Assembly: GCF_000974685.2 (NCBI RefSeq) | Contig: NZ_AP018738.1 | Span: forward strand, 1,178,001-1,242,000 | Direction: 5' to 3' | Length of the DNA: 64,000 nt | Source of the DNA: Ferriphaselus amnicola | GTDB taxonomy: Bacteria; Pseudomonadota; Gammaproteobacteria; Burkholderiales; Gallionellaceae | In this document: positions 1 to 64,000 of the stretch, piece after piece | Position numbering within the stretch: the first letter of the stretch is position 1 | Layout: the number at the start of each line of letters is the position of its first letter | Notes under the pieces: model-generated | Database searches by the model: none | What the model was told of the DNA's origin: nothing | The model's input: only the letters and a program-made list of their open reading frames with translations | Made by a program: the position numbers and the translations under genes

Positions 1-1
1 A

Positions 2-3000
2 AGCGACCGTCCCTGCGTGTTCTATCTGTTCCATCGCCCTCGGGTGTGGAATCCGCACGAACAAGTTTGGATGGGTTACGAGCGCAAGCGTGGCAAGCTG
101 GAGCAGTTCAATGCCAGACTGCGGGGCGAGTCGCATAGTGCGTTCTCGGAGGTGATCGGTGATGTGGCTATCCTGAGTTCGATCAAGTACGTCATCACCT
201 TGGATACCGACACGCAACTGCCGCGCGATGCTGCACAGACGCTGATCGGCAATATCGCCCATCCGCTTAATCGCCCGGTGTACGACGCTGAACTGGGGCG
301 CATCGTCGAAGGCTATGCGATCTTACAGCCGCGCGCTTCGATCAGTCTCACCAGCGCAGGACAAACTTGGTTCGCTAAACTGTTCGCGGGTGAATCCGGT
401 CTCGATCCTTATACGCGTGAGGTCTCCGATGTCTATCAGGACATCTTTGGTGAAGGCTCGTTCATCGGCAAAGGCATCTACGATGTGGATGCATTCCGTC
501 AGGCGGTCGATGGCCGCTTTCCCGAGAATCTGATCCTGAGTCACGACTTGCTGGAGAGCGCTTATGCGCGCTCGGCGTTGGTGACGTATGTCGATTTGAT
601 CGAAGAGCATCCGACCAGCTATGCCATCGAAACCAGCCGAAGGCATCGCTGGATACGCGGCGACTGGCAGATCGCTGGCTGGCTGTTCCCGCGCGTACCG
701 GGGCCGCCGAGCACAGCAGGGGAGAAGGCCAAGTGGCAGTCCAATTCCCTCACCGCCTTGTCGATTTGGAAGATTTTTGACAATCTGCGCCGCAGCTTAG
801 TACCGCCGTCATTACTGGCTTTGCTGGTGGGAGGTTGGTTATTCGGACAGGGGCACGCTTGGCTGTGGACGCTGATGGTCCTCGGAGTGGTGCTGTTGCA
901 TACATTTTTGGGCACGCTGATCGCGTTGATGCGTAAGGCATCTGAGCGCGATTGGCAAGAGCATCTGCTGTTGACGCTTAGCTCAACTGGCCGTCCCATC
1001 ATGGTCGCCGTCTTGACCTTAGTGCTGTTGCCTTACGATGCGTTGATCTGCCTTGATGCGATCTTTCGTTCGGGGGTACGGATGCTGTTCACCCGACGTG
1101 GCTTGTTGCTGTGGCACATGGGGGCGTATGCCAAACGCAACGCTCTTCGGACGCTGGCCCAATTCTATGTCGAGATGTGGTTCGCACCGGCGCTGGCCTT
1201 GGGGGTGCTGTTCGTCCTCGAACGTACGCACCCAGCGGAATTGGTCTATTGCGTTCCGGTCGCTTTGCTCTGGTTGGTATCGCCCGCTGTGGGCTGGTGG
1301 ATTAGCCGACCTCTGATCGAGTCCGAGCCGGAGTTGAGTGCGACACAAAGGCTATTCCTACAAGCAGCCGCACGCCGAACTTGGCGTTACTTCTCCAAAT
1401 TCGTCGGCCCGCTAGACAACTGGCTACCGCCGGATAATTTTCAGGAATATCCTGCGCCGGCTATCGCAACGCGTACTTCGCCGACCAATATCGGCATGGC
1501 GCTGCTGGCGAATCTGGCCGCTTATGACCTAGGGTATATCTCCTCCGGCGAGTTGTTGCGCCTGACCGACAATACCTTGAGCACTCTGGAGAAATTAGAG
1601 CGTTACCACGGCCATTTCTATAACTGGTATGACACGCGTAGCTTGCAGCCGCTGTATCCGCAATACGTCTCGTCGGTCGATAGTGGCAACCTAGCGGGCA
1701 GCTTGCTCACTTTGCAGGCTGGGTTGGTGGAATTGAAAGATAGCACGATATGTCCATCCAAATCATTCAATGGCTTATCTGACACATTGCAGGTATTTAC
1801 CGAGCATCTTCCCTTGGCACTCTCGCCAGAGTTGGCGCAGAAACTCGCCTTCTTACAGGACACCTTGAGTGCGATTAGACTATCCCATGGGCTGACTTTG
1901 GCCGTTGTCGAGCGCAAGTTGAGTGAGCTGCACTTGACCGGCGGTCGCCTAGTGGCCTGCTTACCCGCAGACATCGACTTAGATGGCGAGTTGTTCTATT
2001 GGGCACAAGCGTTCGACCAACAAGCGCTGGCTTTGCTGGATGACTTGAGGCTGTTGGCTCCTGAGCCGGGATCCTTCCACCATATTCCCACTCTGCATGA
2101 GTTGGCTGCTTTGAGTGTAGCGGGGCGAGAGCCCATAAATTCCCATGCGGTCAGTCGCCTCGCCATGATCGATGAACAGGTGGCGCGCTGTGTTCAGTTA
2201 GCTACGATGGATTTTAGTTTTCTCTACGATACGACACGTAGTTTGCTGAGCATCGGCTATGACGTGAGTGAGCGCCGCCGTGATCCGTCTTGCTATGACT
2301 TGCTGGCCTCGGAAGCGCGTCTGGCTAGTTTTCTGCTCATCGCACAGGGGCAAGTGCCGCAGAAACACTGGTTCATCTTGGGACGCTTGCTGACTAGTTA
2401 TGCCGGCAAGGTGAGCTTGATCTCGTGGAGTGGATCGATGTTCGAGTACCTGATGCCGCGTTTGATGATGCCGGGTTACGACAACACCCTGTTAGAGCAG
2501 ACCTGCAAGACAGTGGTGGCGCGGCAGATCGAATATGGCCGTCAGCGCGGTGTACCTTGGGGCATCTCGGAATCTTGCTACAACGCGACTGACATGCATC
2601 AGGTCTATCAGTACCGTGCGTTTGGCGTACCGGGTTTGGGTTTCAAGCGCGGGCTGGGCGATGATCTGGTGATCGCGCCGTATGCCAGCGCCTTGGCCTT
2701 GACGGTAATGCCTAGAGAGGCGTGCCGCAATCTACAACGTTTGGCCGAGACGGGTTTGCTGGGGGCGTACGGCTTCTACGAGGCCGTGGATTACACGCCT
2801 GCGCGCTTGCCGCGCGGCAAAAGTCACGCCATTGTGCGATCGTTCATGGCGCACCATCAGGGCATGAGCCTGCTGGCCTTTGAGTACGCACTGCTCGACC
2901 GACCGATGCAACGCCGCTTTATGTCGGCACCTTTGGTGCAGGCTACGGAATTGTTGTTACAAGAGCGCGTACCCAAGAGTGGCAGCACCTTGCATCCACA

Positions 3001-6000
3001 CGCGGCAGAAGCCACCGCTGCAGCGCGTCCTCCCGCTGAAGATGAGGGTGGCATCATGCGCGTGTTCACCGATCCCAACACTCCGATCCCTGAGGTGCAT
3101 CTGCTTTCCAATGGCCGTTATCACGTGATGGCGACTCATGCGGGCGGCGGTTATAGTCGCTGGCACGATCTTGCGGTGACCCGATGGCGCGAGGATGCCA
3201 CGATGGATGATTGGGGAACGTTCATCTACTTGCGCGACTGCGCCACTGGACGATATTGGTCGAGTGCGTATCAGCCAACCTTACGCCGTGCCGATCACTA
3301 CGAGGCGATCTTCGTTCAGGCACGAGCCGAATACCGGCGGCGCGACCAAGCGATCGAAGCGCATACCGAGATCACCGTTTCGCCCGAAGATGATGTCGAG
3401 ATCCGTCGTGTCACGCTAACTAATCTGTCATCGCGTCCGCGCCAGATCGAGGTGACCAGCTATGCCGAAGTGGTGTTGGCAGCACTGAATGCCGATCTTT
3501 CCCATCGCTCGTTCAGCAATCTGTTCGTGCAGACCGAGATACTGCCGACGCGGCAAGCCATCGTGTGCACACGGCGACCGCGTACGCCGGGCGAGCATGC
3601 ACCGTGGATGTTCCATTTGCTAGCCGCACCCGGTGCGGTTGCTGAAGACCCTTCATACGAAACCGATCGCGCCCGGTTTATCGGACGTGGGCACTCCGTC
3701 GCCAATCCACAGGTGCTGGAAAAAAGTCACTGCCCTTCGCCCTTGTCGAACACGCAAGGTTCGGTGCTTGATCCCTGCGTGGCGATCCGTCGCACCTTGC
3801 ATCTTGCCCCTGACCAGTCGGCGACCCTGCAGATCATCTCGGGCATGGCTCACACCCGCGAAGCGGCTTTGGCCTTGATCGAGCAATACGCAGATCGGCA
3901 TTTCGTTGAGCGTGCATTCGAGATGTCATGGTTCCAGAGCCAAGGTATTCTGCGTCACATCAACGCGAACGAAGCGGATGCACAGTTGTATGGCCGTCTG
4001 GCCACGTCGGTCATCTTTGGCAATCCCTTGCGTCGCGCGGCCCCCAGCATCATTGCCCGCAACCAATTGGGGCAATCCGGTCTGTGGCGCTTTTCCGTGT
4101 CTGGCGATCTACCCATCGTGTTGATGCGCATCGGCAACATCAATCGCATCGAGTTGGTGAAGCAGGCGCTGCAAGCTCACGCCTATTGGCGGATGAAAGG
4201 ACTAGTGGCCGATCTATTGATCATCAACGAGGATTTCTCGGGCTATCGCGCCGTGTTACATGATCAGATCATGGGGCTGATCAACGCAGGGCCTGAGGCC
4301 AAGGTGATGGATAAGCCGGGTGGGGTTTTTGTGCTCCGCTCAGAGGAGCTTTCCGAGGATGAGCGCGTGTTGTTGCAAACCGTGGCTCGTATCGTGTTTA
4401 ACGACACCACCGATACCCTGATCGAGCAGGTGGAGCGGCGCATTTCCGCAGAACGCGTGTCCGACCGTTTAGAGCCAGAGCACATCGCAATCGAGGAAGC
4501 CGTTCATCCTTTGCCATCACGTGATCGCCTGTTCTGCAACGGACTCGGCGGCTTTTCGCCGGATGGACGTGAATACGTCATCACGCTTGAGCCTGGACAA
4601 ACCACGCCCGCACCTTGGGCTAACGTCATCGCCAGTCCCTTTATCGGCACCGTCGTCAGCGAATGCGGCAGCGCCTACACATGGGTGGAGAATGCTCACG
4701 AATTTCGTCTTACGCCTTGGCTCAACGATCCGGTGTGCGATAGCAGTGGGGAAGCGCTGTACATCCGTGACGAGGAAACGGGAGTCTTTTGGTCGCCCAC
4801 TCCCTTGCCGGCGTGGGGGCGCTCCGCTTACGTGTGTCGGCATGGTTTCGGCTACAGCGTGTTCGAGCATGAAGAATCGGGCATTGCCTCTGAGCTGGTG
4901 ACGTTCGTCGCACTGGATGCGCCGGTGAAATTTGCCTTGGTGACGCTACGCAACCGGTCGAGCCGTAAACGTCGCTTATCGCTCACCGGCTATTGGGAAC
5001 TGGTGATGGGTGAGTGGCGACATGCCAATCTGATGCACATCGTGACCGAAACCGACCCGCTCAGCGGTGCGCTGTTCGCACGTAATGCCTATGGTCGTGA
5101 ATGCGCCAAACGCGTGGTATTCGCGCAGGTCAGCGACGATCATTTCAGCGATACCGGGCGCTCAGTGACGGGTAATCGCACGGAGTTCATCGGTCGCAAT
5201 GGCAACTTGGCTAACCCAGCGGCGATGCGCCGCAAACGCCTGTCGGGTCGGACGGGGGCGGGCTTTGATCCCTGTGCGGCGGTACAGACACAGATCGACT
5301 TGGCTGTCGGCCAGGAGTTGGAGATCGTGTTCGTCTTCGGTGCAGCACGCAACACTGCCGAAGCTGTGCAACTCACGCAACGCTTTGCCGGGCCGGGTGG
5401 CGCACGGCAGGCGCTGGAAGCCGTGCAGGATTACTGGACGCATACGTTGGGAGCAGTGCAGGTCGAGACCCCCGACTCCGCGCTGGATGTGTTGGTCAAC
5501 GGTTGGCTGGTGTATCAAACCCTGTCTTGCCGCGTGTGGGGACGTAGCGGCTATTACCAGTCAGGCGGGGCGTACGGATTCCGCGATCAGTTGCAGGACA
5601 CAATGGCGTTGGTGCATACGACACCTGCGCTTGCCAGAGCGCAACTGATCCGCTGCGCCGAGCATCAATTCCTGCAAGGTGACGTGCAACATTGGTGGCA
5701 TCCGCCCAAAGGGCAGGGCGTGCGCACGCATTTTTCCGATGACTATCTGTGGTTGCCGTATGCGACGTGCCGTTATGTGCTGACGACCGGCGATCGCAGC
5801 GTGCTCGACGAGTCCGTGCACTTTCTGGTTGGGCGTGAGCTAAATCCAGAGGAGGAAGCGTATTACGACCAACCTCAGCGTTCAGCAGAGGCCGCGACCC
5901 TTTATGAACACTGCGTCCGAGCGATCAAGCACGGACTCAAGTTCGGTGCGCATCAACTGCCGCTCATGGGCTGCGGCGACTGGAACGATGGGATGAATCT

Positions 6001-6946
6001 GGTCGGTCGGCAAGGGCAGGGCGAGAGCGTTTGGCTAGCTTGGTTCCTGTACGAGAATCTGCAACTGTTCGCGGGTCTAGCGCGGCAACATGACGATGCA
6101 AGCTTCGCCGAGCTGTGTACGGTACAGGCTGAAGCGTTGCGCAGCAGCATCGAAGCCGAAGCGTGGGATGGCGCGTGGTATCGGCGTGCCTATTTCGATG
6201 ACGGTACACCCTTGGGTTCAGCCAGCAATGAAGAGTGCCAGATCGACTCGATCAGTCAAAGTTGGGCCGTCATCTCCGGCGGCGGAGATCATGCACGGGC
6301 ACGTCAGGCGATGGCGGCGGTGGATCAGCGATTGGTTAGGCGCGATGCGCAGTTGATCCAGTTGCTCGCGCCACCCTTCGATAAATCCACACTGGAGCCC
6401 GGCTACATCAAGGGCTACGTACCCGGTGTGCGTGAGAATGGCGGGCAATATACGCATGCGGGTATTTGGGCGGCGATGGGCTACGCCATGCTGGGTGACC
6501 ACGAACACGCTTGGGAGCTGTACTCGATGCTCAATCCTATCCACCACAGCAGCCTGCCGGACGATATTGCGCGCTACAAAGTCGAGCCTTACGTGATGTG
6601 CGCAGACATCTATGGTGCGGCTCCGCACACGGGGCGAGGCGGCTGGACGTGGTACACCGGAGCGGCTGGCTGGATGTACCGTCTGAGCTTGGAAACCTTG
6701 CTGGGTGTGCATCTGCAAGGGCAGAGTCTGCGCATCTCCCCGTGTGTTCCGGCGCACTGGCAGACTTACACGATTCATTATCGCTATCGTGCAACGCGTT
6801 ATCACATCACCCTCAATCGTCAGAGTGAACCGCCTTTGGCGGCGCCCGTAAGCACGCTTGAGGGCTGGTCAAGAGAGTTAAGTGGGGAAGTGCTGATTCC
6901 ACTCATCGATGATGGCGAGTCGCATCAGGTCGTTGTGAGCTGGTAG
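2..6946 (+). CDS. ndvB: Cyclic beta-1,2-glucan synthase, 5'-truncated by window edge
   Basis: Large membrane enzyme that makes cyclic beta-1,2-glucans from UDP-glucose; these periplasmic glucans serve in osmotic adaptation and surface properties. The reading frame is open from the first bases, so the N-terminus lies outside the window; about 2,314 residues are visible against roughly 2,800-2,900 for the family. In order: GT84 glycosyltransferase part with a DTD motif (LDTDTQLP) and RHRWIRGDWQ; a block of membrane segments around residues 265-435; a glycoamylase-like middle region (WGISESCYNATDMHQ); two carbohydrate-binding GT36-type domains; and a C-terminal GH94 phosphorylase-like domain with GCGDWNDGMN, which in this family controls chain length. 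The stop is TAG, 1 bp from the convergent end of the next gene. Family assignment is firm; the symbol follows the rhizobial ndvB/chvB homologue. Confidence 0.93.
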   Translation, partial: SDRPCVFYLFHRPRVWNPHEQVWMGYERKRGKLEQFNARLRGESHSAFSEVIGDVAILSSIKYVITLDTDTQLPRDAAQTLIGNIAHPLNRPVYDAELGRIVEGYAILQPRASISLTSAGQTWFAKLFAGESGLDPYTREVSDVYQDIFGEGSFIGKGIYDVDAFRQAVDGRFPENLILSHDLLESAYARSALVTYVDLIEEHPTSYAIETSRRHRWIRGDWQIAGWLFPRVPGPPSTAGEKAKWQSNSLTALSIWKIFDNLRRSLVPPSLLALLVGGWLFGQGHAWLWTLMVLGVVLLHTFLGTLIALMRKASERDWQEHLLLTLSSTGRPIMVAVLTLVLLPYDALICLDAIFRSGVRMLFTRRGLLLWHMGAYAKRNALRTLAQFYVEMWFAPALALGVLFVLERTHPAELVYCVPVALLWLVSPAVGWWISRPLIESEPELSATQRLFLQAAARRTWRYFSKFVGPLDNWLPPDNFQEYPAPAIATRTSPTNIGMALLANLAAYDLGYISSGELLRLTDNTLSTLEKLERYHGHFYNWYDTRSLQPLYPQYVSSVDSGNLAGSLLTLQAGLVELKDSTICPSKSFNGLSDTLQVFTEHLPLALSPELAQKLAFLQDTLSAIRLSHGLTLAVVERKLSELHLTGGRLVACLPADIDLDGELFYWAQAFDQQALALLDDLRLLAPEPGSFHHIPTLHELAALSVAGREPINSHAVSRLAMIDEQVARCVQLATMDFSFLYDTTRSLLSIGYDVSERRRDPSCYDLLASEARLASFLLIAQGQVPQKHWFILGRLLTSYAGKVSLISWSGSMFEYLMPRLMMPGYDNTLLEQTCKTVVARQIEYGRQRGVPWGISESCYNATDMHQVYQYRAFGVPGLGFKRGLGDDLVIAPYASALALTVMPREACRNLQRLAETGLLGAYGFYEAVDYTPARLPRGKSHAIVRSFMAHHQGMSLLAFEYALLDRPMQRRFMSAPLVQATELLLQERVPKSGSTLHPHAAEATAAARPPAEDEGGIMRVFTDPNTPIPEVHLLSNGRYHVMATHAGGGYSRWHDLAVTRWREDATMDDWGTFIYLRDCATGRYWSSAYQPTLRRADHYEAIFVQARAEYRRRDQAIEAHTEITVSPEDDVEIRRVTLTNLSSRPRQIEVTSYAEVVLAALNADLSHRSFSNLFVQTEILPTRQAIVCTRRPRTPGEHAPWMFHLLAAPGAVAEDPSYETDRARFIGRGHSVANPQVLEKSHCPSPLSNTQGSVLDPCVAIRRTLHLAPDQSATLQIISGMAHTREAALALIEQYADRHFVERAFEMSWFQSQGILRHINANEADAQLYGRLATSVIFGNPLRRAAPSIIARNQLGQSGLWRFSVSGDLPIVLMRIGNINRIELVKQALQAHAYWRMKGLVADLLIINEDFSGYRAVLHDQIMGLINAGPEAKVMDKPGGVFVLRSEELSEDERVLLQTVARIVFNDTTDTLIEQVERRISAERVSDRLEPEHIAIEEAVHPLPSRDRLFCNGLGGFSPDGREYVITLEPGQTTPAPWANVIASPFIGTVVSECGSAYTWVENAHEFRLTPWLNDPVCDSSGEALYIRDEETGVFWSPTPLPAWGRSAYVCRHGFGYSVFEHEESGIASELVTFVALDAPVKFALVTLRNRSSRKRRLSLTGYWELVMGEWRHANLMHIVTETDPLSGALFARNAYGRECAKRVVFAQVSDDHFSDTGRSVTGNRTEFIGRNGNLANPAAMRRKRLSGRTGAGFDPCAAVQTQIDLAVGQELEIVFVFGAARNTAEAVQLTQRFAGPGGARQALEAVQDYWTHTLGAVQVETPDSALDVLVNGWLVYQTLSCRVWGRSGYYQSGGAYGFRDQLQDTMALVHTTPALARAQLIRCAEHQFLQGDVQHWWHPPKGQGVRTHFSDDYLWLPYATCRYVLTTGDRSVLDESVHFLVGRELNPEEEAYYDQPQRSAEAATLYEHCVRAIKHGLKFGAHQLPLMGCGDWNDGMNLVGRQGQGESVWLAWFLYENLQLFAGLARQHDDASFAELCTVQAEALRSSIEAEAWDGAWYRRAYFDDGTPLGSASNEECQIDSISQSWAVISGGGDHARARQAMAAVDQRLVRRDAQLIQLLAPPFDKSTLEPGYIKGYVPGVRENGGQYTHAGIWAAMGYAMLGDHEHAWELYSMLNPIHHSSLPDDIARYKVEPYVMCADIYGAAPHTGRGGWTWYTGAAGWMYRLSLETLLGVHLQGQSLRISPCVPAHWQTYTIHYRYRATRYHITLNRQSEPPLAAPVSTLEGWSRELSGEVLIPLIDDGESHQVVVSW

Positions 6947-6947
6947 G

Positions 6948-8843
6948 TCAGCTTGGTAAGGGGCTTTCGGGCTTGCTTTGGGCTGCCGTCTGAAGCGAGC
7001 TTTCGAACTCGCTCAATGCCATCGGTTCGCCGAATAGGAAACCTTGAAAAGCTTGGCAGCCGAATTGTTGCAGACACGTCAGTTGTTCTTCGGTCTCAAC
7101 ACCTTCGGCGATCACATGGAGCCCCAGCACTTGCCCCATGGTGATGATGGTACGCACGATGGCAGAGTCGTTGGCGTCACTGGTGATGCCTGCGATGAAT
7201 GAGCGATCGATCTTCAGTTGGCTGAGTGGCAATAGCTTTAGATAGGATAACGAGGAATATCCGGTGCCGAAATCGTCCATCGAAAAACGGATGCCCAGCG
7301 CTTTGAGCGTCATCATTTTGGAAATGGTATCCGCCACATTGTGGATCACTAGACTTTCGGTCAGCTCCAGTTTGAGGCGGGTTGGATCGATGCCGGTCTC
7401 GACTAATATCTTCTGCACATCATCCACAAACTCTGGCTGACGGAACTGGCGCGTGCTGACGTTGACCGCTAGCCAGAGTTCACGGGTGAGTGCCGAGACA
7501 GACCAAGCCTTGAGCTGCAAGCAGGCGGCGTTGAGTGCCCAGTGACCGATGGGTAGGATCAAGCTGGTTTCTTCGGCCAAGGGAATGAAGTCGCGTGGCG
7601 ATACCCAACCACGCTCTGGATGCAGCCAGCGTAGCAAGGCTTCTGCTCCGACCACACGTCGTTCACCGTCGATCTGCGACTGGAAATACAAATGGAACTG
7701 ATCACGCTGGATCGCCCAGTGCAAGGCTTCCTCCATCTCGCTCCTGTCGTCCAGCGTCGTCTGCATCGCCGGATCGAAGAAGCGCAGCGCATTTCGCCCT
7801 GCGTCCTTGGCTTTGTACATCGCCATATCCGCCTGTTTGAGTAAGATATCGATGGACTCGCATTGGTCGTGGAACATCGTAATGCCGATGCTGCACGTGC
7901 AATAGAACTCGCGCCCACTGAGATCATAGGGCCAAGTGATTGAATCGCGTATCTTCTCGCTCACTTGGCGGGTCTGCATGGCGGCTTCCGCCGCAGTGTT
8001 GCTCAACCCTTCCAGCACCACCACAAATTCGTCCCCCCCCAGTCGGGCCACCGTGTCGCCTTCGCGCACATTGGCTTCGATGCGCTTAGCGGCATCAACC
8101 AGTAACTGGTCGCCGACGTCGTGTCCGCGCGTGTCGTTCAGATTCTTGAAGTTATCCATATCGAGGAAGAGCAGCGCCCCGAAGTGCCCAGTGCGCTGGC
8201 AGCCGACCAGTGCCTGCCCTAGCCGGTCATACAGCAGACGTCGATTGGGCAGATTGGTGAGCGGATCATAGTAGGCGAGGCGACTGCGCTCGGCCTCCGC
8301 TTCTTTGCGCTCGGTAATGTCGGTGAGTGCGACGCGCACCGAAGAGACTCCGTCGGCTTGAAAGTGGCGACAGTCGAGCTGAGCGTGGAAGCGCGTGGCA
8401 TCGTTGCGTTGCAGCAGCAGATCGAAGCTTTGCTGCTGATCGTCTTGCAATGTCTTGATGAAGTGCCGATGCCAACGATCTCGGTCTTCCGGCGCCACCA
8501 CATATGAGAATCTGCGTGCCAGTAGTTTCTTGCGTACCACGCCTAGCATCAAGGCACCAGTGAGATTCACCGCTTCAATCATGCCGTTGCGCGTGAGCGT
8601 AAAGTAGCCGAGGGGAGCAAACTCATACAAATCGACATAGCGGTCGCGCGACTCTTCCATAACCACTTGTGCTTGCTGTAAAGCTTCGTTTTGCATCTCC
8701 AATTCGATCTGGTGGACGTGCAGCTCGTGCAACAAAGCATCGGTGGAGGTAGGAGATAGTTCTGGCACTGCCGCAAGCGCCAGCTGTGATTCGGCAGCTG
8801 CGCGTAATTCTTTGGCAGCCTGTTCGTTAGATATTTTACTCAC
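6948..8843 (-). CDS. PAS-GGDEF-EAL cyclic-di-GMP signalling protein
   Basis: Predicted dual diguanylate cyclase/phosphodiesterase. Visible parts of the 631-residue protein: a helical N-terminus, a PAS fold at about 60-175 ending in DITERK, a GGDEF domain at about 187-345 with intact GGDEF (269-273) and a preceding inhibitory RxxD site (REGD, about 260), then an EAL domain with GAEALLRW and the DDFGTGYSSL loop. Both catalytic signatures are complete, so either activity is possible. The start is GTG with GGAGG just upstream. No membrane segment, so probably cytosolic. The PAS ligand cannot be told from sequence. It is convergent with the glucan synthase gene; a link to exopolysaccharide control is only inference. 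Confidence 0.92.
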   Translation of the reverse strand: MSKISNEQAAKELRAAAESQLALAAVPELSPTSTDALLHELHVHQIELEMQNEALQQAQVVMEESRDRYVDLYEFAPLGYFTLTRNGMIEAVNLTGALMLGVVRKKLLARRFSYVVAPEDRDRWHRHFIKTLQDDQQQSFDLLLQRNDATRFHAQLDCRHFQADGVSSVRVALTDITERKEAEAERSRLAYYDPLTNLPNRRLLYDRLGQALVGCQRTGHFGALLFLDMDNFKNLNDTRGHDVGDQLLVDAAKRIEANVREGDTVARLGGDEFVVVLEGLSNTAAEAAMQTRQVSEKIRDSITWPYDLSGREFYCTCSIGITMFHDQCESIDILLKQADMAMYKAKDAGRNALRFFDPAMQTTLDDRSEMEEALHWAIQRDQFHLYFQSQIDGERRVVGAEALLRWLHPERGWVSPRDFIPLAEETSLILPIGHWALNAACLQLKAWSVSALTRELWLAVNVSTRQFRQPEFVDDVQKILVETGIDPTRLKLELTESLVIHNVADTISKMMTLKALGIRFSMDDFGTGYSSLSYLKLLPLSQLKIDRSFIAGITSDANDSAIVRTIITMGQVLGLHVIAEGVETEEQLTCLQQFGCQAFQGFLFGEPMALSEFESSLQTAAQSKPESPLPS

Positions 8844-9193
8844 ACTCCCTCCAAATCCTCGTAATAGACTTCCGAGGTAGCTTGCAGCTTATGGGCGCGT
8901 ATTCGTTTTGTATGTGCTGTAGCGTACAGTTTGACAAGGTCTGGCTTATGGGTGCCTTCTGTACAGCGCTTGGCTTGGAGGTTCGCTGAGCAGTGCTTAC
9001 CGAATCGGCAAGTTTCGATGATCTAAACCCAGATTTTCGTGCAAAAGCATTCCCCAAACCGTTCCCTGTTTGGGAGTTATAAAATACGCATAATGTATAT
9101 TATGTCAAATATGTTTATGTATTGTTTCTGCAGCTATGGGTTGCGGCTAATGACTTCAACCCAACCCTCTTCAATTCTTAGGTTGATATTGAT
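8844..9193. other. Intergenic region, no gene seen
   Basis: About 350 bp between the start of the GGDEF-EAL gene and the end of the CopD-like gene. The middle is AT-rich, with an interrupted palindrome CATAAT-GTAT-ATTATG at 9089-9104. It probably holds the promoter of the GGDEF-EAL gene. The only open frame on the minus strand (73 codons) has no family resemblance and is not called. Confidence 0.5.
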
Positions 9194-9652
9194 TTAGAGG
9201 TAACCGGCGCGTCCTAAGCCCACCACGCACAGTGTGACGATACCGAGTATCAGGTTGATTGCTATCCACTGGCGAATACTTCCGAGAACCCTGCCGGCTT
9301 CAGGCCATTGTTGGGTAGCGACCAACGTTCTGAGTTTTCGGTAGCCTGCGAAATATACCCACACAAATATGGCGATCATCAGTGTGCCAAGTAACAGCAT
9401 GATATGAATGAAGGTCGGGACGTTTACTAAACCACCGTAGCTGGCAATCATCGCTATACCGCTTGCCACCAGTACGACGATCGCACCCCAAACCGCATGT
9501 AGGAAGCGCCGAAACACGGCACTCCACAATTGTAAACGCTCTGGGGGAGCCAGAATTTCAACAGCGGCGGGACGCAGGGCTGTGTACGCAAAGAACATAC
9601 CGCCGACCCACAGGACGGCAGAAAGTAGATGAAGTAGTTTAAGAATGGCCAT
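9194..9652 (-). CDS. CopD-like integral membrane protein
   Basis: 152-residue membrane protein with four predicted transmembrane helices (about 2-24, 43-66, 75-97, 125-147) and His residues in the first helix (KLLHLLSAVLWVGG), as in the CopD/copper-resistance D superfamily. These proteins are often linked to copper handling or heme-containing membrane systems, but the role here is unproven. A TTG start 7 codons upstream (9673) is open but has no ribosome site; the ATG at 9652 follows CCGGAAAAATCCTG and gives the usual length, so it is preferred. Stands alone between recX and the signalling gene. Confidence 0.7.
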   Translation of the reverse strand: MAILKLLHLLSAVLWVGGMFFAYTALRPAAVEILAPPERLQLWSAVFRRFLHAVWGAIVVLVASGIAMIASYGGLVNVPTFIHIMLLLGTLMIAIFVWVYFAGYRKLRTLVATQQWPEAGRVLGSIRQWIAINLILGIVTLCVVGLGRAGYL

Positions 9653-9718
9653 CAGGATTTTTCCGGTGCGCAACGCTGATCATATACGCCATATAAATTA
9701 AAATATAACGGCAACTAA

Positions 9719-10183
9719 TTAATTCATATCAGATTGATCTGATAGCTTTAGTATCCCAAAAATCACATCCAAGCTAAATCCACGTGATTGTAAGAAGCGG
9801 ATTTGACGAGCATTCTCTTTGGGAGAATGAGCAATCTCTCCAAACTTTTTGCGCCAGACCTCGCGTGCCGTTTCCATCTCATTCGCTCTCAGTTCGGGGA
9901 TTGCCTCGGCAATAAGCGTGTCAGCGATACCTTTTTGCCGTAGCTCTTGCACGATGCGCTTCGTGCCGAAGCGGGAGCGTTTGATACGCACCGTTTGTTC
10001 TGCCGCTCGCTGATCTGATAGCCAACCTTGCTCGGCCAGTTGGTCGAGCAAGGTTGGCACATCATCCTCAGGCTCAGCATAGCGAGCTAATTTGGCGTAT
10101 AGCTCGACTCGGCTATGTTCACGACGCGCCAGATACTGCATGGCGCGTACATGCAAGCTGGTTTTAGTCTTCTTCGCCACCAT
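9719..10183 (-). CDS. recX: Regulatory protein RecX
   Basis: 154-residue alpha-helical protein of the RecX family, which binds RecA filaments and caps or destabilises them to limit recombinase activity. Typical features: tandem three-helix repeats, with motifs such as [47 protein letters not shown] and a final [13 protein letters not shown]. Its ATG lies inside the end of recA (20 bp overlap), so the two are translationally coupled. The downstream end is followed by an AT-rich spacer. Confidence 0.93.
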
Positions 10184-11180
10184 TCAATGCCGCCACGCCA
10201 ACAATGGCACGTACCTTGTTCTCAATCTCATGAGCGATCTCAGGATGAGAGCGTAAGTATTCGCGGGCATTATCTTTTCCTTGGCCGATTTTCTCGCCTT
10301 GATAGGCGTACCAGGCACCAGACTTATCTACCAGTTTGTGCATCACGCCAAGCTCGATGATCTCGCCTTCGCGTGAAATACCTTCACCGTAGAGGATGTC
10401 GAAATTAGCTTCGCGGAACGGTGGCGCAACCTTGTTTTTAACGACTTTGACGCGGGTCTCATTACCAATGACTTCATCGCCCTTTTTGATCGCGCCGGTG
10501 CGACGAATGTCGAGACGCACCGAAGCGTAGAACTTGAGCGCATTACCACCTGTGGTGGTTTCAGGGTTGCCGAACATCACGCCGATCTTCATACGGATCT
10601 GGTTGATGAAGATGACCAAGGTATTCGAGCGCTTGATATTGGCGGTCAGTTTGCGTAGCGCTTGCGACATCAAACGCGCATGTAAGCCCATCTGCGCATC
10701 ACCCATCTCACCTTCGATCTCGGCCTTAGGTGTCAGCGCGGCAACGGAGTCGATCACGACCACGTCCACCGATGCGGAGCGCACCAGCATGTCGGCGATT
10801 TCCAACGCCTGCTCGCCATTGTCCGGTTGCGAGATCAGCAGGTCTTCAACCTTGACGCCTAGCTTTTGCGCGTATTGCGGATCGAGCGCGTGTTCGGCGT
10901 CGATGAAAGCGGCTGTGCCGCCCAGCTTCTGCATCTCAGCAATGACTTGCAGCGTCAGTGTGGTCTTGCCGGAAGACTCTGGGCCGTAGATTTCCACCAC
11001 GCGACCACGTGGCAAACCACCTACGCCCAAGGCGATGTCCAGTCCCAGCGAACCCGTGGAAACCACTTGGATGTCGCGTGCCACGTCGCTCTCACCTAAA
11101 CGCATGATCGAGCCCTTGCCGAACTGCTTTTCGATTTGCGCCAACGCGGCGGCTAGTGCTTTGCTTTTATTCTCGTCCAT
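10164..11180 (-). CDS. recA: Recombinase RecA
   Basis: DNA-dependent ATPase that forms filaments on single-stranded DNA, pairs homologous strands and triggers LexA self-cleavage. The 338-residue product has Walker A (GPESSGKTT), the Walker B stretch (VVIDSVAAL), loop L2 with a [13 protein letters not shown] run, and an acidic C-terminus (GGEED). The frame is open 21 codons further upstream, but the ATG at 11180 begins the canonical MDENKSKAL and follows AAGGGACGG. A perfect 11-bp hairpin (11223-11248) separates it from rnc. I did not find a CTGT-N8-ACAG LexA box between rnc and recA. Confidence 0.98.
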
Positions 11181-11222
11181 GGTGATCCGTCCCTTCAAAT
11201 GATGCTCGATTATGTCATAACA

Positions 11223-11248
11223 GCTCCGTGCAACCAATTGCACGGAGC
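11223..11248. terminator. Perfect hairpin between rnc and recA
   Basis: Arms GCTCCGTGCAA (11223-11233) and TTGCACGGAGC (11238-11248) match perfectly around a 4-base loop. It lies 13 bp past the rnc stop in the direction of transcription. No U tract follows, so it may slow or process transcripts rather than end them. Confidence 0.55.
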
Positions 11249-11261
11249 ATTGGAATGTGGC

Positions 11262-11939
11262 TTAGTTAGATTTTTTAGTGATTTGCAAAAAGGCAGTTTC
11301 GGCTGCCTGCTGCTCTGCATTGCGACGACTACTACCCTCACCTTGCGTGCTTAGTTTCAACGCATCGATGCGGCACTCCACCTTGAACAGCTGAGCATGG
11401 GCTTCGCCCTCGATGGCGCTCACGGTATAGGTGGGCAGCGGTAATTTACGAGACTGCAAATGCTCTTGCAACAAGGTCTTGGAATCTTTTCCCAAGGTTT
11501 GGATGTCGGTCTTGGCGATGAACGGCACATATAACCCCAGTACGACTTTCTTAGCGGCCTCGAACCCGCCATCCAGAAATACCGCTCCGAATACGGCCTC
11601 AAGAGCATCTGCCAAAATCGATGGACGACGGAAACCAGCACTCTTACGCTCGCCCTCCCCTAATCGCAACAAATCACCCAAATATTGTTGCTGCGCCAAA
11701 ACGAATAGCGTTTGCTGGTTGACAAGGTTAGAGCGAAGTCGCGAAAGATCACCTTCAGGAAGATGCTGGAACGAGTCAAAAAGGTGCGAGGCGATGACGC
11801 AGTTCAGCACGCTATCGCCCAGAAACTCTAAGCGCTCGTTATGCTCCGCACTGTAACTGCGGTGAGTCAGGGCACGATTGAGCAACCCAGCTTGAGTAAA
11901 GTGATAACCCAGTCTGTGGCAAAGTGCTTCCCGACTCAT
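11262..11939 (-). CDS. rnc: Ribonuclease III
   Basis: Double-strand-specific endoribonuclease that processes rRNA precursors and structured mRNAs. The 225-residue protein carries the signature NERLEFLGDSVLN with the catalytic Glu and Asp, a second acidic motif (ADALEAVFGAVFLDGG), and a C-terminal double-stranded RNA-binding domain from about residue 150 (SKTLLQEHLQSRKLPLP). The start overlaps the DUF4845 stop by 4 bp (ATGA). In many betaproteobacteria era follows rnc; here recA follows. Confidence 0.96.
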   Translation of the reverse strand: MSREALCHRLGYHFTQAGLLNRALTHRSYSAEHNERLEFLGDSVLNCVIASHLFDSFQHLPEGDLSRLRSNLVNQQTLFVLAQQQYLGDLLRLGEGERKSAGFRRPSILADALEAVFGAVFLDGGFEAAKKVVLGLYVPFIAKTDIQTLGKDSKTLLQEHLQSRKLPLPTYTVSAIEGEAHAQLFKVECRIDALKLSTQGEGSSRRNAEQQAAETAFLQITKKSN

Positions 11940-12298
11940 CGTTGTGCCGAATGTGGATTGAAGTTTAGGACCATACTGATATTACCTGCGACGGGGATGC
12001 TGACGGAGTACTCCGCACTTAAGCTGATGACACCACTGCTACGGCTAACCTGAACATCATCGGGCTGGATCGCGTTGATCTCTGCAACTGAAGCACGCCT
12101 AGCAAAAGCGATTCGAATGTCATTCTCACTGGCACTCTGCAACTCGGCATCCTCCGCCATAGCTTGTAGTACATGAGTGATCTCGGCGTTCTGCATGTAA
12201 GCTTTGATGACGCGCAGACCACCTAACGCTAGGGCAACCACGATCACAGTCGCCACTAGACACCCTAGACACGAGACTCCACGTTCTTTTGCTTTCAT
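11936..12298 (-). CDS. DUF4845-family single-pass membrane protein
   Basis: 120-residue protein with one N-terminal transmembrane helix (about 9-30, GCLVATVIVVALALGG) and an extracytoplasmic tail. It matches in size and position the DUF4845 proteins found between lepB and rnc in betaproteobacteria; function unknown. It starts 25 bp after the lepB end and overlaps rnc by 4 bp, so it belongs to the lepA-lepB-rnc unit. Confidence 0.85.
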   Translation of the reverse strand: MKAKERGVSCLGCLVATVIVVALALGGLRVIKAYMQNAEITHVLQAMAEDAELQSASENDIRIAFARRASVAEINAIQPDDVQVSRSSGVISLSAEYSVSIPVAGNISMVLNFNPHSAQR

Positions 12299-12323
12299 AG
12301 CTCCTCCCTCTGGAAGAACATCC

Positions 12324-13124
12324 CTAATGGATGGAAAGGCCGATGCGCTTCAACTCACCAAAATTCATCCAAACCAAGAATGCCTTGCCTACGATTTGGC
12401 GATCCGGCACGAAACCCCAGTAGCGACTGTCGCGGCTATTGTCACGATTGTCGCCCAGCATGAAATATTGCCCGGACGGGACTGTACAACGAAAACCCTC
12501 GTCGTTGTAGATACACTGATCCCGCCCAGAGAAATCAGCAATCGCATCAAAATGCAGCGGCGGCATCTCAGGGTTAACGAGCATCGAATGCGCATGCTCG
12601 TTCAGATTCTCGGTGTAGCGTTCAGTGTGAACGAAGTTCAATCCGCTTTCGACATAGTTGTAATCACCTTCCAGTTTACGAACCTGCTCCACCCCATTGA
12701 TGAATAAGATCTTATTGCGATACTCGACGGTATCCCCCGGCACGCCGACCACACGCTTGATGTAATCCACAGAAGGGTTCTCAGGGTAATGGAACACCAT
12801 TACGTCGCCGCGCTGCGGGTCGTTGATCTGCACGATCTTCTGGCTGACGATGGGCAGGCGGATGCCGTAGGTGAATTTGTTCACTAGGATGAAATCGCCC
12901 ACCTGCAAGGTCGGGATCATCGAACCGGAAGGGATCTTGAACGGCTCGACCAAAAAGGAGCGCAGGAAGAACACCGCCAGAATCACCGGGAAAAAGCTCT
13001 TGGAGTATTCCACCCACCAAGGCTCCTTGCCGCCCTCGCGACCGGACTTCAGCACGTATTTGTCCAGTAGCCACACCGCGCCGGTCAATACCAGCAGCGA
13101 AAACATGATCAAAGCGAAATCCAT
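12324..13124 (-). CDS. lepB: Signal peptidase I
   Basis: Membrane serine protease that removes signal peptides from exported proteins. 266 residues with two N-terminal membrane segments (about 4-21 and 44-60). The nucleophile is Ser68 in PSGSM and the general base Lys123 in YIKRVVG; the GDNRDNSRDSRYWG box is also present. Its ATG overlaps the lepA stop by one base, so it is translated from the lepA transcript. Confidence 0.97.
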   Translation of the reverse strand: MDFALIMFSLLVLTGAVWLLDKYVLKSGREGGKEPWWVEYSKSFFPVILAVFFLRSFLVEPFKIPSGSMIPTLQVGDFILVNKFTYGIRLPIVSQKIVQINDPQRGDVMVFHYPENPSVDYIKRVVGVPGDTVEYRNKILFINGVEQVRKLEGDYNYVESGLNFVHTERYTENLNEHAHSMLVNPEMPPLHFDAIADFSGRDQCIYNDEGFRCTVPSGQYFMLGDNRDNSRDSRYWGFVPDRQIVGKAFLVWMNFGELKRIGLSIH

Positions 13125-14917
13125 TATTTATCCTCAACTTGCAAGATGGCGAGGAACGCCTCCTGCGGAATCTCTACACTGCCCACTTGCTTCATGCGCT
13201 TCTTACCCGCCTTCTGCTTCTCCAGCAGTTTTTTCTTGCGTGAGATGTCGCCGCCGTAGCACTTAGCCAGCACGTTTTTGCGCAAGGCCTTGACGTTCTC
13301 ACGTGCGATGATGTTCGCGCCGATGGCCGCTTGGATCGCCACGTCGTACATCTGACGTGGGATCAATTCGCGCATCTTAGCCGCCACTTCGCGACCGCGA
13401 TAAATACTATTGGCGCGGTGTACGATGATGGACAGTGCATCGACCTTTTCACTGTTGATCAGCATGTCCACCTTCACCACGTCGGACGAGCGATATTCCT
13501 TGAACTCATAGTCCATCGACGCATAGCCGCGCGATACCGACTTCAGCCGATCAAAGAAATCCAGCACGATCTCGCCCATCGGCATCTCGTATTTCAGCAG
13601 CACCTGCTTGCCGTGATAATTCATATCGATCTGCACACCGCGCTTCTGCGTACACAGCGTGATCACCGCGCCCACGTATTCCTGCGGCATGTACAGATTC
13701 ACATTGACGATGGGCTCGCGGATGTCTTCGACCTTGGACAGGTCAGGCATTTTTGACGGGTTATCCACCATAAGCAGCGTGCCATCGCGCATCGCCACTT
13801 CGTACACCACCGTCGGCGCAGTGGTGATCAGGTCTTGATCAAACTCACGTTCTAATCGCTCCTGCACGATCTCCATGTGCAGCAAGCCCAAGAAGCCGCA
13901 GCGGAAGCCGAAGCCCAGTGCCTGTGACACTTCCGGCTCGTACTGCAAGGCAGCATCATTCAGCTTGAGTTTTTCCAGCGAATCGCGCAGCGCTTCGTAC
14001 TGATTGGATTCGACTGGGAACAAACCGGCGAACACCTGCGACTGCACTTCCTTGAAGCCCGGCAAGGCCGCAGCGGCTGGCTTGGCCTGATGGGTGATGG
14101 TGTCGCCCACGCGCGCCGCTTTCAATTCCTTGATGCCGGCGATGATGAAACCCACCTGCCCTGCGCTCAGGGTTTCGCGATTCACCGACTTTGGCGTGAA
14201 TACGCCGATGTGCTCGGTCAAGTGCTGCGCGCCAGTCGCCATGAACAGGATCTTTTCCTTGGGCTTGAGCGTACCGTTGACGATACGCACCAGCATCACC
14301 ACGCCGACGTAGTTGTCGAACCAAGAGTCGATGATCAGCGCTTGCAACGGCGCGGTCGGGTCGCCCTTGGGCGGCGGCACTTTGACGATCAACGATTCCA
14401 GTACGTCCTGTACGCCCAGCCCTGTTTTGGCCGAACAATGCACGGCGTCATGTGCCTCGATGCCGATCACTTCCTCGATCTCTTCGATGGCGTTCTCGGG
14501 ATTTGCTGACGGCAGGTCGATCTTGTTCAGCACCGGAACCACTTCCACGCCCAAGTCGAGCGCGGTGTAGCAGTTAGCCACGGTCTGAGCTTCCACGCCT
14601 TGCGAAGCATCGACCACCAGCAGCGCGCCTTCACAAGCGGATAGAGAACGCGACACCTCGTAGGAGAAGTCCACGTGCCCCGGTGTATCGATCAGATTCA
14701 GGTTGTAGATCTGGCCGTCGCGCGCCTTGTAACTCAGCGCTGCCGTCTGTGCTTTGATGGTGATGCCGCGCTCGCGCTCCAAGTCCATGGAGTCGAGCAC
14801 CTGAGCTTCCATCTCACGGTCGGACAGGCCGCCGCACAGATGGATGATACGGTCGGCAAGTGTCGATTTGCCGTGGTCGATGTGAGCGATGATGGAGAAA
14901 TTTCGGATGTTCTGCAT
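13124..14917 (-). CDS. lepA: Elongation factor 4 (LepA)
   Basis: Translational GTPase that acts on stalled or mis-translocated ribosomes and influences 30S assembly. The 597-residue protein has the G1 loop AHIDHGKST, effector RGITIK, G3 DTPGHVDF and G4 NKIDLP, followed by EF-G-like domains and the LepA-specific C-terminal domain. A TATAAT box lies about 40 bp upstream. First gene of the lepA-lepB-DUF4845-rnc run. Confidence 0.97.
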
Positions 14918-14957
14918 AGCGGAAAGCCGCGCCGTTTAAGGTATCGAATGGGCGCGG

Positions 14958-14963
14958 ATTATA
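14958..14963 (-). promoter_or_regulatory. Probable -10 box of lepA promoter
   Basis: Perfect TATAAT on the minus strand, 40 bp before the lepA ATG and just past the aroA terminator. I see no good TTGACA-like -35 at the right spacing. Confidence 0.55.
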
Positions 14964-14977
14964 CCTTGATGGCGCTG

Positions 14978-14999
14978 AAAAGTCGGGGCTATCGCCCCG
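14978..14999 (-). terminator. Rho-independent terminator after aroA
   Basis: On the minus strand CGGGGC-GATA-GCCCCG is followed by ACTTTT. It lies 20-40 bp beyond the aroA stop. A second perfect hairpin (10-bp arms, 15010-15033) encloses the aroA stop codon itself but has no U tract. Confidence 0.65.
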
Positions 15000-15019
15000 C
15001 GAAGTCAAGAGCCTGTGGC

Positions 15020-16318
15020 TTACGCCACAGGCTGAGTGATCGAAGAAAAAGCGCTGAAATACTCAGGGAAGGTCTTGGCGACACAACCAGGGTCGTTGAT
15101 GCGCACCGTCCCGCCGAATGCTGCCAGCGAGAAACACATCGCCATGCGGTGATCGTCGTAGGTGTCGATGGCTGCATGTTTCAGATGCGCAGGAGGCGTG
15201 ATGCGGATGTAATCCGCGCCCTCCTCCACCGTCGCGCCCAATTTGCGCAGCTCGGCCGCCATCGCTGCGATGCGGTCGGTCTCCTTGACGCGCCAGCTGG
15301 CAATGTTACGCAGCGTGGTCGTGCCATCTGCGAACAGCGCCGCCACCGCCAGTGTCATCGCCGCGTCGGGAATGTGGTTGCAATCGAGGTCGATGGCGGT
15401 GAGTCGCCCCGATACCGGAGCACTTGCCTCCATCCAGTTTGGGCCATGGCTGATTAAAGCCCCCATCTTTTCAAGAGCATCCTTGAATTCGACATCACCC
15501 TGCACACTCGTATTGCCCACACCCTCGACCCGCACCGGGCCACCACCAATAGCTCCAGCAGCCAGAAAATATGAAGCAGACGAGGCATCGCCTTCTACAT
15601 AAATCACACCCGGCGATACATAGGCACTGTTGCGCATGATCGTAAAACTACGCCAATCATTGCGATGCACTGCCACACCGAAACGCACCATCATCCGCAA
15701 TGTGATCTCAATGTAGGGCTTGGAAATTAGCTCCCCCTCTACCTCAACCAACACCCCACTTCTCAGTATCGGAGCGGCCATCAACAAACCCGTCAAGAAT
15801 TGGCTTGAGACATTTCCCCTTACGCGTACGCGTCCACCTGCCACCGTGGCCGGTTTGATGCGCAGCGGCGGGAAACCTTTATTTCCCAGATATTCGATGT
15901 CCGCACCCAACTGCCGCAGTGCATCGACCAGATCGCCGATGGGCCGCTCGTGCATGCGCGGTACGCCTGACAGCTCATAGCTTCCACCCGACAGCGCCAG
16001 CGCTGCCGTGAGCGGACGAAACGCCGTGCCTGCGTTGCCGAGGAACAGCTTAGCCTCCTTTACCGGGAAGTTACCGCCGCAGCCGTGAACTCGGTAGGCG
16101 TTATTGCCCAAGGAGTCGATTCTTACGCCCAACGTCGCCAAGCCTTCCAGCATGCGATCCGTATCGTCAGACTTCAGTAGATCACGCACTTCGGTCACGC
16201 CTTCCGCTAGCGCGGCCAGTAGTAACACACGATTGGAAATGCTCTTGGAGCCTGGCAGGCGCACGGTGCCGTGCGCGGAAGCCAATGGAGGAAGATCGAG
16301 GAAGTTGTCGGATGTCAT
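15020..16318 (-). CDS. aroA: 3-phosphoshikimate 1-carboxyvinyltransferase (EPSP synthase)
   Basis: Sixth step of the shikimate pathway: joins phosphoenolpyruvate to shikimate-3-phosphate. Signatures: [20 protein letters not shown] near the N-terminus, [17 protein letters not shown] (many class I enzymes have Met for the Phe), and [14 protein letters not shown] near the end. The frame opens at a TTG at 16336, but the ATG at 16318 has AAGG 10 bp upstream and gives 432 residues, the normal length. The stop codon sits in the loop of a perfect hairpin. Confidence 0.96.
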
Positions 16319-16441
16319 CGAAGGTGGACCTTGCAACGGGCTAGGCTAAAAAATCAAGGGCGCAATCATACCGTAGAGGCGCGTATGGCGCAGCGCAGAC
16401 CATCGTTTACTCGTCAGAAGTCGAACACATCGATAGCTTGC

Positions 16442-18532
16442 TCAGCGGAACAGGCCTTTGAGTTTGTCCTGAAGTTTTGTCTTCAACTCTTGTTTCTTGA
16501 CCTCGACCTTTTGCTTGGTCGATTCTGAGATCGCCGCCCCGAAATCCAGCGAATACTTGAGGCTGGTGAACGCCCCTTGAACTCGTATCGGCACGGTCAG
16601 GCCGGACAGGTTATCTTGCCCGCCCTGTCCTTGCAGCGTTTTGACCAGTGTTGCTTTGGCGAGGTAGTTCATGCTGTCGTTGCCCACGTCGATGTCACCA
16701 TTGCCGGAGAGGCGCAACAAGGGTGATTTCATCGAAAGATCATCGTTGTGCGCCACGCCTTGAGCGATCTTGAAACTACCTTTGAGTTCGCTGAAGTCGG
16801 TCTTTTCGGACGGGTTGCCAGTTTGAGTCTGAGTCTTTCCGACCAAGCTTCCTGCATCGCGCAGCTTCTGGGCGACGTTGATCCCCTTGATCGCACCATC
16901 CGTCAGATTAAGCGTAGCGCTACCGTTGAGCCCCTTCTTCAGCGCACTGACGGTAGCGCCGTGAGTCGTCACGTTGATGCCGACGTTGCCGTGCCCCTCC
17001 ACGGTATCGAAACCGGCGGCATCCTTAGTCAGCGCAGCGACGTTGATGCCGGTCAGCATTTGATTCACGGTAAAGCTCGGCGTGGCGGGCGCAGCGTTCA
17101 CCGCCAAGCTGCCGCTGACGCTACCTTCATACAGCTTGGCGGAAAACGGTGCGATGTTGAGCAAACCCTTGTGAGCCTTGACGGTGAGATTGATGTCGCG
17201 GCTCTTCACCTTGGCGACAGTCAGCGCGCCGATGTGCAGCTTGCCATCCAGACTAAGTTTTCGTAGTGCGGTCAGATCGAAGGGCTTTTCGGGTGTGGTG
17301 GCTTTGGGTTTGTCGCTAGGCGGAAAATACAGATCGGCATCGAACTGATCCACATCGACATCGAAACGGATGAATGGATCAGCGAAATCGCTCACGGCCA
17401 CCTTCGCCTTGACCTGACTTTGTAGCAAGGCACCCGCCAACGCCACCTCAAAGTTCTGCTTGTTGGTATCGAAAGCGAAACTACCGCGCATCTCGCTGCT
17501 GACATGCTTGCCGGGCAAGGTTTCGCCGGTGGCATCGAACGCCAGTGTCAGGGCCTTGCTGCCAAACGCCTGAGCGGTGCCGGAGATACTGGGCAAGGTC
17601 AGCGTGGCGGCAACGGTATTCGTACCATTCAGCTTGGCGCTGAGCTTCAATTGATCACCGATGAACTTATCGCCTGTCGCTGCGACTTTAGGTGCATCAA
17701 GCTGAGCCTCGAATTGATTGCTGCCCTGCTTCCCGCTCACCGAGACCTTCAACTTTTCGGTATTGAACGACTTGGTCGATAGGTCTGCACCGGCATCGCC
17801 GCTGGCTTGCAGGCTCAATTCGGTGATGTCGAGCGCGCTGCCACTGGCGCTTAGATTCAGCCCTTCCAGTTGGTAGAGCTTCTTGGCCAGATCGAAGGTC
17901 AACGCAGTCTTGCCCTGTAACTTCACATCCAGCTTGGGCTGATTGGCTTGCAAGTGCAGCGACAGTTTTACTGGCGACTTCACGCCGTTGGCGATGCGTC
18001 CCGTGGTCAGGTCTAGATCACGCACGGCGTATTCCGCCCCGCTACCTTCATCGCGGTAGATCAGCTCGGTCTTAGCGATGCTCACGCCAGCGATGTCGAA
18101 TTTAAGTGTGCTCTCGGATGCGGGAGCTTCGCTCTTGTTCAGCAGGTCGTCGATATTGCTCGTGCCGTCTTTGTGCTTGATGAGCGTGGCCTTGAGACCG
18201 GAAACGCTGACCGCATCCACCACGGCCTCGCCATGCAGCAGCGGCCAGAAAGCCAGCGCCGCGTGAACGTCCTCGACTGCCGCGAAGGTCTGCGGGTTCT
18301 TAAACTCGGACAGCGACACTTTGCCCAGACTCGCGCCCAGCTTGGGGAAGAAGGTCAGCTTGATGTCGCCGTCTAGCTTGAGCGTGCGCTGTTTGCTGTC
18401 CTGCACCGCCTTGATGATCTCGGCTTTATAAGCGTTGGGGTCGAAGGTCGCCGCCAGATAACCTGCCGCGCCACCCGCCACCAGCATCGTTCCACCCAAA
18501 CCGATCAGGGTGTATTTGACGATCTTGTTCAT
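16442..18532 (-). CDS. AsmA family protein
   Basis: 696-residue protein with one N-terminal membrane anchor (about 7-29) and a long beta-rich periplasmic body containing the N-terminal AsmA domain (TFDPNAYK...) and a C-terminal AsmA-like part. The family is thought to move phospholipids toward, or influence assembly of, the outer membrane. It ends in a charged Lys/Gln-rich tail. It starts 9 bp after the sugar transporter stop, so it is co-transcribed with it, though a functional link is unclear. Confidence 0.87.
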   Translation of the reverse strand: MNKIVKYTLIGLGGTMLVAGGAAGYLAATFDPNAYKAEIIKAVQDSKQRTLKLDGDIKLTFFPKLGASLGKVSLSEFKNPQTFAAVEDVHAALAFWPLLHGEAVVDAVSVSGLKATLIKHKDGTSNIDDLLNKSEAPASESTLKFDIAGVSIAKTELIYRDEGSGAEYAVRDLDLTTGRIANGVKSPVKLSLHLQANQPKLDVKLQGKTALTFDLAKKLYQLEGLNLSASGSALDITELSLQASGDAGADLSTKSFNTEKLKVSVSGKQGSNQFEAQLDAPKVAATGDKFIGDQLKLSAKLNGTNTVAATLTLPSISGTAQAFGSKALTLAFDATGETLPGKHVSSEMRGSFAFDTNKQNFEVALAGALLQSQVKAKVAVSDFADPFIRFDVDVDQFDADLYFPPSDKPKATTPEKPFDLTALRKLSLDGKLHIGALTVAKVKSRDINLTVKAHKGLLNIAPFSAKLYEGSVSGSLAVNAAPATPSFTVNQMLTGINVAALTKDAAGFDTVEGHGNVGINVTTHGATVSALKKGLNGSATLNLTDGAIKGINVAQKLRDAGSLVGKTQTQTGNPSEKTDFSELKGSFKIAQGVAHNDDLSMKSPLLRLSGNGDIDVGNDSMNYLAKATLVKTLQGQGGQDNLSGLTVPIRVQGAFTSLKYSLDFGAAISESTKQKVEVKKQELKTKLQDKLKGLFR

Positions 18533-18541
18533 AGATATCCC

Positions 18542-19822
18542 TCAGTGGCTTGCATGCGACTCATGCAGGCCAGAAAACTTCACACCATAGTATAAGATGA
18601 ATACGTAACACATTGCTGGAACGGAGAAGGATAGATGCAATCCGATGCTGTCCGCCAAATAGCCTTGCAGGAATGGCACTAGCGCACCGCCGACGATGGC
18701 CATGCACAACACGCCGGAAGCGTGTCCGGTCAGTTTGCCAAGTCGGTGCAGCGCCATGCTGAAGATGGTCGGGAACATGATGGAGTTGAACAAGCCGACC
18801 GCCAAGATCGCCCACATGGCCAGTGCGCCCTGGCTGAAGATGGCGGTGAGTATCAGCGCGATGGCGCAAGCCGCGTTGAAGGCCAGCGTCTTGCCGGGGC
18901 TGACCTTGCGCATTACAGCGAAGCCGATGAAGCGACCGACCATCGCGCCGCCCCAATAGAAACTCACGTAGCCAGCTGCCGTCGCGGGTGCCAAACTGGC
19001 GACATCGCTCTCCCCAAGAAAATTCACCAGAAAGCTACCGATGCTGACCTCGCCGCCCACATAGACGAAGATGCCGACTGCGCCCAGCAGCAGGTGAGGA
19101 TGTGACATCAAGGTCTTGCTGCCATCTGCCAGAACCGTACCCAGGTCATCGTCATCGTGGGTGATCTTGGGCAAACGGGCGAAAGCGAACAGGATGGCCA
19201 GCAGCAGCAACGCACCCGCCAGCGCTAGATACGGCCCTTGCACCGTCGCCGCTTCTTTCGCCCGGTAAGCCAATTGCTCGGCAGCGGGTAGCGCGCCGAT
19301 CTGCTCCGGGCTGAGCAACACGCCGCCCAGAATCAACGTGCCGCCGAAGAACGGCCCGACGGTCGTACCCAGTGAGTTGAAAGCTTGGGTCAGCGTCAAG
19401 CGGCTAGACGCTGTCTTAGCTGCACCCAGCACGACGACATAGGGATTCGCAGCCACTTGCAACATGGTGATACCCGAAGCCAATACGAAGAACGCGAACA
19501 GGAACAAGGCATAGCCGCTCTGCGCTGCCGGATAGAACAAGGCGCAGCCCGCCGCCGCGATGGTCAGCCCGATGACTGCACCGTGCTGATAGCCGGTGCG
19601 TTTGATGAGCGCCCCGACCGGTAGAGACACCACGAAATACGCACCGAAGAAGCAGAACTGCACCAGCATGGCCTGCACATAACTGAGCGTATAGATCGCT
19701 TTCAGGTGCGGGATGAGCACGTCGTTAAGCGAGGTCAGCAGCCCCCACATGAAGAACAGAATGGTGACGATGACCAGCGAACGGGTGTTGTTCGCAGCTT
19801 CGATATGGGTGGGTCTGGACAT
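18542..19822 (-). CDS. FucP/GluP-type sugar MFS transporter
   Basis: 426-residue major facilitator with about 12 membrane segments, close in pattern to proton-linked fucose and glucose/galactose permeases (FFMWGLLTSLNDVLIPHLK at the first helix; GAYFVVSLPVGALIKRTGYQ; ANPYVVVLG). It starts 11 bp after the beta-glucosidase gene, which suggests it imports the monosaccharide the glucosidase releases. Substrate is inferred from the neighbour. Confidence 0.88.
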   Translation of the reverse strand: MSRPTHIEAANNTRSLVIVTILFFMWGLLTSLNDVLIPHLKAIYTLSYVQAMLVQFCFFGAYFVVSLPVGALIKRTGYQHGAVIGLTIAAAGCALFYPAAQSGYALFLFAFFVLASGITMLQVAANPYVVVLGAAKTASSRLTLTQAFNSLGTTVGPFFGGTLILGGVLLSPEQIGALPAAEQLAYRAKEAATVQGPYLALAGALLLLAILFAFARLPKITHDDDDLGTVLADGSKTLMSHPHLLLGAVGIFVYVGGEVSIGSFLVNFLGESDVASLAPATAAGYVSFYWGGAMVGRFIGFAVMRKVSPGKTLAFNAACAIALILTAIFSQGALAMWAILAVGLFNSIMFPTIFSMALHRLGKLTGHASGVLCMAIVGGALVPFLQGYLADSIGLHLSFSVPAMCYVFILYYGVKFSGLHESHASH

Positions 19823-19833
19823 GGCTTTCCTCG

Positions 19834-21780
19834 TTACTTGCAGGCTGACGAATTCTCTTCGAGCTTGCCGACCGTGGCGCTGCTGCCGTATTTCAGCCCG
19901 TAACCCAGCGCAAACAAGGGCGCGTAATCGGCATCACCCGCATTGATGCGCGCCTGACACGGCGACTTCGGCCACGAGAATGACAGCGTTCCGCTGAACG
20001 GGTGATCGACCTTGCCGTCCGCCTTGCGGAACAGCACATCGGCCACGCCCTTCCCTTCCGACCCCGGCAACCAGGCCGCCACGAAGCTGTCGGACAGGTT
20101 CAGCAAATCATTGGCATACACCGGACGACCGGACAGCAGCACGGTGACCACCGGTTTGCCCTTGCCGGACACGGCTTGCAATACGGCCAAGTCTTCGGGA
20201 TAACGGCTACTGTGCTGCATCGTGCCATTCGGCGCGATGTCGCCCATGAATTCAGCGTAAGGCTTTTCGCCGATCACCGCGATCACCGCGTCGTAGCGGG
20301 AAATATCCACGCCCTTGGCATCCACGCTATACGTCACGTGAGCCTTGTCCACGGCCTCCACGATGCCCGACAAGATCGTGTCCGCGTAAGGGAAGTCGCT
20401 ATTGGTGTTTTCGGTGCCTTGCCAAGTCAGCGTCCAACCGCCGGTCTGATTCGACACGTTATCTGCGCTCTTGCCGACCACGAGTATCTTCTGGTTGCGC
20501 GCCAGCGGTAGCACGCCGCCGTCATTCTTGAGCAACACCAAAGACTGGCGCACCGCCTGCCGTGCCAACGCCTTATCCTGCATTACCTCCGCCTTGCCCG
20601 CGTAGGGATTCTGCGAGGGTTTGCGCTCGAACATCCCCGCCCGCAGTTTGACGCGGATGATGCGTGACACGGCATCGTCGATGCGCGCCATGGGAATCTC
20701 GCCGCTCTGAACCTGCTTGATGGTGTTGGCGATGAACGCCTTCCAGTCTTCCGGCACCATCACCAAGTCGATACCCGCATTGATCGCCTGCGGGCAACTG
20801 CTGTTGCTGCATCCCGGCACTTGGGCGTGGCCGTTCCAGTCGGAAACGACGAAGCCGTCAAAGCCCAGCTTGCCCTTGAGCACGTCGGTCAGCATCATCT
20901 TGTTGCCGTGCATCTTGCCGTGGTTGATGCCCGCGCTCGTATCGTTCCAACTATTGAACGAGGCCATCACGGTCTGCACCCCAGCCTCCAAAGCGCTGTA
21001 ATAACCTTGTCCGTGGATGTTCATCATCTCGGTCAGACTGGCGCGTGTCTCGCCCTGGTCCTTGCCTTGGAACGTGCCGCCGTCACCCATGAAATGCTTG
21101 GCAGTGGCGATGACATTGCCGTCCTGCTTGAGGTCGCCCTGAAAACCGCTGACATAGGCGCTGGCATAGGTTTTCACCAGCGCGCCATCTTCAGAGAAAC
21201 TCTCGTAAGTGCGCCCCCAGCGGTCGTCCCGCACCACCGCCAGCGTGGGCGCGAACACCCAGTTGATGCCGATGGCGCGCACCGCTCTCGCCGTCGCTAC
21301 GCCGATCTGCCCGACCAACTGGGCATCGTGCGCCGCGCCCAGCCCGATGTTGTGCGGATACAGCGTCGCGCCATACACGGCGCTGTTGCCATGAATCGCA
21401 TCGATGCCCCAGATGACGGGCACTTTCACCGCACTGTCGGTGGACATCGATGCATCGTAATAGCGGTCGGCCAGCGCTACCCACTCGGCAGGTGTCGCGT
21501 GCTTATTCTTGCCCGGCCAGCTACTGCCGCCGTTGAGCACCGAGCCGATGTAATACTGGCTCACCTGCTCCGGCGTGATGAACTGGATCTCGGGCTGAGT
21601 CATCTGCCCGACCTTCTGCGCCAGCGTCATCCCCGCCACGATCTGCGCGACCCGCGCCTCGATCTGCGCATCTCGGCCGATGGCGCTCGTGATACTCGGC
21701 CATTCCGTCAACTGCGCCGCATTCGCTCCTGTCATCATCAGCATCGCTCCCACCAGACCACACTGCACGGATTTGCTCAT
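19834..21780 (-). CDS. Exported GH3 beta-glucosidase
   Basis: Glycoside hydrolase family 3 enzyme that cleaves glucose from beta-glucan oligosaccharides, probably in the periplasm. The N-terminus is a signal peptide ending near GANAA. The N-terminal barrel carries the nucleophile Asp in FVVSDWNGHAQ plus the KHFMGDGGTFQGKDQGE substrate-site segment; a C-terminal alpha/beta sandwich follows. Of the possible starts, the ATG at 21780 has GGGAAGGG upstream and begins the signal peptide; 648 residues result. First gene of a run with the sugar transporter and asmA. Confidence 0.92.
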   Translation of the reverse strand: MSKSVQCGLVGAMLMMTGANAAQLTEWPSITSAIGRDAQIEARVAQIVAGMTLAQKVGQMTQPEIQFITPEQVSQYYIGSVLNGGSSWPGKNKHATPAEWVALADRYYDASMSTDSAVKVPVIWGIDAIHGNSAVYGATLYPHNIGLGAAHDAQLVGQIGVATARAVRAIGINWVFAPTLAVVRDDRWGRTYESFSEDGALVKTYASAYVSGFQGDLKQDGNVIATAKHFMGDGGTFQGKDQGETRASLTEMMNIHGQGYYSALEAGVQTVMASFNSWNDTSAGINHGKMHGNKMMLTDVLKGKLGFDGFVVSDWNGHAQVPGCSNSSCPQAINAGIDLVMVPEDWKAFIANTIKQVQSGEIPMARIDDAVSRIIRVKLRAGMFERKPSQNPYAGKAEVMQDKALARQAVRQSLVLLKNDGGVLPLARNQKILVVGKSADNVSNQTGGWTLTWQGTENTNSDFPYADTILSGIVEAVDKAHVTYSVDAKGVDISRYDAVIAVIGEKPYAEFMGDIAPNGTMQHSSRYPEDLAVLQAVSGKGKPVVTVLLSGRPVYANDLLNLSDSFVAAWLPGSEGKGVADVLFRKADGKVDHPFSGTLSFSWPKSPCQARINAGDADYAPLFALGYGLKYGSSATVGKLEENSSACK

Positions 21781-21811
21781 GGCACACCCTTCCCGAGTAA
21801 GCATGGTCGCG

Positions 21812-21841
21812 AGTATAGGCGCTGGCCGCGAAACGCATCAA
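21812..21841 (-). promoter_or_regulatory. Probable sigma-70 promoter of the GH3 gene
   Basis: On the minus strand TTGATG (21836-21841), an 18-bp spacer, then TATACT (21812-21817), about 32 bp before the start codon. Confidence 0.5.
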
Positions 21842-22100
21842 GCTCAAATCGCCTAAGCAGCAACGTTCGAGTTGGAATCCCAGACGAGCAAACTGAATAC
21901 AAGAACTAGCGCTCAGAAAAGGCCCAGGCGAGAGAAACATCCTGAGCATTCATCCTCGCATTTTTAGACTGCCTATATCTAATGGTCTATATCAAAAGTT
22001 ATAGTAATGGGCTGGTTATATGAGGTAATTCAACTTTACGTTGACAGGTTCCCCCGATTTCGGCGACATTGGTACCAGTTAATTTTGTCGTCTAAATTAG
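21842..22100. other. Intergenic region before the cassette genes
   Basis: Contains no gene I can support. AT-rich around 21960-22020. Would be the place for an attI or the end of a lost upstream cassette; I could not recognise either, only the core-like heptamer that follows at 22101. Confidence 0.4.
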
Positions 22101-22107
22101 GTTAGAG
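22101..22107 (+). other. Possible cassette junction core site
   Basis: GTTAGAG resembles the integron core GTTRRRY (last base differs) and lies only 3 bp before the ATG of the next gene, the usual layout of an integron cassette. Weak alone; supported by the attC-like sites downstream. Confidence 0.4.
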
Positions 22108-22110
22108 TAC

Positions 22111-22626
22111 ATGACTACCCTTGCCCAGCAACAGGAGAGAGCGGACCGACTAGTCGTGGTTACTCAAAATATCGGCTTTGCATTGTGGCAGCTTCAGGAG
22201 TTGGAGGGTGTCGCCGCTGGGTATTTCGTTCTGCTCGTTCAAGCCCAAAAGGATATAGGCCTCGCTGCCGGAAACGCCCTTGTCGAGAAGGCACAAGCCA
22301 AGACCTTCGGAGCAACACTCCACAAAATTGCGAAGGCAGGCCTCATCTCTCCTGAAATGGAAGGCCGCTTCGAGAAAATCCTCGCCGAAAGAAACTGGCT
22401 GGTTCATCGCTCCCGCGCTGAGAGTCGCAACGCGATACATAATGCCAAAGCAATGTCGGTGCTTGTCGTTCGGCTCGAAGCCATGGCAAATGAAGCCCTT
22501 GCCTTGCTCAAGCACATCGATGGAGAAACCACCTCCTTCGTGCAGCAGCATGGAGTATCAACAGACTACGTTGCGCAAGTCTCAAAACAACTATTGGAGC
22601 AATGGCATGCCGCAGATGTGCTCTAA
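22111..22626 (+). CDS. Small HEPN-like protein of cassette 1
   Basis: 171-residue mostly helical protein of no family I can name. It contains R94-N-W-L-V-H99, which fits the RN-x3-H pattern of HEPN-domain ribonucleases, placed between two long predicted helices as in that fold. HEPN proteins are common toxins, defence effectors or ligand-binding modules, so an RNA-cleaving role is possible but inferred. The start follows GTTAGAG closely without a clear ribosome site, and the stop TAA lies in the left end of an attC-like site; both are typical of gene cassettes. It is opposite in strand to the flanking chromosomal genes. Confidence 0.7.
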   Translation: MTTLAQQQERADRLVVVTQNIGFALWQLQELEGVAAGYFVLLVQAQKDIGLAAGNALVEKAQAKTFGATLHKIAKAGLISPEMEGRFEKILAERNWLVHRSRAESRNAIHNAKAMSVLVVRLEAMANEALALLKHIDGETTSFVQQHGVSTDYVAQVSKQLLEQWHAADVL

Positions 22627-22686
22627 CCCTGCGTTCGAGGCGACCTGCGAGAAATGCCGCGCAGGCACCCCAACTCCACGTTATAC
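22621..22686 (+). repeat. attC-like recombination site 1
   Basis: Begins CTCTAAC (stop codon of cassette 1 inside) and ends at GTTATAC, close to the RYYYAAC/GTTRRRY pair. Inside is an imperfect inverted repeat: GTTCGAGGCGACCTGCG against CGCAGGCACCCCAAC, with a perfect CCTGCG/CGCAGG core (22644-22649, 22660-22665). About 66 bp. Both end heptamers deviate from consensus, so moderate confidence. Confidence 0.6.
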
Positions 22687-22701
22687 CGATGGAATCGCTC
22701 C

Positions 22702-23325
22702 ATGAATAGATTTGCAATCACTTATCATCTTGATGGCTCTGGCTGGGCCAAAGCGCAAGTTCAACTCGGCGGCTCAAATCTTGAGTGCGACATCAGTTAC
22801 TTCCCAAACGACGCTCTGGACGACTTATCTGGCGCGCTAATCGAGCTGATTATGGCTGTTGGCGAGGATTGCGTCGAAGTAAACATGGACATGGGCACCG
22901 AAACAATACGGCCCGACAATCGCCGAAGCGTTGTTTGGCCCGGTGAACCGTGGGCGTATGTCTGGGATCTTGAGTTCGAGCCACCTGACACGCTCAATGT
23001 CGTAGTGACATTTCACGAAACATATCCCGACACTGACGAATGTGCGAATCACCATTCGCTTAAAGGCTCCTGCTCATTTCATCAGTTCGCCACCGCGATC
23101 GTCGCTGCTCTGGAATCTTTGCTGGTCTCGGAGGGTCTCGTGAGTTACCGAACCAAATGGATGAGCCATGAATTCCCGATGTCACGTTTACTTCTCTTGA
23201 AACGGTTTGTTGCCGAATGCTCTGGGCAAGCTATCTCGCAAGAACTAAAACAAAAGTTGGTGGCAAGCAACTGGGAGCTAGATCGTGAAAATCTCTCCAC
23301 AATTGGGGTATATAAATCGGCATAA
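22702..23325 (+). CDS. Conserved hypothetical protein of cassette 2
   Basis: 207-residue protein, probably cytosolic with no signal peptide or membrane segment. I do not recognise the family. It opens with an ITYHLDGSGWAKAQ strand pattern, has many acidic and aromatic residues (VWPGEPWAYVWDLEF) and a His/Cys-containing middle. The ATG at 22702 is chosen because it lies 15 bp past attC-like site 1; an upstream ATG would run through that site. The stop TAA is inside the left end of attC-like site 2. Confidence 0.7.
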   Translation: MNRFAITYHLDGSGWAKAQVQLGGSNLECDISYFPNDALDDLSGALIELIMAVGEDCVEVNMDMGTETIRPDNRRSVVWPGEPWAYVWDLEFEPPDTLNVVVTFHETYPDTDECANHHSLKGSCSFHQFATAIVAALESLLVSEGLVSYRTKWMSHEFPMSRLLLLKRFVAECSGQAISQELKQKLVASNWELDRENLSTIGVYKSA

Positions 23326-23401
23326 CCACCGCATCCACCGATCCGGAGTTTGGGTATTGGGGCATCACACGGCGGTGGCCCGGTGATGCGAAACGTTAGG
23401 C
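23320..23401 (+). repeat. attC-like recombination site 2
   Basis: The clearest integron site here. Left end GCATAAC (23320-23326) pairs with right end GTTAGGC (23395-23401, a perfect GTTRRRY). Inner boxes GCATCCACCG (23331-23340) and CGGTGATGC (23381-23389) are inverted copies differing by one unpaired C, the extrahelical base that orients attC folding. Length about 82 bp with a 40-base central loop region. Confidence 0.78.
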
Positions 23402-23406
23402 CGTAC

Positions 23407-23429
23407 CGAACAACCAACCGAGTTATTCG
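23407..23429. repeat. Small inverted repeat after attC-like site 2
   Basis: CGAACAAC and GTTATTCG pair at 7 of 8 positions around a 7-base loop, between attC-like site 2 and the next gene. It is followed by another GTTAG. It could be a remnant of a short or empty cassette. Confidence 0.35.
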
Positions 23430-23457
23430 TTAGCCTCGATACACTTCGCTGAAAAAT

Positions 23458-23934
23458 ATGAAGCCCTACTCCATAACCTATTTGCTTGTGACATCTATGC
23501 TTACTTCATTTTCTTGCATGATGGCACATGCCAAATCACCTGATCTGCAGCCAAACACATCGACAACTCCTACAAAAGAAGTTGTATCGGAGGAAGACAT
23601 AAAATGGGCTGTAAACCTTCAGAATAATGTCATAAACGGATATAAGGCAAACACTGACGAAATAGCTCGTTACGAAAGTATCTACCAAAAGTACAATGCT
23701 TCTAATCAGACACCAGAGCCCACATCAACCGATCTGCAGCCAAACACATCGACATCTTCCACAAAAGAAGTTGTATCAGAGGAAGACATAAAATGGGCTG
23801 TAAACCTTCAGACAAAAATTACAAACGGTTATAAGCCAAACACTGACGAAATAGCACGTTACAAAATTATCTTCCAAAGCTACGTATCCTCCATTCAGAA
23901 ATCAGAGCCCACATCAACTGGAAAAAATCGATAA
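23458..23934 (+). CDS. Exported protein with two 63-residue tandem repeats
   Basis: 158 residues: an N-terminal signal peptide (hydrophobic to about residue 20, probable cleavage after AHA), then two nearly identical 63-residue units starting at DLQPNTST. Each has KEVVSEEDIKWAVNLQ, INGYK/TNGYK, ANTDEIARY and a closing EPTST linker. It is lysine/asparagine-rich and AT-rich compared with its neighbours, a sign of recent acquisition. Probably a periplasmic or secreted protein of unknown role. It lies downstream of attC-like site 2 and could be a third cassette, but no clear attC follows it. Confidence 0.65.
   Translation: MKPYSITYLLVTSMLTSFSCMMAHAKSPDLQPNTSTTPTKEVVSEEDIKWAVNLQNNVINGYKANTDEIARYESIYQKYNASNQTPEPTSTDLQPNTSTSSTKEVVSEEDIKWAVNLQTKITNGYKPNTDEIARYKIIFQSYVSSIQKSEPTSTGKNR
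23542..23919 (+). repeat. In-frame 189-bp tandem duplication
   Basis: Copy 1 is 23542-23730 and copy 2 is 23731-23919, both beginning GATCTGCAGCCAAACACATC. The high nucleotide identity points to a recent duplication. Confidence 0.9.
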
Positions 23935-24011
23935 CGCCTACAAAAGAAGCTGAATAACCGGGGATGTACCACGGTTTTCCGTTTCTGCTTTAACTCACCG
24001 TACCGCTCCCA

Positions 24012-24476
24012 TTAAGGGTAACTCGCTCCCACTTCGGCGCTGGCGTACCAAGCGTTCAAGGTGGCGGCATCCAGCCCAGCCGACCAAGCGGCGGTATCGC
24101 TAGCGAGAACCGGCACATAGCCGCCCTGTTTGACTTCGAAGATCACGCCGCCGCTATCCAACGACAAGACGGCATGCCAAGTGCCCGCTGGCAGTTCGAT
24201 CACGCTGGACTCTGCGCCCAGCACAGTGCGCTCGACCACGGTCTGTCCTTCAGCATCGAACACCAGCACCACGAAACGCCCACGTAAGGCGAACAGCACT
24301 TCCCAGGTGTGTGGATGGCGGTGCGGCAGTACGAGCGTGTCGGGCTCCATGGCGATGGCCAGTCTCTGAACCGGATCGCTTAACTGCTCGTGGAGATTGT
24401 GATTGGCACGTAGGCGTGGCGATTGCAGGGCTTGCAGGGCAAGCTGGTCCAAAGCTGCGTAAGTCAGTTGTTTCAA
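24012..24476 (-). CDS. WbuC-family cupin-fold metalloprotein
   Basis: 154-residue single-domain cupin with metal-binding pattern HRHPHTWEVLFALRG and a second motif ELPAGTWHAVLSL, matching the WbuC family often found near surface-polysaccharide genes; substrate unknown. The start is TTG at 24476, preceded by GAGGAG with 6-bp spacing; an upstream in-frame ATG at 24542 would place the strong ribosome site inside the gene. No neighbour explains its role. Confidence 0.82.
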   Translation of the reverse strand: MKQLTYAALDQLALQALQSPRLRANHNLHEQLSDPVQRLAIAMEPDTLVLPHRHPHTWEVLFALRGRFVVLVFDAEGQTVVERTVLGAESSVIELPAGTWHAVLSLDSGGVIFEVKQGGYVPVLASDTAAWSAGLDAATLNAWYASAEVGASYP

Positions 24477-24591
24477 GTCATTCTCCTCAAGATCCGGCTG
24501 CCATTTTCCCGCACTTTTACCTGTCGTGCTGATGATACGCACTCCCGCCAGTCACTACGCTCAGACTGGCCGATCTGCTCTACCCCCATCG

Positions 24592-24606
24592 TCTTGTCCG
24601 ACAAGA
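24592..24606. promoter_or_regulatory. Perfect palindrome upstream of sigma-54-like promoter
   Basis: TCTTGTC-C-GACAAGA, 15 bp, about 70 bp upstream of the -24 element at 24676. The position suits an activator site, but it is not the NifA TGT-N10-ACA pattern and I cannot name the regulator. Confidence 0.4.
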
Positions 24607-24675
24607 TTCAGGCATTGTCGTATTTGCTCCATGCCCTACCCCGCTGCAAGCCGCGCCGATGCTGGAGGGCTCTGC

Positions 24676-24690
24676 TGGCGCGCTTATTGC
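24676..24690 (+). promoter_or_regulatory. Sigma-54-like promoter of the SIR2/hemerythrin pair
   Basis: TGGCGC-GCTTA-TTGC keeps the invariant GG and GC at 10-bp spacing and differs from TGGCAC-N5-TTGC at one -24 base. It lies 39 bp before the start codon. Confidence 0.55.
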
Positions 24691-24729
24691 GACTAGATGG
24701 CTCATCCATCACCACGAGGAGTCATCCCA

Positions 24730-25590
24730 ATGAATAGTGCATTCGATCATATCTTTTCCGGTCTATCTGACGGGAGCGTCGTGCCTTATCTTGGCCCAGG
24801 CGCATTGAACGGGGTCATCAATCCAAGCACAGGGAAAGCCATTCCCGCCGATAGCGACAGTCTGATTCTGGCCATGAACAATGGTCAGCCGATGGCACCC
24901 AAACTGATGTATGAATTCCCGCGTGCGGCCATGAATGTAGAGTTGAAGCGCGGGCGCAATGCGGTCAACAAGTTCCTCGACGCCACCTATCGCGATACGC
25001 CTTGGAGCACTTCGGCCTTGCACGGCTGGCTGGCGCAGCAGAAGTTGCCTTATCTGATCGACGCGAATCGCGATACGCAACTGCAACAGCAATACGCTCA
25101 CACCCCGCACACGCTGATCGTCGGCGTCGCTCGCATCTCCGGCAAGGAATATCGCTTCCGCCTGTTCCACTACGATGGCACAAGCTATACCCCGATCGAG
25201 CAAGAGGCGGTGGATACTCAGCTGCCGATCTTATTCAAACCTTTGGGCACGCCGCTGCCGATCTCGAACTACATTGCCTCCGATGCCGATTTCGTGGATT
25301 ACATCACGGAGTTGATGGGCGGCTTTGCCATTCCATCCTTTGTGAAGCGTTTACGCCAAGGCAAGCGCTATGTGCTGCTCGGGCAGCGCCTCAACCGTGA
25401 CACGGATCGGATGGTTTTTTCCGACATCATCTTTGGGGCAGACACACCCGCTGGCTGGGCGCTCATCCCGCATCCAACCGATAAGGAGAAACGCTATGCG
25501 GAACGACTGAACATCGAGTTGGTGAATGCCGATGTGGCCGATTTTCTCACGGCGGCACAAGCCTGGAATGGCAGCCTGCAAGCCGCATGA
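24730..25590 (+). CDS. SIR2-like domain protein
   Basis: 286-residue protein with the SIR2_2-type start (GSVVPYLGPGAL, a Rossmann glycine loop for NAD-like ligands) and a later GKRYVLLGQRLNRDTDRM segment like the LLxGxSLxDxD part of that family. SIR2-like domains bind or hydrolyse NAD; in several defence systems they destroy it, but here the location in a nif region and the sigma-54-like promoter suggest a role tied to nitrogen fixation. The ATG at 24730 follows GAGGAG; an upstream ATG at 24697 lacks one. Its last 4 bp overlap the hemerythrin gene. Confidence 0.72.
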   Translation: MNSAFDHIFSGLSDGSVVPYLGPGALNGVINPSTGKAIPADSDSLILAMNNGQPMAPKLMYEFPRAAMNVELKRGRNAVNKFLDATYRDTPWSTSALHGWLAQQKLPYLIDANRDTQLQQQYAHTPHTLIVGVARISGKEYRFRLFHYDGTSYTPIEQEAVDTQLPILFKPLGTPLPISNYIASDADFVDYITELMGGFAIPSFVKRLRQGKRYVLLGQRLNRDTDRMVFSDIIFGADTPAGWALIPHPTDKEKRYAERLNIELVNADVADFLTAAQAWNGSLQAA

Positions 25591-26006
25591 GTAAGTTTCA
25601 TGCCGTTTGGGATGCTACGCGCCATCCTTTGGGCGTGGACGAACTCGACCATGCCCATCAGGAATTTATCGCGCAAGTGGCGGGACTTATTCAGGCCAGC
25701 GATGCCGACTTCCCGCTGCTGTTTCAAGCACTGATCCAGCACACCCGCGAGCACTTCATCGCCGAAGGCCGTTTAATGCGCGAATCCAAATATCAAGGTT
25801 TGGGCGTACATGAGGCCGAACATCATCGCGTGTTGGGCGAGTTGCAGCAGCTCAATCGCAGCATGAAGCGGGGACGGATGATGTTGGTACGCGCCTATGT
25901 ACGGGAAGGTCTGCCCGAGTGGTTCGACACCCATCTGACGATGATGGACGGAGCACTGGTCGCACATCTGAACAGGCAAGCAGCGCGCGATCCTCAGCCA
26001 ACTTGA
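25587..26006 (+). CDS. Bacteriohemerythrin
   Basis: 139-residue hemerythrin-fold protein that would bind O2 at a di-iron centre. Probable iron ligands are present: H22 or H24 in the first helix, H52-x3-H56-x3-E60, H75-x3-H79 and H116 with D121. It may buffer or sense oxygen for the oxygen-labile nitrogenase, as bacteriohemerythrins are proposed to do. Its ATG overlaps the SIR2-like gene stop, so the two are translated together. Convergent with the next gene. Confidence 0.88.
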   Translation: MSKFHAVWDATRHPLGVDELDHAHQEFIAQVAGLIQASDADFPLLFQALIQHTREHFIAEGRLMRESKYQGLGVHEAEHHRVLGELQQLNRSMKRGRMMLVRAYVREGLPEWFDTHLTMMDGALVAHLNRQAARDPQPT

Positions 26007-26017
26007 GGGCACCCGGA

Positions 26018-26347
26018 TCAGGCCTGGTAATCGGCGCTCAGTTTTACCGAGACAAACTCCGCCCGTGAGGTGGAGTTGTTTTCTTGCAGATTGAGCGCAC
26101 ACCAGTCAGCGAACTCCTGCGGCACGATATGGCATTCAAGTGCCTTCACACCAGAACGCTGAAACTCACGGCGCGCTTTGACGGCCATCGCCTTCCATTT
26201 GTCATAGGTCGGCTCAAAACACTGCGGATCGGTAGCCGTGGCTTTTACCGCCGCCCAGGTCTCTTCGGTGTACCACGTGACCCCAATAATCATGGCCTCG
26301 CTTCGTTTCTTGGCTTTCAGGCGCTGGTAGAGGGTTGGTTTTTTCAT
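26018..26347 (-). CDS. Conserved small protein of nif region, unknown function
   Basis: 109 residues, basic N-terminus (MKKPTLYQRLKAKKRSE), no signal peptide or membrane segment. Contains TWYTEETWAAVKA and several aromatic residues. I do not recognise a named family; the sequence reads as a genuine protein of balanced composition. It ends 11 bp from the convergent hemerythrin gene and lies downstream of the transporter, with which it may be co-transcribed. Confidence 0.6.
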   Translation of the reverse strand: MKKPTLYQRLKAKKRSEAMIIGVTWYTEETWAAVKATATDPQCFEPTYDKWKAMAVKARREFQRSGVKALECHIVPQEFADWCALNLQENNSTSRAEFVSVKLSADYQA

Positions 26348-26393
26348 ATATGAGGATTGTTGTGAGTAGCTTTTGATCGAGCTAGCTATCCAG

Positions 26394-27737
26394 TTACATC
26401 AGGTAACGGAAGTACAGATAGGCGTGCGAGATCAGGATCGACAGCAACATCAAGGGAAACGCCACCTTCAAGAAAGTAGCGAATCGGATCGGCGCGCCCG
26501 CATGTTCCGCGATACCCGCCACCACTAAGTTGGCTGAAGCGCCGACCAGCGTGCCGTTTCCGCCCAGACAGGCACCCAATGACAAGGCCCACCAGAGCGG
26601 CATGATCGCTTGTTCGCCGCCCATGGCGGGTGCCATGGATTTGATCAGCGGGATCATCGTGGCCACGAATGGGATGTTATCGACGAATGCGGAAGCGATG
26701 GCTGAGCCCCACAGAATGGATAGCGCGGTAGTTGTCAGATCGCCGCCGGTAAAACTCAGCAATCCATGAGCCATCGCTGCGATCAGCCCCGCTTGTTCGA
26801 TGCCATAGACGGCGATGAACAGGCCGATGAAAAAGAACAGCGTGATCCACTCAACCTCCGTCAGCGCGTGGTGTACGCGCTTGGTTTGTGTCTCAGGGTC
26901 GCTGCCGAAGTTCTCTAACAATAGCAACGTGGCCGCGCCGAACATGGCGGTCGTGGCAGGCTCGATATGCAACACGCCGTGCAACATGAAACCAGCGATG
27001 ACCAGTGCGAATACGAGTGAAGCCTGTTTCAACAATTTCCAGTCAGTGATCGCCTCGATCTCGTTGAAACGCATCACACGCGCCCGATCTTCCGGCAAGG
27101 CGACCATGTCTTTACGCCAGTACCACCAGATCGGCAGCAAGGTGGCCAAACTGATCAGTGGAATGATGGGGGTCAGATGAAGCAAGAAGTCATTGAACGT
27201 CAGTCCAGCGGCGGAACCGATCATGATGTTGGGTGGATCGCCGATCAGGGTCGCCGTACCGCCGATGTTGGACATGAAGATGACGGCGAACAAGAATGGA
27301 TAAGGCTTGATCTTCAACTCTTCAGTGATGAGCAGCAGCACAGGCGTCACCAGCAGCACCGTGGTCACGTTATCCAGTAGTGCGGAGAACGTCGCCGTCA
27401 CCAGTGACATCATCACCAGAATCCCGACCGGCCTCGCCTCTACCTTCTTGGCGATCCAGATAGCGACGAATTGGAATACGCCGCTTTTCTTGGTGATCGA
27501 GACGATCACCATCATGCCGATCAACAGGCCCAAGGTATTGAAGTCGATGCCGTGTATCGCAGCTTCCTGCGTCAGGATGCCACACAGGATCATCAACCCA
27601 CCGCCGAGCAACGCAACGATAGCGCGGTTGATCCGTTCACTGATGATGACGGCATACGTGGCAATGAAGATCGCCGTAGCCAGCCACATAGGATTCATGC
27701 CGAATAAGGTATGGATGATGTGAGTTTCACTGTTCAT
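26394..27737 (-). CDS. ArsB/NhaD-superfamily ion transporter
   Basis: 447-residue membrane protein with about 11-12 segments of the ion-transporter superfamily. The motif FMSNIGGTATLIGDPPNIMIGSAAG near residue 160 and its inverted counterpart ACLGGNGTLVGASANLVVAGIA near the end mark the two half-repeats. Likely a Na+/H+ antiporter or anion exporter; the substrate is not fixed by sequence. The ATG at 27737 follows AAGAAGG; an alternative 6 codons upstream lacks this. Its start overlaps the CBS protein stop by 4 bp, which suggests the CBS protein regulates it. Confidence 0.83.
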   Translation of the reverse strand: MNSETHIIHTLFGMNPMWLATAIFIATYAVIISERINRAIVALLGGGLMILCGILTQEAAIHGIDFNTLGLLIGMMVIVSITKKSGVFQFVAIWIAKKVEARPVGILVMMSLVTATFSALLDNVTTVLLVTPVLLLITEELKIKPYPFLFAVIFMSNIGGTATLIGDPPNIMIGSAAGLTFNDFLLHLTPIIPLISLATLLPIWWYWRKDMVALPEDRARVMRFNEIEAITDWKLLKQASLVFALVIAGFMLHGVLHIEPATTAMFGAATLLLLENFGSDPETQTKRVHHALTEVEWITLFFFIGLFIAVYGIEQAGLIAAMAHGLLSFTGGDLTTTALSILWGSAIASAFVDNIPFVATMIPLIKSMAPAMGGEQAIMPLWWALSLGACLGGNGTLVGASANLVVAGIAEHAGAPIRFATFLKVAFPLMLLSILISHAYLYFRYLM

Positions 27738-28195
27738 GCTGGAACCTTCTTGCAAACACGGGTCAATAGATCGGTGCCGACGACCATCCCCAATAACTGA
27801 CCGCTTACCTTATCAACCACGGGGATATCGTTCTCACCTCGATACAGCAACAAAACAGTTTCCAGCAGCGGCGTGTCTGGATAGAGCACGCGCACATTTT
27901 TTTCTACTACGTCACCGACCGGCATCGCTCCATGCTGCTGCATCCGTTCGCATAACAGTTCTAGCGTATCGGACATGAACGATAGATCGCTCACTCCCCC
28001 TTCAATCAGTACCGCTTTAGGCAGCAACAAAGACAACAGCCGATTCATGCTGAAGATACCGATGTAACGTCCTGTCTCATCGACCACCGGTATGGCCGAC
28101 AGCCGATTCGACAGCAACATCTGTGCGGCAACTGCAACGCTATCGGTAGCGTTGAGATGGGGCGAGCTTGGGCTCAAGAGTTGGTGGATAGTCAT
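27734..28195 (-). CDS. Two-CBS-domain protein
   Basis: 153 residues forming a Bateman pair: CBS1 at about 1-62 (LLSPSSPHLNATDSVAVAAQ, IPVVDETGRYIGIFS) and CBS2 at about 90-150 (VGDVVEKNVRVLYPDTPLLE, DIPVVDKVSGQLLGMV). Such pairs bind adenine nucleotides and act as energy sensors. Coupled translation with the transporter, and position 15 bp after rnfH, put it at the end of the rnf operon. Confidence 0.87.
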   Translation of the reverse strand: MTIHQLLSPSSPHLNATDSVAVAAQMLLSNRLSAIPVVDETGRYIGIFSMNRLLSLLLPKAVLIEGGVSDLSFMSDTLELLCERMQQHGAMPVGDVVEKNVRVLYPDTPLLETVLLLYRGENDIPVVDKVSGQLLGMVVGTDLLTRVCKKVPA

Positions 28196-28210
28196 GGCAT
28201 TCCCTGATGT

Positions 28211-28489
28211 TTATTCGTCGTCTTCACCTGCTACGCGACGTCGCGGCACCGAGGCAGGATCGGCGGTGATGGCTCGGTATATCTCGATTCGGTCACCCGG
28301 TTTGAGTCCGTCATCGAGTTCGGCGACTCTACCAAAAATTCCGACCGCGCAGGTCGAGATGTCGATGCCGGAGAACTTGCGCAGGATGCCGGACTGTTCA
28401 ATGGCCTGCTGCACCGTGGCATCGTCTGCCACTTCGATGCGCAACCACAGTTGCTGCGAGGGTTCGGAATATGCAACGCCTATCTGCAT
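28211..28489 (-). CDS. rnfH: RnfH family ubiquitin-like protein
   Basis: 92 residues with the ubiquitin-like beta-grasp of the RnfH family (QIGVAYSEPSQQLWLRIEV, then GIFGRVAELDDGLKPGDRIEIYR). Last gene of the rnfABCDGEH set, 8 bp after rnfE. Its biochemical role is unresolved; in diazotrophs it accompanies the electron-transport genes. The acidic C-terminus (AGEDDE) is ordinary. Confidence 0.9.
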   Translation of the reverse strand: MQIGVAYSEPSQQLWLRIEVADDATVQQAIEQSGILRKFSGIDISTCAVGIFGRVAELDDGLKPGDRIEIYRAITADPASVPRRRVAGEDDE

Positions 28490-28497
28490 GATCTCTC

Positions 28498-29175
28498 CTA
28501 ATTCGCGGTGGCTTCAGCAGCGGCCAGCTCAGCATGTGCGGCACGACGCTGATCCATCACGCGCTTTGCGGCCAGTAGCAGCCCCACGACCATGAACCCG
28601 CCGGGAGGCAGGATCATCAACAAAAAACCTTTGTAGTCAGGCAGGATGGTTGTTTCTAGGAAGGCAAATGCAGGCCCTAGTAACAGATGCGCATTGGCAA
28701 ACAGGGTGCCACTACCCAACACTTCACGCACACCACCGATCACGACCAAGGCCGCAGTGAAACCCAAACCCATCATCAAACCGTCTAACGCAGATTCAGC
28801 TACGCCTGACTTGGAGGCAAAGGCTTCGGCACGCCCGAGAATGGCGCAGTTCACCACGATCAAGGCGATGAATAGTCCAAGCACTTTGTACAACTCATGC
28901 GCCCAAGCATTCAAACCCATATCCACCAGTGTCACCAAGGTGGCGATCAGCACGATGTACACGGGGATGCGAACTTCTGTACTGACCCAATGCCGTATGG
29001 ATGAAATGATCATATTCGATAGGATCAGTACGACCATCGTCGCCAGTCCCATACCCAAACCGTTGGTCACGGTGCTGGTCACGGCCAGTGTCGGACATAA
29101 CGCCAACATCTGGACGAATACGACGTTGTTGTCCCACAGCCCATCGCGCGTGATGCGGGCGTACTTTTCATTCAT
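28498..29175 (-). CDS. rnfE: Rnf electron transport complex subunit E
   Basis: 225-residue integral membrane subunit with six predicted helices. [18 protein letters not shown] and [21 protein letters not shown] are the paired family motifs, the latter carrying the Cys thought to bind a membrane [2Fe-2S] centre together with RnfA. Contributes to ion-coupled electron transfer from NADH to ferredoxin or flavodoxin. Its start overlaps rnfG by 4 bp. Confidence 0.95.
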
Positions 29176-29792
29176 GGTCGGCCTCCTGTCTCATCCAGTA
29201 GCGCATTACGATTCTGCTCAAAGAACACCAGTCCACCTTTGACGGCCTTGACTACTGCGCGCGGCGTGATGGTCGCACCTGCGAACTGGTCGAACACGCC
29301 GCCGTCTTTCTTCACCGCCCACTTCTCGGCTGCGGGATCGGTCATCGACTTACCGTCGAAAGCGAATATCCATCGCGTTTTGGCTGGCTCGATCTTATCC
29401 CCCAGCCCCGGCGTTTCGCTGTGCTTGAGCACTCGCACCCCCAATATCTTGCCTTCGCGCGATACGCCCATCACACACACGATCGCTCCCGCATAACCAT
29501 GTCCGATCACGCGATAGACCACGGCATCGACCTTGCCAGCATGTCGGGCGCGATAGGCAGTCACCTCACCTTCCGCCGTCGGCAACACCAGCGTATCTTG
29601 GACGATGTCGTTGTCGTATTGTCCGGGCAACACGATGGCCAACGACTGCTTTAGATCGAGCGCTTCGGCGGCTCGAATGTCACCCTCGGTCGCACCTGAC
29701 GCGAATGCCAATGCCAGCGTGGTCAGCAAGGCCACACCGCCCAGCGACAATCCCTGGTAACTCAACGTACTACGTAACGCATCCCTATCCAT
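29172..29792 (-). CDS. rnfG: Rnf complex subunit G, covalent flavoprotein
   Basis: 206 residues: one N-terminal membrane helix (about 14-32) and a periplasmic FMN-binding domain. The flavinylation site is DQFAGATIT, with Thr174 aligned to the FMN-bearing Thr of characterised RnfG; Ala replaces the usual Ser/Thr before Gly. [11 protein letters not shown], another family motif, is intact. 4 bp after rnfD. Confidence 0.93.
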
Positions 29793-29796
29793 TTCG

Positions 29797-30846
29797 TTAC
29801 CCCTTGTTCACCGGCAGCGCTACGCCCTTGCTGTCGCGACCATAAATACGTGGTTTGATGTACTGATCGATCAGCGGAGTGGCCGCGTTCATCAGTAACA
29901 CGGCAAAAGCGACTCCCTCGGGGTAGCCCCCCCAAGTGCGAATGATCCAAGTCAACAGTCCACAACCGAAGCCAAAGAGGGCTTGTCCGAGCACCGTGTT
30001 GGGCGAAGTCACGGGGTCGGTGATGATGAAGAATGCCCCCAACATCAGGCCACCAGAAAGCAGATGCACCATAGGGCCAGCGTAGTGGTTGCCATCGATC
30101 AGGTTGAACAACAACGCGGGTACGGCTACGCCCAACAACATGGCGACCGGGGCATGCCAGGTGATGATGCGACGTGCGATGAGGAATAAGCCCCCCACCA
30201 GCAGCAGTAGCGCTGCCGTCTCCCCCAGACTGCCGACGCGACTTCCCCACAGGGCATCCAGCGGAGCGTAGTAACCGACCAGCGCCTGATCCAATCCGAC
30301 ACCTCGGGAGAACTCAGTCTTCACGTGACCGAGTACCGAAGCGCTGGCCATGCCATCCAGCGGCTGACTCAGGAACGTGATGCGCAGACTATCCAACCAT
30401 CCCGGTGATAGCTTTGGCACTGTCCACGTGGTCATCTCCAGCGGGAACGAGATGAGCAACATCACGCGCGCTGCCATCGCCGGATTGAACACGTTCTGCC
30501 CTAGCCCGCCAAACAGCTGCTTGCCGATGATGACCGCGAACAGGCTGCCCAGTACAGCAATCCACCAAGGTGCATAAGGCGGCAAGGATAAGGCGAGCAG
30601 CCACGCAGTCAGGATGCCGGAGCCGTCCATCAATACTGGGCGAACTTTACGTCCCTGCATACGTACGATGAGTGCTTCGCCTAGCATGGCCGCGAGCAGC
30701 GATAACGCCCATAACTCGACGGCTGGCCAACCGTACAGCCAGAAGCCGAACAGCGTGGCAGGCAAAAGTGCCAGTAAAACCGTCGCCATCACTTTGGAGA
30801 TGGATACCGGTGCATGTGCATGCGGGGAGTGAGCGATGGGGTTCAT
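29797..30846 (-). CDS. rnfD: Rnf complex subunit D
   Basis: 349-residue membrane subunit with about ten helices, related to NqrB. DGSGILTAWLLALSLPP and QNVFNPAMAARVMLLISFP are family hallmarks. The expected FMN-attachment motif (consensus S-G-A-T) reads DGMASAS at residues 164-170, so Thr is replaced by Ser and the Gly is missing. Start overlaps rnfC by 4 bp. Confidence 0.94.
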   Translation of the reverse strand: MNPIAHSPHAHAPVSISKVMATVLLALLPATLFGFWLYGWPAVELWALSLLAAMLGEALIVRMQGRKVRPVLMDGSGILTAWLLALSLPPYAPWWIAVLGSLFAVIIGKQLFGGLGQNVFNPAMAARVMLLISFPLEMTTWTVPKLSPGWLDSLRITFLSQPLDGMASASVLGHVKTEFSRGVGLDQALVGYYAPLDALWGSRVGSLGETAALLLLVGGLFLIARRIITWHAPVAMLLGVAVPALLFNLIDGNHYAGPMVHLLSGGLMLGAFFIITDPVTSPNTVLGQALFGFGCGLLTWIIRTWGGYPEGVAFAVLLMNAATPLIDQYIKPRIYGRDSKGVALPVNKG

Positions 30847-32327
30847 ACAGTCTCCTCGGCGGCTTTTGCCGCAGCTTCTTTGGCCGCTCGCTCTTTCGCC
30901 TCACGAGCCGCTTTGCGCTTCGCCGCCGCTGCGGCACGTTCGCGCTCGATGCGAGCCATACGTTCGCTGCGACCCTCAGCCAATTTCTTGGTGGCTTCTT
31001 GTTTCAGCTTGGCACGCTCCTGTGCAGCGAGGTCGCCCTTGGCGTAATTGAAGTAATGCACTAGCGGAATATGTGCGGGACAGACGTATGAACAGGAGCC
31101 GCAAGAGATGCAGTCTTTGAGACCCAGCGTCACTGCACCCGACAAGTCAGCCGCACGGATATGCGCCGCCATCTCCAGCGGTAACAGCCCTACCGGACAC
31201 GCCCGCACACAGGTCGAGCAACGTATGCACGGCGAAGCTTCCGCCTGACCGATCTCACTGGCCAACAGTGCCAACACGCCGCTCGTACCTTTTACGACAG
31301 GCACACTGGTCTGGGTGAACTGCTGCCCCATCATCGGGCCGCCTAATACTAGGCGCGCGGCAGGTTGTGTGTAGCCCTCGGCGAATTCGATCAACTCCTG
31401 CACAGGGGTGCCGATCAGCACTTCGACATTACATGCTGCTTTGATCGCGCCGCCGCTGATCGTCACGATCCGCGAAACCAAAGGCTTACCCAAGCGGATC
31501 GCCTGTTGTACGGCATAGGCCGTGGCTACGTTGTGTACCAGCACGCCGATATCAGCTGGGCGTCCGCCCGCTGGAACCTCATGCCCCGTGAGCACTTGGA
31601 TGATCTGTTTTTCCGACCCCATGGGATACATGCTCGGCATCACTGCGATCTTCACTGCACTACCCTGTGCGGCTGCTTGCATCGCGGCGATAGCTTCAGG
31701 TTTGTTGTCTTCGATGCCAACCAATACCTCTTGGGCAGCGACTGCGCTGGCGATGAGACGGATACCTTCAACGATCTCCACTGCACGTTCGCGCATGATG
31801 CGGTCGTCACACGTCAGATATGGCTCGCACTCGCCACCGTTGATGATGAGCGTTTTAACGCCGCTATTTCGGCTGAGATTGAGTTTAAGTGCCGCAGGGA
31901 ACGTCGCTCCACCCAAGCCAACGATGCCTGCAGCAGCAACACGCTCAGCGATGTCTTCGGGCGCAAGTGCAAACGGGTCTTCCACGGTTTCGATAGCGAT
32001 CCACTGGTCTGCGCCATCGCTCTCCAGCGTGATGGTTGGAACTGGTAGCCCCGAGGGATGTGGGGCGGCATGATTACCCAGTGCCAAGATCGTACCCGAA
32101 GTCGGCGCATGGACGGAGCATGAGACCGTGCCCTGCGCCGATGCGATGAGTTGACCTTTCAACACCGTATCACCCACGCTTACCAGCGGAATCGCAGGTG
32201 CACCTATGTGCTGTTGCAGCGGGATATACAGCTTCTTAGGCAAGGGCAGAGTACGGATGCTGCCCTGCACCGACATATCTTTGCGCCCTTCAGGATGAAC
32301 GCCACCGCGCAGGCCGAAAATCTTCAT
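30843..32327 (-). CDS. rnfC: Rnf complex subunit C, NADH-oxidising iron-sulfur protein
   Basis: Peripheral subunit that takes electrons from NADH. 494 residues: a barrel-sandwich start (FGLRGGVHPEGRK), an NADH/FMN-binding region (GGATFPAALKLNLS, NGGECEPYLTCDD), and two [4Fe-4S] motifs CIRCSTCVRACP and CISCGSCSYVCP. The last 60 residues are a Lys/Ala/Arg-rich helical tail, as in other long RnfC proteins. The ATG at 32327 overlaps the rnfB stop; 12 open codons upstream have no family match. Confidence 0.95.
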   Translation of the reverse strand: MKIFGLRGGVHPEGRKDMSVQGSIRTLPLPKKLYIPLQQHIGAPAIPLVSVGDTVLKGQLIASAQGTVSCSVHAPTSGTILALGNHAAPHPSGLPVPTITLESDGADQWIAIETVEDPFALAPEDIAERVAAAGIVGLGGATFPAALKLNLSRNSGVKTLIINGGECEPYLTCDDRIMRERAVEIVEGIRLIASAVAAQEVLVGIEDNKPEAIAAMQAAAQGSAVKIAVMPSMYPMGSEKQIIQVLTGHEVPAGGRPADIGVLVHNVATAYAVQQAIRLGKPLVSRIVTISGGAIKAACNVEVLIGTPVQELIEFAEGYTQPAARLVLGGPMMGQQFTQTSVPVVKGTSGVLALLASEIGQAEASPCIRCSTCVRACPVGLLPLEMAAHIRAADLSGAVTLGLKDCISCGSCSYVCPAHIPLVHYFNYAKGDLAAQERAKLKQEATKKLAEGRSERMARIERERAAAAAKRKAAREAKERAAKEAAAKAAEETV

Positions 32328-32863
32328 GCTGCCCCCCCTGTCAACGGCTTGTGCCAATACCAAGACTGCAAGGTCACCGGTATCGGTTGTAGTTTGATCG
32401 ACTCAGTAGGACAGACTTCCTCACACTTGCCGCAGGCGGTGCACGCCTCACGGAAGACCACATGGATCTGCTGAGCCGCGCCCATGATCGCATCCGTCGG
32501 ACACACCTTGAAACAACGCGTACAACCGATGCAAATCTCTTCCTTGACCTCAGCCATCATCGGCACGCTATCTTGAACGCTCGACAGATCAGCATCCACG
32601 CCTAACTTTGCCGCCAGCGCCTGTACCACTGCGCGACCACCGGGCGGGCATAAGGTAACGGGCGCGCTACCATCAGCCAAGGCCTGAGCTGCGCCGGAAC
32701 AACCGGGAAATCCACATTGGCCGCATTGCGCACCGGGCAGTAACTGTTCGATCTCGGCGATCAGCGGATTGCCTTCGACTTTCAGATAACGAGCCGCGAG
32801 CCCCAGCAACAAGCCGAGCGCAACCCCCAATGACGTCAGGCTGATAATGGCAGAAAGCAGCAT
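32324..32863 (-). CDS. rnfB: Rnf complex subunit B, multi-cluster ferredoxin
   Basis: 179 residues: an N-terminal membrane helix, a Fe-S domain with CGQCGFPGC and a later CPPGG, then two ferredoxin motifs CIGCTRCFKVCP and CTACGKCEEVCP. It passes electrons to the soluble acceptor that feeds nitrogenase. Shorter at the C-terminus than the clostridial form but normal for proteobacteria. Confidence 0.95.
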   Translation of the reverse strand: MLLSAIISLTSLGVALGLLLGLAARYLKVEGNPLIAEIEQLLPGAQCGQCGFPGCSGAAQALADGSAPVTLCPPGGRAVVQALAAKLGVDADLSSVQDSVPMMAEVKEEICIGCTRCFKVCPTDAIMGAAQQIHVVFREACTACGKCEEVCPTESIKLQPIPVTLQSWYWHKPLTGGAA

Positions 32864-32872
32864 CTCTTCCCC

Positions 32873-33454
32873 TTAATGGCCCGCCAAACCGGCGAACCCC
32901 ATGAACGCGAGTGACAGCAACCCAGCCACCACAAAACCTATCGGTGCGCCGCTGAATGTGGGCGGGACTTGTGCCAAGGCCAGCCGCATACGCAAGCCCG
33001 TGAACAACAACATCACCAACGTGAAACCGACCGCCGAGCCAAATCCGTACAGCAGACTGTGCATGAACCCATTCTTTTCCTGCACATTGAGTAGCGCGAT
33101 ACCCAACACCGCGCAATTAGTCGTGATGAGTGGCAAATAAATACCTAACACCTGATACAAACCGGGGCTGAACTTACGAATCACCATTTCGGTGAACTGC
33201 ACGACTGCCGCGATCGTGAGAATAAAGGCAAGGATGCGCAGGTATTGGATACCCAGCGGCATCAGCAGCCAATGTTCCAGCATCCAGGTCACCGCCGTGG
33301 TCAGGGTCAACACAAAGGTAGTGGCCATGCCCATCCCCAGCGCACCGTCCATCTTCTTGGATACGCCCATGAATGAGCACAGCCCCAAGAATTTGACCAG
33401 CACTACGTTGTTCACCAGTGCGGTTGAAAGTAGTAACAACAGGTATTCGCTCAT
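32873..33454 (-). CDS. rnfA: Rnf complex subunit A
   Basis: 193-residue membrane subunit paralogous to RnfE, six predicted helices, with [19 protein letters not shown] and [15 protein letters not shown]; the two Cys likely help hold a membrane Fe-S centre. Of two start ATGs (33463 and 33454) the second is chosen because AGGAG lies 8 bp before it. First gene of rnfABCDGEH, preceded by a sigma-54 type promoter. Confidence 0.95.
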
Positions 33455-33479
33455 TTCGATCATCTCCTGTCCCCTTCAT

Positions 33480-33494
33480 CGCAATCACCATGCC
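33480..33494 (-). promoter_or_regulatory. Sigma-54 promoter of the rnf operon
   Basis: On the minus strand GGCAT-GGTGA-TTGCG: GG and GC elements at correct spacing, one change from GGCAC. It ends 25 bp before the rnfA start, leaving a short leader with the ribosome site. Confidence 0.7.
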
Positions 33495-33602
33495 AGCTGA
33501 AATCATCTCAAGCTGAAACTCACTAAATCAGCTAGTTGGTGCATCAACGCACCAGAGCGGCGCAGAAAAGTATTGTCGTTGTCGGTTGGCGACACACAAC
33601 GA

Positions 33603-33618
33603 TGTAGCAAATACGACA
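33603..33618. promoter_or_regulatory. NifA upstream activator sequence
   Basis: TGT-AGCAAATACG-ACA is an exact TGT-N10-ACA match. It stands about 110 bp upstream of the rnfA -24 element, the usual distance, and 43 bp upstream of the nifL one. Confidence 0.7.
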
Positions 33619-33661
33619 ACTTAGCGATGTACGTGACATTGAGGCAAAACGAAAAAATATA

Positions 33662-33676
33662 GGCACGGATATTGCT
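33662..33676 (+). promoter_or_regulatory. Sigma-54 promoter of nifLA
   Basis: GGCAC-GGATA-TTGCT matches the consensus GGCAC-GRNNN-TTGCW at every fixed position. It lies 34 bp before the nifL ATG. Confidence 0.8.
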
Positions 33677-33710
33677 CGACTAGACGTTGACTGCATTAAA
33701 CGTGACCGCC

Positions 33711-35285
33711 ATGTCCCAAGCACCGACAGACCACCCCTCACCCGCCGCGACGCATGACGCAGGAGGCGAAGTGCCGTCGCACCTATTCCGCCAAGCCGTG
33801 GAGCAAGCAGCGCTGGCGATCTCGATCACCGATGCACGCGCCAACATCTTGTATGCCAATGCCGCATTTGCTCGCACCACGGGCTATGGGCAGGATGAGA
33901 TCGTCGGCCACAACGAATCCATTCTCTCCTACCGCGTTACCCCTCAGTTGGTGTACGAGACACTTTGGGCGCAAATTCAGCGGCAACGGCCGTGGAATGG
34001 CCTACTGGTGAACAAGCGCAAAGACGGCAGCCGCTATCTGGCCGATGTCACCATCACGCCGGTGGTGAACGAAGATGGGCTGACTTCGCATTACCTCGGG
34101 ATGCAGCGCGATGTGACTGAAGTACACCGCCTTGAGCGACAGGTACAGAATCAAAAGACGCTGATCGAATCGGTGGTGGATTCGGCACAAGTCGCCATCG
34201 TGCTGTTGGATGATCGCGAGCATGTCGTTCTGGACAATCAGGAATACAAGAAACTGATCGGCGACCTTGGGCAAGAACCCGTCTTGCGCTTGTTGCCTGC
34301 CTTACGCACCCAAATGGGGAGTGCGTTCGATCAAGCGTATGCCAAGCATCTCAACATCGCCGCACGCGAGGTATGTATTCCTATTTCGGGACGACCTGAT
34401 CGTTGGTTCTCCTGTGCGATTTCGTGGTTCGAGGAGCAAGATGTAGGCGCAGATGCGTTTTACGAACCGATGCGGCGCCACTATATGTTGCTTACCGTTC
34501 AGGACATCACCGAACTGAAGCAGCAACAAGAGGCTCTGCGTATCAACAGCGTACGCGCGCTGCTTGCTGAGCAAGAGCGCATTCAAGGTTTACGTGAGAC
34601 CTTAGCGGGAGCGGTCTATCAACTGGAAACGCCGCTGAATATGTTGAGTACGGCCATTCATTTATTGGAGCGCCGCTTTTCGCCCACATCCTCACCTGCA
34701 GGAGCGGGCGATATAACCACCAGTACGCTGGACGAGGCTATCAAGAAGAGCCGCGAGGCCTTAGAAACGCTACGTGCCTGCATCCCCGACCATGCCGTTG
34801 CGCAGCAGCAGTTGGTCAGCCTCAATGAGATCCTGTCTGATGTACTCAAACTGGCCACGAGCAACTTGCTGGTTGCAGGCATCGTGGTCGATTGGATACC
34901 GTGCGCGCAGCCTGCCGTGGTGCTGGGACATTCTGCGCAGTTGGCTAACTTATTCAAACAATTGGTGTTCAATGCCATCGAGGCAGTGAACGAACGGCGC
35001 GGCAGTCAACGCGAATTGCGTATCACCTGCACACCATTATCTGACTATGTAGAGATATTGGTGGAAGACAGCGGCTCGGGCATTGCCGAGTCTTTGCGCT
35101 ACACCGTCTTTCAACCCTTCTTCACCACAAAAGGTGCCTCTAAACAGCATCTTGGATTAGGCTTGGCGATGGCGCAAGAAGTGGTGACTCGTCACGGTGG
35201 CACGATCGACATCGATCCCACGGTCCACATAGGTTGCCGGGTGAGAGTGCAACTTCCTCTGGCCAAGGGGGTGAGCCATGTCTAA
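33711..35285 (+). CDS. nifL: Nitrogen fixation regulatory sensor NifL
   Basis: Anti-activator that binds and inhibits NifA under oxidising or nitrogen-replete conditions. 524 residues: PAS1 at about 24-140 (flavin type, [12 protein letters not shown]), PAS2 at about 148-270, a coiled/dimerisation region, and a GHKL ATPase-like domain with N421, DSGSGI (453-458) and GLGLA (482-486). Where histidine kinases have H-E-x-x-x-P the sequence is Y-Q-L-E-T-P, so autophosphorylation is unlikely. The start ATG at 33711 is preferred over a TTG at 33687, which would lie at or just beyond the likely transcription start. Overlaps nifA by 8 bp. Confidence 0.88.
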
Positions 35286-36831
35286 CGCCCGCACAGAAGG
35301 ATGGTCAGAACTGGAGCTGGATCTGCTCCGCTCTGAACTTGAGACGCTGTATCAAGTCAGTCGGGTTCTGTCGCGCTCGCTCAACTTCAAAGAGACTCTG
35401 GACGGCGTGCTGCATGCGCTGCACGAAGGCATGGCCTTTGAGCGCGGCATGGTCAGCTTGATGGATGCCGCCAGTGGCGAGCTACAAGTGTCGCTGGTTT
35501 ATGGCGTGTCCGACACCGTCACCGAAGAGATCAGTTACCTGCCTGGCGAAGGCATCGTCGGCACCATCCTCAAAACCGGCAACAGTATTGCGGTCAAGTG
35601 CATCATGGACGAACCGCGTTTCCTGTCGCGCCTTGGCATCTATAACCCGATGGGTTCCTTCGTCGGTGTGCCGATTCGTATCGGCAAGAAAGTCGCTGGG
35701 GTACTCGCCGCTCAACCGTCGCCCAATGTGTCGAAGGTACTGAGCGAATACCAGCGCTTTCTGGAGATGGTCGCTAACCTGATCGGTCAGAGCGTGCGCC
35801 TGTCGCACGAAGTCGCACAAGAGAAGCAAGAGATCGTGGAAGAGCGCGATGTGCTCCGCCGCACCGTGCGTGGCCAGTTCGGCTTCGACAACATCATCGG
35901 CCACACCCAGCCGATGCGGCGCATCTTCGAGCAAGTGCGGCTAGTGGCGAAGTGGAACACCACCGTGTTGATACGCGGCGAGACCGGCACGGGTAAAGAG
36001 TTGATCGCCAACGCCATCCATTACAACTCACCGCGCGCACGCGGCAGTTTCGTCAAACTCAACTGTGCGGCGCTGCCCGAGACCTTGTTGGAAAGCGAAT
36101 TGTTCGGCCACGAAAAAGGCGCATTCACCGGCGCTGTGGCGCAACGCAAAGGACGTTTCGAGCAGGCCGAAGGCGGCACGGTGTTCCTCGACGAGATCGG
36201 CGAGATCTCCGCTTCGTTCCAAGCCAAGCTGTTGCGCGTGTTGCAAGAAGGCGAGCTTGAGCGCGTGGGCGGCACCAAGACCATCAAAGTCGATGTGCGC
36301 GTAGTCGCAGCGACCCACCGCGACCTCGAAGCCGAAGTCGAAAAAGGGCGCTTCCGCGAAGACTTGTACTACCGCCTCAATGTGATGCCGCTCTACCTGC
36401 CGCCGCTGCGCGAACGCATGGAAGACATCCCCGACATCGCCCGCTTTCTGGTGGAAAAACTGGGGACGCAACAAGGTCGCCCGCTCAGTCTGACCGATAC
36501 TGCGATGCGCGTACTGCTGCATCACGATTGGCCGGGCAACGTGCGGGAACTGGAGAACTGTCTGGAGCGTGCAGCGGTGATGACTGAGGGCAACACCATC
36601 GACCGCGACACCATTCTGGTCACCGGCATCGAAGAAAAGATTTCCGCCAGTCGTGGCGCGATTCAGAGTCTGGACTTGGACGACCCGAATCTGGACGAGC
36701 GTGAGAAAGTCATCGCTGCCTTGGAGCAAGCCGGTTGGGTACAAGCCAAGGCCGCGCGCCTGCTCGACATGACTCCACGCCAGATTGCCTATCGCATTCA
36801 GACGCTAAATATCAAGGTAAGGCAACTCTAG
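35278..36831 (+). CDS. nifA: Nif-specific sigma-54 activator NifA
   Basis: Enhancer-binding protein that opens sigma-54 promoters of nif genes. 517 residues: N-terminal GAF domain (about 25-170), AAA+ domain with Walker A GETGTGK (234-240), the sigma-54-contacting GAFTGA loop (281-286), Walker B VFLDEIGE (302-309) and sensor II region, then a C-terminal FIS-type helix-turn-helix (about 488-512). The linker after the AAA+ domain has no C-x4-C pair, so this is the NifL-regulated rather than the directly oxygen-sensitive type. Translationally coupled to nifL. Confidence 0.96.
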
Positions 36832-36838
36832 CGATACA

Positions 36839-36853
36839 GGCATGTAACTTGCT
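36839..36853 (+). promoter_or_regulatory. Sigma-54 promoter of the nif11 gene
   Basis: GGCAT-GTAAC-TTGCT, one change from consensus, beginning 8 bp after the nifA stop. No TGT-N10-ACA site was found in the 200 bp upstream, which lie in nifA. Confidence 0.7.
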
Positions 36854-36900
36854 GACTGAGTGATAAGGCTGACAAAACCGACAATTCAGCCGACATGAGT

Positions 36901-36918
36901 GGGAAGCTCAGGCTTCCC
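36901..36918 (+). other. Leader hairpin before nif11
   Basis: GGGAAGC-TCAG-GCTTCCC, a perfect 7-bp stem in the predicted 5' untranslated leader. No U tract follows, so more likely an mRNA stability element than a terminator. Confidence 0.5.
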
Positions 36919-36951
36919 TCGCATCCTTAACCTGAAATTTAGAGACCCGAT

Positions 36952-37170
36952 ATGGCCATCAAAGACATCAAAGGCTTTTCCGACAAAGCCAAGACAGACC
37001 CCGCACTTAAAGAGCAACTGCTCGCCTGTCAAAAGGTGCGCGAGCTACTCACTCTTGCGCGTGAAAATGGATTCAATTTTATCGAAGATGAACTGTATCC
37101 GCCCAATGAGCCGCAATTCACCGCCGACCAGCTTTCAGAGCGCATGGCCAAAGCCCTGCTGCGAGCCTAA
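36952..37170 (+). CDS. Nif11 family protein
   Basis: 72-residue Nif11-domain protein (KDIKGFSDKAKTDPALKEQL, LLTLARENGFNFIEDEL). Members occur in nif clusters with unknown function, and the same fold serves as leader of some modified peptides; no double-glycine cleavage site or modification enzyme is seen here, so it is taken as the nif-linked form. It has its own sigma-54-like promoter and lies 3 bp from the next gene. Confidence 0.85.
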   Translation: MAIKDIKGFSDKAKTDPALKEQLLACQKVRELLTLARENGFNFIEDELYPPNEPQFTADQLSERMAKALLRA

Positions 37171-37173
37171 GCG

Positions 37174-37482
37174 ATGAGTTCCACTCACGTGGAGAACCGG
37201 GAGATTTCCCGGTTTTTTGTCACCTACACCGGCGTCAAGCTGCCCTTCAAACTGGTCAACGAATTGCAGCCCAGCGAAGTTGAGAATCGCAATACCTACT
37301 TTCGCGGCTACTTCGATGCGCAAGACAGACTCTCCGGCTTCGACAAACTTGCCTACGGCGAGATCGAGCTAAAACACCGCTACACCTACCATGCCAATGG
37401 CAAACTTGAGCGGGCTCAGATCACCGATATCGATGGTGAGATCACTGAAATGACATTCGATGCCGAGAACATCGCTGGGTGA
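37174..37482 (+). CDS. Small nif-region protein (DUF6156-like)
   Basis: 102 residues, beta-rich, with FFVTYTGVKLPFKLVNEL, NRNTYFRGYFDAQDRL and YHANGKLERAQI. From memory it resembles the DUF6156 proteins of betaproteobacterial nif clusters; that name is a weak call. It starts 3 bp after the Nif11 gene and likely shares its transcript. A weak stem GTAGG-CTCAC-CCTAC followed by TTT at 37559-37576 may end it. Confidence 0.65.
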   Translation: MSSTHVENREISRFFVTYTGVKLPFKLVNELQPSEVENRNTYFRGYFDAQDRLSGFDKLAYGEIELKHRYTYHANGKLERAQITDIDGEITEMTFDAENIAG

Positions 37483-37592
37483 ATCCAGCCTCGGCCAAGG
37501 TCTGCTGGCTGACCTCATTTGCTTGCGAAGCCGTCATTACAAACCCGCAGAATTTTGGGTAGGCTCACCCTACTTTCTCACTGCTTCTCTTC

Positions 37593-38006
37593 TTAGTGCT
37601 CAAGTGCTTCGTGCCAGTTAAGCCACTGTAAGCCTTGCACACGGGAAAATTCGCGCACATTGCGCGTCACCAGAGTGGCCTGATAACGTAATGCCGTGGC
37701 AGCAATCAACGTATCGTGCGGACCGATGGGCGTGCCGGCGGCCTCAAGCTCGGCGCGAATACGGGCGGCGTAAGCTGCGCATTCGCTATCAAACGACAAA
37801 ACCTGCATTGGTCGCAGCAGCGCGGTTAATGCCGTTAGACGTGGATTAGCCGCTTCCGACGGCAAACGTAAAAGACCGTAACGCAGCTCGTACTCCACAA
37901 TAGCGGGCACGCCAATATCGGCAGGAGAAAGGGCTTGCAGGCGCGGCACTACTTGTGGATCGCCGCGAAAGTAGTAACTGATGGTGTTGCTATCGAGAAT
38001 CAACAT
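37593..38006 (-). CDS. vapC: VapC-family PIN-domain toxin
   Basis: 137-residue PIN ribonuclease, the toxin of a type II toxin-antitoxin pair. Acidic metal-binding residues are present: LDSNTISYYF (Asp5), VEYELRYGL (Glu), GPHDTLIAATA (Asp), with TRNVREFSRVQGL near the end. It starts 9 bp after the antitoxin gene. The target RNA cannot be told. Confidence 0.9.
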   Translation of the reverse strand: MLILDSNTISYYFRGDPQVVPRLQALSPADIGVPAIVEYELRYGLLRLPSEAANPRLTALTALLRPMQVLSFDSECAAYAARIRAELEAAGTPIGPHDTLIAATALRYQATLVTRNVREFSRVQGLQWLNWHEALEH

Positions 38007-38015
38007 GGCAAGAAA

Positions 38016-38246
38016 TCAAAAGCCAATGCGGGGCAAATCATCTGCCTTCGAGACAGGGCTTTCTTCACGCAAGGGGAAATCGGCAAAGTGGCCCGCCAAA
38101 GCTAGACAATCTTGCGGCCACTCATGTCCTGCGTATTTGCGGATCATTTCCGCTACCCAACGGCTTTTCGATACTCCATTGGCCTGCGCGGCCTGATCCA
38201 CCAGCGCTTGCGTGGCATCATCCAGATATAGCGTGATTTGTGACAT
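38016..38246 (-). CDS. vapB: VapB-type ribbon-helix-helix antitoxin
   Basis: 76 residues starting SQITLYLDDATQALVDQAAQ, a ribbon-helix-helix DNA-binding start, followed by a toxin-wrapping tail. The ATG at 38246 has GGAG 7 bp upstream; 14 open codons further upstream are ignored. It would neutralise VapC and repress the operon through the palindrome just upstream. Confidence 0.87.
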   Translation of the reverse strand: MSQITLYLDDATQALVDQAAQANGVSKSRWVAEMIRKYAGHEWPQDCLALAGHFADFPLREESPVSKADDLPRIGF

Positions 38247-38274
38247 GGCGAAACTCCTTACAATGTGAACTGGC

Positions 38275-38315
38275 AAGTATATTTGCAATTATACTTACTG
38301 GAGCCAATTCGTCAA
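38275..38315 (-). promoter_or_regulatory. vapBC promoter with overlapping operator
   Basis: On the minus strand TTGACG (38310-38315), 16-bp spacer, TATAAT (38288-38293). The -10 box lies in an inverted repeat AAGTATA...TATACTT (38275-38281 and 38290-38296), the expected place for autorepression. Confidence 0.65.
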
Positions 38316-38337
38316 AATTAAGACCGCCGCATCGGTA

Positions 38338-38523
38338 TCACTTATCCCTTAACCGGTTTTCTATCACGTAGTAAGTCAGCTCGGCGTTATTCTTCAAGTT
38401 CATTTTTTCTAAGATATGCGCACGGTAAGTGCTGACCGTTTTGACACTCAGCGACAATGATTCGGCAATTTCAGACACTTTTTTGCCAGCTCCGATCAAG
38501 CGCAGAACTTGATATTCCCTGTC
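38338..38523 (-). pseudogene. LuxR-type regulator, 5' part lost at IS21
   Basis: Only the C-terminal 61 residues remain, from DREYQVLRLIGAGKK to the stop. They form a complete LuxR/FixJ-type helix-turn-helix (VSEIAESLSLSVKTVSTYR, HILEKMNLKNNAEL). The receiver or sensor domain and promoter are gone; the codon before the first remaining Asp is the first codon of the IS21 left end. The frame continues 28 codons into the IS, but that part has no family similarity. Probably non-functional. Confidence 0.88.
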
Positions 38524-38586
38524 TGTTGAATTGCACCCAAAACTGACCCACCTAGCGCAGTAAATTGCATCCAAATTTGACCCACG
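38524..38586 (+). repeat. IS21 left terminal repeats
   Basis: Outer repeat 38524-38552; inner copy TTGCATCCAAATTTGACCCA at 38565-38584 extending to 38586. Confidence 0.85.
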
Positions 38587-38639
38587 TATAGATACTGTCC
38601 TGCTCAATATTTGAGCGGGAACAAACAGGAGTGATCAAC

Positions 38640-40154
38640 GTGGCGATATTAAGCAGCATCAGGCGCTGGCATTTGCGCGACAACATGCCCATCAGAGAGA
38701 TCGTTCGAAGGACCGGACTCTCCCGCAACACCATCAGGAAGTATTTGACCAACAAAGTCGTTGAGCCCAAGTACCCCAAGCGTAAGACCCCCAGCAAGCT
38801 CGACGACTATGCCGTCAAGCTAACTGCATGGCTAAAGACCGAAGCTGGCAAAGGACGCAAACAGAAGCGTAGTCTCAAGCAACTGCACAGCGACTTGGTG
38901 CAGCTAGGCTTCACAGGCTCCTACGACCGAGTGGTTGCCTTCGCTAAACGATGGCGACAGCAACAACAAGAACAGGCGCAGACGGCGGGACGCGGCACCT
39001 TCATTCCGCTCATCTTTGCACCTGGTGAAGCCTTCCAGTTCGATTGGAGCGAAGACTGGGCCGTCATCGCGGGAGAACGCACCAAACTTCAGATTGCTCA
39101 CTTCAAACTCAGTCACAGTCGAGCCTTCTATCTGCGTGCCTATCCGTTGCAGACACACGAGATGCTGTTCGACGCACACAACCATGCCTTCGCTGTCTTC
39201 GACGGCGTGCCTGCGCGTGGCATCTACGACAACATGCGCACCGCAGTAGACAAGGTCCGACGCGGCAAACAACGCGACGTCAATATCCGCTTCTCTGCCA
39301 TGGTGAGCCACTACCTGTTCGATGCTGAATTCTGCAATCCAGCTTCCGGTTGGGAGAAAGGACAGATTGAGAAAAACGTACAAGATGCAAGGCATCGCAT
39401 CTGGAACAAACTCCCCGCGTTTGGGAGTCTGCATGAACTCAATGACTGGCTACATCAACGCTGCCTGTCGCTCTGGAAAGAACTCCCTCATCCCCTACAA
39501 TCGGAACGTCGTATCGCAGATGTCTATGCGGACGAACATCCTTGCCTGATGGCGCTGTCCTGCCCATTTGATGGATTTGTTGAACACGTCAAACGCGTGT
39601 CGCCGACTTGCTTGGTCATGTTCGAGCGTAACCGCTACAGTGTTCCGGCCTCCTATGCCAACCGCCCCATCAGCCTGAGGGTGTATGCCGACAAGCTGTT
39701 GTTCGTAGCTGAATCTCAAATCATTGCCGAGCATGTGCGGATGATTTCGAATAAGCATGCTCATGGTCAGACGATCTACGACTGGCGTCATTACCTGAGC
39801 GTGCTTCAACGCAAGCCAGGTGCATTGCGCAACGGTGCACCGTTCGCTGAACTACCCGAAGGCTTCAAGCATTTGCAGAACATCTTGCTCAAGCGACTGG
39901 GTGGAGATCGGGAGATGGTAGAAATCTTAGCCCTCGTCTTACAGCACGATGAAGCTGCCGTGCTCACAGCAGTCGAGTTGGCCCTAGAGAGCGGTGTGCC
40001 ATCCAAGCAGCATGTGCTCAATCTGCTGACGCGACTGATTGAGCCTGCACCACCAGCCCCTGTTGATACGCCGGCCCATCTGACGCTCGTGGTCGAGCCG
40101 CAGTCTAACGTTAGCCGCTATGACCAATTGAGGGAGGTGCGCCATGCAGCATGA
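38640..40154 (+). CDS. istA: IS21 transposase IstA
   Basis: 504-residue DDE transposase. N-terminal helix-turn-helix ([21 protein letters not shown]), catalytic core with FQFDWSEDW (first Asp), [10 protein letters not shown] (second Asp) and [12 protein letters not shown] (Glu), then a C-terminal IstB-contact region. Two GTG starts are in frame; the one at 38640 has AGGAG at 7-bp spacing. Overlaps istB by 11 bp. The product looks intact. Confidence 0.95.
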
Positions 40155-40920
40155 AGCCATGATCACCACGCTCAAGAGCATCAAGTTATACGGCATGGCG
40201 CAGGCGGTGGATGAACTGGCTAGCCAAGGTTCACCTGCCTATCAGAGTGCACAAGTGATGTTGAGTACCTTGCTCAAGGCCGAGATGGCGGAACGCGAGG
40301 TACGCTCTATCGCCTACCAGATGAAGGCATCCCGTTTCCCAGTCTACCGTGACTTGGCGAGTTTCGACTTCAGCCAGAGCGTGGTGAACGAGGCACTCAT
40401 CCGGCAGTTGCATCGATGCGAGTTCTTGGATCAGGCACACAATGTGGTGCTGGTCGGAGGCCCTGGCACGGGCAAGACGCATCTGGCGACGGCACTCGGT
40501 GTGCAGGCGGTGCAACATCAGCATCGTCGAGTCAGGTTCTTCTCGACCATTGAGTTGGTGAATGCGTTGGAGTTGGAGAAGGCTGCGGGCAAACAGGGGC
40601 AGATTGCTAACCGGATGATGTATGCCGATCTGGTGATTCTGGATGAGTTGGGCTATCTGCCGTTCAGCCAAGCGGGAGGTGCATTACTGTTCCACTTCAT
40701 TGGCAAACTCTATGAGCGCACGAGTCTTGTGATCACGACCAACTTAAGCTTCGCTGAATGGGGCTGTGTGTTCGGGGATGCAAAGATGACAACGGCGTTG
40801 CTCGACAGGTTGACGCACCACTGCCACATCGTGGAGTCCGGCAACGACAGTTACCGCTTCAGAAACAGTTCAACTCAATCGGGAAAGGAGGGCAAAAACA
40901 GAAAACTATCCACAACTTGA
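40144..40920 (+). CDS. istB: IS21 helper ATPase IstB
   Basis: 258-residue AAA+ protein that directs IstA to target DNA. Walker [13 protein letters not shown], Walker [15 protein letters not shown] and sensor motif TTNLSFAEW are present. The last residues run into the right end repeats region. Intact, so the element may be mobile. Confidence 0.95.
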
Positions 40921-40940
40921 AACGTTCAGAGATAATTCAA

Positions 40941-40994
40941 GGGTGGGTCAAAGTTCAATGCAATTGGTGGGTCAGTTTTACACGCAATTCAACA
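40941..40994 (+). repeat. IS21 right terminal repeats
   Basis: Inner copy 40941-40963 and outer repeat 40966-40994 (GGTGGGTCAG...CAATTCAACA), inverted relative to the left end. Confidence 0.85.
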
Positions 40995-41372
40995 CCCCGC
41001 ATCGAGCTAGTGATTCGCATCACCGAGAACACCACCGATCTGCGTGCCAACGAGCATGACGACCTGCTGCAACTGCTACTCGACGAGCGCGCTGGACGCG
41101 ATTCTTCCGAGCTATGGATGGCTCACATCGTCGCCACCGCCTGTCTTGCCAGTGACCACCTCTGGCAAGATCTCGGCCTGTGGTCACGCGAGCACCTCAG
41201 TCGCCTGATGAACGACAACTTCCCTGCGCTGGCGGCGAAGAACGTCCACGACATGAAGTGGAAGAAATTCCTCTACAAGCAACTGTGCGAACGCGAAGGC
41301 ATCAACGCTTGTCGCGCACCGAGTTGTGAGTATTGCACTGACTATCTGAAATGCTTCGGGCCGGAAGAGTAG
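40995..41372 (+). pseudogene. nifQ: nifQ, 5' end lost at IS21
   Basis: NifQ is an Fe-S protein that supplies molybdenum for FeMo-cofactor assembly. The C-terminal 125 residues remain, with HIVATACLASDHLWQDLGL, MKWKKFLYKQLCEREG and the metal motif C-x4-C-x2-C-x5-C (CRAPSCEYCTDYLKC). Full NifQ is about 170-190 residues, so roughly 50 N-terminal residues are missing. The frame stays open into the IS right end to an ATG at 40758, so a chimeric protein is conceivable; GTG at 41010 is the first internal start but lacks a ribosome site. Ends 7 bp before draG. Confidence 0.88.
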
Positions 41373-41379
41373 CCCGCCT

Positions 41380-42273
41380 ATGATTGCCACCGACCATGCC
41401 GTCGCCGCCTATCTCGGCCTCGCCATCGGTGATGCGCTGGGTTCGACCGTGGAGTTCATGACCCCGCGCGAGATCGTGGCGAAATATCAAGTGCATGACC
41501 AGCTGATCGGCGGCGGCTGGTTACATCTTAAACCGGGACAAGTCACCGACGACACCACGATGGCGCTGGCTTTGGGCGAGTCTATCCTCAAACAGGGCAA
41601 GGTCGATGCGCTAGCGGCGGCGCAGGCGTTCGACGGATGGATGCGCGCCAAGCCCGTGGACATCGGCAACACTGTGCGGCGCAACCTGCTGCAATTTCGC
41701 AAGACGGGAAACCCAGCAGCGCCCTACTCCGACCATGACGCAGGCAACGGTGCTGCGATGCGCCTGCTGCCCGTGGCACTGGCCACTCTCGGCCAGCCAG
41801 AGGAGTCCGTGCGCGCTGCCAGCCGCGCCCAAGCCCACGTCACTCACCACTGCGCGCTGTCTGATGCAGCCTGCGAGTGTCTGGTGATGATGGTGCAGGA
41901 TGCACTGCGCGGTGCGAGCAAAAATGAATTACTGCACCGGCACGCCCACCCGCTCGCCGCTCGCCATCCCGAATTCAAATTCCGCGCCGTGCGCCAGCAA
42001 AGCAACCCCAGCGGCTACGTCGCCGACACGATGCAAGCCGTATTCCAGAGTTTCTTCGACACGGATGATTTCAGAGGATGCCTGATCGACGTGGTCAATC
42101 GAGGTGGCGATGCAGACACCACCGGTGCCATCGCTGGGATGCTGGCAGGCGCGTTGTACGGACTGGAGGCGATACCGAAGGTCTGGCTCGGTGCACTGGA
42201 TGACAATATCCTGCGCGCTTGCGAAGCCCAAACGCACGCGCTACTGGAAGCTTCCAACACATTCTTAAGCTGA
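41380..42273 (+). CDS. draG: ADP-ribosyl-[dinitrogen reductase] hydrolase
   Basis: Removes ADP-ribose from the Arg of nitrogenase reductase, switching nitrogenase back on when ammonium falls. 297 residues with the di-manganese ligand motifs GDALGSTVEF, TDDTTMA, and NRGGDADTTGAIAG. Lies 7 bp after the nifQ remnant. The partner transferase gene draT, usually nearby, is not in the window. Members of this fold also act on other ADP-ribosylated targets, but the nif setting favours DraG. Confidence 0.88.
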   Translation: MIATDHAVAAYLGLAIGDALGSTVEFMTPREIVAKYQVHDQLIGGGWLHLKPGQVTDDTTMALALGESILKQGKVDALAAAQAFDGWMRAKPVDIGNTVRRNLLQFRKTGNPAAPYSDHDAGNGAAMRLLPVALATLGQPEESVRAASRAQAHVTHHCALSDAACECLVMMVQDALRGASKNELLHRHAHPLAARHPEFKFRAVRQQSNPSGYVADTMQAVFQSFFDTDDFRGCLIDVVNRGGDADTTGAIAGMLAGALYGLEAIPKVWLGALDDNILRACEAQTHALLEASNTFLS

Positions 42274-42323
42274 GGCTGTCCTCAAAACAGCGGGAAACTG
42301 CTCATCAGGCGGGCTAGGATTTC

Positions 42324-43265
42324 TCACTCTCGCAGAGTTTCCTTCTTCTTCCTCAATGTGTTGACGACGACATCTCGCGTTAAGTGTGATGCGAAAAGTT
42401 CGATGAAGTGATAGGTATAGCCACGCAGGAACTCGTTGCGGCGCAACGCCAAACGAGTCACGTTGGATTTAAGCAGATGATCGAGCGGCAAGCGACGCAG
42501 GCGCACATCGCGTTCGGGCACGAAGGCCATCTCTGCGACGATACCAATGCCCAGTCCGAGATCGACGTAAGTTTTGATAACGTCAGCGTCGATGGCAGAC
42601 AAGACGATGTTCGGCGTCAACCCTTCGGCCTCAAAGGCCTGATTGATCTTGCTGCGTCCGCTGAAGGCGAAGTCATAGGTGATGATCGGGTACTCGGCCA
42701 GTTTGGCCAGCGTCAACTCGTCTTCGTTCAATAGCGGGTGATCCTGCGGCACGATCAGGCAGTGATGCCATTCGTAACATGGCAGCGTCACCAGTTCGTC
42801 ATATTGATCCAGCGCCTCGGTCGCGATGGCGATGTCGGCCTCGCCGTTCAAAGCTTGCTCGGCGATCTGGGTCGGATTGCCCTGATGCAGATTGAGTTTC
42901 ACCCCCGGATAGCGCTCGATGAACTGCTTCACCACCGGCGGCAAGGCATAGCGTGCCTGCGTGTGCGTGGTGGCGATCGTCAGCGAACCGGTGTCCTGAG
43001 AGCGGAACTCCTGCCCCACCAGTTTGAGATTGTCCGCTTCCAGCAACAGGCGCTGGGCGATGTCCAACACCAACCTGCCCGGCTCGGTGATGCTGGCGAT
43101 GCGCTTGCCGTTGCGTACAAAGATCTCGATGCCGAGTTCCTCTTCCAGCAACTTGATCTGCTTGCTGATGCCCGGCTGCGAAGTGTAGAGCGCGTCTGCC
43201 GCCTGCGAGATGTTCAGGTCGCGCCGGGCGATCTCTTGCAGATAGCGTAATTGCTGAAGGTTCAT
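42324..43265 (-). CDS. cysB: LysR-type regulator CysB
   Basis: Activator of sulfate assimilation that responds to O-acetylserine or N-acetylserine. 313 residues: winged helix-turn-helix (LNISQAADALYTSQPGISKQIK) and a periplasmic-binding-like effector domain (TIATTHTQARYALPP, GLGIGIVAEMAF) typical of CysB/Cbl. Divergent from the sulfur operon it should control. Confidence 0.92.
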   Translation of the reverse strand: MNLQQLRYLQEIARRDLNISQAADALYTSQPGISKQIKLLEEELGIEIFVRNGKRIASITEPGRLVLDIAQRLLLEADNLKLVGQEFRSQDTGSLTIATTHTQARYALPPVVKQFIERYPGVKLNLHQGNPTQIAEQALNGEADIAIATEALDQYDELVTLPCYEWHHCLIVPQDHPLLNEDELTLAKLAEYPIITYDFAFSGRSKINQAFEAEGLTPNIVLSAIDADVIKTYVDLGLGIGIVAEMAFVPERDVRLRRLPLDHLLKSNVTRLALRRNEFLRGYTYHFIELFASHLTRDVVVNTLRKKKETLRE

Positions 43266-43274
43266 TTTCGTATT

Positions 43275-43297
43275 CCTAATAACTAAATCGCATTAGG
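43275..43297. promoter_or_regulatory. Inverted repeat in the cysB intergenic region
   Basis: CCTAAT (43275-43280) and ATTAGG (43292-43297) flank 11 bp, directly before the cysB start and upstream of the divergent operon. Plausible CysB binding site; inferred from position. Confidence 0.45.
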
Positions 43298-43371
43298 TAA
43301 TAATACATCAGTCTTTGTGGATTATTAAGTCAGCCTTACCATGCGCGCCATTCACAACCCCCAAGGCAATC

Positions 43372-44157
43372 ATGGACTGGCTCTACACCTTATCAGGCTT
43401 CACCGTTGGCCTTATCGTCGGCGTTACCGGCGTGGGCGGTGGCTCGTTGATGACACCCTTGCTGGTGCTGCTGTTCGGTGTCTCACCCGCCACAGCCGTC
43501 GGCACCGACCTGCTCTATGCAGCGCTAACCAAGATGGGCGGCAGCTATGTCCACGGCAAGAAAGGTTCTGTGGATTGGCGTGTGGTCAAGCTGCTCGCAC
43601 TGGGCAGCTTGCCTGCCGCGCTGTTCAGCCTGTGGCTGCTGAAGAATCTCTCGCTGGATGAGAAAAGTCTGAAATCACTCATTACCAGTGTGTTGAGCGT
43701 AGCGCTGATCCTCACAGCCTTCGCCTTATATTTCAAACCTTGGCTGCAAAAACTGGGCCGCAGCAAGGATGGCGCTGTATTTGAGCTCCATGCCCATCAT
43801 CTGACGGGCGCGACGGTGGCAACCGGGGTGGTATTGGGCACGCTGGTGGCAATCTCTTCGGTCGGTGCGGGCGCGCTGGGCGGCGCAGTGTTGCTTTTCC
43901 TCTATCCACGCATGGCTACCGTCAAGATCGTTGGCACCGACATCGCCCACGCGGTGCCGCTGACGCTGGTCGCGGGTTTGGGGCACGCTGCACTCGGCAC
44001 CGTCAATTTCTCGTTGCTGGGCAGCTTGCTGCTTGGCTCCCTGCCCGGCATCTGGATCGGCAGCCACCTCAGCGCCCGCATCCCGGAAAAGGTATTGCGC
44101 TTGCTGCTGGCCACCATGCTGCTGATCATCGGCGCGAAACTGTTGTTCTACAAGTAA
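43372..44157 (+). CDS. TauE/SafE-family sulfite exporter-like protein
   Basis: 261-residue membrane protein with about eight helices and the paired motifs GVTGVGGGSLMTPLLVLLFG and SSVGAGALGGAVLLFLYP of TauE/SafE anion permeases. In a sulfate-reduction operon it likely moves sulfite or a related sulfur anion across the inner membrane. ATG at 43372 follows CCAAGG; 19 codons upstream are rejected because they precede this site. 19 bp before the sulfite reductase gene. Confidence 0.85.
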   Translation: MDWLYTLSGFTVGLIVGVTGVGGGSLMTPLLVLLFGVSPATAVGTDLLYAALTKMGGSYVHGKKGSVDWRVVKLLALGSLPAALFSLWLLKNLSLDEKSLKSLITSVLSVALILTAFALYFKPWLQKLGRSKDGAVFELHAHHLTGATVATGVVLGTLVAISSVGAGALGGAVLLFLYPRMATVKIVGTDIAHAVPLTLVAGLGHAALGTVNFSLLGSLLLGSLPGIWIGSHLSARIPEKVLRLLLATMLLIIGAKLLFYK

Positions 44158-44176
44158 TCTGAAGAAGGATAAGACC

Positions 44177-46210
44177 ATGAGCATCAATCAAAACAACTTA
44201 TCGGATCTGGAAGAGATCGCCCGCTTCGAGCAAGCAGTGCAGACCTTCTTTAACGGCCACATCGATGCCGACCGTTTCACGGCTATCCGCCTGCATCAGG
44301 GTGTGTACGGCCAGCGCCAACAAGGCGTGAACATGCTGCGCATCAAGGTACCCGGCGGGCGTTTGAATGCCGACCAACTGGACGCGCTGGCCGATGTGGT
44401 GACCAGTCATTCGCAGAAGAACATCGCGCACATCACCACGCGCCAGTCGATCCAGATCCACTTCATCCCGCTGGCCGAGATGCCCGCCGCGATGCGTCGC
44501 CTCGCGCCCACGGGCCTGACCACACGCGAAGCCTGCGGTAACACCGTGCGCAATATGAGCGCATGCAGTTTGGCGGGCGTGTGCCCACGTGAGCATGTGG
44601 ACATCGGCACCTATGTGGACGGCGCGACCGAGCACTTCCTGCGCAATCCGCTCAACCAGCAGATGCCGCGCAAGATGAAGATGAGCTTTTCCGGTTGCGA
44701 GGCAGATTGCGCCCAGTCGCTGCTGCACGACATCGGCGTGATCGCGGTCAAGCAGGACGGCAAGAACGGCTTCAAGATCAAGTCCGGCGGCGGCCTCGGC
44801 CACAAGCCACGCGAAGCCATCGTGGTGGCGGAATTCGTGCCCGAACGTGAGTTGCTGTTCGCTATCGAAGCCTTGGTGACGCTGCACAACAAGTATTCCG
44901 ACCGTACCAAACGGGCGAAGTCGCGTATCAAGTTTCTGGTGGAACGCTTTGGTGAGGAAGGATTTATCACCAAATACCGCGAGGAATTCGAGCGCACCCG
45001 CATCGCATTGGCACAACAGCCCTACCCGCAAGGCGAATGGCGTGTGCCCACCGGCAACGAGCATCCCGGCCCCGGCGCACCGCGTAAAGTGTTCGCACAA
45101 CGTCAGGCAGGATTGGTCGTGCTACCGATCTCGGTAGCGCTGGGCGAGATCACCGATGTGCAATTGCACGCGCTGGCGGCTGCCTTACGTGTTCACGGGC
45201 TGAATGAGGTGCACACCACGCAGGATCAGAACATCGCCATCATCAACGTGGCGGAAGCACAGGTCGAGTCGCTGCGTGCAGCGCTGGCAGCGGCGGGGCT
45301 GAACCTGCCGCAGACCGGCGACAGCGTGGTCGCTTGCCCCGGCGCGGCCACCTGCCGTCTGGGCATCACCTCCAGCACCATCGTTGCGCCCAAGCTGTCT
45401 GGCGGCATCAAGGATCTGCGCATCCGCGTGTCTGGCTGCCACAACGGTTGCGCCCAGCCCGAGACCGGTGACATCGGTATCTACGGCGAAGGTAAGCGTC
45501 TGCATGGCCGTTTGGTACCGCACTACCAGATGTACTTCGGCGGCTGCGGCATGAGCCACGGTGCGCTGGCGCTGAAAGGCCCTGCAGTTCCCGCTGCGCG
45601 TGTGGAAACAGCCATCGCCAAGGTCGCCGAGGCTCATGTCGCCAGTGGCGAAGCCAATTTCTTTGACTGGGTGCGCGCTCAGGACGAGGCGTATTTCAAG
45701 ACGCTGCTGGCCGACGTGATCGAGGTCAAAGAGGAAGAAGCCGCATCGGTGATGCGCGACCACGGTGACGAAGGCGATTTCCGCGTACTGAATCTGGGCG
45801 GCGGTGAATGCGCGGGCGCTTCGCAAGTAATGATCGGTGCGAACTTCTTCGAAGCAGCTCACGAACGCGAGTACCGCAACGCACTGGTGTTCCAGCGCAA
45901 ATACGCCGAAGCGGCGCATTGCAACGTCGCCATCCTGCGTCTGTTGGGCGGTGGCATCGCTCAGCTGCTGGGCGGTGTGCGTCTGGACAAACTGGAGTTG
46001 CTGGCCGAACAGTTGCGCGATCTGGTGCCGGGTGCCGTGTCGGACGAGTTCGCCCGTCTGACTAGCAACTTCGCCCAGCCCGACGAGATCAGCGATGCCG
46101 ATCTCGCCATCCTGAATCAGGAAGTGGATGCGTGGACGCGCCTAGTCGGCGCGTATGCCACCGAACATGACGAGCAGCTCGACCTGAGCGAAGCGCTGCC
46201 TGCGATCTGA
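44177..46210 (+). CDS. cysI: Siroheme [4Fe-4S] sulfite reductase hemoprotein with C-terminal extension
   Basis: Reduces sulfite to sulfide. 677 residues with two ferredoxin-like/siroheme half-repeats. The cluster ligands are C387 and C393 (CPGAATC) and C421 and C425 (SGCHNGC). Residues from about 525 onward form an extra helical domain of about 150 residues not present in minimal CysI; function unknown. No flavoprotein partner (cysJ) is nearby, so the electron donor is probably ferredoxin-like. A nitrite reductase activity cannot be excluded, but the cysHDN neighbours favour sulfite. Confidence 0.88.
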   Translation: MSINQNNLSDLEEIARFEQAVQTFFNGHIDADRFTAIRLHQGVYGQRQQGVNMLRIKVPGGRLNADQLDALADVVTSHSQKNIAHITTRQSIQIHFIPLAEMPAAMRRLAPTGLTTREACGNTVRNMSACSLAGVCPREHVDIGTYVDGATEHFLRNPLNQQMPRKMKMSFSGCEADCAQSLLHDIGVIAVKQDGKNGFKIKSGGGLGHKPREAIVVAEFVPERELLFAIEALVTLHNKYSDRTKRAKSRIKFLVERFGEEGFITKYREEFERTRIALAQQPYPQGEWRVPTGNEHPGPGAPRKVFAQRQAGLVVLPISVALGEITDVQLHALAAALRVHGLNEVHTTQDQNIAIINVAEAQVESLRAALAAAGLNLPQTGDSVVACPGAATCRLGITSSTIVAPKLSGGIKDLRIRVSGCHNGCAQPETGDIGIYGEGKRLHGRLVPHYQMYFGGCGMSHGALALKGPAVPAARVETAIAKVAEAHVASGEANFFDWVRAQDEAYFKTLLADVIEVKEEEAASVMRDHGDEGDFRVLNLGGGECAGASQVMIGANFFEAAHEREYRNALVFQRKYAEAAHCNVAILRLLGGGIAQLLGGVRLDKLELLAEQLRDLVPGAVSDEFARLTSNFAQPDEISDADLAILNQEVDAWTRLVGAYATEHDEQLDLSEALPAI

Positions 46211-46220
46211 AAGGAATGAC

Positions 46221-46934
46221 ATGAGTCAATTGGAAAACAAGATAGCAAGCACCCTCGCCATTCTGGAAGCGGCCGTGCGCGACTACGCACCCGTCACCTT
46301 CGCCAACAGCCTGGGCGCGGAGGACATGGTATTGACCGACCTGATCGCCGAGAGCGGCTTGAACATCACCATGTTCAGCCTCGATACCGGACGGCTGCCG
46401 CAGCAGACCTACGAGCTGATGCAAGAGGTGCGCAAACATTACACGCTGCCGCTGCATGTCTATTACCCGGAAGCCGCTCACGTCGAAAATTTCGTCACCG
46501 AGCACGGCGTGAACGGTTTTTACGATAGCGTGGAGAATCGCAAGGCCTGCTGCTACGTGCGCAAGGTGGAGCCGCTGCGCCGTGCCCTAGCCACCAAGCA
46601 CGCTTGGATCACCGGGATGCGCCGAGAACAGGCGGTGACACGCGGCACGCTGGAAGTCTCTGCCTTCGACGTGGACAACGGCCTGCAAAAGTTCAACCCG
46701 CTGCTGGATTGGACGAGCGCCGAGGTGTGGGAATACATCAAGGCCAACGATGTGCCGTACAACGCGCTGCACGACCAGTTCTACCCCAGCATCGGCTGCG
46801 CGCCCTGTACCCGCGCCGTCACGCCCGGTGAAGATATTCGCGCTGGTCGCTGGTGGTGGGAGGATGCCGATAGCAAGGAATGCGGCCTGCATGTGGGCAA
46901 ATCGTCGGCACTGAAATTTGCAGCAATCAACTGA
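46221..46934 (+). CDS. cysH: Adenylyl-sulfate (APS) reductase
   Basis: Reduces activated sulfate to sulfite with thioredoxin. 237 residues with the PP-loop-like fold and both Cys pairs of the [4Fe-4S] APS type (KACCYVRK and CAPCTRA), plus the catalytic KECGLH near the C-terminus. This predicts use of APS rather than PAPS; no cysC kinase is in the window. 10 bp after the sulfite reductase gene. Confidence 0.94.
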   Translation: MSQLENKIASTLAILEAAVRDYAPVTFANSLGAEDMVLTDLIAESGLNITMFSLDTGRLPQQTYELMQEVRKHYTLPLHVYYPEAAHVENFVTEHGVNGFYDSVENRKACCYVRKVEPLRRALATKHAWITGMRREQAVTRGTLEVSAFDVDNGLQKFNPLLDWTSAEVWEYIKANDVPYNALHDQFYPSIGCAPCTRAVTPGEDIRAGRWWWEDADSKECGLHVGKSSALKFAAIN

Positions 46935-46945
46935 AAGAAAAGAAT

Positions 46946-47851
46946 ATGAGCAAACACACTTTCACCCATCTGGACGCACTCGAAAGCGAGTCCATCCACA
47001 TCATGCGCGAGGTCGCTGCGGAATGTAAGAATCCGGCGCTGCTGTTCTCCGGCGGGAAGGATTCCATCGTGATGCTGCGTCTGGCGGAGAAGGCGTTCAG
47101 TCCGGCCAAGTTCCCGTTCCCGCTGGTGCATATCGACACCGAGCACAACTTCCCCGAAGTGATCGAATGCCGCGACAAGCTGGCGAAGGATCTGGGTGAG
47201 CGCCTCATCGTGCGTTCGCTGGAAGATTCCATCAAACGTGGCACCATCGTTATCAAGGACGAGAGCAAGCCGCGCAACCCGTTCCAATCGGTGACGCTGC
47301 TGGAGACCATCGAGGAGTTCGGCTTCGACGCTTGCATGGGCGGAGCGCGGCGTGATGAAGAAAAAGCGCGTGCCAAGGAGCGCATCTTTTCTTTCCGCGA
47401 CGAGTTCGGTCAGTGGGACCCGAAGAACCAGCGCCCCGAGTTGTGGGATACCTATAACACCCGCGTCCACGCCGGCGAGAACATCCGCGTGTTCCCGATC
47501 TCGAACTGGACGGAGCTGGATATCTGGCAGTACATCGGTCGCGAAAAGCTGCACATCCCGCCGATCTACTACGCGCACGAACGCGAAGTCATCCGTCGCG
47601 GCGGCAACGTGATCCCGGTGTCGCACTTGGTGCAGCCCAAGCCAGGCGAAAAGGTCGAAGTGGCGACCGTGCGCTTCCGCACCGTGGGTGACATGACCTG
47701 CACCGCACCGGTGGAATCGACCGCCCGTAACGTGGACGAGATCATCGAAGAGACCGCCACCTCCCGTATCACCGAACGCGGCGCAACCCGCATGGACGAT
47801 CAGACTTCAGACGCGTCAATGGAGCTGAGAAAAAAAGAAGGCTATTTCTAG
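46946..47851 (+). CDS. cysD: Sulfate adenylyltransferase subunit 2
   Basis: Catalytic subunit that makes APS from ATP and sulfate. 301 residues with the PP-loop FSGGKDSIVMLRLAEKAF and the DACMGGARRDEEKARAKE region. The ATG at 46946 begins MSKHTFTHLDALESES, the standard start; the preceding 22 open codons lie in the end of cysH. Confidence 0.95.
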   Translation: MSKHTFTHLDALESESIHIMREVAAECKNPALLFSGGKDSIVMLRLAEKAFSPAKFPFPLVHIDTEHNFPEVIECRDKLAKDLGERLIVRSLEDSIKRGTIVIKDESKPRNPFQSVTLLETIEEFGFDACMGGARRDEEKARAKERIFSFRDEFGQWDPKNQRPELWDTYNTRVHAGENIRVFPISNWTELDIWQYIGREKLHIPPIYYAHEREVIRRGGNVIPVSHLVQPKPGEKVEVATVRFRTVGDMTCTAPVESTARNVDEIIEETATSRITERGATRMDDQTSDASMELRKKEGYF

Positions 47852-47968
47852 ATCGTCATTCCGGCGTAGGCCGGAATCCAGTCTAAAAATAAATCCCGCG
47901 CAGCGGGACAACACCCAAAGGCATATTGAAGAAGACCGCTGGATTCCGGCCTGCGCCGGAATGACGAT
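47852..47968. repeat. REPIN-like inverted repeat element
   Basis: Two 30-bp arms (47852-47881 and 47939-47968) are inverted copies with one mismatch. Each arm is itself a hairpin (TTCCGGC...GCCGGAA), and a third stem TCCCGC-GCA-GCGGGA lies between. This is the layout of two REP sequences forming a REPIN. It sits between cysD and cysN. Confidence 0.85.
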
Positions 47969-47992
47969 GCGGAAAAATTTGAGGGTTAAATC

Positions 47993-49246
47993 ATGAGCGA
48001 CACAACACAGTTACTAAGATTCATCACCGCCGGTTCGGTGGACGACGGCAAGAGCACCCTCATCGGTCGCTTGCTGCACGACTCGAAGTCCATCTTCGAA
48101 GACCAGTTCTCGGCGATTTCCAAGACCAGCGAGAAGCGCGGCATGGGCGCGGTTGACTTATCGCTGCTTACTGACGGTTTGCAAGCCGAGCGTGAACAGG
48201 GCATCACCATCGACGTGGCCTACCGCTACTTTGCCACGCCACGCCGCAAATACATCATCGGCGACACGCCCGGCCACGAGCAGTACACCCGCAATATGGT
48301 CACGGCGGCTTCGACGGCCAACCTCGTCGTCATCTTGATCGATGCGCGCAAAGGCGTGCTGACGCAGACGCGCCGCCACACCTATCTGGCCAGCCTGCTC
48401 GGCGTGCCGCATGTGGTGCTGGCGGTGAACAAGATGGACATGGTCGATTATTCGCAGGCGCGCTTCGACGAGATCGTGGCCGAATACCGTCGATTCGCCG
48501 CTCCGTTGGGCATAGCCGATCCCGTCTGCATCCCGCTGTCCGCGTTGAACGGCGACATGGTGGTGGACAGGGGCGACAATCTGGACTGGTATCAAGGCCC
48601 AGCCCTGCTCGAATTCCTCGACACCGTCGAGATCGACCACGACGTGAACACCACCGATTTCCGTTTCCCCGTGCAGTGGGTGTGCCGCCCACAAACCGAC
48701 GAACATCACGACTTCCGAGGCTTCATGGGGCGCATCGAGGCGGGCGAAGTGTCGGTCGGCGATGAGATCACCGTGCTGCCATCGGGCCGTACAACCAAAG
48801 TGAAAGAGATCGTTACTTATGACGGCAAGCTGCAAACCGCGTTCGCGCCGCAGTCCGTCACGCTGACACTGGAAGATGAGATCGACATCTCGCGGGGCGA
48901 CCTGTTCGTGCGTAGCTCGGATACGCCGCCGCATGTCGCCAAGGAGTTCCGCGCCATGCTGTGCTGGCTGTCGGAGTCGCCGTTGGACAAACAGCGCAAG
49001 TACATCGTCAAGCACACCACGCGCACGGCCAAGTGTTTGTTCAGTAGCCTCGATCACCGCATCGATGTGAACACACTGGAGTTGCACGCCGTCGAAAAGC
49101 TGGCGATGAACGATATTGCCCAAGTTTCGATCAAGGTGCAGCAGCCGCTGGTGTTCGACAGCTACGCTACTGACCGCGCCACCGGCAGCTTCATCGTCAT
49201 CGATGAAGCGACCAACAACACGGTCGCAGCAGGCATGATCGTCTAG
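47993..49246 (+). CDS. cysN: Sulfate adenylyltransferase subunit 1 (GTPase)
   Basis: GTP-driven partner of CysD. 417 residues, EF-Tu-like: G1 GSVDDGKST, G3 DTPGHEQY and G4 NKMD, then beta-barrel domains. No fused CysC kinase domain. GAGGG precedes the ATG. Separated from cysD by a REPIN-like element. Confidence 0.95.
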   Translation: MSDTTQLLRFITAGSVDDGKSTLIGRLLHDSKSIFEDQFSAISKTSEKRGMGAVDLSLLTDGLQAEREQGITIDVAYRYFATPRRKYIIGDTPGHEQYTRNMVTAASTANLVVILIDARKGVLTQTRRHTYLASLLGVPHVVLAVNKMDMVDYSQARFDEIVAEYRRFAAPLGIADPVCIPLSALNGDMVVDRGDNLDWYQGPALLEFLDTVEIDHDVNTTDFRFPVQWVCRPQTDEHHDFRGFMGRIEAGEVSVGDEITVLPSGRTTKVKEIVTYDGKLQTAFAPQSVTLTLEDEIDISRGDLFVRSSDTPPHVAKEFRAMLCWLSESPLDKQRKYIVKHTTRTAKCLFSSLDHRIDVNTLELHAVEKLAMNDIAQVSIKVQQPLVFDSYATDRATGSFIVIDEATNNTVAAGMIV

Positions 49247-49270
49247 CCTCTCACTGGGCAGCATCTTTCA

Positions 49271-49412
49271 GGGAGCCTCGAAAAATCTACTGCGCGACTC
49301 GATTGCGGCGTTGCGCGGTACTCACCCCTCGCCTATCTAATTGATATGTCTCGGATGCTCCGTTCCGTGCGCCTTGCACTCAAGCCGCTCGCTACGATTT
49401 TTCGAGGCTCCC
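49271..49412. repeat. MITE-like element with 17-bp terminal inverted repeats
   Basis: GGGAGCCTCGAAAAATC (49271-49287) and its inverse GATTTTTCGAGGCTCCC (49396-49412) bound 142 bp without an ORF. TTCA occurs on both outer sides (49267-49270 and 49413-49416), a possible target duplication. Placed 24 bp after the cysN stop. Confidence 0.75.
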
Positions 49413-49488
49413 TTCAGAGGATGGCTGCTGCCCCACCCGTTACAGCTTTGTGTTATCTTGCGCGCATTCCGCACAAGCCCAGATTGTC

Positions 49489-50427
49489 ATGAGCCTGTTC
49501 TCCCTCATCGTCGCCTTACTTTTGGAACAATGGCAGCCTCTCGCCACACGCAGGTTGCGGTTAGACTGGGTACAAGGCTATGTTGATTTCTTTCAGCATC
49601 GTTTCAATGCAGGCCAGCATCAGCATGGCAGAATGGCTTGGTTGGCTGCGACTGGACTTCCTCTGCTGGGCATCAGCTTAGCCTTCAATCTACTCGATGC
49701 CCTACACCCTCTACTTGCCCTGCTGTTCTGCATACTCATCGTTTACCTGACGCTGGGTTTTCATCAGTCCACACAGCAATTCAACGAGATACACCAAGCT
49801 TTGCGTGACGGCGACGATACCCGTGCCGCCACTTTGCTCTCCATCTGGCGCGGTATTCCCAGCTACGAACTCAGTGCTCCCGAACTCGCCCGAGTCGCTA
49901 TCGAAGAAGCGCTACTGGCGGCACACCGGCATATCTTCGGTGTCATGCTTTGGTTTCTCATCGGCATGTTATTGGGCCTAGGGCCGGCAGGTGCGGTGGT
50001 GTACCGGCTGTCTCAATATCTGGATAAGCGCTGGGGGAGCCTGCACGATTCCGATCACGGTGACTTCGGTCAGTTTTCACGACGAGCCTATGCTTGGCTG
50101 GAGTGGCTGCCTGTGCGACTGGTCGCAGGTACGTTCGCTATCGTCGGCGATTTTGAAGAGTCCGTGTTTTGCTGGCGCACGCAGGCCAAAAATTGGCTGC
50201 AACCGGAACTTGGTATCCTGCTGGCTAGTGGCGCTGGCGCACTCGGTGTGCGACTGGGGCAGCCTATCACCGTAGCGGGTCAGATCGTTGAGCGGCCAGA
50301 GTTGGGTGCGGGCGATGAGGCTGATCCTGATTTTATGCAGAGCACCACCGGTCTAGTCTGGCGGACACTGGTGTTCTGGCTGATCGTATTACTGCTGATC
50401 ACGCTCTCAACGCTGGTAGGCGGTTAG
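49489..50427 (+). CDS. CobD/CbiB-family membrane protein
   Basis: 312-residue membrane protein with about five to six helices (LLLEQWQPL, LLGISLAFNLLDAL, GVMLWFLIGMLLGLG, FWLIVLLLITLSTLV). It resembles the CobD/CbiB (AmpE-like) proteins that betaproteobacteria keep near hemH. Whether it takes part in cobalamin synthesis is doubtful, since no other cobalamin genes are seen. The ATG at 49489 starts MSLFSLIVALLLEQW; an upstream ATG at 49450 gives a poor extension. Confidence 0.78.
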   Translation: MSLFSLIVALLLEQWQPLATRRLRLDWVQGYVDFFQHRFNAGQHQHGRMAWLAATGLPLLGISLAFNLLDALHPLLALLFCILIVYLTLGFHQSTQQFNEIHQALRDGDDTRAATLLSIWRGIPSYELSAPELARVAIEEALLAAHRHIFGVMLWFLIGMLLGLGPAGAVVYRLSQYLDKRWGSLHDSDHGDFGQFSRRAYAWLEWLPVRLVAGTFAIVGDFEESVFCWRTQAKNWLQPELGILLASGAGALGVRLGQPITVAGQIVERPELGAGDEADPDFMQSTTGLVWRTLVFWLIVLLLITLSTLVGG

Positions 50428-50502
50428 CCCTGTTACAAGCAAGGTTGGGGCTGGCTGACGCACTAGGTTATTATCCCGCATCACAAATCTTTCGATACTG
50501 CT

Positions 50503-51594
50503 ATGGCTTACCTCGTTGAACCCACTTACACCCACGGCACGCCCGAAAAGACGGCGGTTCTGCTCGTCAACCTCGGCACACCGGATGCGCCTACCGCCGC
50601 CGCACTGCGTCCCTACCTCAAACAGTTCCTCAGCGATCCGCGCGTAGTCGAGATCCCCAAACCGATCTGGTGGATGATACTCAACGGCATCATCCTCAAC
50701 GTCCGTCCGAAGAAATCTGCGCTTAAATACGCCAGCGTGTGGATGCCGGAAGGTTCGCCGTTGAAAGTGCATACCGAGCGTCAAACTGCGCTGCTGAGCA
50801 AACAGCTGTCCGAGATCGTGCCTGATGCTCCATTGGTGGTGGATTACGCCATGCGCTACGGCAATCCTTCCATCCCCGATGTACTGGCGAAGCTAAAAGC
50901 GCAAAACTGTCAGCGTATCCTGCTGGTACCGATGTACCCACAATACGCCGCCAGCACGGTCGCCACGGCCTGCGACGAAGTGTTCGCGCAGTTGCAGAAG
51001 ATGCGTAATGCACCTGCCCTGCGCACCATACGCCATTATCACGACGATGCCGCTTACATCGCCGCGACTGCGCAGAACGTGCGCGACCATTGGACGCTGC
51101 ATGGCCGACCGGACATGCTGTTGATGAGCTTCCACGGTCTGCCGCGCTACACCCTAGAAAAAGGCGATCCCTATCACTGTGAATGTCATAAAACTGGGCG
51201 GCTGATCGCCGAAGCGTTGGGGCTGAGTCGTGACGAGTATCGCATCACCTTTCAATCGCGCTTCGGCAAGGCTGAATGGTTGCAACCCTACACCACCGCA
51301 ACCTTGAAAGAATTGGGCAAAGCTAACACCCGCCGCGTCGATGTGATCTGCCCCGGATTCCTTGCGGATTGCCTAGAGACCTTGGAAGAGATCGCTCAAG
51401 AGGGCAAAGAGGATTTCCAGCATGCAGGCGGTGGAGAGTTTCACTACATCCCCTGTTTGAATGAACGACCCGATTGGATAAGTGCACTGACTAAGCTGAC
51501 ACTGGACAATCTACAGGGCTGGCTGGCAAGCCCAGATGCGGTGGCTCTGGAACAGGGGCGGCTACGCGCGATCGAGCTCGGAGCTCAGCGATAA
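50503..51594 (+). CDS. hemH: Ferrochelatase
   Basis: Inserts Fe2+ into protoporphyrin IX, the last heme step. 363 residues with [14 protein letters not shown] at the start, the catalytic His in [23 protein letters not shown], and [19 protein letters not shown]. Cys residues in YHCECHK are seen in many proteobacterial enzymes. Confidence 0.96.
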
Positions 51595-51678
51595 AAGGCG
51601 CGGCTAGCCATAACTTGGTTGCGCCGACTTTGCCTAAGTCGTACCATCGAGGCGTGTCCCAACCATCAGGAGGTCGCC

Positions 51679-51879
51679 ATGAATAAGCCAGTATCGTCCA
51701 ATACCGAGTCTCTGGTTCAATGCTGCGTCTGCCGCAAGGAAGTGCCAAGAAGTGCAGCCGTGATGCCCGAAAGTTCAGGGTATGTCGAGCATTTCTGCGG
51801 TAGCGATTGCTACGACCAATACTTCGCTGAGCACCCCGAAAAAGTCCGCCCCACCCGCACTCCACAAGGAAAGGCCTGA
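51679..51879 (+). CDS. DUF3330-like small zinc-binding protein
   Basis: 66-residue protein with CCVCRKEV and FCGSDCYDQYF, two Cys pairs that probably bind zinc. It resembles DUF3330 proteins, whose role is unknown. The ATG at 51679 has AGGAGG 7 bp upstream. Stop and the next start share a base (TGATG). Confidence 0.75.
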   Translation: MNKPVSSNTESLVQCCVCRKEVPRSAAVMPESSGYVEHFCGSDCYDQYFAEHPEKVRPTRTPQGKA

Positions 51880-52331
51880 TGACCCAACTCCCTGATTTCA
51901 CGCTCCCCGCGACCAGCGGAACCATATTTCAGCTTGCCGCTGCGCGCGGCAAGAATCTCGTGATCTACTTCTATCCAAAGGACAATACGCCGGGCTGTAC
52001 GCTGGAAAGTTCGCAGTTCCGAGACCTTTATCCTGAGTTTCAACAAGCCGGTTGTGAAGTGGTCGGCATCTCGCGCGACAGCCTTAAATCGCACGAAAAT
52101 TTCAAAGCCAAATTCACCCTACCCTTCGCCCTGCTATCCGATACCGAAGAAACCGCATGTAATCTGTTCGGTGTCATCAAGCAAAAGATGATGTACGGTA
52201 AGCAAGTGCGCGGTATCGAACGGAGCACCTTCGTGCTCGATCAAGACGGCGCGCTGCGTCGAGAATGGCGCGGTCTCAAAGCGGACGGCCACGCTGCTGA
52301 AGTTCTCCAATTCGTCAAAACACTGGGATAA
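51879..52331 (+). CDS. bcp: Peroxiredoxin, BCP/PrxQ type
   Basis: 150-residue thiol peroxidase. The peroxidatic Cys is C40 in DNTPGCTLES; the usual PrxQ resolving Cys 5 residues later is Ser, but C59 may substitute. The fold elements FYPKDNTPG and GIERSTFVLDQDG are typical. Reduces hydrogen peroxide and alkyl peroxides. Confidence 0.92.
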   Translation: MTQLPDFTLPATSGTIFQLAAARGKNLVIYFYPKDNTPGCTLESSQFRDLYPEFQQAGCEVVGISRDSLKSHENFKAKFTLPFALLSDTEETACNLFGVIKQKMMYGKQVRGIERSTFVLDQDGALRREWRGLKADGHAAEVLQFVKTLG

Positions 52332-52335
52332 AAAC

Positions 52336-53745
52336 ATGCCTACACGCAAAGCTACCCGCTCCGATACCAAGCTGTTCGTTCTTGATACCAACGTGCTGAT
52401 GCACGATCCCACCAGCTTGTTCCGCTTTGAGGAGCATGACATCTGCTTGCCGATGTTCGTGCTGGAGGAGTTGGACAACAAGAAAAAAGGCATGACCGAA
52501 GTGGCGCGCAACGCCCGTCAAGCCAGCCGTTATCTGGATGATCTGGTCAGCGATGCGCCGCTCAAGATCGAAGACGGCATCCTCTTGGATAAGTTGGGTA
52601 ACAAGAACGCCACTGGGCGATTGTTCCTGCAAACCCAGTTCATCAAGTACGAACTGCCGCCCACGCTGGAATCCGGCAAGGCCGACAACGCCATTCTCGG
52701 CGTGTTGATGGCGCTACAGATCGAGCAACCCAAGCGTTCGGTGATCCTCGTCTCCAAAGACATCAACATGCGCATCAAGGCTCGTGCGCTGGGGCTGGAG
52801 GCACAGGATTACTTCAACGACAAGGTGCTGGAAGACAGCGACCTGCTCTATACCGGAGTGCTGGGTTTGCCCGAGGACTTTTGGGAGAGCCACGGCAAGG
52901 ACATGCAATCTTGGCAGCAGGACGGCCACACTTGGTACAAGATCAAAGGCCCACTCTGTCCCGCTTTTTTCACCAACCAGTTCGTCTATCTGGAAAGCGG
53001 TACGCCGCTCTACGCCAAGGTGGTTTCGCAAGAGGGCGACACCGCCACTCTGCGCACGCTGACCGACTACACCCACCAAAAGAATGCCGTCTGGGGCATC
53101 ACCGCGCGTAACCGCGAACAGAACTTCGTGTTTAATCTGCTGATGGACCCGGATATCGACTTCGTCACATTGCTGGGACAAGCGGGCACCGGCAAGACCT
53201 TGCTCACACTGGCTGCAGGTCTGTGGCAGACGCTAGAAAAGAAACTCTACGCCGAGATCATCATCACCCGCGTCACCGTGCCGGTGGGTGAAGACATCGG
53301 CTTCCTGCCCGGTACCGAAGAGGAAAAGATGACACCGTGGATGGGCGCACTAGAGGACAACCTCGACGTACTCAATCAGTCCGAGAACACAGACGCGGGC
53401 GACTGGGGACGGGCTGCCACCCGCGACCTGATCAAGTCGCGTGTCAAAATCAAGTCGCTTAACTTCATGCGCGGTCGAACTTTCCTCAATAAGTTTCTGA
53501 TTATTGACGAAGCACAAAACCTAACACCGAAGCAGATGAAGACCTTGGTCACCCGCGCCGGCCCCGGCACCAAGGTGGTCTGTATGGGCAACATCGCCCA
53601 GATCGATACGCCGTATCTGACTGAAGGCAGCTCCGGTCTTACCTACGTGGTGGATAGATTCAAAGGCTGGGACCACAGCGGCCACGTCACCCTGATGCGC
53701 GGCGAACGGTCGAGGTTGGCGGACCACGCGGCGGAGGTGCTGTAA
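52336..53745 (+). CDS. PIN-PhoH family ATPase (PhoH2-like)
   Basis: 469-residue fusion of an N-terminal PIN ribonuclease domain (about 12-140, FVLDTNVLMHD) and a C-terminal PhoH ATPase (Walker A LGQAGTGKTLLTL, later NKFLIIDEAQNLTPKQ). PhoH2 proteins act as RNA helicase/ribonucleases. Follows the peroxiredoxin gene by 4 bp. Confidence 0.92.
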   Translation: MPTRKATRSDTKLFVLDTNVLMHDPTSLFRFEEHDICLPMFVLEELDNKKKGMTEVARNARQASRYLDDLVSDAPLKIEDGILLDKLGNKNATGRLFLQTQFIKYELPPTLESGKADNAILGVLMALQIEQPKRSVILVSKDINMRIKARALGLEAQDYFNDKVLEDSDLLYTGVLGLPEDFWESHGKDMQSWQQDGHTWYKIKGPLCPAFFTNQFVYLESGTPLYAKVVSQEGDTATLRTLTDYTHQKNAVWGITARNREQNFVFNLLMDPDIDFVTLLGQAGTGKTLLTLAAGLWQTLEKKLYAEIIITRVTVPVGEDIGFLPGTEEEKMTPWMGALEDNLDVLNQSENTDAGDWGRAATRDLIKSRVKIKSLNFMRGRTFLNKFLIIDEAQNLTPKQMKTLVTRAGPGTKVVCMGNIAQIDTPYLTEGSSGLTYVVDRFKGWDHSGHVTLMRGERSRLADHAAEVL

Positions 53746-53748
53746 GTC

Positions 53749-54363
53749 ATGAAGTTACTCGGCACCCAAACCAGCCCCTACGTGCGTAAAGTGCGTCTGG
53801 TGCTGCTGGAAAAACACATCACCCATGATTACCTGATCGACGCGCCGCGTGATGCGGGTAGTCAGGTGGCGCGCGTGAATCCTTTGGGACGCATCCCGGC
53901 ATTGATTCTGGACGACGAGATTTGCGTGTTCGATTCGCCGGTGATCGCCGAGTACGCCGACACGCTGAATGACACGCCGATTCTGATCCCGCGCGACGAT
54001 GCGCTGGCACGGATGCAAGTCAAACGCTGGGAGGCGCTGGCAGACGGCATCATGGATTCGGCGGTGGCGGTGCGCAACGAGCGTGTGCGTCCAGAGGAAA
54101 AACAAGAGCCGAACAACATCACACTGCACAACAACGCCGTGACCCGCGCGCTGGCGTACGCCGCCGAGTTACTGGGTGAGCATGAGTTCTGCACCGGCAA
54201 GGCGCTAACGCTAGCGGACTTGGCGTTGGTCAGCGCACTGGTCTATCTTGATCTGCGCCAGCCGGAGCGCGATTGGCGCAGCGCCCATGCTAATCTGGCC
54301 GCGTGGTTCGCACGGATGGCTGAGCGGGAAAGCGTGAAGATCAGCTTGGCCGAGCAGCCATGA
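53749..54363 (+). CDS. Glutathione S-transferase family protein
   Basis: 204 residues: thioredoxin-like N-terminal domain ([44 protein letters not shown]) and a helical C-terminal domain ([17 protein letters not shown]). Similar to YibF-type GSTs. Substrate unknown. Overlaps msrB by 4 bp. Confidence 0.9.
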
Positions 54364-54731
54364 GCACACCGGATACCGATCTCACCCCCGAGCAACATCG
54401 CATCTGCCGCCAGTGCGGCACCGAGCCGCCGTTCAGCGGCGAGTATTGGGATTGCCATGAGGCGGGAATATATCGCTGCGTGTGCTGCAGTGAGGCGCTG
54501 TTCGATGCCGCGACCAAATTCAATTCAGGTACGGGTTGGCCGAGCTACTGGCAACCGACCAGCGCCGAGGCGATCAAAGAATTGGCCGATCACTCGCACG
54601 GGATGCGCCGCGTAGAAGTGCGTTGCGCCCACTGCGACGCGCACCTCGGCCATCTGTTCGAGGATGGCCCCGCTCCCACTGGGCTGCGCTATTGCATCAA
54701 CTCCGCCGCGCTGAAGCTCGACAGAGCCTGA
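54360..54731 (+). CDS. msrB: Peptide methionine-R-sulfoxide reductase
   Basis: 123 residues. The catalytic Cys is in [10 protein letters not shown], and zinc Cys pairs are in YRCVCC and [21 protein letters not shown] is the substrate-site motif. Repairs oxidised methionine. Confidence 0.96.
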
Positions 54732-54754
54732 CATTCTCGGGATAATCCGCCGCC

Positions 54755-55297
54755 ATGAAACTGCTCTTCGATCTCTTCCCCGTCATCCTGTTCTTCGTCA
54801 CCTTCAAGTTCGCAGGTATCTATGCCGCGACAAGTGCCGCCATCGCTGCTACAGTCGCCCAGATCATCTGGACCAAATGGCGGCATGGAAAAGTGGAGAA
54901 AATGCTGTGGGTGAGCTTCGGCATCATCACGGTGATGGGCGGCGCAACGCTGCTGCTGCATGACGAAAGCTTCATCAAGTGGAAACCGACCATCTTGTAT
55001 TGGGCCTTCGCTGCTGCGCTGTTGTTCTCCAACTTACTGTTCCGAAAAAACCTGATCAAGGCTCTGTTGCAAGAGAAGATCGCCCTGCCCAACCAGGTCT
55101 GGCGTAATCTCAATCTAGCCTGGAGCATGTTCTTCACGGTATTGGGCTGCATCAATCTCTACGTCGCGTTCAACTACACCACCGACCAGTGGGTCAATTT
55201 CAAACTGTTCGGCGCGACTGGGCTGATGTTCGCCTTCATTCTGGCGCAGTCGTTCTTCCTCGCCAAATACGCCGAGCAGGACAAGGAGCAGAACTGA
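54755..55297 (+). CDS. yciB: YciB-family inner membrane septation protein
   Basis: 180-residue protein with about five membrane helices ([22 protein letters not shown] at the N-terminus, [19 protein letters not shown] later), matching YciB/IspZ, involved in cell envelope and septum formation. Its last base is shared with the next start. Confidence 0.94.
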
Positions 55298-55599
55298 TGC
55301 TGTACGCCATCACTGGAGCCGACATCGCCGACAGCCTGTCGCGCCGACTTGACGCACGTCCCGCGCATCTTGCTCGTTTGCAGGCCTTGCAGGGCGAAGG
55401 CCGCTTGCTGCTGGCGGGCCCCTTCCCTGCCGTGGATGCGGTCGATCCCGGCGCAGCGGGGTTCACCGGTAGCCTGATCGTGGCGGAATTCACCTCGCTG
55501 GAAGCGGCACAAGCATGGGCAGAAGCTGATCCCTATGTCGCCGCTGGCGTGTATAGCAGTGTCAGCGTCCAACCCTTCAAGAAAGTGTTCCCAGCATGA
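55297..55599 (+). CDS. YciI-family protein
   Basis: 100 residues with a dimeric ferredoxin-like fold: [21 protein letters not shown] and the [23 protein letters not shown] segment. YciI proteins have a conserved His-Asp pair but no firm function. The ATG at 55297 is chosen because it overlaps the yciB stop; 36 upstream codons are in yciB. Confidence 0.88.
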
Positions 55600-55868
55600 G
55601 TCGGATGGACGAGATTCGCAAACGACTCGCTGCGTTAGACCCCATCCAGTTACAACTGCTAGATGACAGCGCAGCGCATGCCGGACATGCTGGTGCGCGT
55701 AGCGGCGGCGGGCATTTTCGCTTGCGCATCGTCGCTGCGGCGTTCGCTGGCAAGCACACCGTGGCGCGGCATCGCATGGTATATTCCGCGCTGCAAAATT
55801 TGATGACGGGCGACATTCACGCCCTGACCATCACTGCCCTCACCCCCGAGGAATCGAACTCACTTTAG
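55596..55868 (+). CDS. bolA: BolA family protein
   Basis: 90 residues with the BolA motif [24 protein letters not shown] and a C-terminal [12 protein letters not shown]. BolA proteins bind monothiol glutaredoxins and Fe-S clusters. Overlaps the YciI gene by 4 bp. The exact paralogue is not certain. Confidence 0.9.
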
Positions 55869-55880
55869 AGAGGATAGTTC

Positions 55881-56660
55881 ATGTTGAACGTAGCAAAACC
55901 TGCCCTGATCGCTCTGGCCTTGCTGGCCGCCTTCCCGGCCTCCGCCGAAGACAAATCCGCCGCCATGGTGAATGGTGTGTCCATTCCACAATCTCGCGTG
56001 GACGCTCGCGTCAAGGCAATGGCAGCTCAAGGTCAGCCAGACACACCAGAAGTTCGCAAAGGTATCAAGGATAGCCTCATCAATTTGGAAGTGCTGTCGC
56101 AAGCAGCGGCCAAGCAAGGGCTGGACAAGAGTCCAGAAGTGCTGGCTCAAATCGAATTGATCCGCCAGAATGTGCTGGCCGATGCTTATGTGCAGGATTA
56201 CATCAAAACTCACCCAGTCAGCGAAGATGCGATGAAGGCTGAGTTCAATCGCCTCAAGGGGCAGGCCAGCAAGAATGAATACAAGGCTCGCCACATTCTG
56301 GTGAAGACCGAAGCTGAAGCCAAGGAACTTGTAGCCCAATTGAAAAAGGGTGCTAAGTTCGAGAAGCTGGCGGCTAAATCCATGGATCCAGGCTCTGCCA
56401 AGCAAGGTGGCGACTTGGGTTGGGCTGATCCTAAGGGCTTCGTGAAAGAGTTTGCCGATGCGCTGGTCAGCCTGAACAAGGGGCAAGTCAGCGAGCCTGT
56501 GCAGACTCAGTTCGGCTGGCACGTGATTCGTCTAGATGACACCCGTGAGCACAAGACTCCTGACTTCGAGCAAGTGAAGCCTCAGATCGCCCAACATTTG
56601 CAACAACAGCAGATCCAGCAAGCAGTCACCGACCTGCGCGCTGCTGCGAAGATCGAATAA
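55881..56660 (+). CDS. Exported parvulin-type peptidyl-prolyl isomerase
   Basis: 259 residues: signal peptide (cleavage near AFPASAE), a SurA-like helical domain, and a parvulin domain at about 135-230 (EYKARHILVKTEAEAKEL, GGDLGWADPKGFVKEF, QFGWHVIRLDD). A periplasmic folding catalyst. Ends at a strong bidirectional terminator. Confidence 0.93.
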   Translation: MLNVAKPALIALALLAAFPASAEDKSAAMVNGVSIPQSRVDARVKAMAAQGQPDTPEVRKGIKDSLINLEVLSQAAAKQGLDKSPEVLAQIELIRQNVLADAYVQDYIKTHPVSEDAMKAEFNRLKGQASKNEYKARHILVKTEAEAKELVAQLKKGAKFEKLAAKSMDPGSAKQGGDLGWADPKGFVKEFADALVSLNKGQVSEPVQTQFGWHVIRLDDTREHKTPDFEQVKPQIAQHLQQQQIQQAVTDLRAAAKIE

Positions 56661-56682
56661 GACTCAAGCTCAGGTCTGAATT

Positions 56683-56720
56683 AAAAAGTCCTCGCTAGCG
56701 TAAGCTAGGAGGACTTTTTT
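56683..56720. terminator. Bidirectional rho-independent terminator
   Basis: AAAAAGTCCTCGCTAGC-GTAA-GCTAGGAGGACTTTTTT; the stem has one unpaired base. It has A and T tracts on both sides and serves the convergent isomerase and tyrA genes. Confidence 0.85.
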
Positions 56721-56755
56721 CTGCCTATTCTCTGCCCCTCAAGGTCGGGGAGTAC

Positions 56756-57628
56756 TCATTGCTGCTTCCAACTACCTCTCACTTGGCTGGAGACACGAAA
56801 CACCTCTTCCAGCTTGGCCGCATCGGCTTCAGTTAGTGCTTGATGCAAATGCTCTAACTCCCGCTGATATAGCCCCAATTCACTGAGCAACGCCCCGCGA
56901 TTGGCGAGGCAGATGTCGCGCCACATCTCCGGGGAACTGGCAGCGATGCGGGTGAAGTCACGAAAGCCGCTGGCGGCAAAGGATAGCAATAGATCGCGGT
57001 TGTCGCGCTGAGCGATGTCGTGCACCAGAGCGAACGATAGCAAGTGCGGAAGATGGCTGACGGCGGCGAATACCTCATCGTGTTGTGCGGGTGTCAGTTC
57101 GCACACGGCAGCGCCGCACAACTCCCAGAACAGTCGCACACTGGCAATGGCGGCATCGCTGTTTTCTGGCAAGGGAGTGACCACCACTTTCTTACCTTGA
57201 TATAGCTCGGCTAGCGCTGCCGATGCGCCGCTCTTCTCGGCTCCGGCGATGGGGTGCGCAGGGACGAACTGTCCGACCTTGTCACCTAGATTCGCATACG
57301 CCGCCGCGACTACGTCACTCTTAGTGCTACCGCCATCGGTAAGCAAGGTATTAGCGCCTAAGTAAGGCGCGATACGGGCAAAGATCGTAGCCATCTGCGC
57401 GACGGGCGTAGCCAACAGAATCAGATCCGCATCAGCCACTTCGGCCGCTTCACTCTCCCCGATACGATCAACGATGCCCAAGCGCATAGCCTCATCCAAC
57501 GTAGTTTTGCTACGCCCAAAGCCGACAATTTCACGCACCGCTCCCGCTTGACGCAAAGCCAACGCAAACGATCCACCGATCAGCCCGACTCCGTAAATGA
57601 CGATCTTGTTCAATTCAGCCACGCCCAT
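56756..57628 (-). CDS. tyrA: Prephenate dehydrogenase
   Basis: Oxidative decarboxylation of prephenate on the way to tyrosine. 290 residues, NAD-binding GVGLIGGSFALALRQ, catalytic region VPAHPIAGAEKSG, and HDEVFAAVSHLPHLLSFAL. No fused chorismate mutase. Transcribed away from tRNA-Leu. Confidence 0.94.
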   Translation of the reverse strand: MGVAELNKIVIYGVGLIGGSFALALRQAGAVREIVGFGRSKTTLDEAMRLGIVDRIGESEAAEVADADLILLATPVAQMATIFARIAPYLGANTLLTDGGSTKSDVVAAAYANLGDKVGQFVPAHPIAGAEKSGASAALAELYQGKKVVVTPLPENSDAAIASVRLFWELCGAAVCELTPAQHDEVFAAVSHLPHLLSFALVHDIAQRDNRDLLLSFAASGFRDFTRIAASSPEMWRDICLANRGALLSELGLYQRELEHLHQALTEADAAKLEEVFRVSSQVRGSWKQQ

Positions 57629-57714
57629 CTTTTAAGTTTTGTGCAATCAATCATCGGAAACTTACGCTGGCCTCTGGAAAATACTACGTACCGTGATACA
57701 ATGCGCGCCGTTTT

Positions 57715-57799
57715 GCGAAAGTGGCGGAATTGGTAGACGCACTGGATTTAGGTTCCAGCGCCGCAAGGCGTGCAGGTTCGATTCCTGTCTTTCGCACCA
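57715..57799 (+). tRNA. tRNA-Leu (anticodon UAG)
   Basis: 85-nt tRNA with acceptor GCGAAAG/CTTTCGC and encoded ACCA end. The anticodon stem CTGGA/TCCAG holds loop TTTAGGT, so the anticodon is TAG. It has a long variable arm (CGCCGCAAGGCG region) as expected for leucine, and GGTTCGATTCC in the T arm. Confidence 0.96.
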
Positions 57800-57824
57800 A
57801 CGGCTTATCTTGTATTCCTCAAGT

Positions 57825-57857
57825 GACTTGGCGAGAATATCTCGCCAAGTCCTTTCT
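57825..57857 (+). terminator. Terminator after tRNA-Leu
   Basis: Perfect 12-bp stem GACTTGGCGAGA/TCTCGCCAAGTC with a 3-base loop, followed by CTTTCT. It also lies just past the aroF stop on the other strand. Confidence 0.7.
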
Positions 57858-57862
57858 GTAAA

Positions 57863-58879
57863 TTAAATCGTACGACCCACTGCTCCTGCGATAGCACTCA
57901 GCGTGCCCATCAGCTTTTTCAGTTCTTGCGGAGTCAAGGCCTGATCCGCGTCGCACCAAGCATCACACGGGCTAGGGTGCATCTCGACTAGCAAGCCATC
58001 CGCGCCCGCAGCAACCGCTGCCTGTGACAATGCCGCCACCATCCATGCCTTACCGCCAGCATGCGAGGGATCAACGATCACCGGCAAGTGAGTCTCTTTC
58101 TTCAGCACCGGGATCGCAGTCACGTCCAGCACATTGCGGTAGTAAGTCTCGAAGGTGCGAATGCCGCGCTCGCAGAAAATGATGTTGTGGTTGCCGCCCG
58201 CCGCGATGTACTCCGCCGCCATCAGCCATTCGGAGATCGTGGCCGACATGCCGCGCTTAAGGATCACCGGTTTGTTGCAGCGCCCCACTTCCTTGAGCAG
58301 ATCGAAGTTCTGCATATTTCGGGTGCCGATCTGGATCACGTCCACGTCGTATTCGAGGAAGGTGTCGAGTTGGCGTGCGTCCATCAGTTCGGTGACGATA
58401 GGCAATTTATACTTTTCAGCGGCCTTACGGAACATGTCCAAACCTTCGGCACCGTGACCTTGGAAAGCGTACGGACTGGTGCGCGGCTTGAACGCGCCAC
58501 CGCGCATCAAGCGGCAGCCGGCTTCGTGCACAAATTGTGCGGATAGGTCCATCTGCTCCTGCGTCTCCACCGAGCACGGCCCAGCGATGATCTGGATCTG
58601 ATTGCCGCCCAACGGAATGCCGCCGATGTCGATGATGGTGTCCTGCTTGTGCGACTCGCGCGATACGATCTTGTATTGCTTGGTGACGTGCATCGCCGAC
58701 TCCACGCCGGGCAGCGGCGTGAACATCTCCGGTGTCAGCTTGCGCTCATCGCCAATGGCACCGATCACAGTGCGCTCGATGCCGCGCGAGATGTTGGCTT
58801 GCAGACCCGCGTTTTCAAGTTTCTTTACCACCGTGCCGATCTCGGCATCGGTGACTTCACTACCCATAATGATGATCAT
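57863..58879 (-). CDS. aroF: 3-deoxy-7-phosphoheptulonate synthase (AroF type I-beta)
   Basis: First shikimate step. 338 residues: an N-terminal ferredoxin-like regulatory domain (about 1-70, MIIIMGSEVTDAEIG) and the catalytic barrel with IIAGPCSVET, MRGGAFKPRTSPYAFQG and PVIVDPSHAGGK. The I-beta form with such a domain is feedback regulated in many bacteria. Start overlaps hisC by 4 bp. Confidence 0.94.
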   Translation of the reverse strand: MIIIMGSEVTDAEIGTVVKKLENAGLQANISRGIERTVIGAIGDERKLTPEMFTPLPGVESAMHVTKQYKIVSRESHKQDTIIDIGGIPLGGNQIQIIAGPCSVETQEQMDLSAQFVHEAGCRLMRGGAFKPRTSPYAFQGHGAEGLDMFRKAAEKYKLPIVTELMDARQLDTFLEYDVDVIQIGTRNMQNFDLLKEVGRCNKPVILKRGMSATISEWLMAAEYIAAGGNHNIIFCERGIRTFETYYRNVLDVTAIPVLKKETHLPVIVDPSHAGGKAWMVAALSQAAVAAGADGLLVEMHPSPCDAWCDADQALTPQELKKLMGTLSAIAGAVGRTI

Positions 58880-59985
58880 TTACTCTCTCCGATTGCCTGC
58901 TCCAATGCAGACAAAAATTTAGCGTTTTCTTGTTCAGTACCGATGCTGACACGCAAAAAATCAGGCATGGCGTAATTTGCGACTGGGCGCACGATCACAC
59001 CCAGTTCCAGCAGACGGCGGAAGATATGAGCCGCGCCTGCCACTTTGAAGCTGACGAAATTGCCGAACGACGGGATGAATGACAGTCCCATTGCGCGCAA
59101 GCCGGCAGTGATCTGCTCCATGCCTTGCTGGTTAAGCAAATAGGTCTGGCGCACGAATTCTTTGTCCTGCAATGCGGCCACGGCCGCCGCTTGCGCAACG
59201 CTGTTGACGTTGAATGGCTGGCGCACGCGATTGAGCATATCCACTACCTGCTCGTGAGCGATGGCATATCCCACGCGCAAACCAGCCAACCCATAAGCCT
59301 TGGAGAAGGTGCGCGAGATGATCAGGTTCGGAAAGTCCTTCAAGTATCTCACTGAATCAAAGCGGAACTCATCCGACAAGTATTCGTTGTAGGCCTCGTC
59401 CAGCACCACCAGAATGTTCTGCGGCAAGGCGCGCAGGAAGCCCATCAACTCGATCTCACCGAAATAAGTTCCCGTCGGGTTGTTCGGATTAGCGATGAAC
59501 ACCACCTTAGGCTGATGCTCAATGGCTGCCGCCAACATCGCGTTCAAATCATGTCCGTAGTTCTTAGCTGCAACCGAAACCCCAGTAGCTCCGACCGCCT
59601 GAGTAGCCAGCGGATAGACCGCGAACGCGTGGTCAGAAAACACGGCCTTGTCGCCGGGAGACAAAAAGGCGTGGGCAACCAATTCAAGGACGTCATTCGA
59701 GCCATTGCCCAGCACCACGTTGGCCAGATTGACTTCGTAACGCTGGCTGAGTGCCGATTTCAGCTCGTAACCATTGCCATCTGGGTAGAGCGCGATGGAA
59801 GCTATAGCTTCATGCATCGCAGCAATGGCTTTGGGACTGGCTCCGAGCGGATTCTCGTTGGATGCCAGTTTAACGATGTCTGCCGGATCAAGGCCGAGTT
59901 CACGCGCCAACTCAGGGATGGGCTTGCCCGGTTGGTAGGGGGCGATGTCGCGCACATACTGGGGAGCGAGTTCTGTGTAGTTCAT
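58876..59985 (-). CDS. hisC: Histidinol-phosphate aminotransferase
   Basis: PLP enzyme of histidine synthesis; this paralogue, lying between pheA and aroF, may also act on aromatic 2-oxo acids. 369 residues, with VKLASNENPLGASPKA, NPNNPTGT, and the PLP lysine in SRTFSKAYGLAGLRVG. Alternative name for this context: aromatic aminotransferase. Confidence 0.92.
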   Translation of the reverse strand: MNYTELAPQYVRDIAPYQPGKPIPELARELGLDPADIVKLASNENPLGASPKAIAAMHEAIASIALYPDGNGYELKSALSQRYEVNLANVVLGNGSNDVLELVAHAFLSPGDKAVFSDHAFAVYPLATQAVGATGVSVAAKNYGHDLNAMLAAAIEHQPKVVFIANPNNPTGTYFGEIELMGFLRALPQNILVVLDEAYNEYLSDEFRFDSVRYLKDFPNLIISRTFSKAYGLAGLRVGYAIAHEQVVDMLNRVRQPFNVNSVAQAAAVAALQDKEFVRQTYLLNQQGMEQITAGLRAMGLSFIPSFGNFVSFKVAGAAHIFRRLLELGVIVRPVANYAMPDFLRVSIGTEQENAKFLSALEQAIGESK

Positions 59986-60023
59986 ATGTTTCAGCTAAAT
60001 AGCCGGTGAAATTTAAGTTCGCT

Positions 60024-61088
60024 CTAAACAGCGACTGGATACGATCCCAAAACCTTGACGAATGAAGCGACTTGCCCAAGCTCAGCCAGTGCCGCCGCCA
60101 CTTTGGTATCCTGCTGATGCCCTTCGATGTCCACGAAGAATACGTATTCCCACAGGCCGGAACGTGCCGGACGCGATTCCAGCTTGGTCATCGATACACC
60201 GTGGTGAGCCAGCGGAGTCAACAGATCATGCACAGCACCGGGACGGTTCGCCGCTGAAATCACCAGCGAAGTCTTATCGCAACCGGAGGGGGAAACTTGC
60301 TGATCGCCGATCACCAAAAAACGAGTGGTATTGCGCGGATCATCTTCGATGTTTTCCACGAGCAAAGGAACATCGAACCGCTCTGAGGCTTGCTTACCGG
60401 CCACCGCCGCACTGTCGGCCTGTTGGGATGCTAGGCGCGCCGCTTCAGAATTACTCGATACGGCGATACGTTCAGCGTGCGGCAGATTGGCATTGAGCCA
60501 GCCCTGACATTGCCCCAGCGATTGTGGATGGGAATACACGCGCCGCACCTCTGCCAAAGTTGAGTTTGACATCAGGCATTGATGCACCTGCAATGGCACC
60601 TCACCACAGAGTTTCAACGGACTTTGCAGCATCAAATCCAGCGTGCGTCCAACGGCTCCTTCGGTCGAATTCTCAACCGGCACTACGCCGTAGCGCACTT
60701 CATTGCTCTCAACTTTACGAAATACCTCGTCGATCGAGGCACACGGGACGCACACGCTGGCGTGACCAAAACGCTTGAGCGCAGCCGCTTCGGTAAACGA
60801 TCCTGCTGGGCCGAGATAGGCGATGGATAGCGGCGCTTCCAATGCCCGGCAATGCGACATAACTTCTGTAAATAGCTGGGAGATACTGCCGTTCGGCAGC
60901 GGGCCTTGATTGGCCTCATTCAAGCGACGCAGCACTTGTGCCTCGCGCTCGGGACGCAACACTGCCCCGCCCTGCTTGGCGTGACCGATCTGCTGCGCCA
61001 GAGCTGCACGCTGGTTGAACAGACGCAGCAACTCATCGTCGATGCGATCAATCTGTACGCGGAACTGCTTGAGGGCGTCGTCACTCAT
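60024..61088 (-). CDS. pheA: Bifunctional chorismate mutase/prephenate dehydratase
   Basis: Makes phenylpyruvate from chorismate. 354 residues: AroQ-type mutase (about 1-90, VQIDRIDDELLRLFNQRA), dehydratase domain with GPAGSFTEAAALKRFG and NTTRFLVIG, and a C-terminal ACT domain with ESRP motif (TKLESRPARSGLWEYVFF) for phenylalanine feedback. 15 bp after serA. Confidence 0.95.
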   Translation of the reverse strand: MSDDALKQFRVQIDRIDDELLRLFNQRAALAQQIGHAKQGGAVLRPEREAQVLRRLNEANQGPLPNGSISQLFTEVMSHCRALEAPLSIAYLGPAGSFTEAAALKRFGHASVCVPCASIDEVFRKVESNEVRYGVVPVENSTEGAVGRTLDLMLQSPLKLCGEVPLQVHQCLMSNSTLAEVRRVYSHPQSLGQCQGWLNANLPHAERIAVSSNSEAARLASQQADSAAVAGKQASERFDVPLLVENIEDDPRNTTRFLVIGDQQVSPSGCDKTSLVISAANRPGAVHDLLTPLAHHGVSMTKLESRPARSGLWEYVFFVDIEGHQQDTKVAAALAELGQVASFVKVLGSYPVAV

Positions 61089-61103
61089 GCTCAGAACTCT
61101 TCC

Positions 61104-62291
61104 TTACTTGGTATCCAGCGGCAGATCACGAACTTTCAACACGCCGGGAATGGCGGCAAGCTGCGCGATCACCTCAGCGGGAACAAGGCTATCTACGTCC
61201 ACCAAGGTGTAAGCCATTTCACCACGCGACTTATTCATCATCGTATGAATGTTGATGCCCGCCCCCGCCAGCGTGCTGGAAATCTGTCCCAGCATATTGG
61301 GTACGTTGGCATTAGCGATGGCTAGACGGTAATTGGATTCGCGCGCCATCACCAGCGTCGGGAAATTCACCGTATTGACCAAGTTGCCGTGCTCCAAATA
61401 GTCGCGCACTTGATCGGCGACCATCATGGCACAGTTATCTTCCGCCTCTTCGGTGGAAGCTCCCAGATGCGGCAGCGCGATGATGCCTGCCTGTCCCTGA
61501 GCTTGGGCAGTAGGAAAATCGCACACATAGCCGCGCAGATGCTTGGAAGCCAAGCCAGCCAAGACGGCCGCCTCATCAACGATGGCATCACGAGCGAAAT
61601 TGAGCAGCACGCTGCCTGACTTCATCGTCTGTACGCGTTTTTCATTGATGAGCCCTTTCGTTGCGGGCAGCAAGGGCACATGAAGAGTCACGAAGTCGCT
61701 GTGCTTGAGTAGCTCTTCCACCGTGTTTGCCTTCTTTACTTGCGAAGGCAAACTCCAAGCTGCATCTACCGTGATCTCAGGATCGAAGCCGATGACGTTC
61801 ATGCCTAAACGGATGGCGGCATCAGCGACTAGACGACCAATTGCGCCCAAGCCGATCACACCCAGCGTGCGACCACGCAGCTCGATGCCGGCGTAATGCT
61901 TCTTGCCGTCTTCGACCTGTTTGTGCAGTGATGCGTCATCGCCCTGTAAGCTGGCGACGAAACCCAGTGCAGGAACGATGTTGCGCGAGGCCAGCAACAT
62001 ACCGGTGATGACCAACTCCTTCACGGCATTGGCATTAGCTCCGGCAGCATTGAACACCGGCACGCCGCGCGCGCTCATCTGCGCTACCGGAACGTTGTTG
62101 GTTCCCGCACCGGCACGCGCAATCGCCAGCACCGAGGCTGGGATGTCCATTTCGTGCATATTCTGCGATCGAACCAATATCGCATCCGGCTCAGCGATGT
62201 CATTGCCAATGCGATAGCTGGCCGTCGGCAGACGCTTCAGTCCGACCGACGAGATCTTGTTCAGCGTGAGGATGCCGTAGGTCTTAGCCAT
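61104..62291 (-). CDS. serA: D-3-phosphoglycerate dehydrogenase, short form
   Basis: First step of serine synthesis. 395 residues: NAD-binding motif LGVIGLGAIGRLVADAA, catalytic Arg/Glu/His region (LNFARDAIVDEAA, LPHLGASTEEAEDN), and a C-terminal ACT domain. Start overlaps serC by 8 bp. Confidence 0.93.
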   Translation of the reverse strand: MAKTYGILTLNKISSVGLKRLPTASYRIGNDIAEPDAILVRSQNMHEMDIPASVLAIARAGAGTNNVPVAQMSARGVPVFNAAGANANAVKELVITGMLLASRNIVPALGFVASLQGDDASLHKQVEDGKKHYAGIELRGRTLGVIGLGAIGRLVADAAIRLGMNVIGFDPEITVDAAWSLPSQVKKANTVEELLKHSDFVTLHVPLLPATKGLINEKRVQTMKSGSVLLNFARDAIVDEAAVLAGLASKHLRGYVCDFPTAQAQGQAGIIALPHLGASTEEAEDNCAMMVADQVRDYLEHGNLVNTVNFPTLVMARESNYRLAIANANVPNMLGQISSTLAGAGINIHTMMNKSRGEMAYTLVDVDSLVPAEVIAQLAAIPGVLKVRDLPLDTK

Positions 62292-63366
62292 GGCTCTTGG
62301 CGAACTCGCCCATGAATTCGACCAAAGCTTGTACTCCTTCGACCGTCATAGCGTTGTAAATCGAGGCGCGCATACCGCCTACCGAGCGGTGGCCCTTCAG
62401 TTGCAACAAGCCACGCGCATCGGCTTGCTTCAGAAAATCGCTATCTAGGGCAGCATCCTTGAGCGTGAACGGCACATTCATGCGCGAACGGTCGGCATGG
62501 TTTACTGGGCAGTTGTAGAAGCCGTTGCTGGAATCAATGGCGGCATACAGCAAATTCGCCTTGAGGATATTGGTCTGCTCCATCGCGGCGATACCACCGC
62601 TCTTCTTCAGCCACTGGAACACCAGCCCAGCCATGTAGATAGCGAAGGTGGGCGGCGTGTTGTACATGGAGTCGTTATCGGCGTGGGTCTTGTAATCCAG
62701 CATCGTCGGCGTGCCAGCGGGCACTTGGCCGATCAGGTCGTCGCGAACAATGACCAATGTCAGGCCAGCCGGGCCGATGTTCTTTTGCGCACCGGCGTAG
62801 ATCAGGCCGAATTTGCTCACATCAATGACGCGCGACAGAATGTTGGAGGACATGTCCGCCACCAGTGGCACGTCGCCAGTCTCAGGAACCCAGTTGAACT
62901 CGACACCGCCGATGGTCTCGTTCGGCGTGTAATGCAGAAAAGCCGCGTTCGGGTCGCATTTCCAAGTATCGAAAGCTGGGACGTAAGAGCAGTTTTTGTC
63001 CTTGTTGTCAGCCACCACGTTCACGCCGCCAAACTTCTTCGCCTCACCGATGGCCTTCTTCGACCACTCACCAGTGTTGAGGTAATCGGCGGAAGCCTTA
63101 CCCCGCAACAAGTTCAATGGGATCATCGAGAATTGCAGATGCGCACCACCTTGCAGGAACAGCACCTTGTAGTTCGCTGGGATGCCCATCAATTCGCGCA
63201 GATCGGCTTCGGCTTGAGCATGGATGCCCATGTATTCCTTGCCGCGATGCGACATTTCCATCACCGACATGCCGCTGCCCTGCCAATCGGCCAGTTCGGC
63301 TTGTGCCTGTTGCAATACAGCCTTAGGTAATACGGCTGGGCCTGCGCTGAAATTGTAGATGGTCAT
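62284..63366 (-). CDS. serC: Phosphoserine aminotransferase
   Basis: PLP enzyme making phosphoserine. 360 residues: FSAGPAVLPKAVLQQAQ at the start, GGAHLQFSMIPLNLL, and the PLP lysine in YAGAQKNIGPAG. 21 bp after gyrA, in the run gyrA-serC-serA-pheA-hisC-aroF. Confidence 0.96.
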   Translation of the reverse strand: MTIYNFSAGPAVLPKAVLQQAQAELADWQGSGMSVMEMSHRGKEYMGIHAQAEADLRELMGIPANYKVLFLQGGAHLQFSMIPLNLLRGKASADYLNTGEWSKKAIGEAKKFGGVNVVADNKDKNCSYVPAFDTWKCDPNAAFLHYTPNETIGGVEFNWVPETGDVPLVADMSSNILSRVIDVSKFGLIYAGAQKNIGPAGLTLVIVRDDLIGQVPAGTPTMLDYKTHADNDSMYNTPPTFAIYMAGLVFQWLKKSGGIAAMEQTNILKANLLYAAIDSSNGFYNCPVNHADRSRMNVPFTLKDAALDSDFLKQADARGLLQLKGHRSVGGMRASIYNAMTVEGVQALVEFMGEFAKSHG

Positions 63367-63387
63367 CTTGCTCGTGCTCCGTTCAGA

Positions 63388-63999
63388 TTATTCGGATACT
63401 TCTTCAGATACTTCGGTGTCATCAGGCTCTTCCGTCTCGGCGATCCGGCTCAACCCCGCCAGTTTGTCGCCCGCTTCCAAATTGATGAGTGTCACGCCCT
63501 GAGTCGCGCGGCTCATTTCCCGGATCTCCCTGACGCGAGTGCGGATCAGTACGCCATTGGTTCCGATCAGCATGATCTCGTCTTCGGTATTTACCAGTGC
63601 TGCCGCGACAACCTTGCCATTACGTTCCGAGGTCTGGATAGCGATCATGCCTTGCGTACCACGACCATGACGGGTGTATTCGGCGATCGGAGTGCGTTTG
63701 CCATAGCCGTTCTCGGTGGCCGTCAACACGCCCTGCTGCTCATCTTCTGCCACCAGCAAGGCGATTACCTTACCGCCTTTAGCCAGATTCATGCCGCGTA
63801 CGCCGCGCGTGTCACGCCCCATCGGACGGACATCATCTTCATCGAAGCGCACGGCTTTACCTTCATCCGAGAACAGCATCACGTCATGCTTGCCATCTGT
63901 GACCGCCACGCCAATGAGGAAATCCCCCTCATCCAGCGCAATGGCAATGATACCTGCCTTGCGGGGATTACCGAACTGGGACAGCGCCGTTTTCTTGAC
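63388..63999 (-). CDS. gyrA: DNA gyrase subunit A, C-terminal part (cut by window edge)
   Basis: The last 203 residues of the DNA-wrapping beta-pinwheel domain, with repeated blades such as GKRTPIAEYTRHGRGTQGM and VRPMGRDTRGVRGMNL. The frame is open to the end of the window, so the catalytic part lies outside. Ends in an acidic tail (EEPDDTEVSEEVSE). Confidence 0.94.
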   Translation of the reverse strand, partial: VKKTALSQFGNPRKAGIIAIALDEGDFLIGVAVTDGKHDVMLFSDEGKAVRFDEDDVRPMGRDTRGVRGMNLAKGGKVIALLVAEDEQQGVLTATENGYGKRTPIAEYTRHGRGTQGMIAIQTSERNGKVVAAALVNTEDEIMLIGTNGVLIRTRVREIREMSRATQGVTLINLEAGDKLAGLSRIAETEEPDDTEVSEEVSE

Positions 64000-64000
64000 C

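What the first reader, a model, noticed from the sequence alone, without database searches (positions are those of the whole stretch)
24592..26006. Sigma-54-linked SIR2-like/bacteriohemerythrin pair beside the nif region
A SIR2-like NAD-binding protein and a di-iron O2-binding protein are translationally coupled and preceded by a -24/-12 element and, 70 bp upstream, a perfect 15-bp palindrome TCTTGTCCGACAAGA. The pairing of an oxygen binder with a possible NAD consumer or sensor suggests an oxygen- or redox-protection module for nitrogenase; I know no described system with this makeup.
Basis: partly seen in the sequence, partly recalled or inferred. Interest (0 to 1): 0.6.

Follow-up and report, generated by a model that had tools for sequence, protein, structure and literature searches.

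The report
Nitrogenase-linked, catalytically worn SIR2 protein
A gene of unknown function that travels with nitrogen-fixation genes encodes a SIR2-shaped protein that seems to have lost a key catalytic residue, and in iron-oxidising bacteria it is paired with an oxygen-binding hemerythrin.

Summary
The pair is real. 24730-25590 encodes a 286-aa SIR2-fold protein (model pLDDT 90.5; best matches KomC, ThsA, DSR2). It overlaps by ATGA a hemerythrin-domain gene (25587-26006) with all seven di-iron ligands. A conserved -24/-12 element precedes it (89 of 90 close homologues), with a NifA-type site upstream. The 15-bp palindrome is not special: the window holds four such palindromes, and 3 of 36 relatives keep it. 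It lies on a conserved GACA block.

Of 300 genomes of the order, 47 have the gene, 47 have nifD, 46 both. None of 45 nifD-negative genomes tested elsewhere in the class has it. A SIR2 protein of the Rhodobacter capsulatus nif cluster is not found in a nifA mutant (PMC6925177).

The hemerythrin is lineage-specific: adjacent in 44 of 46 nearest relatives, 6 of 56 at 50-67% identity, 0 of 40 in the distant subfamily.

NAD consumption is not supported: the catalytic His is absent in 141 of 145 sequences; the distant subfamily also lost the Asn. Best reading: a NifA-driven nitrogenase accessory pseudo-enzyme, probably sensor or adaptor, with an added O2 buffer here. Listed as "SIR2 family protein" in nif clusters already; I found no reported function.

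The parts
24592..24606 (.). perfect 15-bp palindrome TCTTGTCCGACAAGA; covers a conserved GACA block, possibly an upstream NifA half-site (inference)
   Evidence: word occurs once in the window; palindrome kept in 4 of 37 regions (window included); GACA kept in 37 of 37
24616..24631 (+). NifA-type upstream activator site TGTCGTATTTGCTCCA (TGT-N10-ACA with one mismatch)
   Evidence: 15 of 16 bases equal to the perfect site between rnfA and nifL; TGTCG at this place in 37 of 37; strict TGT-N10-ACA in 41 of 51 other close-type homologues
24676..24691 (+). sigma-54 -24/-12 element TGGCGCGCTTATTGCG
24716..24721 (+). ribosome-binding site GAGGAG, 8 bases before the ATG
   Evidence: sequence
24730..25590 (+). 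nif-linked SIR2-fold protein, 286 aa (P0001), Leu172 at the place of the catalytic His
25587..26006 (+). hemerythrin-domain protein, 139 aa (P0002), ligands H24 H56 E60 H75 H79 H116 D121, overlapping the SIR2 stop by ATGA
28211..33463 (-). rnfABCDGEH, electron supply to nitrogenase (context)
   Evidence: RnfB and RnfD by NCBIfam, RnfH by Pfam, the rest by eye
33603..33618 (.). perfect NifA-type site between rnfA and nifL (TGTCGTATTTGCTACA on the minus strand), context
33687..35285 (+). nifL (context)
   Evidence: TIGR02938 592 bits, cut-off 242
35278..36831 (+). nifA (context)
   Evidence: TIGR01817 678 bits, cut-off 529
41380..42273 (+). draG, ADP-ribosyl-[dinitrogen reductase] hydrolase (context)
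   Evidence: TIGR02662 409 bits, cut-off 337

Best explanation
P0001 is a nitrogenase accessory protein: a stand-alone SIR2 domain, switched on by NifA and sigma-54 together with the nif genes, that has lost the SIR2 catalytic histidine and therefore most likely no longer splits NAD. It most likely works without catalysis, as a sensor or adaptor that uses the old NAD/ADP-ribose pocket and a newly conserved set of motifs (KPxG, SDxDxV, TE, IP) at a step shared by many diazotrophs, such as maturation or regulation of the nitrogenase proteins. Two versions exist, which do not occur together in any of the 47 genomes of the order that have one: one beside draT/nifH or rnf (here and in gammaproteobacteria), one behind nifT (rhizobia, Paraburkholderia, Methylococcus). 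In Gallionellaceae and Thiobacillus-like relatives a hemerythrin was added behind it, probably as a local O2 buffer. Shown: fold (by prediction), motif loss (by alignment), nif co-occurrence, promoter conservation, gene order. Inferred: loss of NADase activity, the sensor/adaptor role, the O2-buffer role.
For: Co-occurrence: order, 47 SIR2+, 47 nifD+, 46 both, of 300 (Fisher p 5e-52, not corrected for kinship); class, 26 of 31 nifD+ and 0 of 45 nifD-; phylum, all 13 strong new hits lie in genomes with nif genes. Gene order: divergent from nifH, in part behind draT, or behind nifT. Promoter: 89 of 90; NifA-type sites. Expression: R. capsulatus Rcc03262 present in wild type, NF in the nifA double mutant (PMC6925177); Zymomonas ZMO1821 up under N2 fixation (PMC8600466); neither was compared with P0001 by sequence. 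Fold: Z up to 19.3 to SIR2 NADases. Motif loss: ThsA YKMHG or YKLHG aligns with YKPLG, NYD with WYD; His in 4 of 145, Asn in 104 of 104 close and 0 of 41 distant.
Against: No activity, ligand or partner was tested. The active-site Asn is invariant in the close subfamily, and two Marinobacterium, one Mesorhizobium and one Bradyrhizobium member have His at position 172, so some activity may survive. The stretches that align the His motif score weakly, and the KomC alignment places that His differently. The gene is not general to nitrogenase: G132 in the order, 5 of 31 nifD+ genomes in the class and 13 genomes among 66 without the gene checked in the wider set have nifD without it.
Confidence: 0.5

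Rival explanations
1. Active sirtuin-type deacylase or NADase acting on nif proteins or NAD (the deacetylase reading proposed for Zymomonas ZMO1821).
For: SIR2 fold, closest to NADases; N113 and D115 invariant in 104 of 104 close members; acetylated NifA, NifH and NifK reported in Zymomonas (PMC8600466, passages).
Against: Catalytic His absent in 141 of 145 sequences; Asn replaced by Trp in 40 of 41 distant members. The placement rests on weakly scoring stretches in 3 of 4 ThsA chains; the KomC alignment ends in a doubtful stretch and puts the His elsewhere, but on no conserved His either.
Confidence: 0.12
2. Oxygen- or redox-protection module for nitrogenase: hemerythrin carries O2 and the SIR2 partner senses NAD(H).
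For: ATGA-overlapping genes; hemerythrin adjacent in 44 of 46 nearest relatives; the seven di-iron ligands conserved in 57 aligned sequences; a hemerythrin gene is also named in the legend of the nif cluster of a diatom symbiont (PMC11208148).
Against: Hemerythrin adjacent in 6 of 56 (50-67% identity) and 0 of 40 (distant subfamily), so the SIR2 job does not need it; the genome has four other hemerythrin-domain genes over cut-off.
Confidence: 0.2
3. Partner of DraT/DraG: binds NAD or ADP-ribosylated NifH and tunes the ammonium/energy switch-off of nitrogenase.
For: draT within 1.4 kb upstream on the same strand in 26 of 94 distinct close-type loci with enough flank (8 of 42 and 18 of 52); all 12 close-type genomes of the order have draT.
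Against: 14 of 47 SIR2+ genomes of the order have no DRAT match, and no draT or draG is in the held stretches of the methanotroph loci; Zymomonas has a nif SIR2 gene but no draT/draG identified (PMC8594446).
Confidence: 0.15
4. Maturation factor for NifDK or FeMo-cofactor acting with NifT and NifZ.
For: Distant subfamily sits directly behind nifT in Rhizobium etli, Mesorhizobium and Bradyrhizobium, with two genes between in Paraburkholderia and four in Methylococcus; R. capsulatus operon nifB1-rcc03265-nifZT-rcc03262 (PMC6925177).
Against: The close subfamily is beside nifH/draT or rnf instead; no biochemical data.
Confidence: 0.25

Closest known systems
Nif-cluster 'SIR2 family protein' (Rcc03262, ZMO1821, PST_1325, Rhizobium etli p42d RHE_RS30545)
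   Same: Same name and nif position; the R. etli protein was found by sequence and shares the distant-type motifs; Rcc03262 is NifA-dependent (PMC6925177)
   Different: P0001 is of the other subfamily (24-31% identity), sits beside rnf/nifLA and has a hemerythrin behind it; Rcc03262, ZMO1821 and PST_1325 were not compared by sequence here
SIR2 NADase effectors of anti-phage defence (ThsA, KomC, DSR2)
   Same: Same fold over nearly the whole protein (Z up to 19.3), weak sequence match (ThsA-type chain 7xut/7uxt at 7.3e-7 for the distant subfamily)
   Different: Catalytic His lost; stand-alone domain; nif promoter and context; no PADLOC model matches P0001
Sirtuin deacylases (CobB type)
   Same: Same superfamily fold (Z about 13)
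   Different: No catalytic His; nearer in fold score to the NADase branch
Bacteriohemerythrin
   Same: Hemerythrin domain models over cut-off and seven ligands
   Different: Below the NCBIfam bacteriohemerythrin cut-off; behind a NifA-type promoter and overlapping the SIR2 gene

Membership tests
SIR2 superfamily (fold) | SIR2 Rossmann-type fold | tested here: met
   pLDDT 90.5; Z 19.3 to KomBC and ThsA chains over 243 residues, rmsd 3.1-3.2
SIR2 superfamily (fold) | Pfam SIR2_2 gathering score in P0001 itself | tested here: not met
   16.4 of 24.5 bits; relatives reach 2.1e-24
Catalytic SIR2 enzymes (NADase/deacylase) | catalytic His in the xHG motif | tested here: not met
   Leu172 in P0001; His in 4 of 145 sequences; the placing alignment scores weakly
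Catalytic SIR2 enzymes (NADase/deacylase) | active-site Asn (NYD motif; role recalled from ThsA N112) | tested here: met
   N113 in 104 of 104 close members; but Trp in 40 of 41 distant members
Catalytic SIR2 enzymes (NADase/deacylase) | NAD hydrolysis or deacylation | not testable with these tools
   needs protein
Hemerythrin-domain proteins | model over cut-off and seven ligands H, HxxxE, HxxxH, HxxxxD (pattern recalled) | tested here: met
Bacteriohemerythrin (NCBIfam NF033749) | curated cut-off 84 bits | tested here: not met
   61.5 bits
NifA/sigma-54 regulon | -24/-12 element | tested here: met
NifA/sigma-54 regulon | TGT-N10-ACA upstream site (consensus recalled) | tested here: inconclusive
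   one mismatch in the window, left half conserved in 37 of 37; perfect in 41 of 51 other close-type homologues
NifA/sigma-54 regulon | expression lost without NifA or RpoN in this organism | not testable with these tools
   reported for Rcc03262 in an R. capsulatus nifA mutant (PMC6925177)
Known anti-phage SIR2 systems | PADLOC model match | tested here: not met
   none for P0001 or L047; ThsA at E 0.0026 for one distant member

The most novel reading that the evidence does not exclude
A general nitrogenase accessory factor hidden under a misleading label: a SIR2 pseudo-enzyme that reads NAD(H) or ADP-ribose (or shields nitrogenase by assembling, as its NADase cousins form helical assemblies) and gates nitrogenase to the cell's redox state, in two interchangeable versions across Proteobacteria, one of which has recruited its own oxygen carrier.
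Probability: 0.3. Interest if true: 0.8.

Novelty: new variant of a known kind. Interest (0 to 1): 0.57.

Why it matters
Nif clusters have been dissected for decades, and engineering nitrogen fixation into other hosts depends on knowing the accessory genes. In this order the gene is almost as tightly tied to nifD as a nif gene can be, a homologue-by-name is under NifA control, and it is labelled a SIR2 protein and guessed to be a deacetylase although its catalytic site looks broken. A simple deletion in a cultured diazotroph would say whether an accessory factor has been overlooked. For SIR2 biology it would be a pseudo-enzyme branch, next to the NADase effectors, with a metabolic role.

Tried and rejected
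Perfect palindrome as a separate operator: rejected (four such in the window; kept in 4 of 37 regions, window included). DraT partner as the general role: weakened (14 of 47 SIR2+ genomes without DRAT). Anti-phage effector: no PADLOC match for P0001 and nif context. Strict NifA site in the window: none near 24.6 kb; the degenerate site was found only by comparing relatives. Solved-structure search with the close-subfamily profile alone: no hit; the mixed and distant profiles gave hits. Literature: SIR2 + nif + hemerythrin (whole words), no paper; hemerythrin + nitrogen fixation + 'oxygen protection', none; 'SIR2 family protein' + 'nif gene cluster', none. Listed papers that I did not open: those, PMC3188489, PMC4578398, PMC11227200, and three. 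Rows dropped before counting: G053 (17.8 bits, not found by the profile) and G756 (E 8e-4, no nifD match) not counted as SIR2+; weak nifD matches (18 in the order; 6 in the class, G519 among them) not counted as nifD+. Counted as nifD+ below the cut-off: G030 and G201 (pieces) and G537 (two pieces). Duplicate loci were merged (160 to 144), but the counts for promoters hold a few duplicates. Held flanks are often only 1.5 kb, so counts within 1.4 kb are lower bounds. The phylum control was not a random draw: all 14 new hits plus 66 genomes chosen by handle number; one search confirmed that the profile finds nothing in those 66.

Full report
What is there. Window 24730-25590 (+) encodes a 286-residue protein (P0001) and 25587-26006 (+) a 139-residue hemerythrin-domain protein (P0002); stop and start overlap as ATGA. 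The window is G000:C1:1178001-1242000 of a single-contig 2.72-Mb genome; the best matches of the gene in named contigs are Gallionellaceae and Nitrosomonadales MAGs. Downstream lie rnfHEGDCBA (minus strand), nifL and nifA, and at 41.4 kb draG. nifH and nifD are at about 995 kb, nifH divergent from draT, and nifE is at 1.43 Mb.

Promoter. The -24/-12 element TGGCGCGCTTATTGCG (24676-24691) has one mismatch to the pattern used. Of 90 close-type homologues with at least 120 bases upstream, 89 have a GG-N10-GC element scoring at least 5 of 8 within 40-180 bases of the start; Markov shuffles give 7.7 on average, 15 at most; the exception is L079. Of 18 distant-type homologues 2 have one, 1.5 expected, in keeping with their place inside operons. 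In 37 distinct upstream regions of the nearest type (77% identity or more, window included) TGTCG stands 59-61 bases before the element in all 37, and GACA 75-78 bases before it in all 37 (CGACA in 32). In the window the first block reads TGTCGTATTTGCTCCA (24616-24631), 15 of 16 bases equal to the perfect NifA-type site TGTCGTATTTGCTACA between rnfA and nifL. Of 51 other close-type homologues, 41 have a strict TGT-N10-ACA site 20-130 bases before the element, 1.2 expected. The NifA consensus itself is recalled.

Nif co-occurrence. In 300 genomes of the order (own genome included), P0001 has matches at E<=0.001 in 48; one (G053, 17.8 bits) is not found by the family profile, leaving 47. nifD (TIGR01282) is over its cut-off in 45 genomes; two more (G030, G201) hold nifD pieces; 18 weaker matches were not counted. 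46 genomes have both. Exceptions: G132 has nifD but not the gene, also by profile; G135 has the gene but no nifD, on a contig that also carries a NifA-like activator below the NifA cut-off (475 vs 529 bits). Within the own family four relatives have both and four have neither. Fisher p is 5e-52 without correction for kinship. In the class, 369 genomes were searched for nifD. Of these, 77 were searched with the profile: the 31 others counted as nifD+, one with a nifD piece (G519), and 45 of 336 nifD-negative ones. The gene is in 26 of 31, not in G519, and in 0 of 45. In the phylum 17 of 329 genomes match; three were known, G756 is marginal (E 8e-4, no nifD), and of the other 13, 11 have nifD over cut-off and two (G721, G888) only NifE-level matches. 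Of 66 genomes without the gene, 13 have nifD over cut-off. So the gene is nearly confined to diazotrophs but many diazotrophs outside the order lack it.

Two subfamilies. In the order 12 genomes have the close type and 35 a type at 26-31% identity; none shows both. After merging duplicates the set has 104 close (window included) and 41 distant sequences. The close type is divergent from an upstream nifH in 56 of 108 loci before merging (held stretches often end before nifH), has draT within 1.4 kb upstream in 26 of 94 distinct loci, or lies by rnf/nifLA. On named plasmids the distant type sits directly behind nifT in Rhizobium etli CFN 42 p42d, Mesorhizobium sp. AR02 and Bradyrhizobium sp. BWA-3-5, with two genes between in Paraburkholderia aromaticivorans and four in Methylococcus sp. 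EFPC2.

Hemerythrin. Adjacent downstream (within 300 bases) in 44 of 46 distinct loci at 68% identity or more, in 6 of 56 at 50-67% (13 of 56 within 1.4 kb) and in 0 of 40 below 50%. Residues H24, H56, E60, H75, H79, H116 and D121 are conserved in at least 97% of the letters of 57 aligned sequences. The genome has five hemerythrin-domain genes over the TIGR02481 cut-off, P0002 scoring lowest.

Fold and active site. AlphaFold2 on 54 sequences gives pLDDT 90.5 and pTM 0.90. VIA-align 2 on Foldseek's matches places it with SIR2 NADases: KomBC chain Z 19.3 (rmsd 3.1, 243 residues), ThsA 19.3 (3.2, 243), DSR2 18.6 (3.5, 243), sirtuins about 13 (3.4, about 200). The distant-type profile finds four ThsA-type chains at 7.3e-7 to 4e-4; in three of them YKMHG or YKLHG aligns with YKPLG, in weakly scoring stretches, and NYD with WYD. 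The mixed profile finds KomC at 5e-4, TTNYD against DxNRD, but its alignment ends doubtfully before KPxG. Across 145 sequences position 172 is His in four only (two Marinobacterium, one Mesorhizobium, one Bradyrhizobium). N113 is invariant in 104 close members and Trp in 40 of 41 distant ones, while D115, P171, G173, D185, D187, G218 and R227 are invariant. Strong conservation around a broken catalytic site argues for a retained, different function rather than decay (inference). That the His and Asn are catalytic is recalled, in keeping with the H171A and H146N entries.

Literature. PMC6925177 (passages): Rcc03262, 'SIR2 family protein', 7.3 and 6.6 fmol in wild type and NF in the nifA double mutant; [quoted passage not shown] PMC8600466 and PMC8594446 (passages): ZMO1821 in the Zymomonas nif cluster, more abundant under N2 fixation, guessed to be a deacetylase; no draT/draG identified there. 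PMC9412634 (figure legend): a SIR2-like protein in the Rhodovulum nif operon. PMC11332353 (table passage): PST_1325 'SIR2 family protein', next to nifH in locus-tag order, in P. stutzeri. PMC11208148 (legend): hemerythrin among the gene labels of a symbiont nif cluster. I saw no report of a tested function in searches; most subscription papers are not held.

Verdict. The deeper finding is the SIR2 component: a nitrogenase-linked SIR2 protein with a degenerate catalytic site, widespread and unexplained. The hemerythrin is a local addition. NAD consumption is unlikely; a non-catalytic sensor or adaptor role is the best guess and is untested.

Noticed in passing
window 38631-40920 and L114 14101-16390: The same two-gene IS21-type element (507 and 258 aa, same first 90 residues) lies beside draG and near nifEN; nif genes of this genome are spread over at least three places.
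   Followed up: no
G000:C1:989335-989469: A 46-residue remnant matching the end of DRAT lies about 4 kb from the intact draT; G251 shows a weaker one, below the cut-off.
   Followed up: no
L065, L080 (Marinobacterium), L145 (Mesorhizobium), L146 (Bradyrhizobium): These four members alone of 145 have His at the position of the lost catalytic His, in both subfamilies; possible remnant or regained activity.
   Followed up: partly
L167 (G135:C60): Distant-type SIR2 gene in a genome without nifD match, 4 kb from a NifA-like activator; perhaps a recent loss of nif or an incomplete assembly.
   Followed up: partly
window 26018-26347 (-): 109-aa protein without Pfam match, conserved in the same place between hemerythrin and rnfH in L007 (72%) and L024 (69%).
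   Followed up: no
window 24012-24467 (-): WbuC-family cupin, divergent from the SIR2 gene; no match among the ORFs of the relatives' held loci L002-L110.
   Followed up: no
Zymomonas, Rhodovulum and other nif clusters in print: NCBI-style name 'SIR2 family protein' invites a deacetylase reading (as in PMC8600466) that the motif loss does not support.
   Followed up: partly
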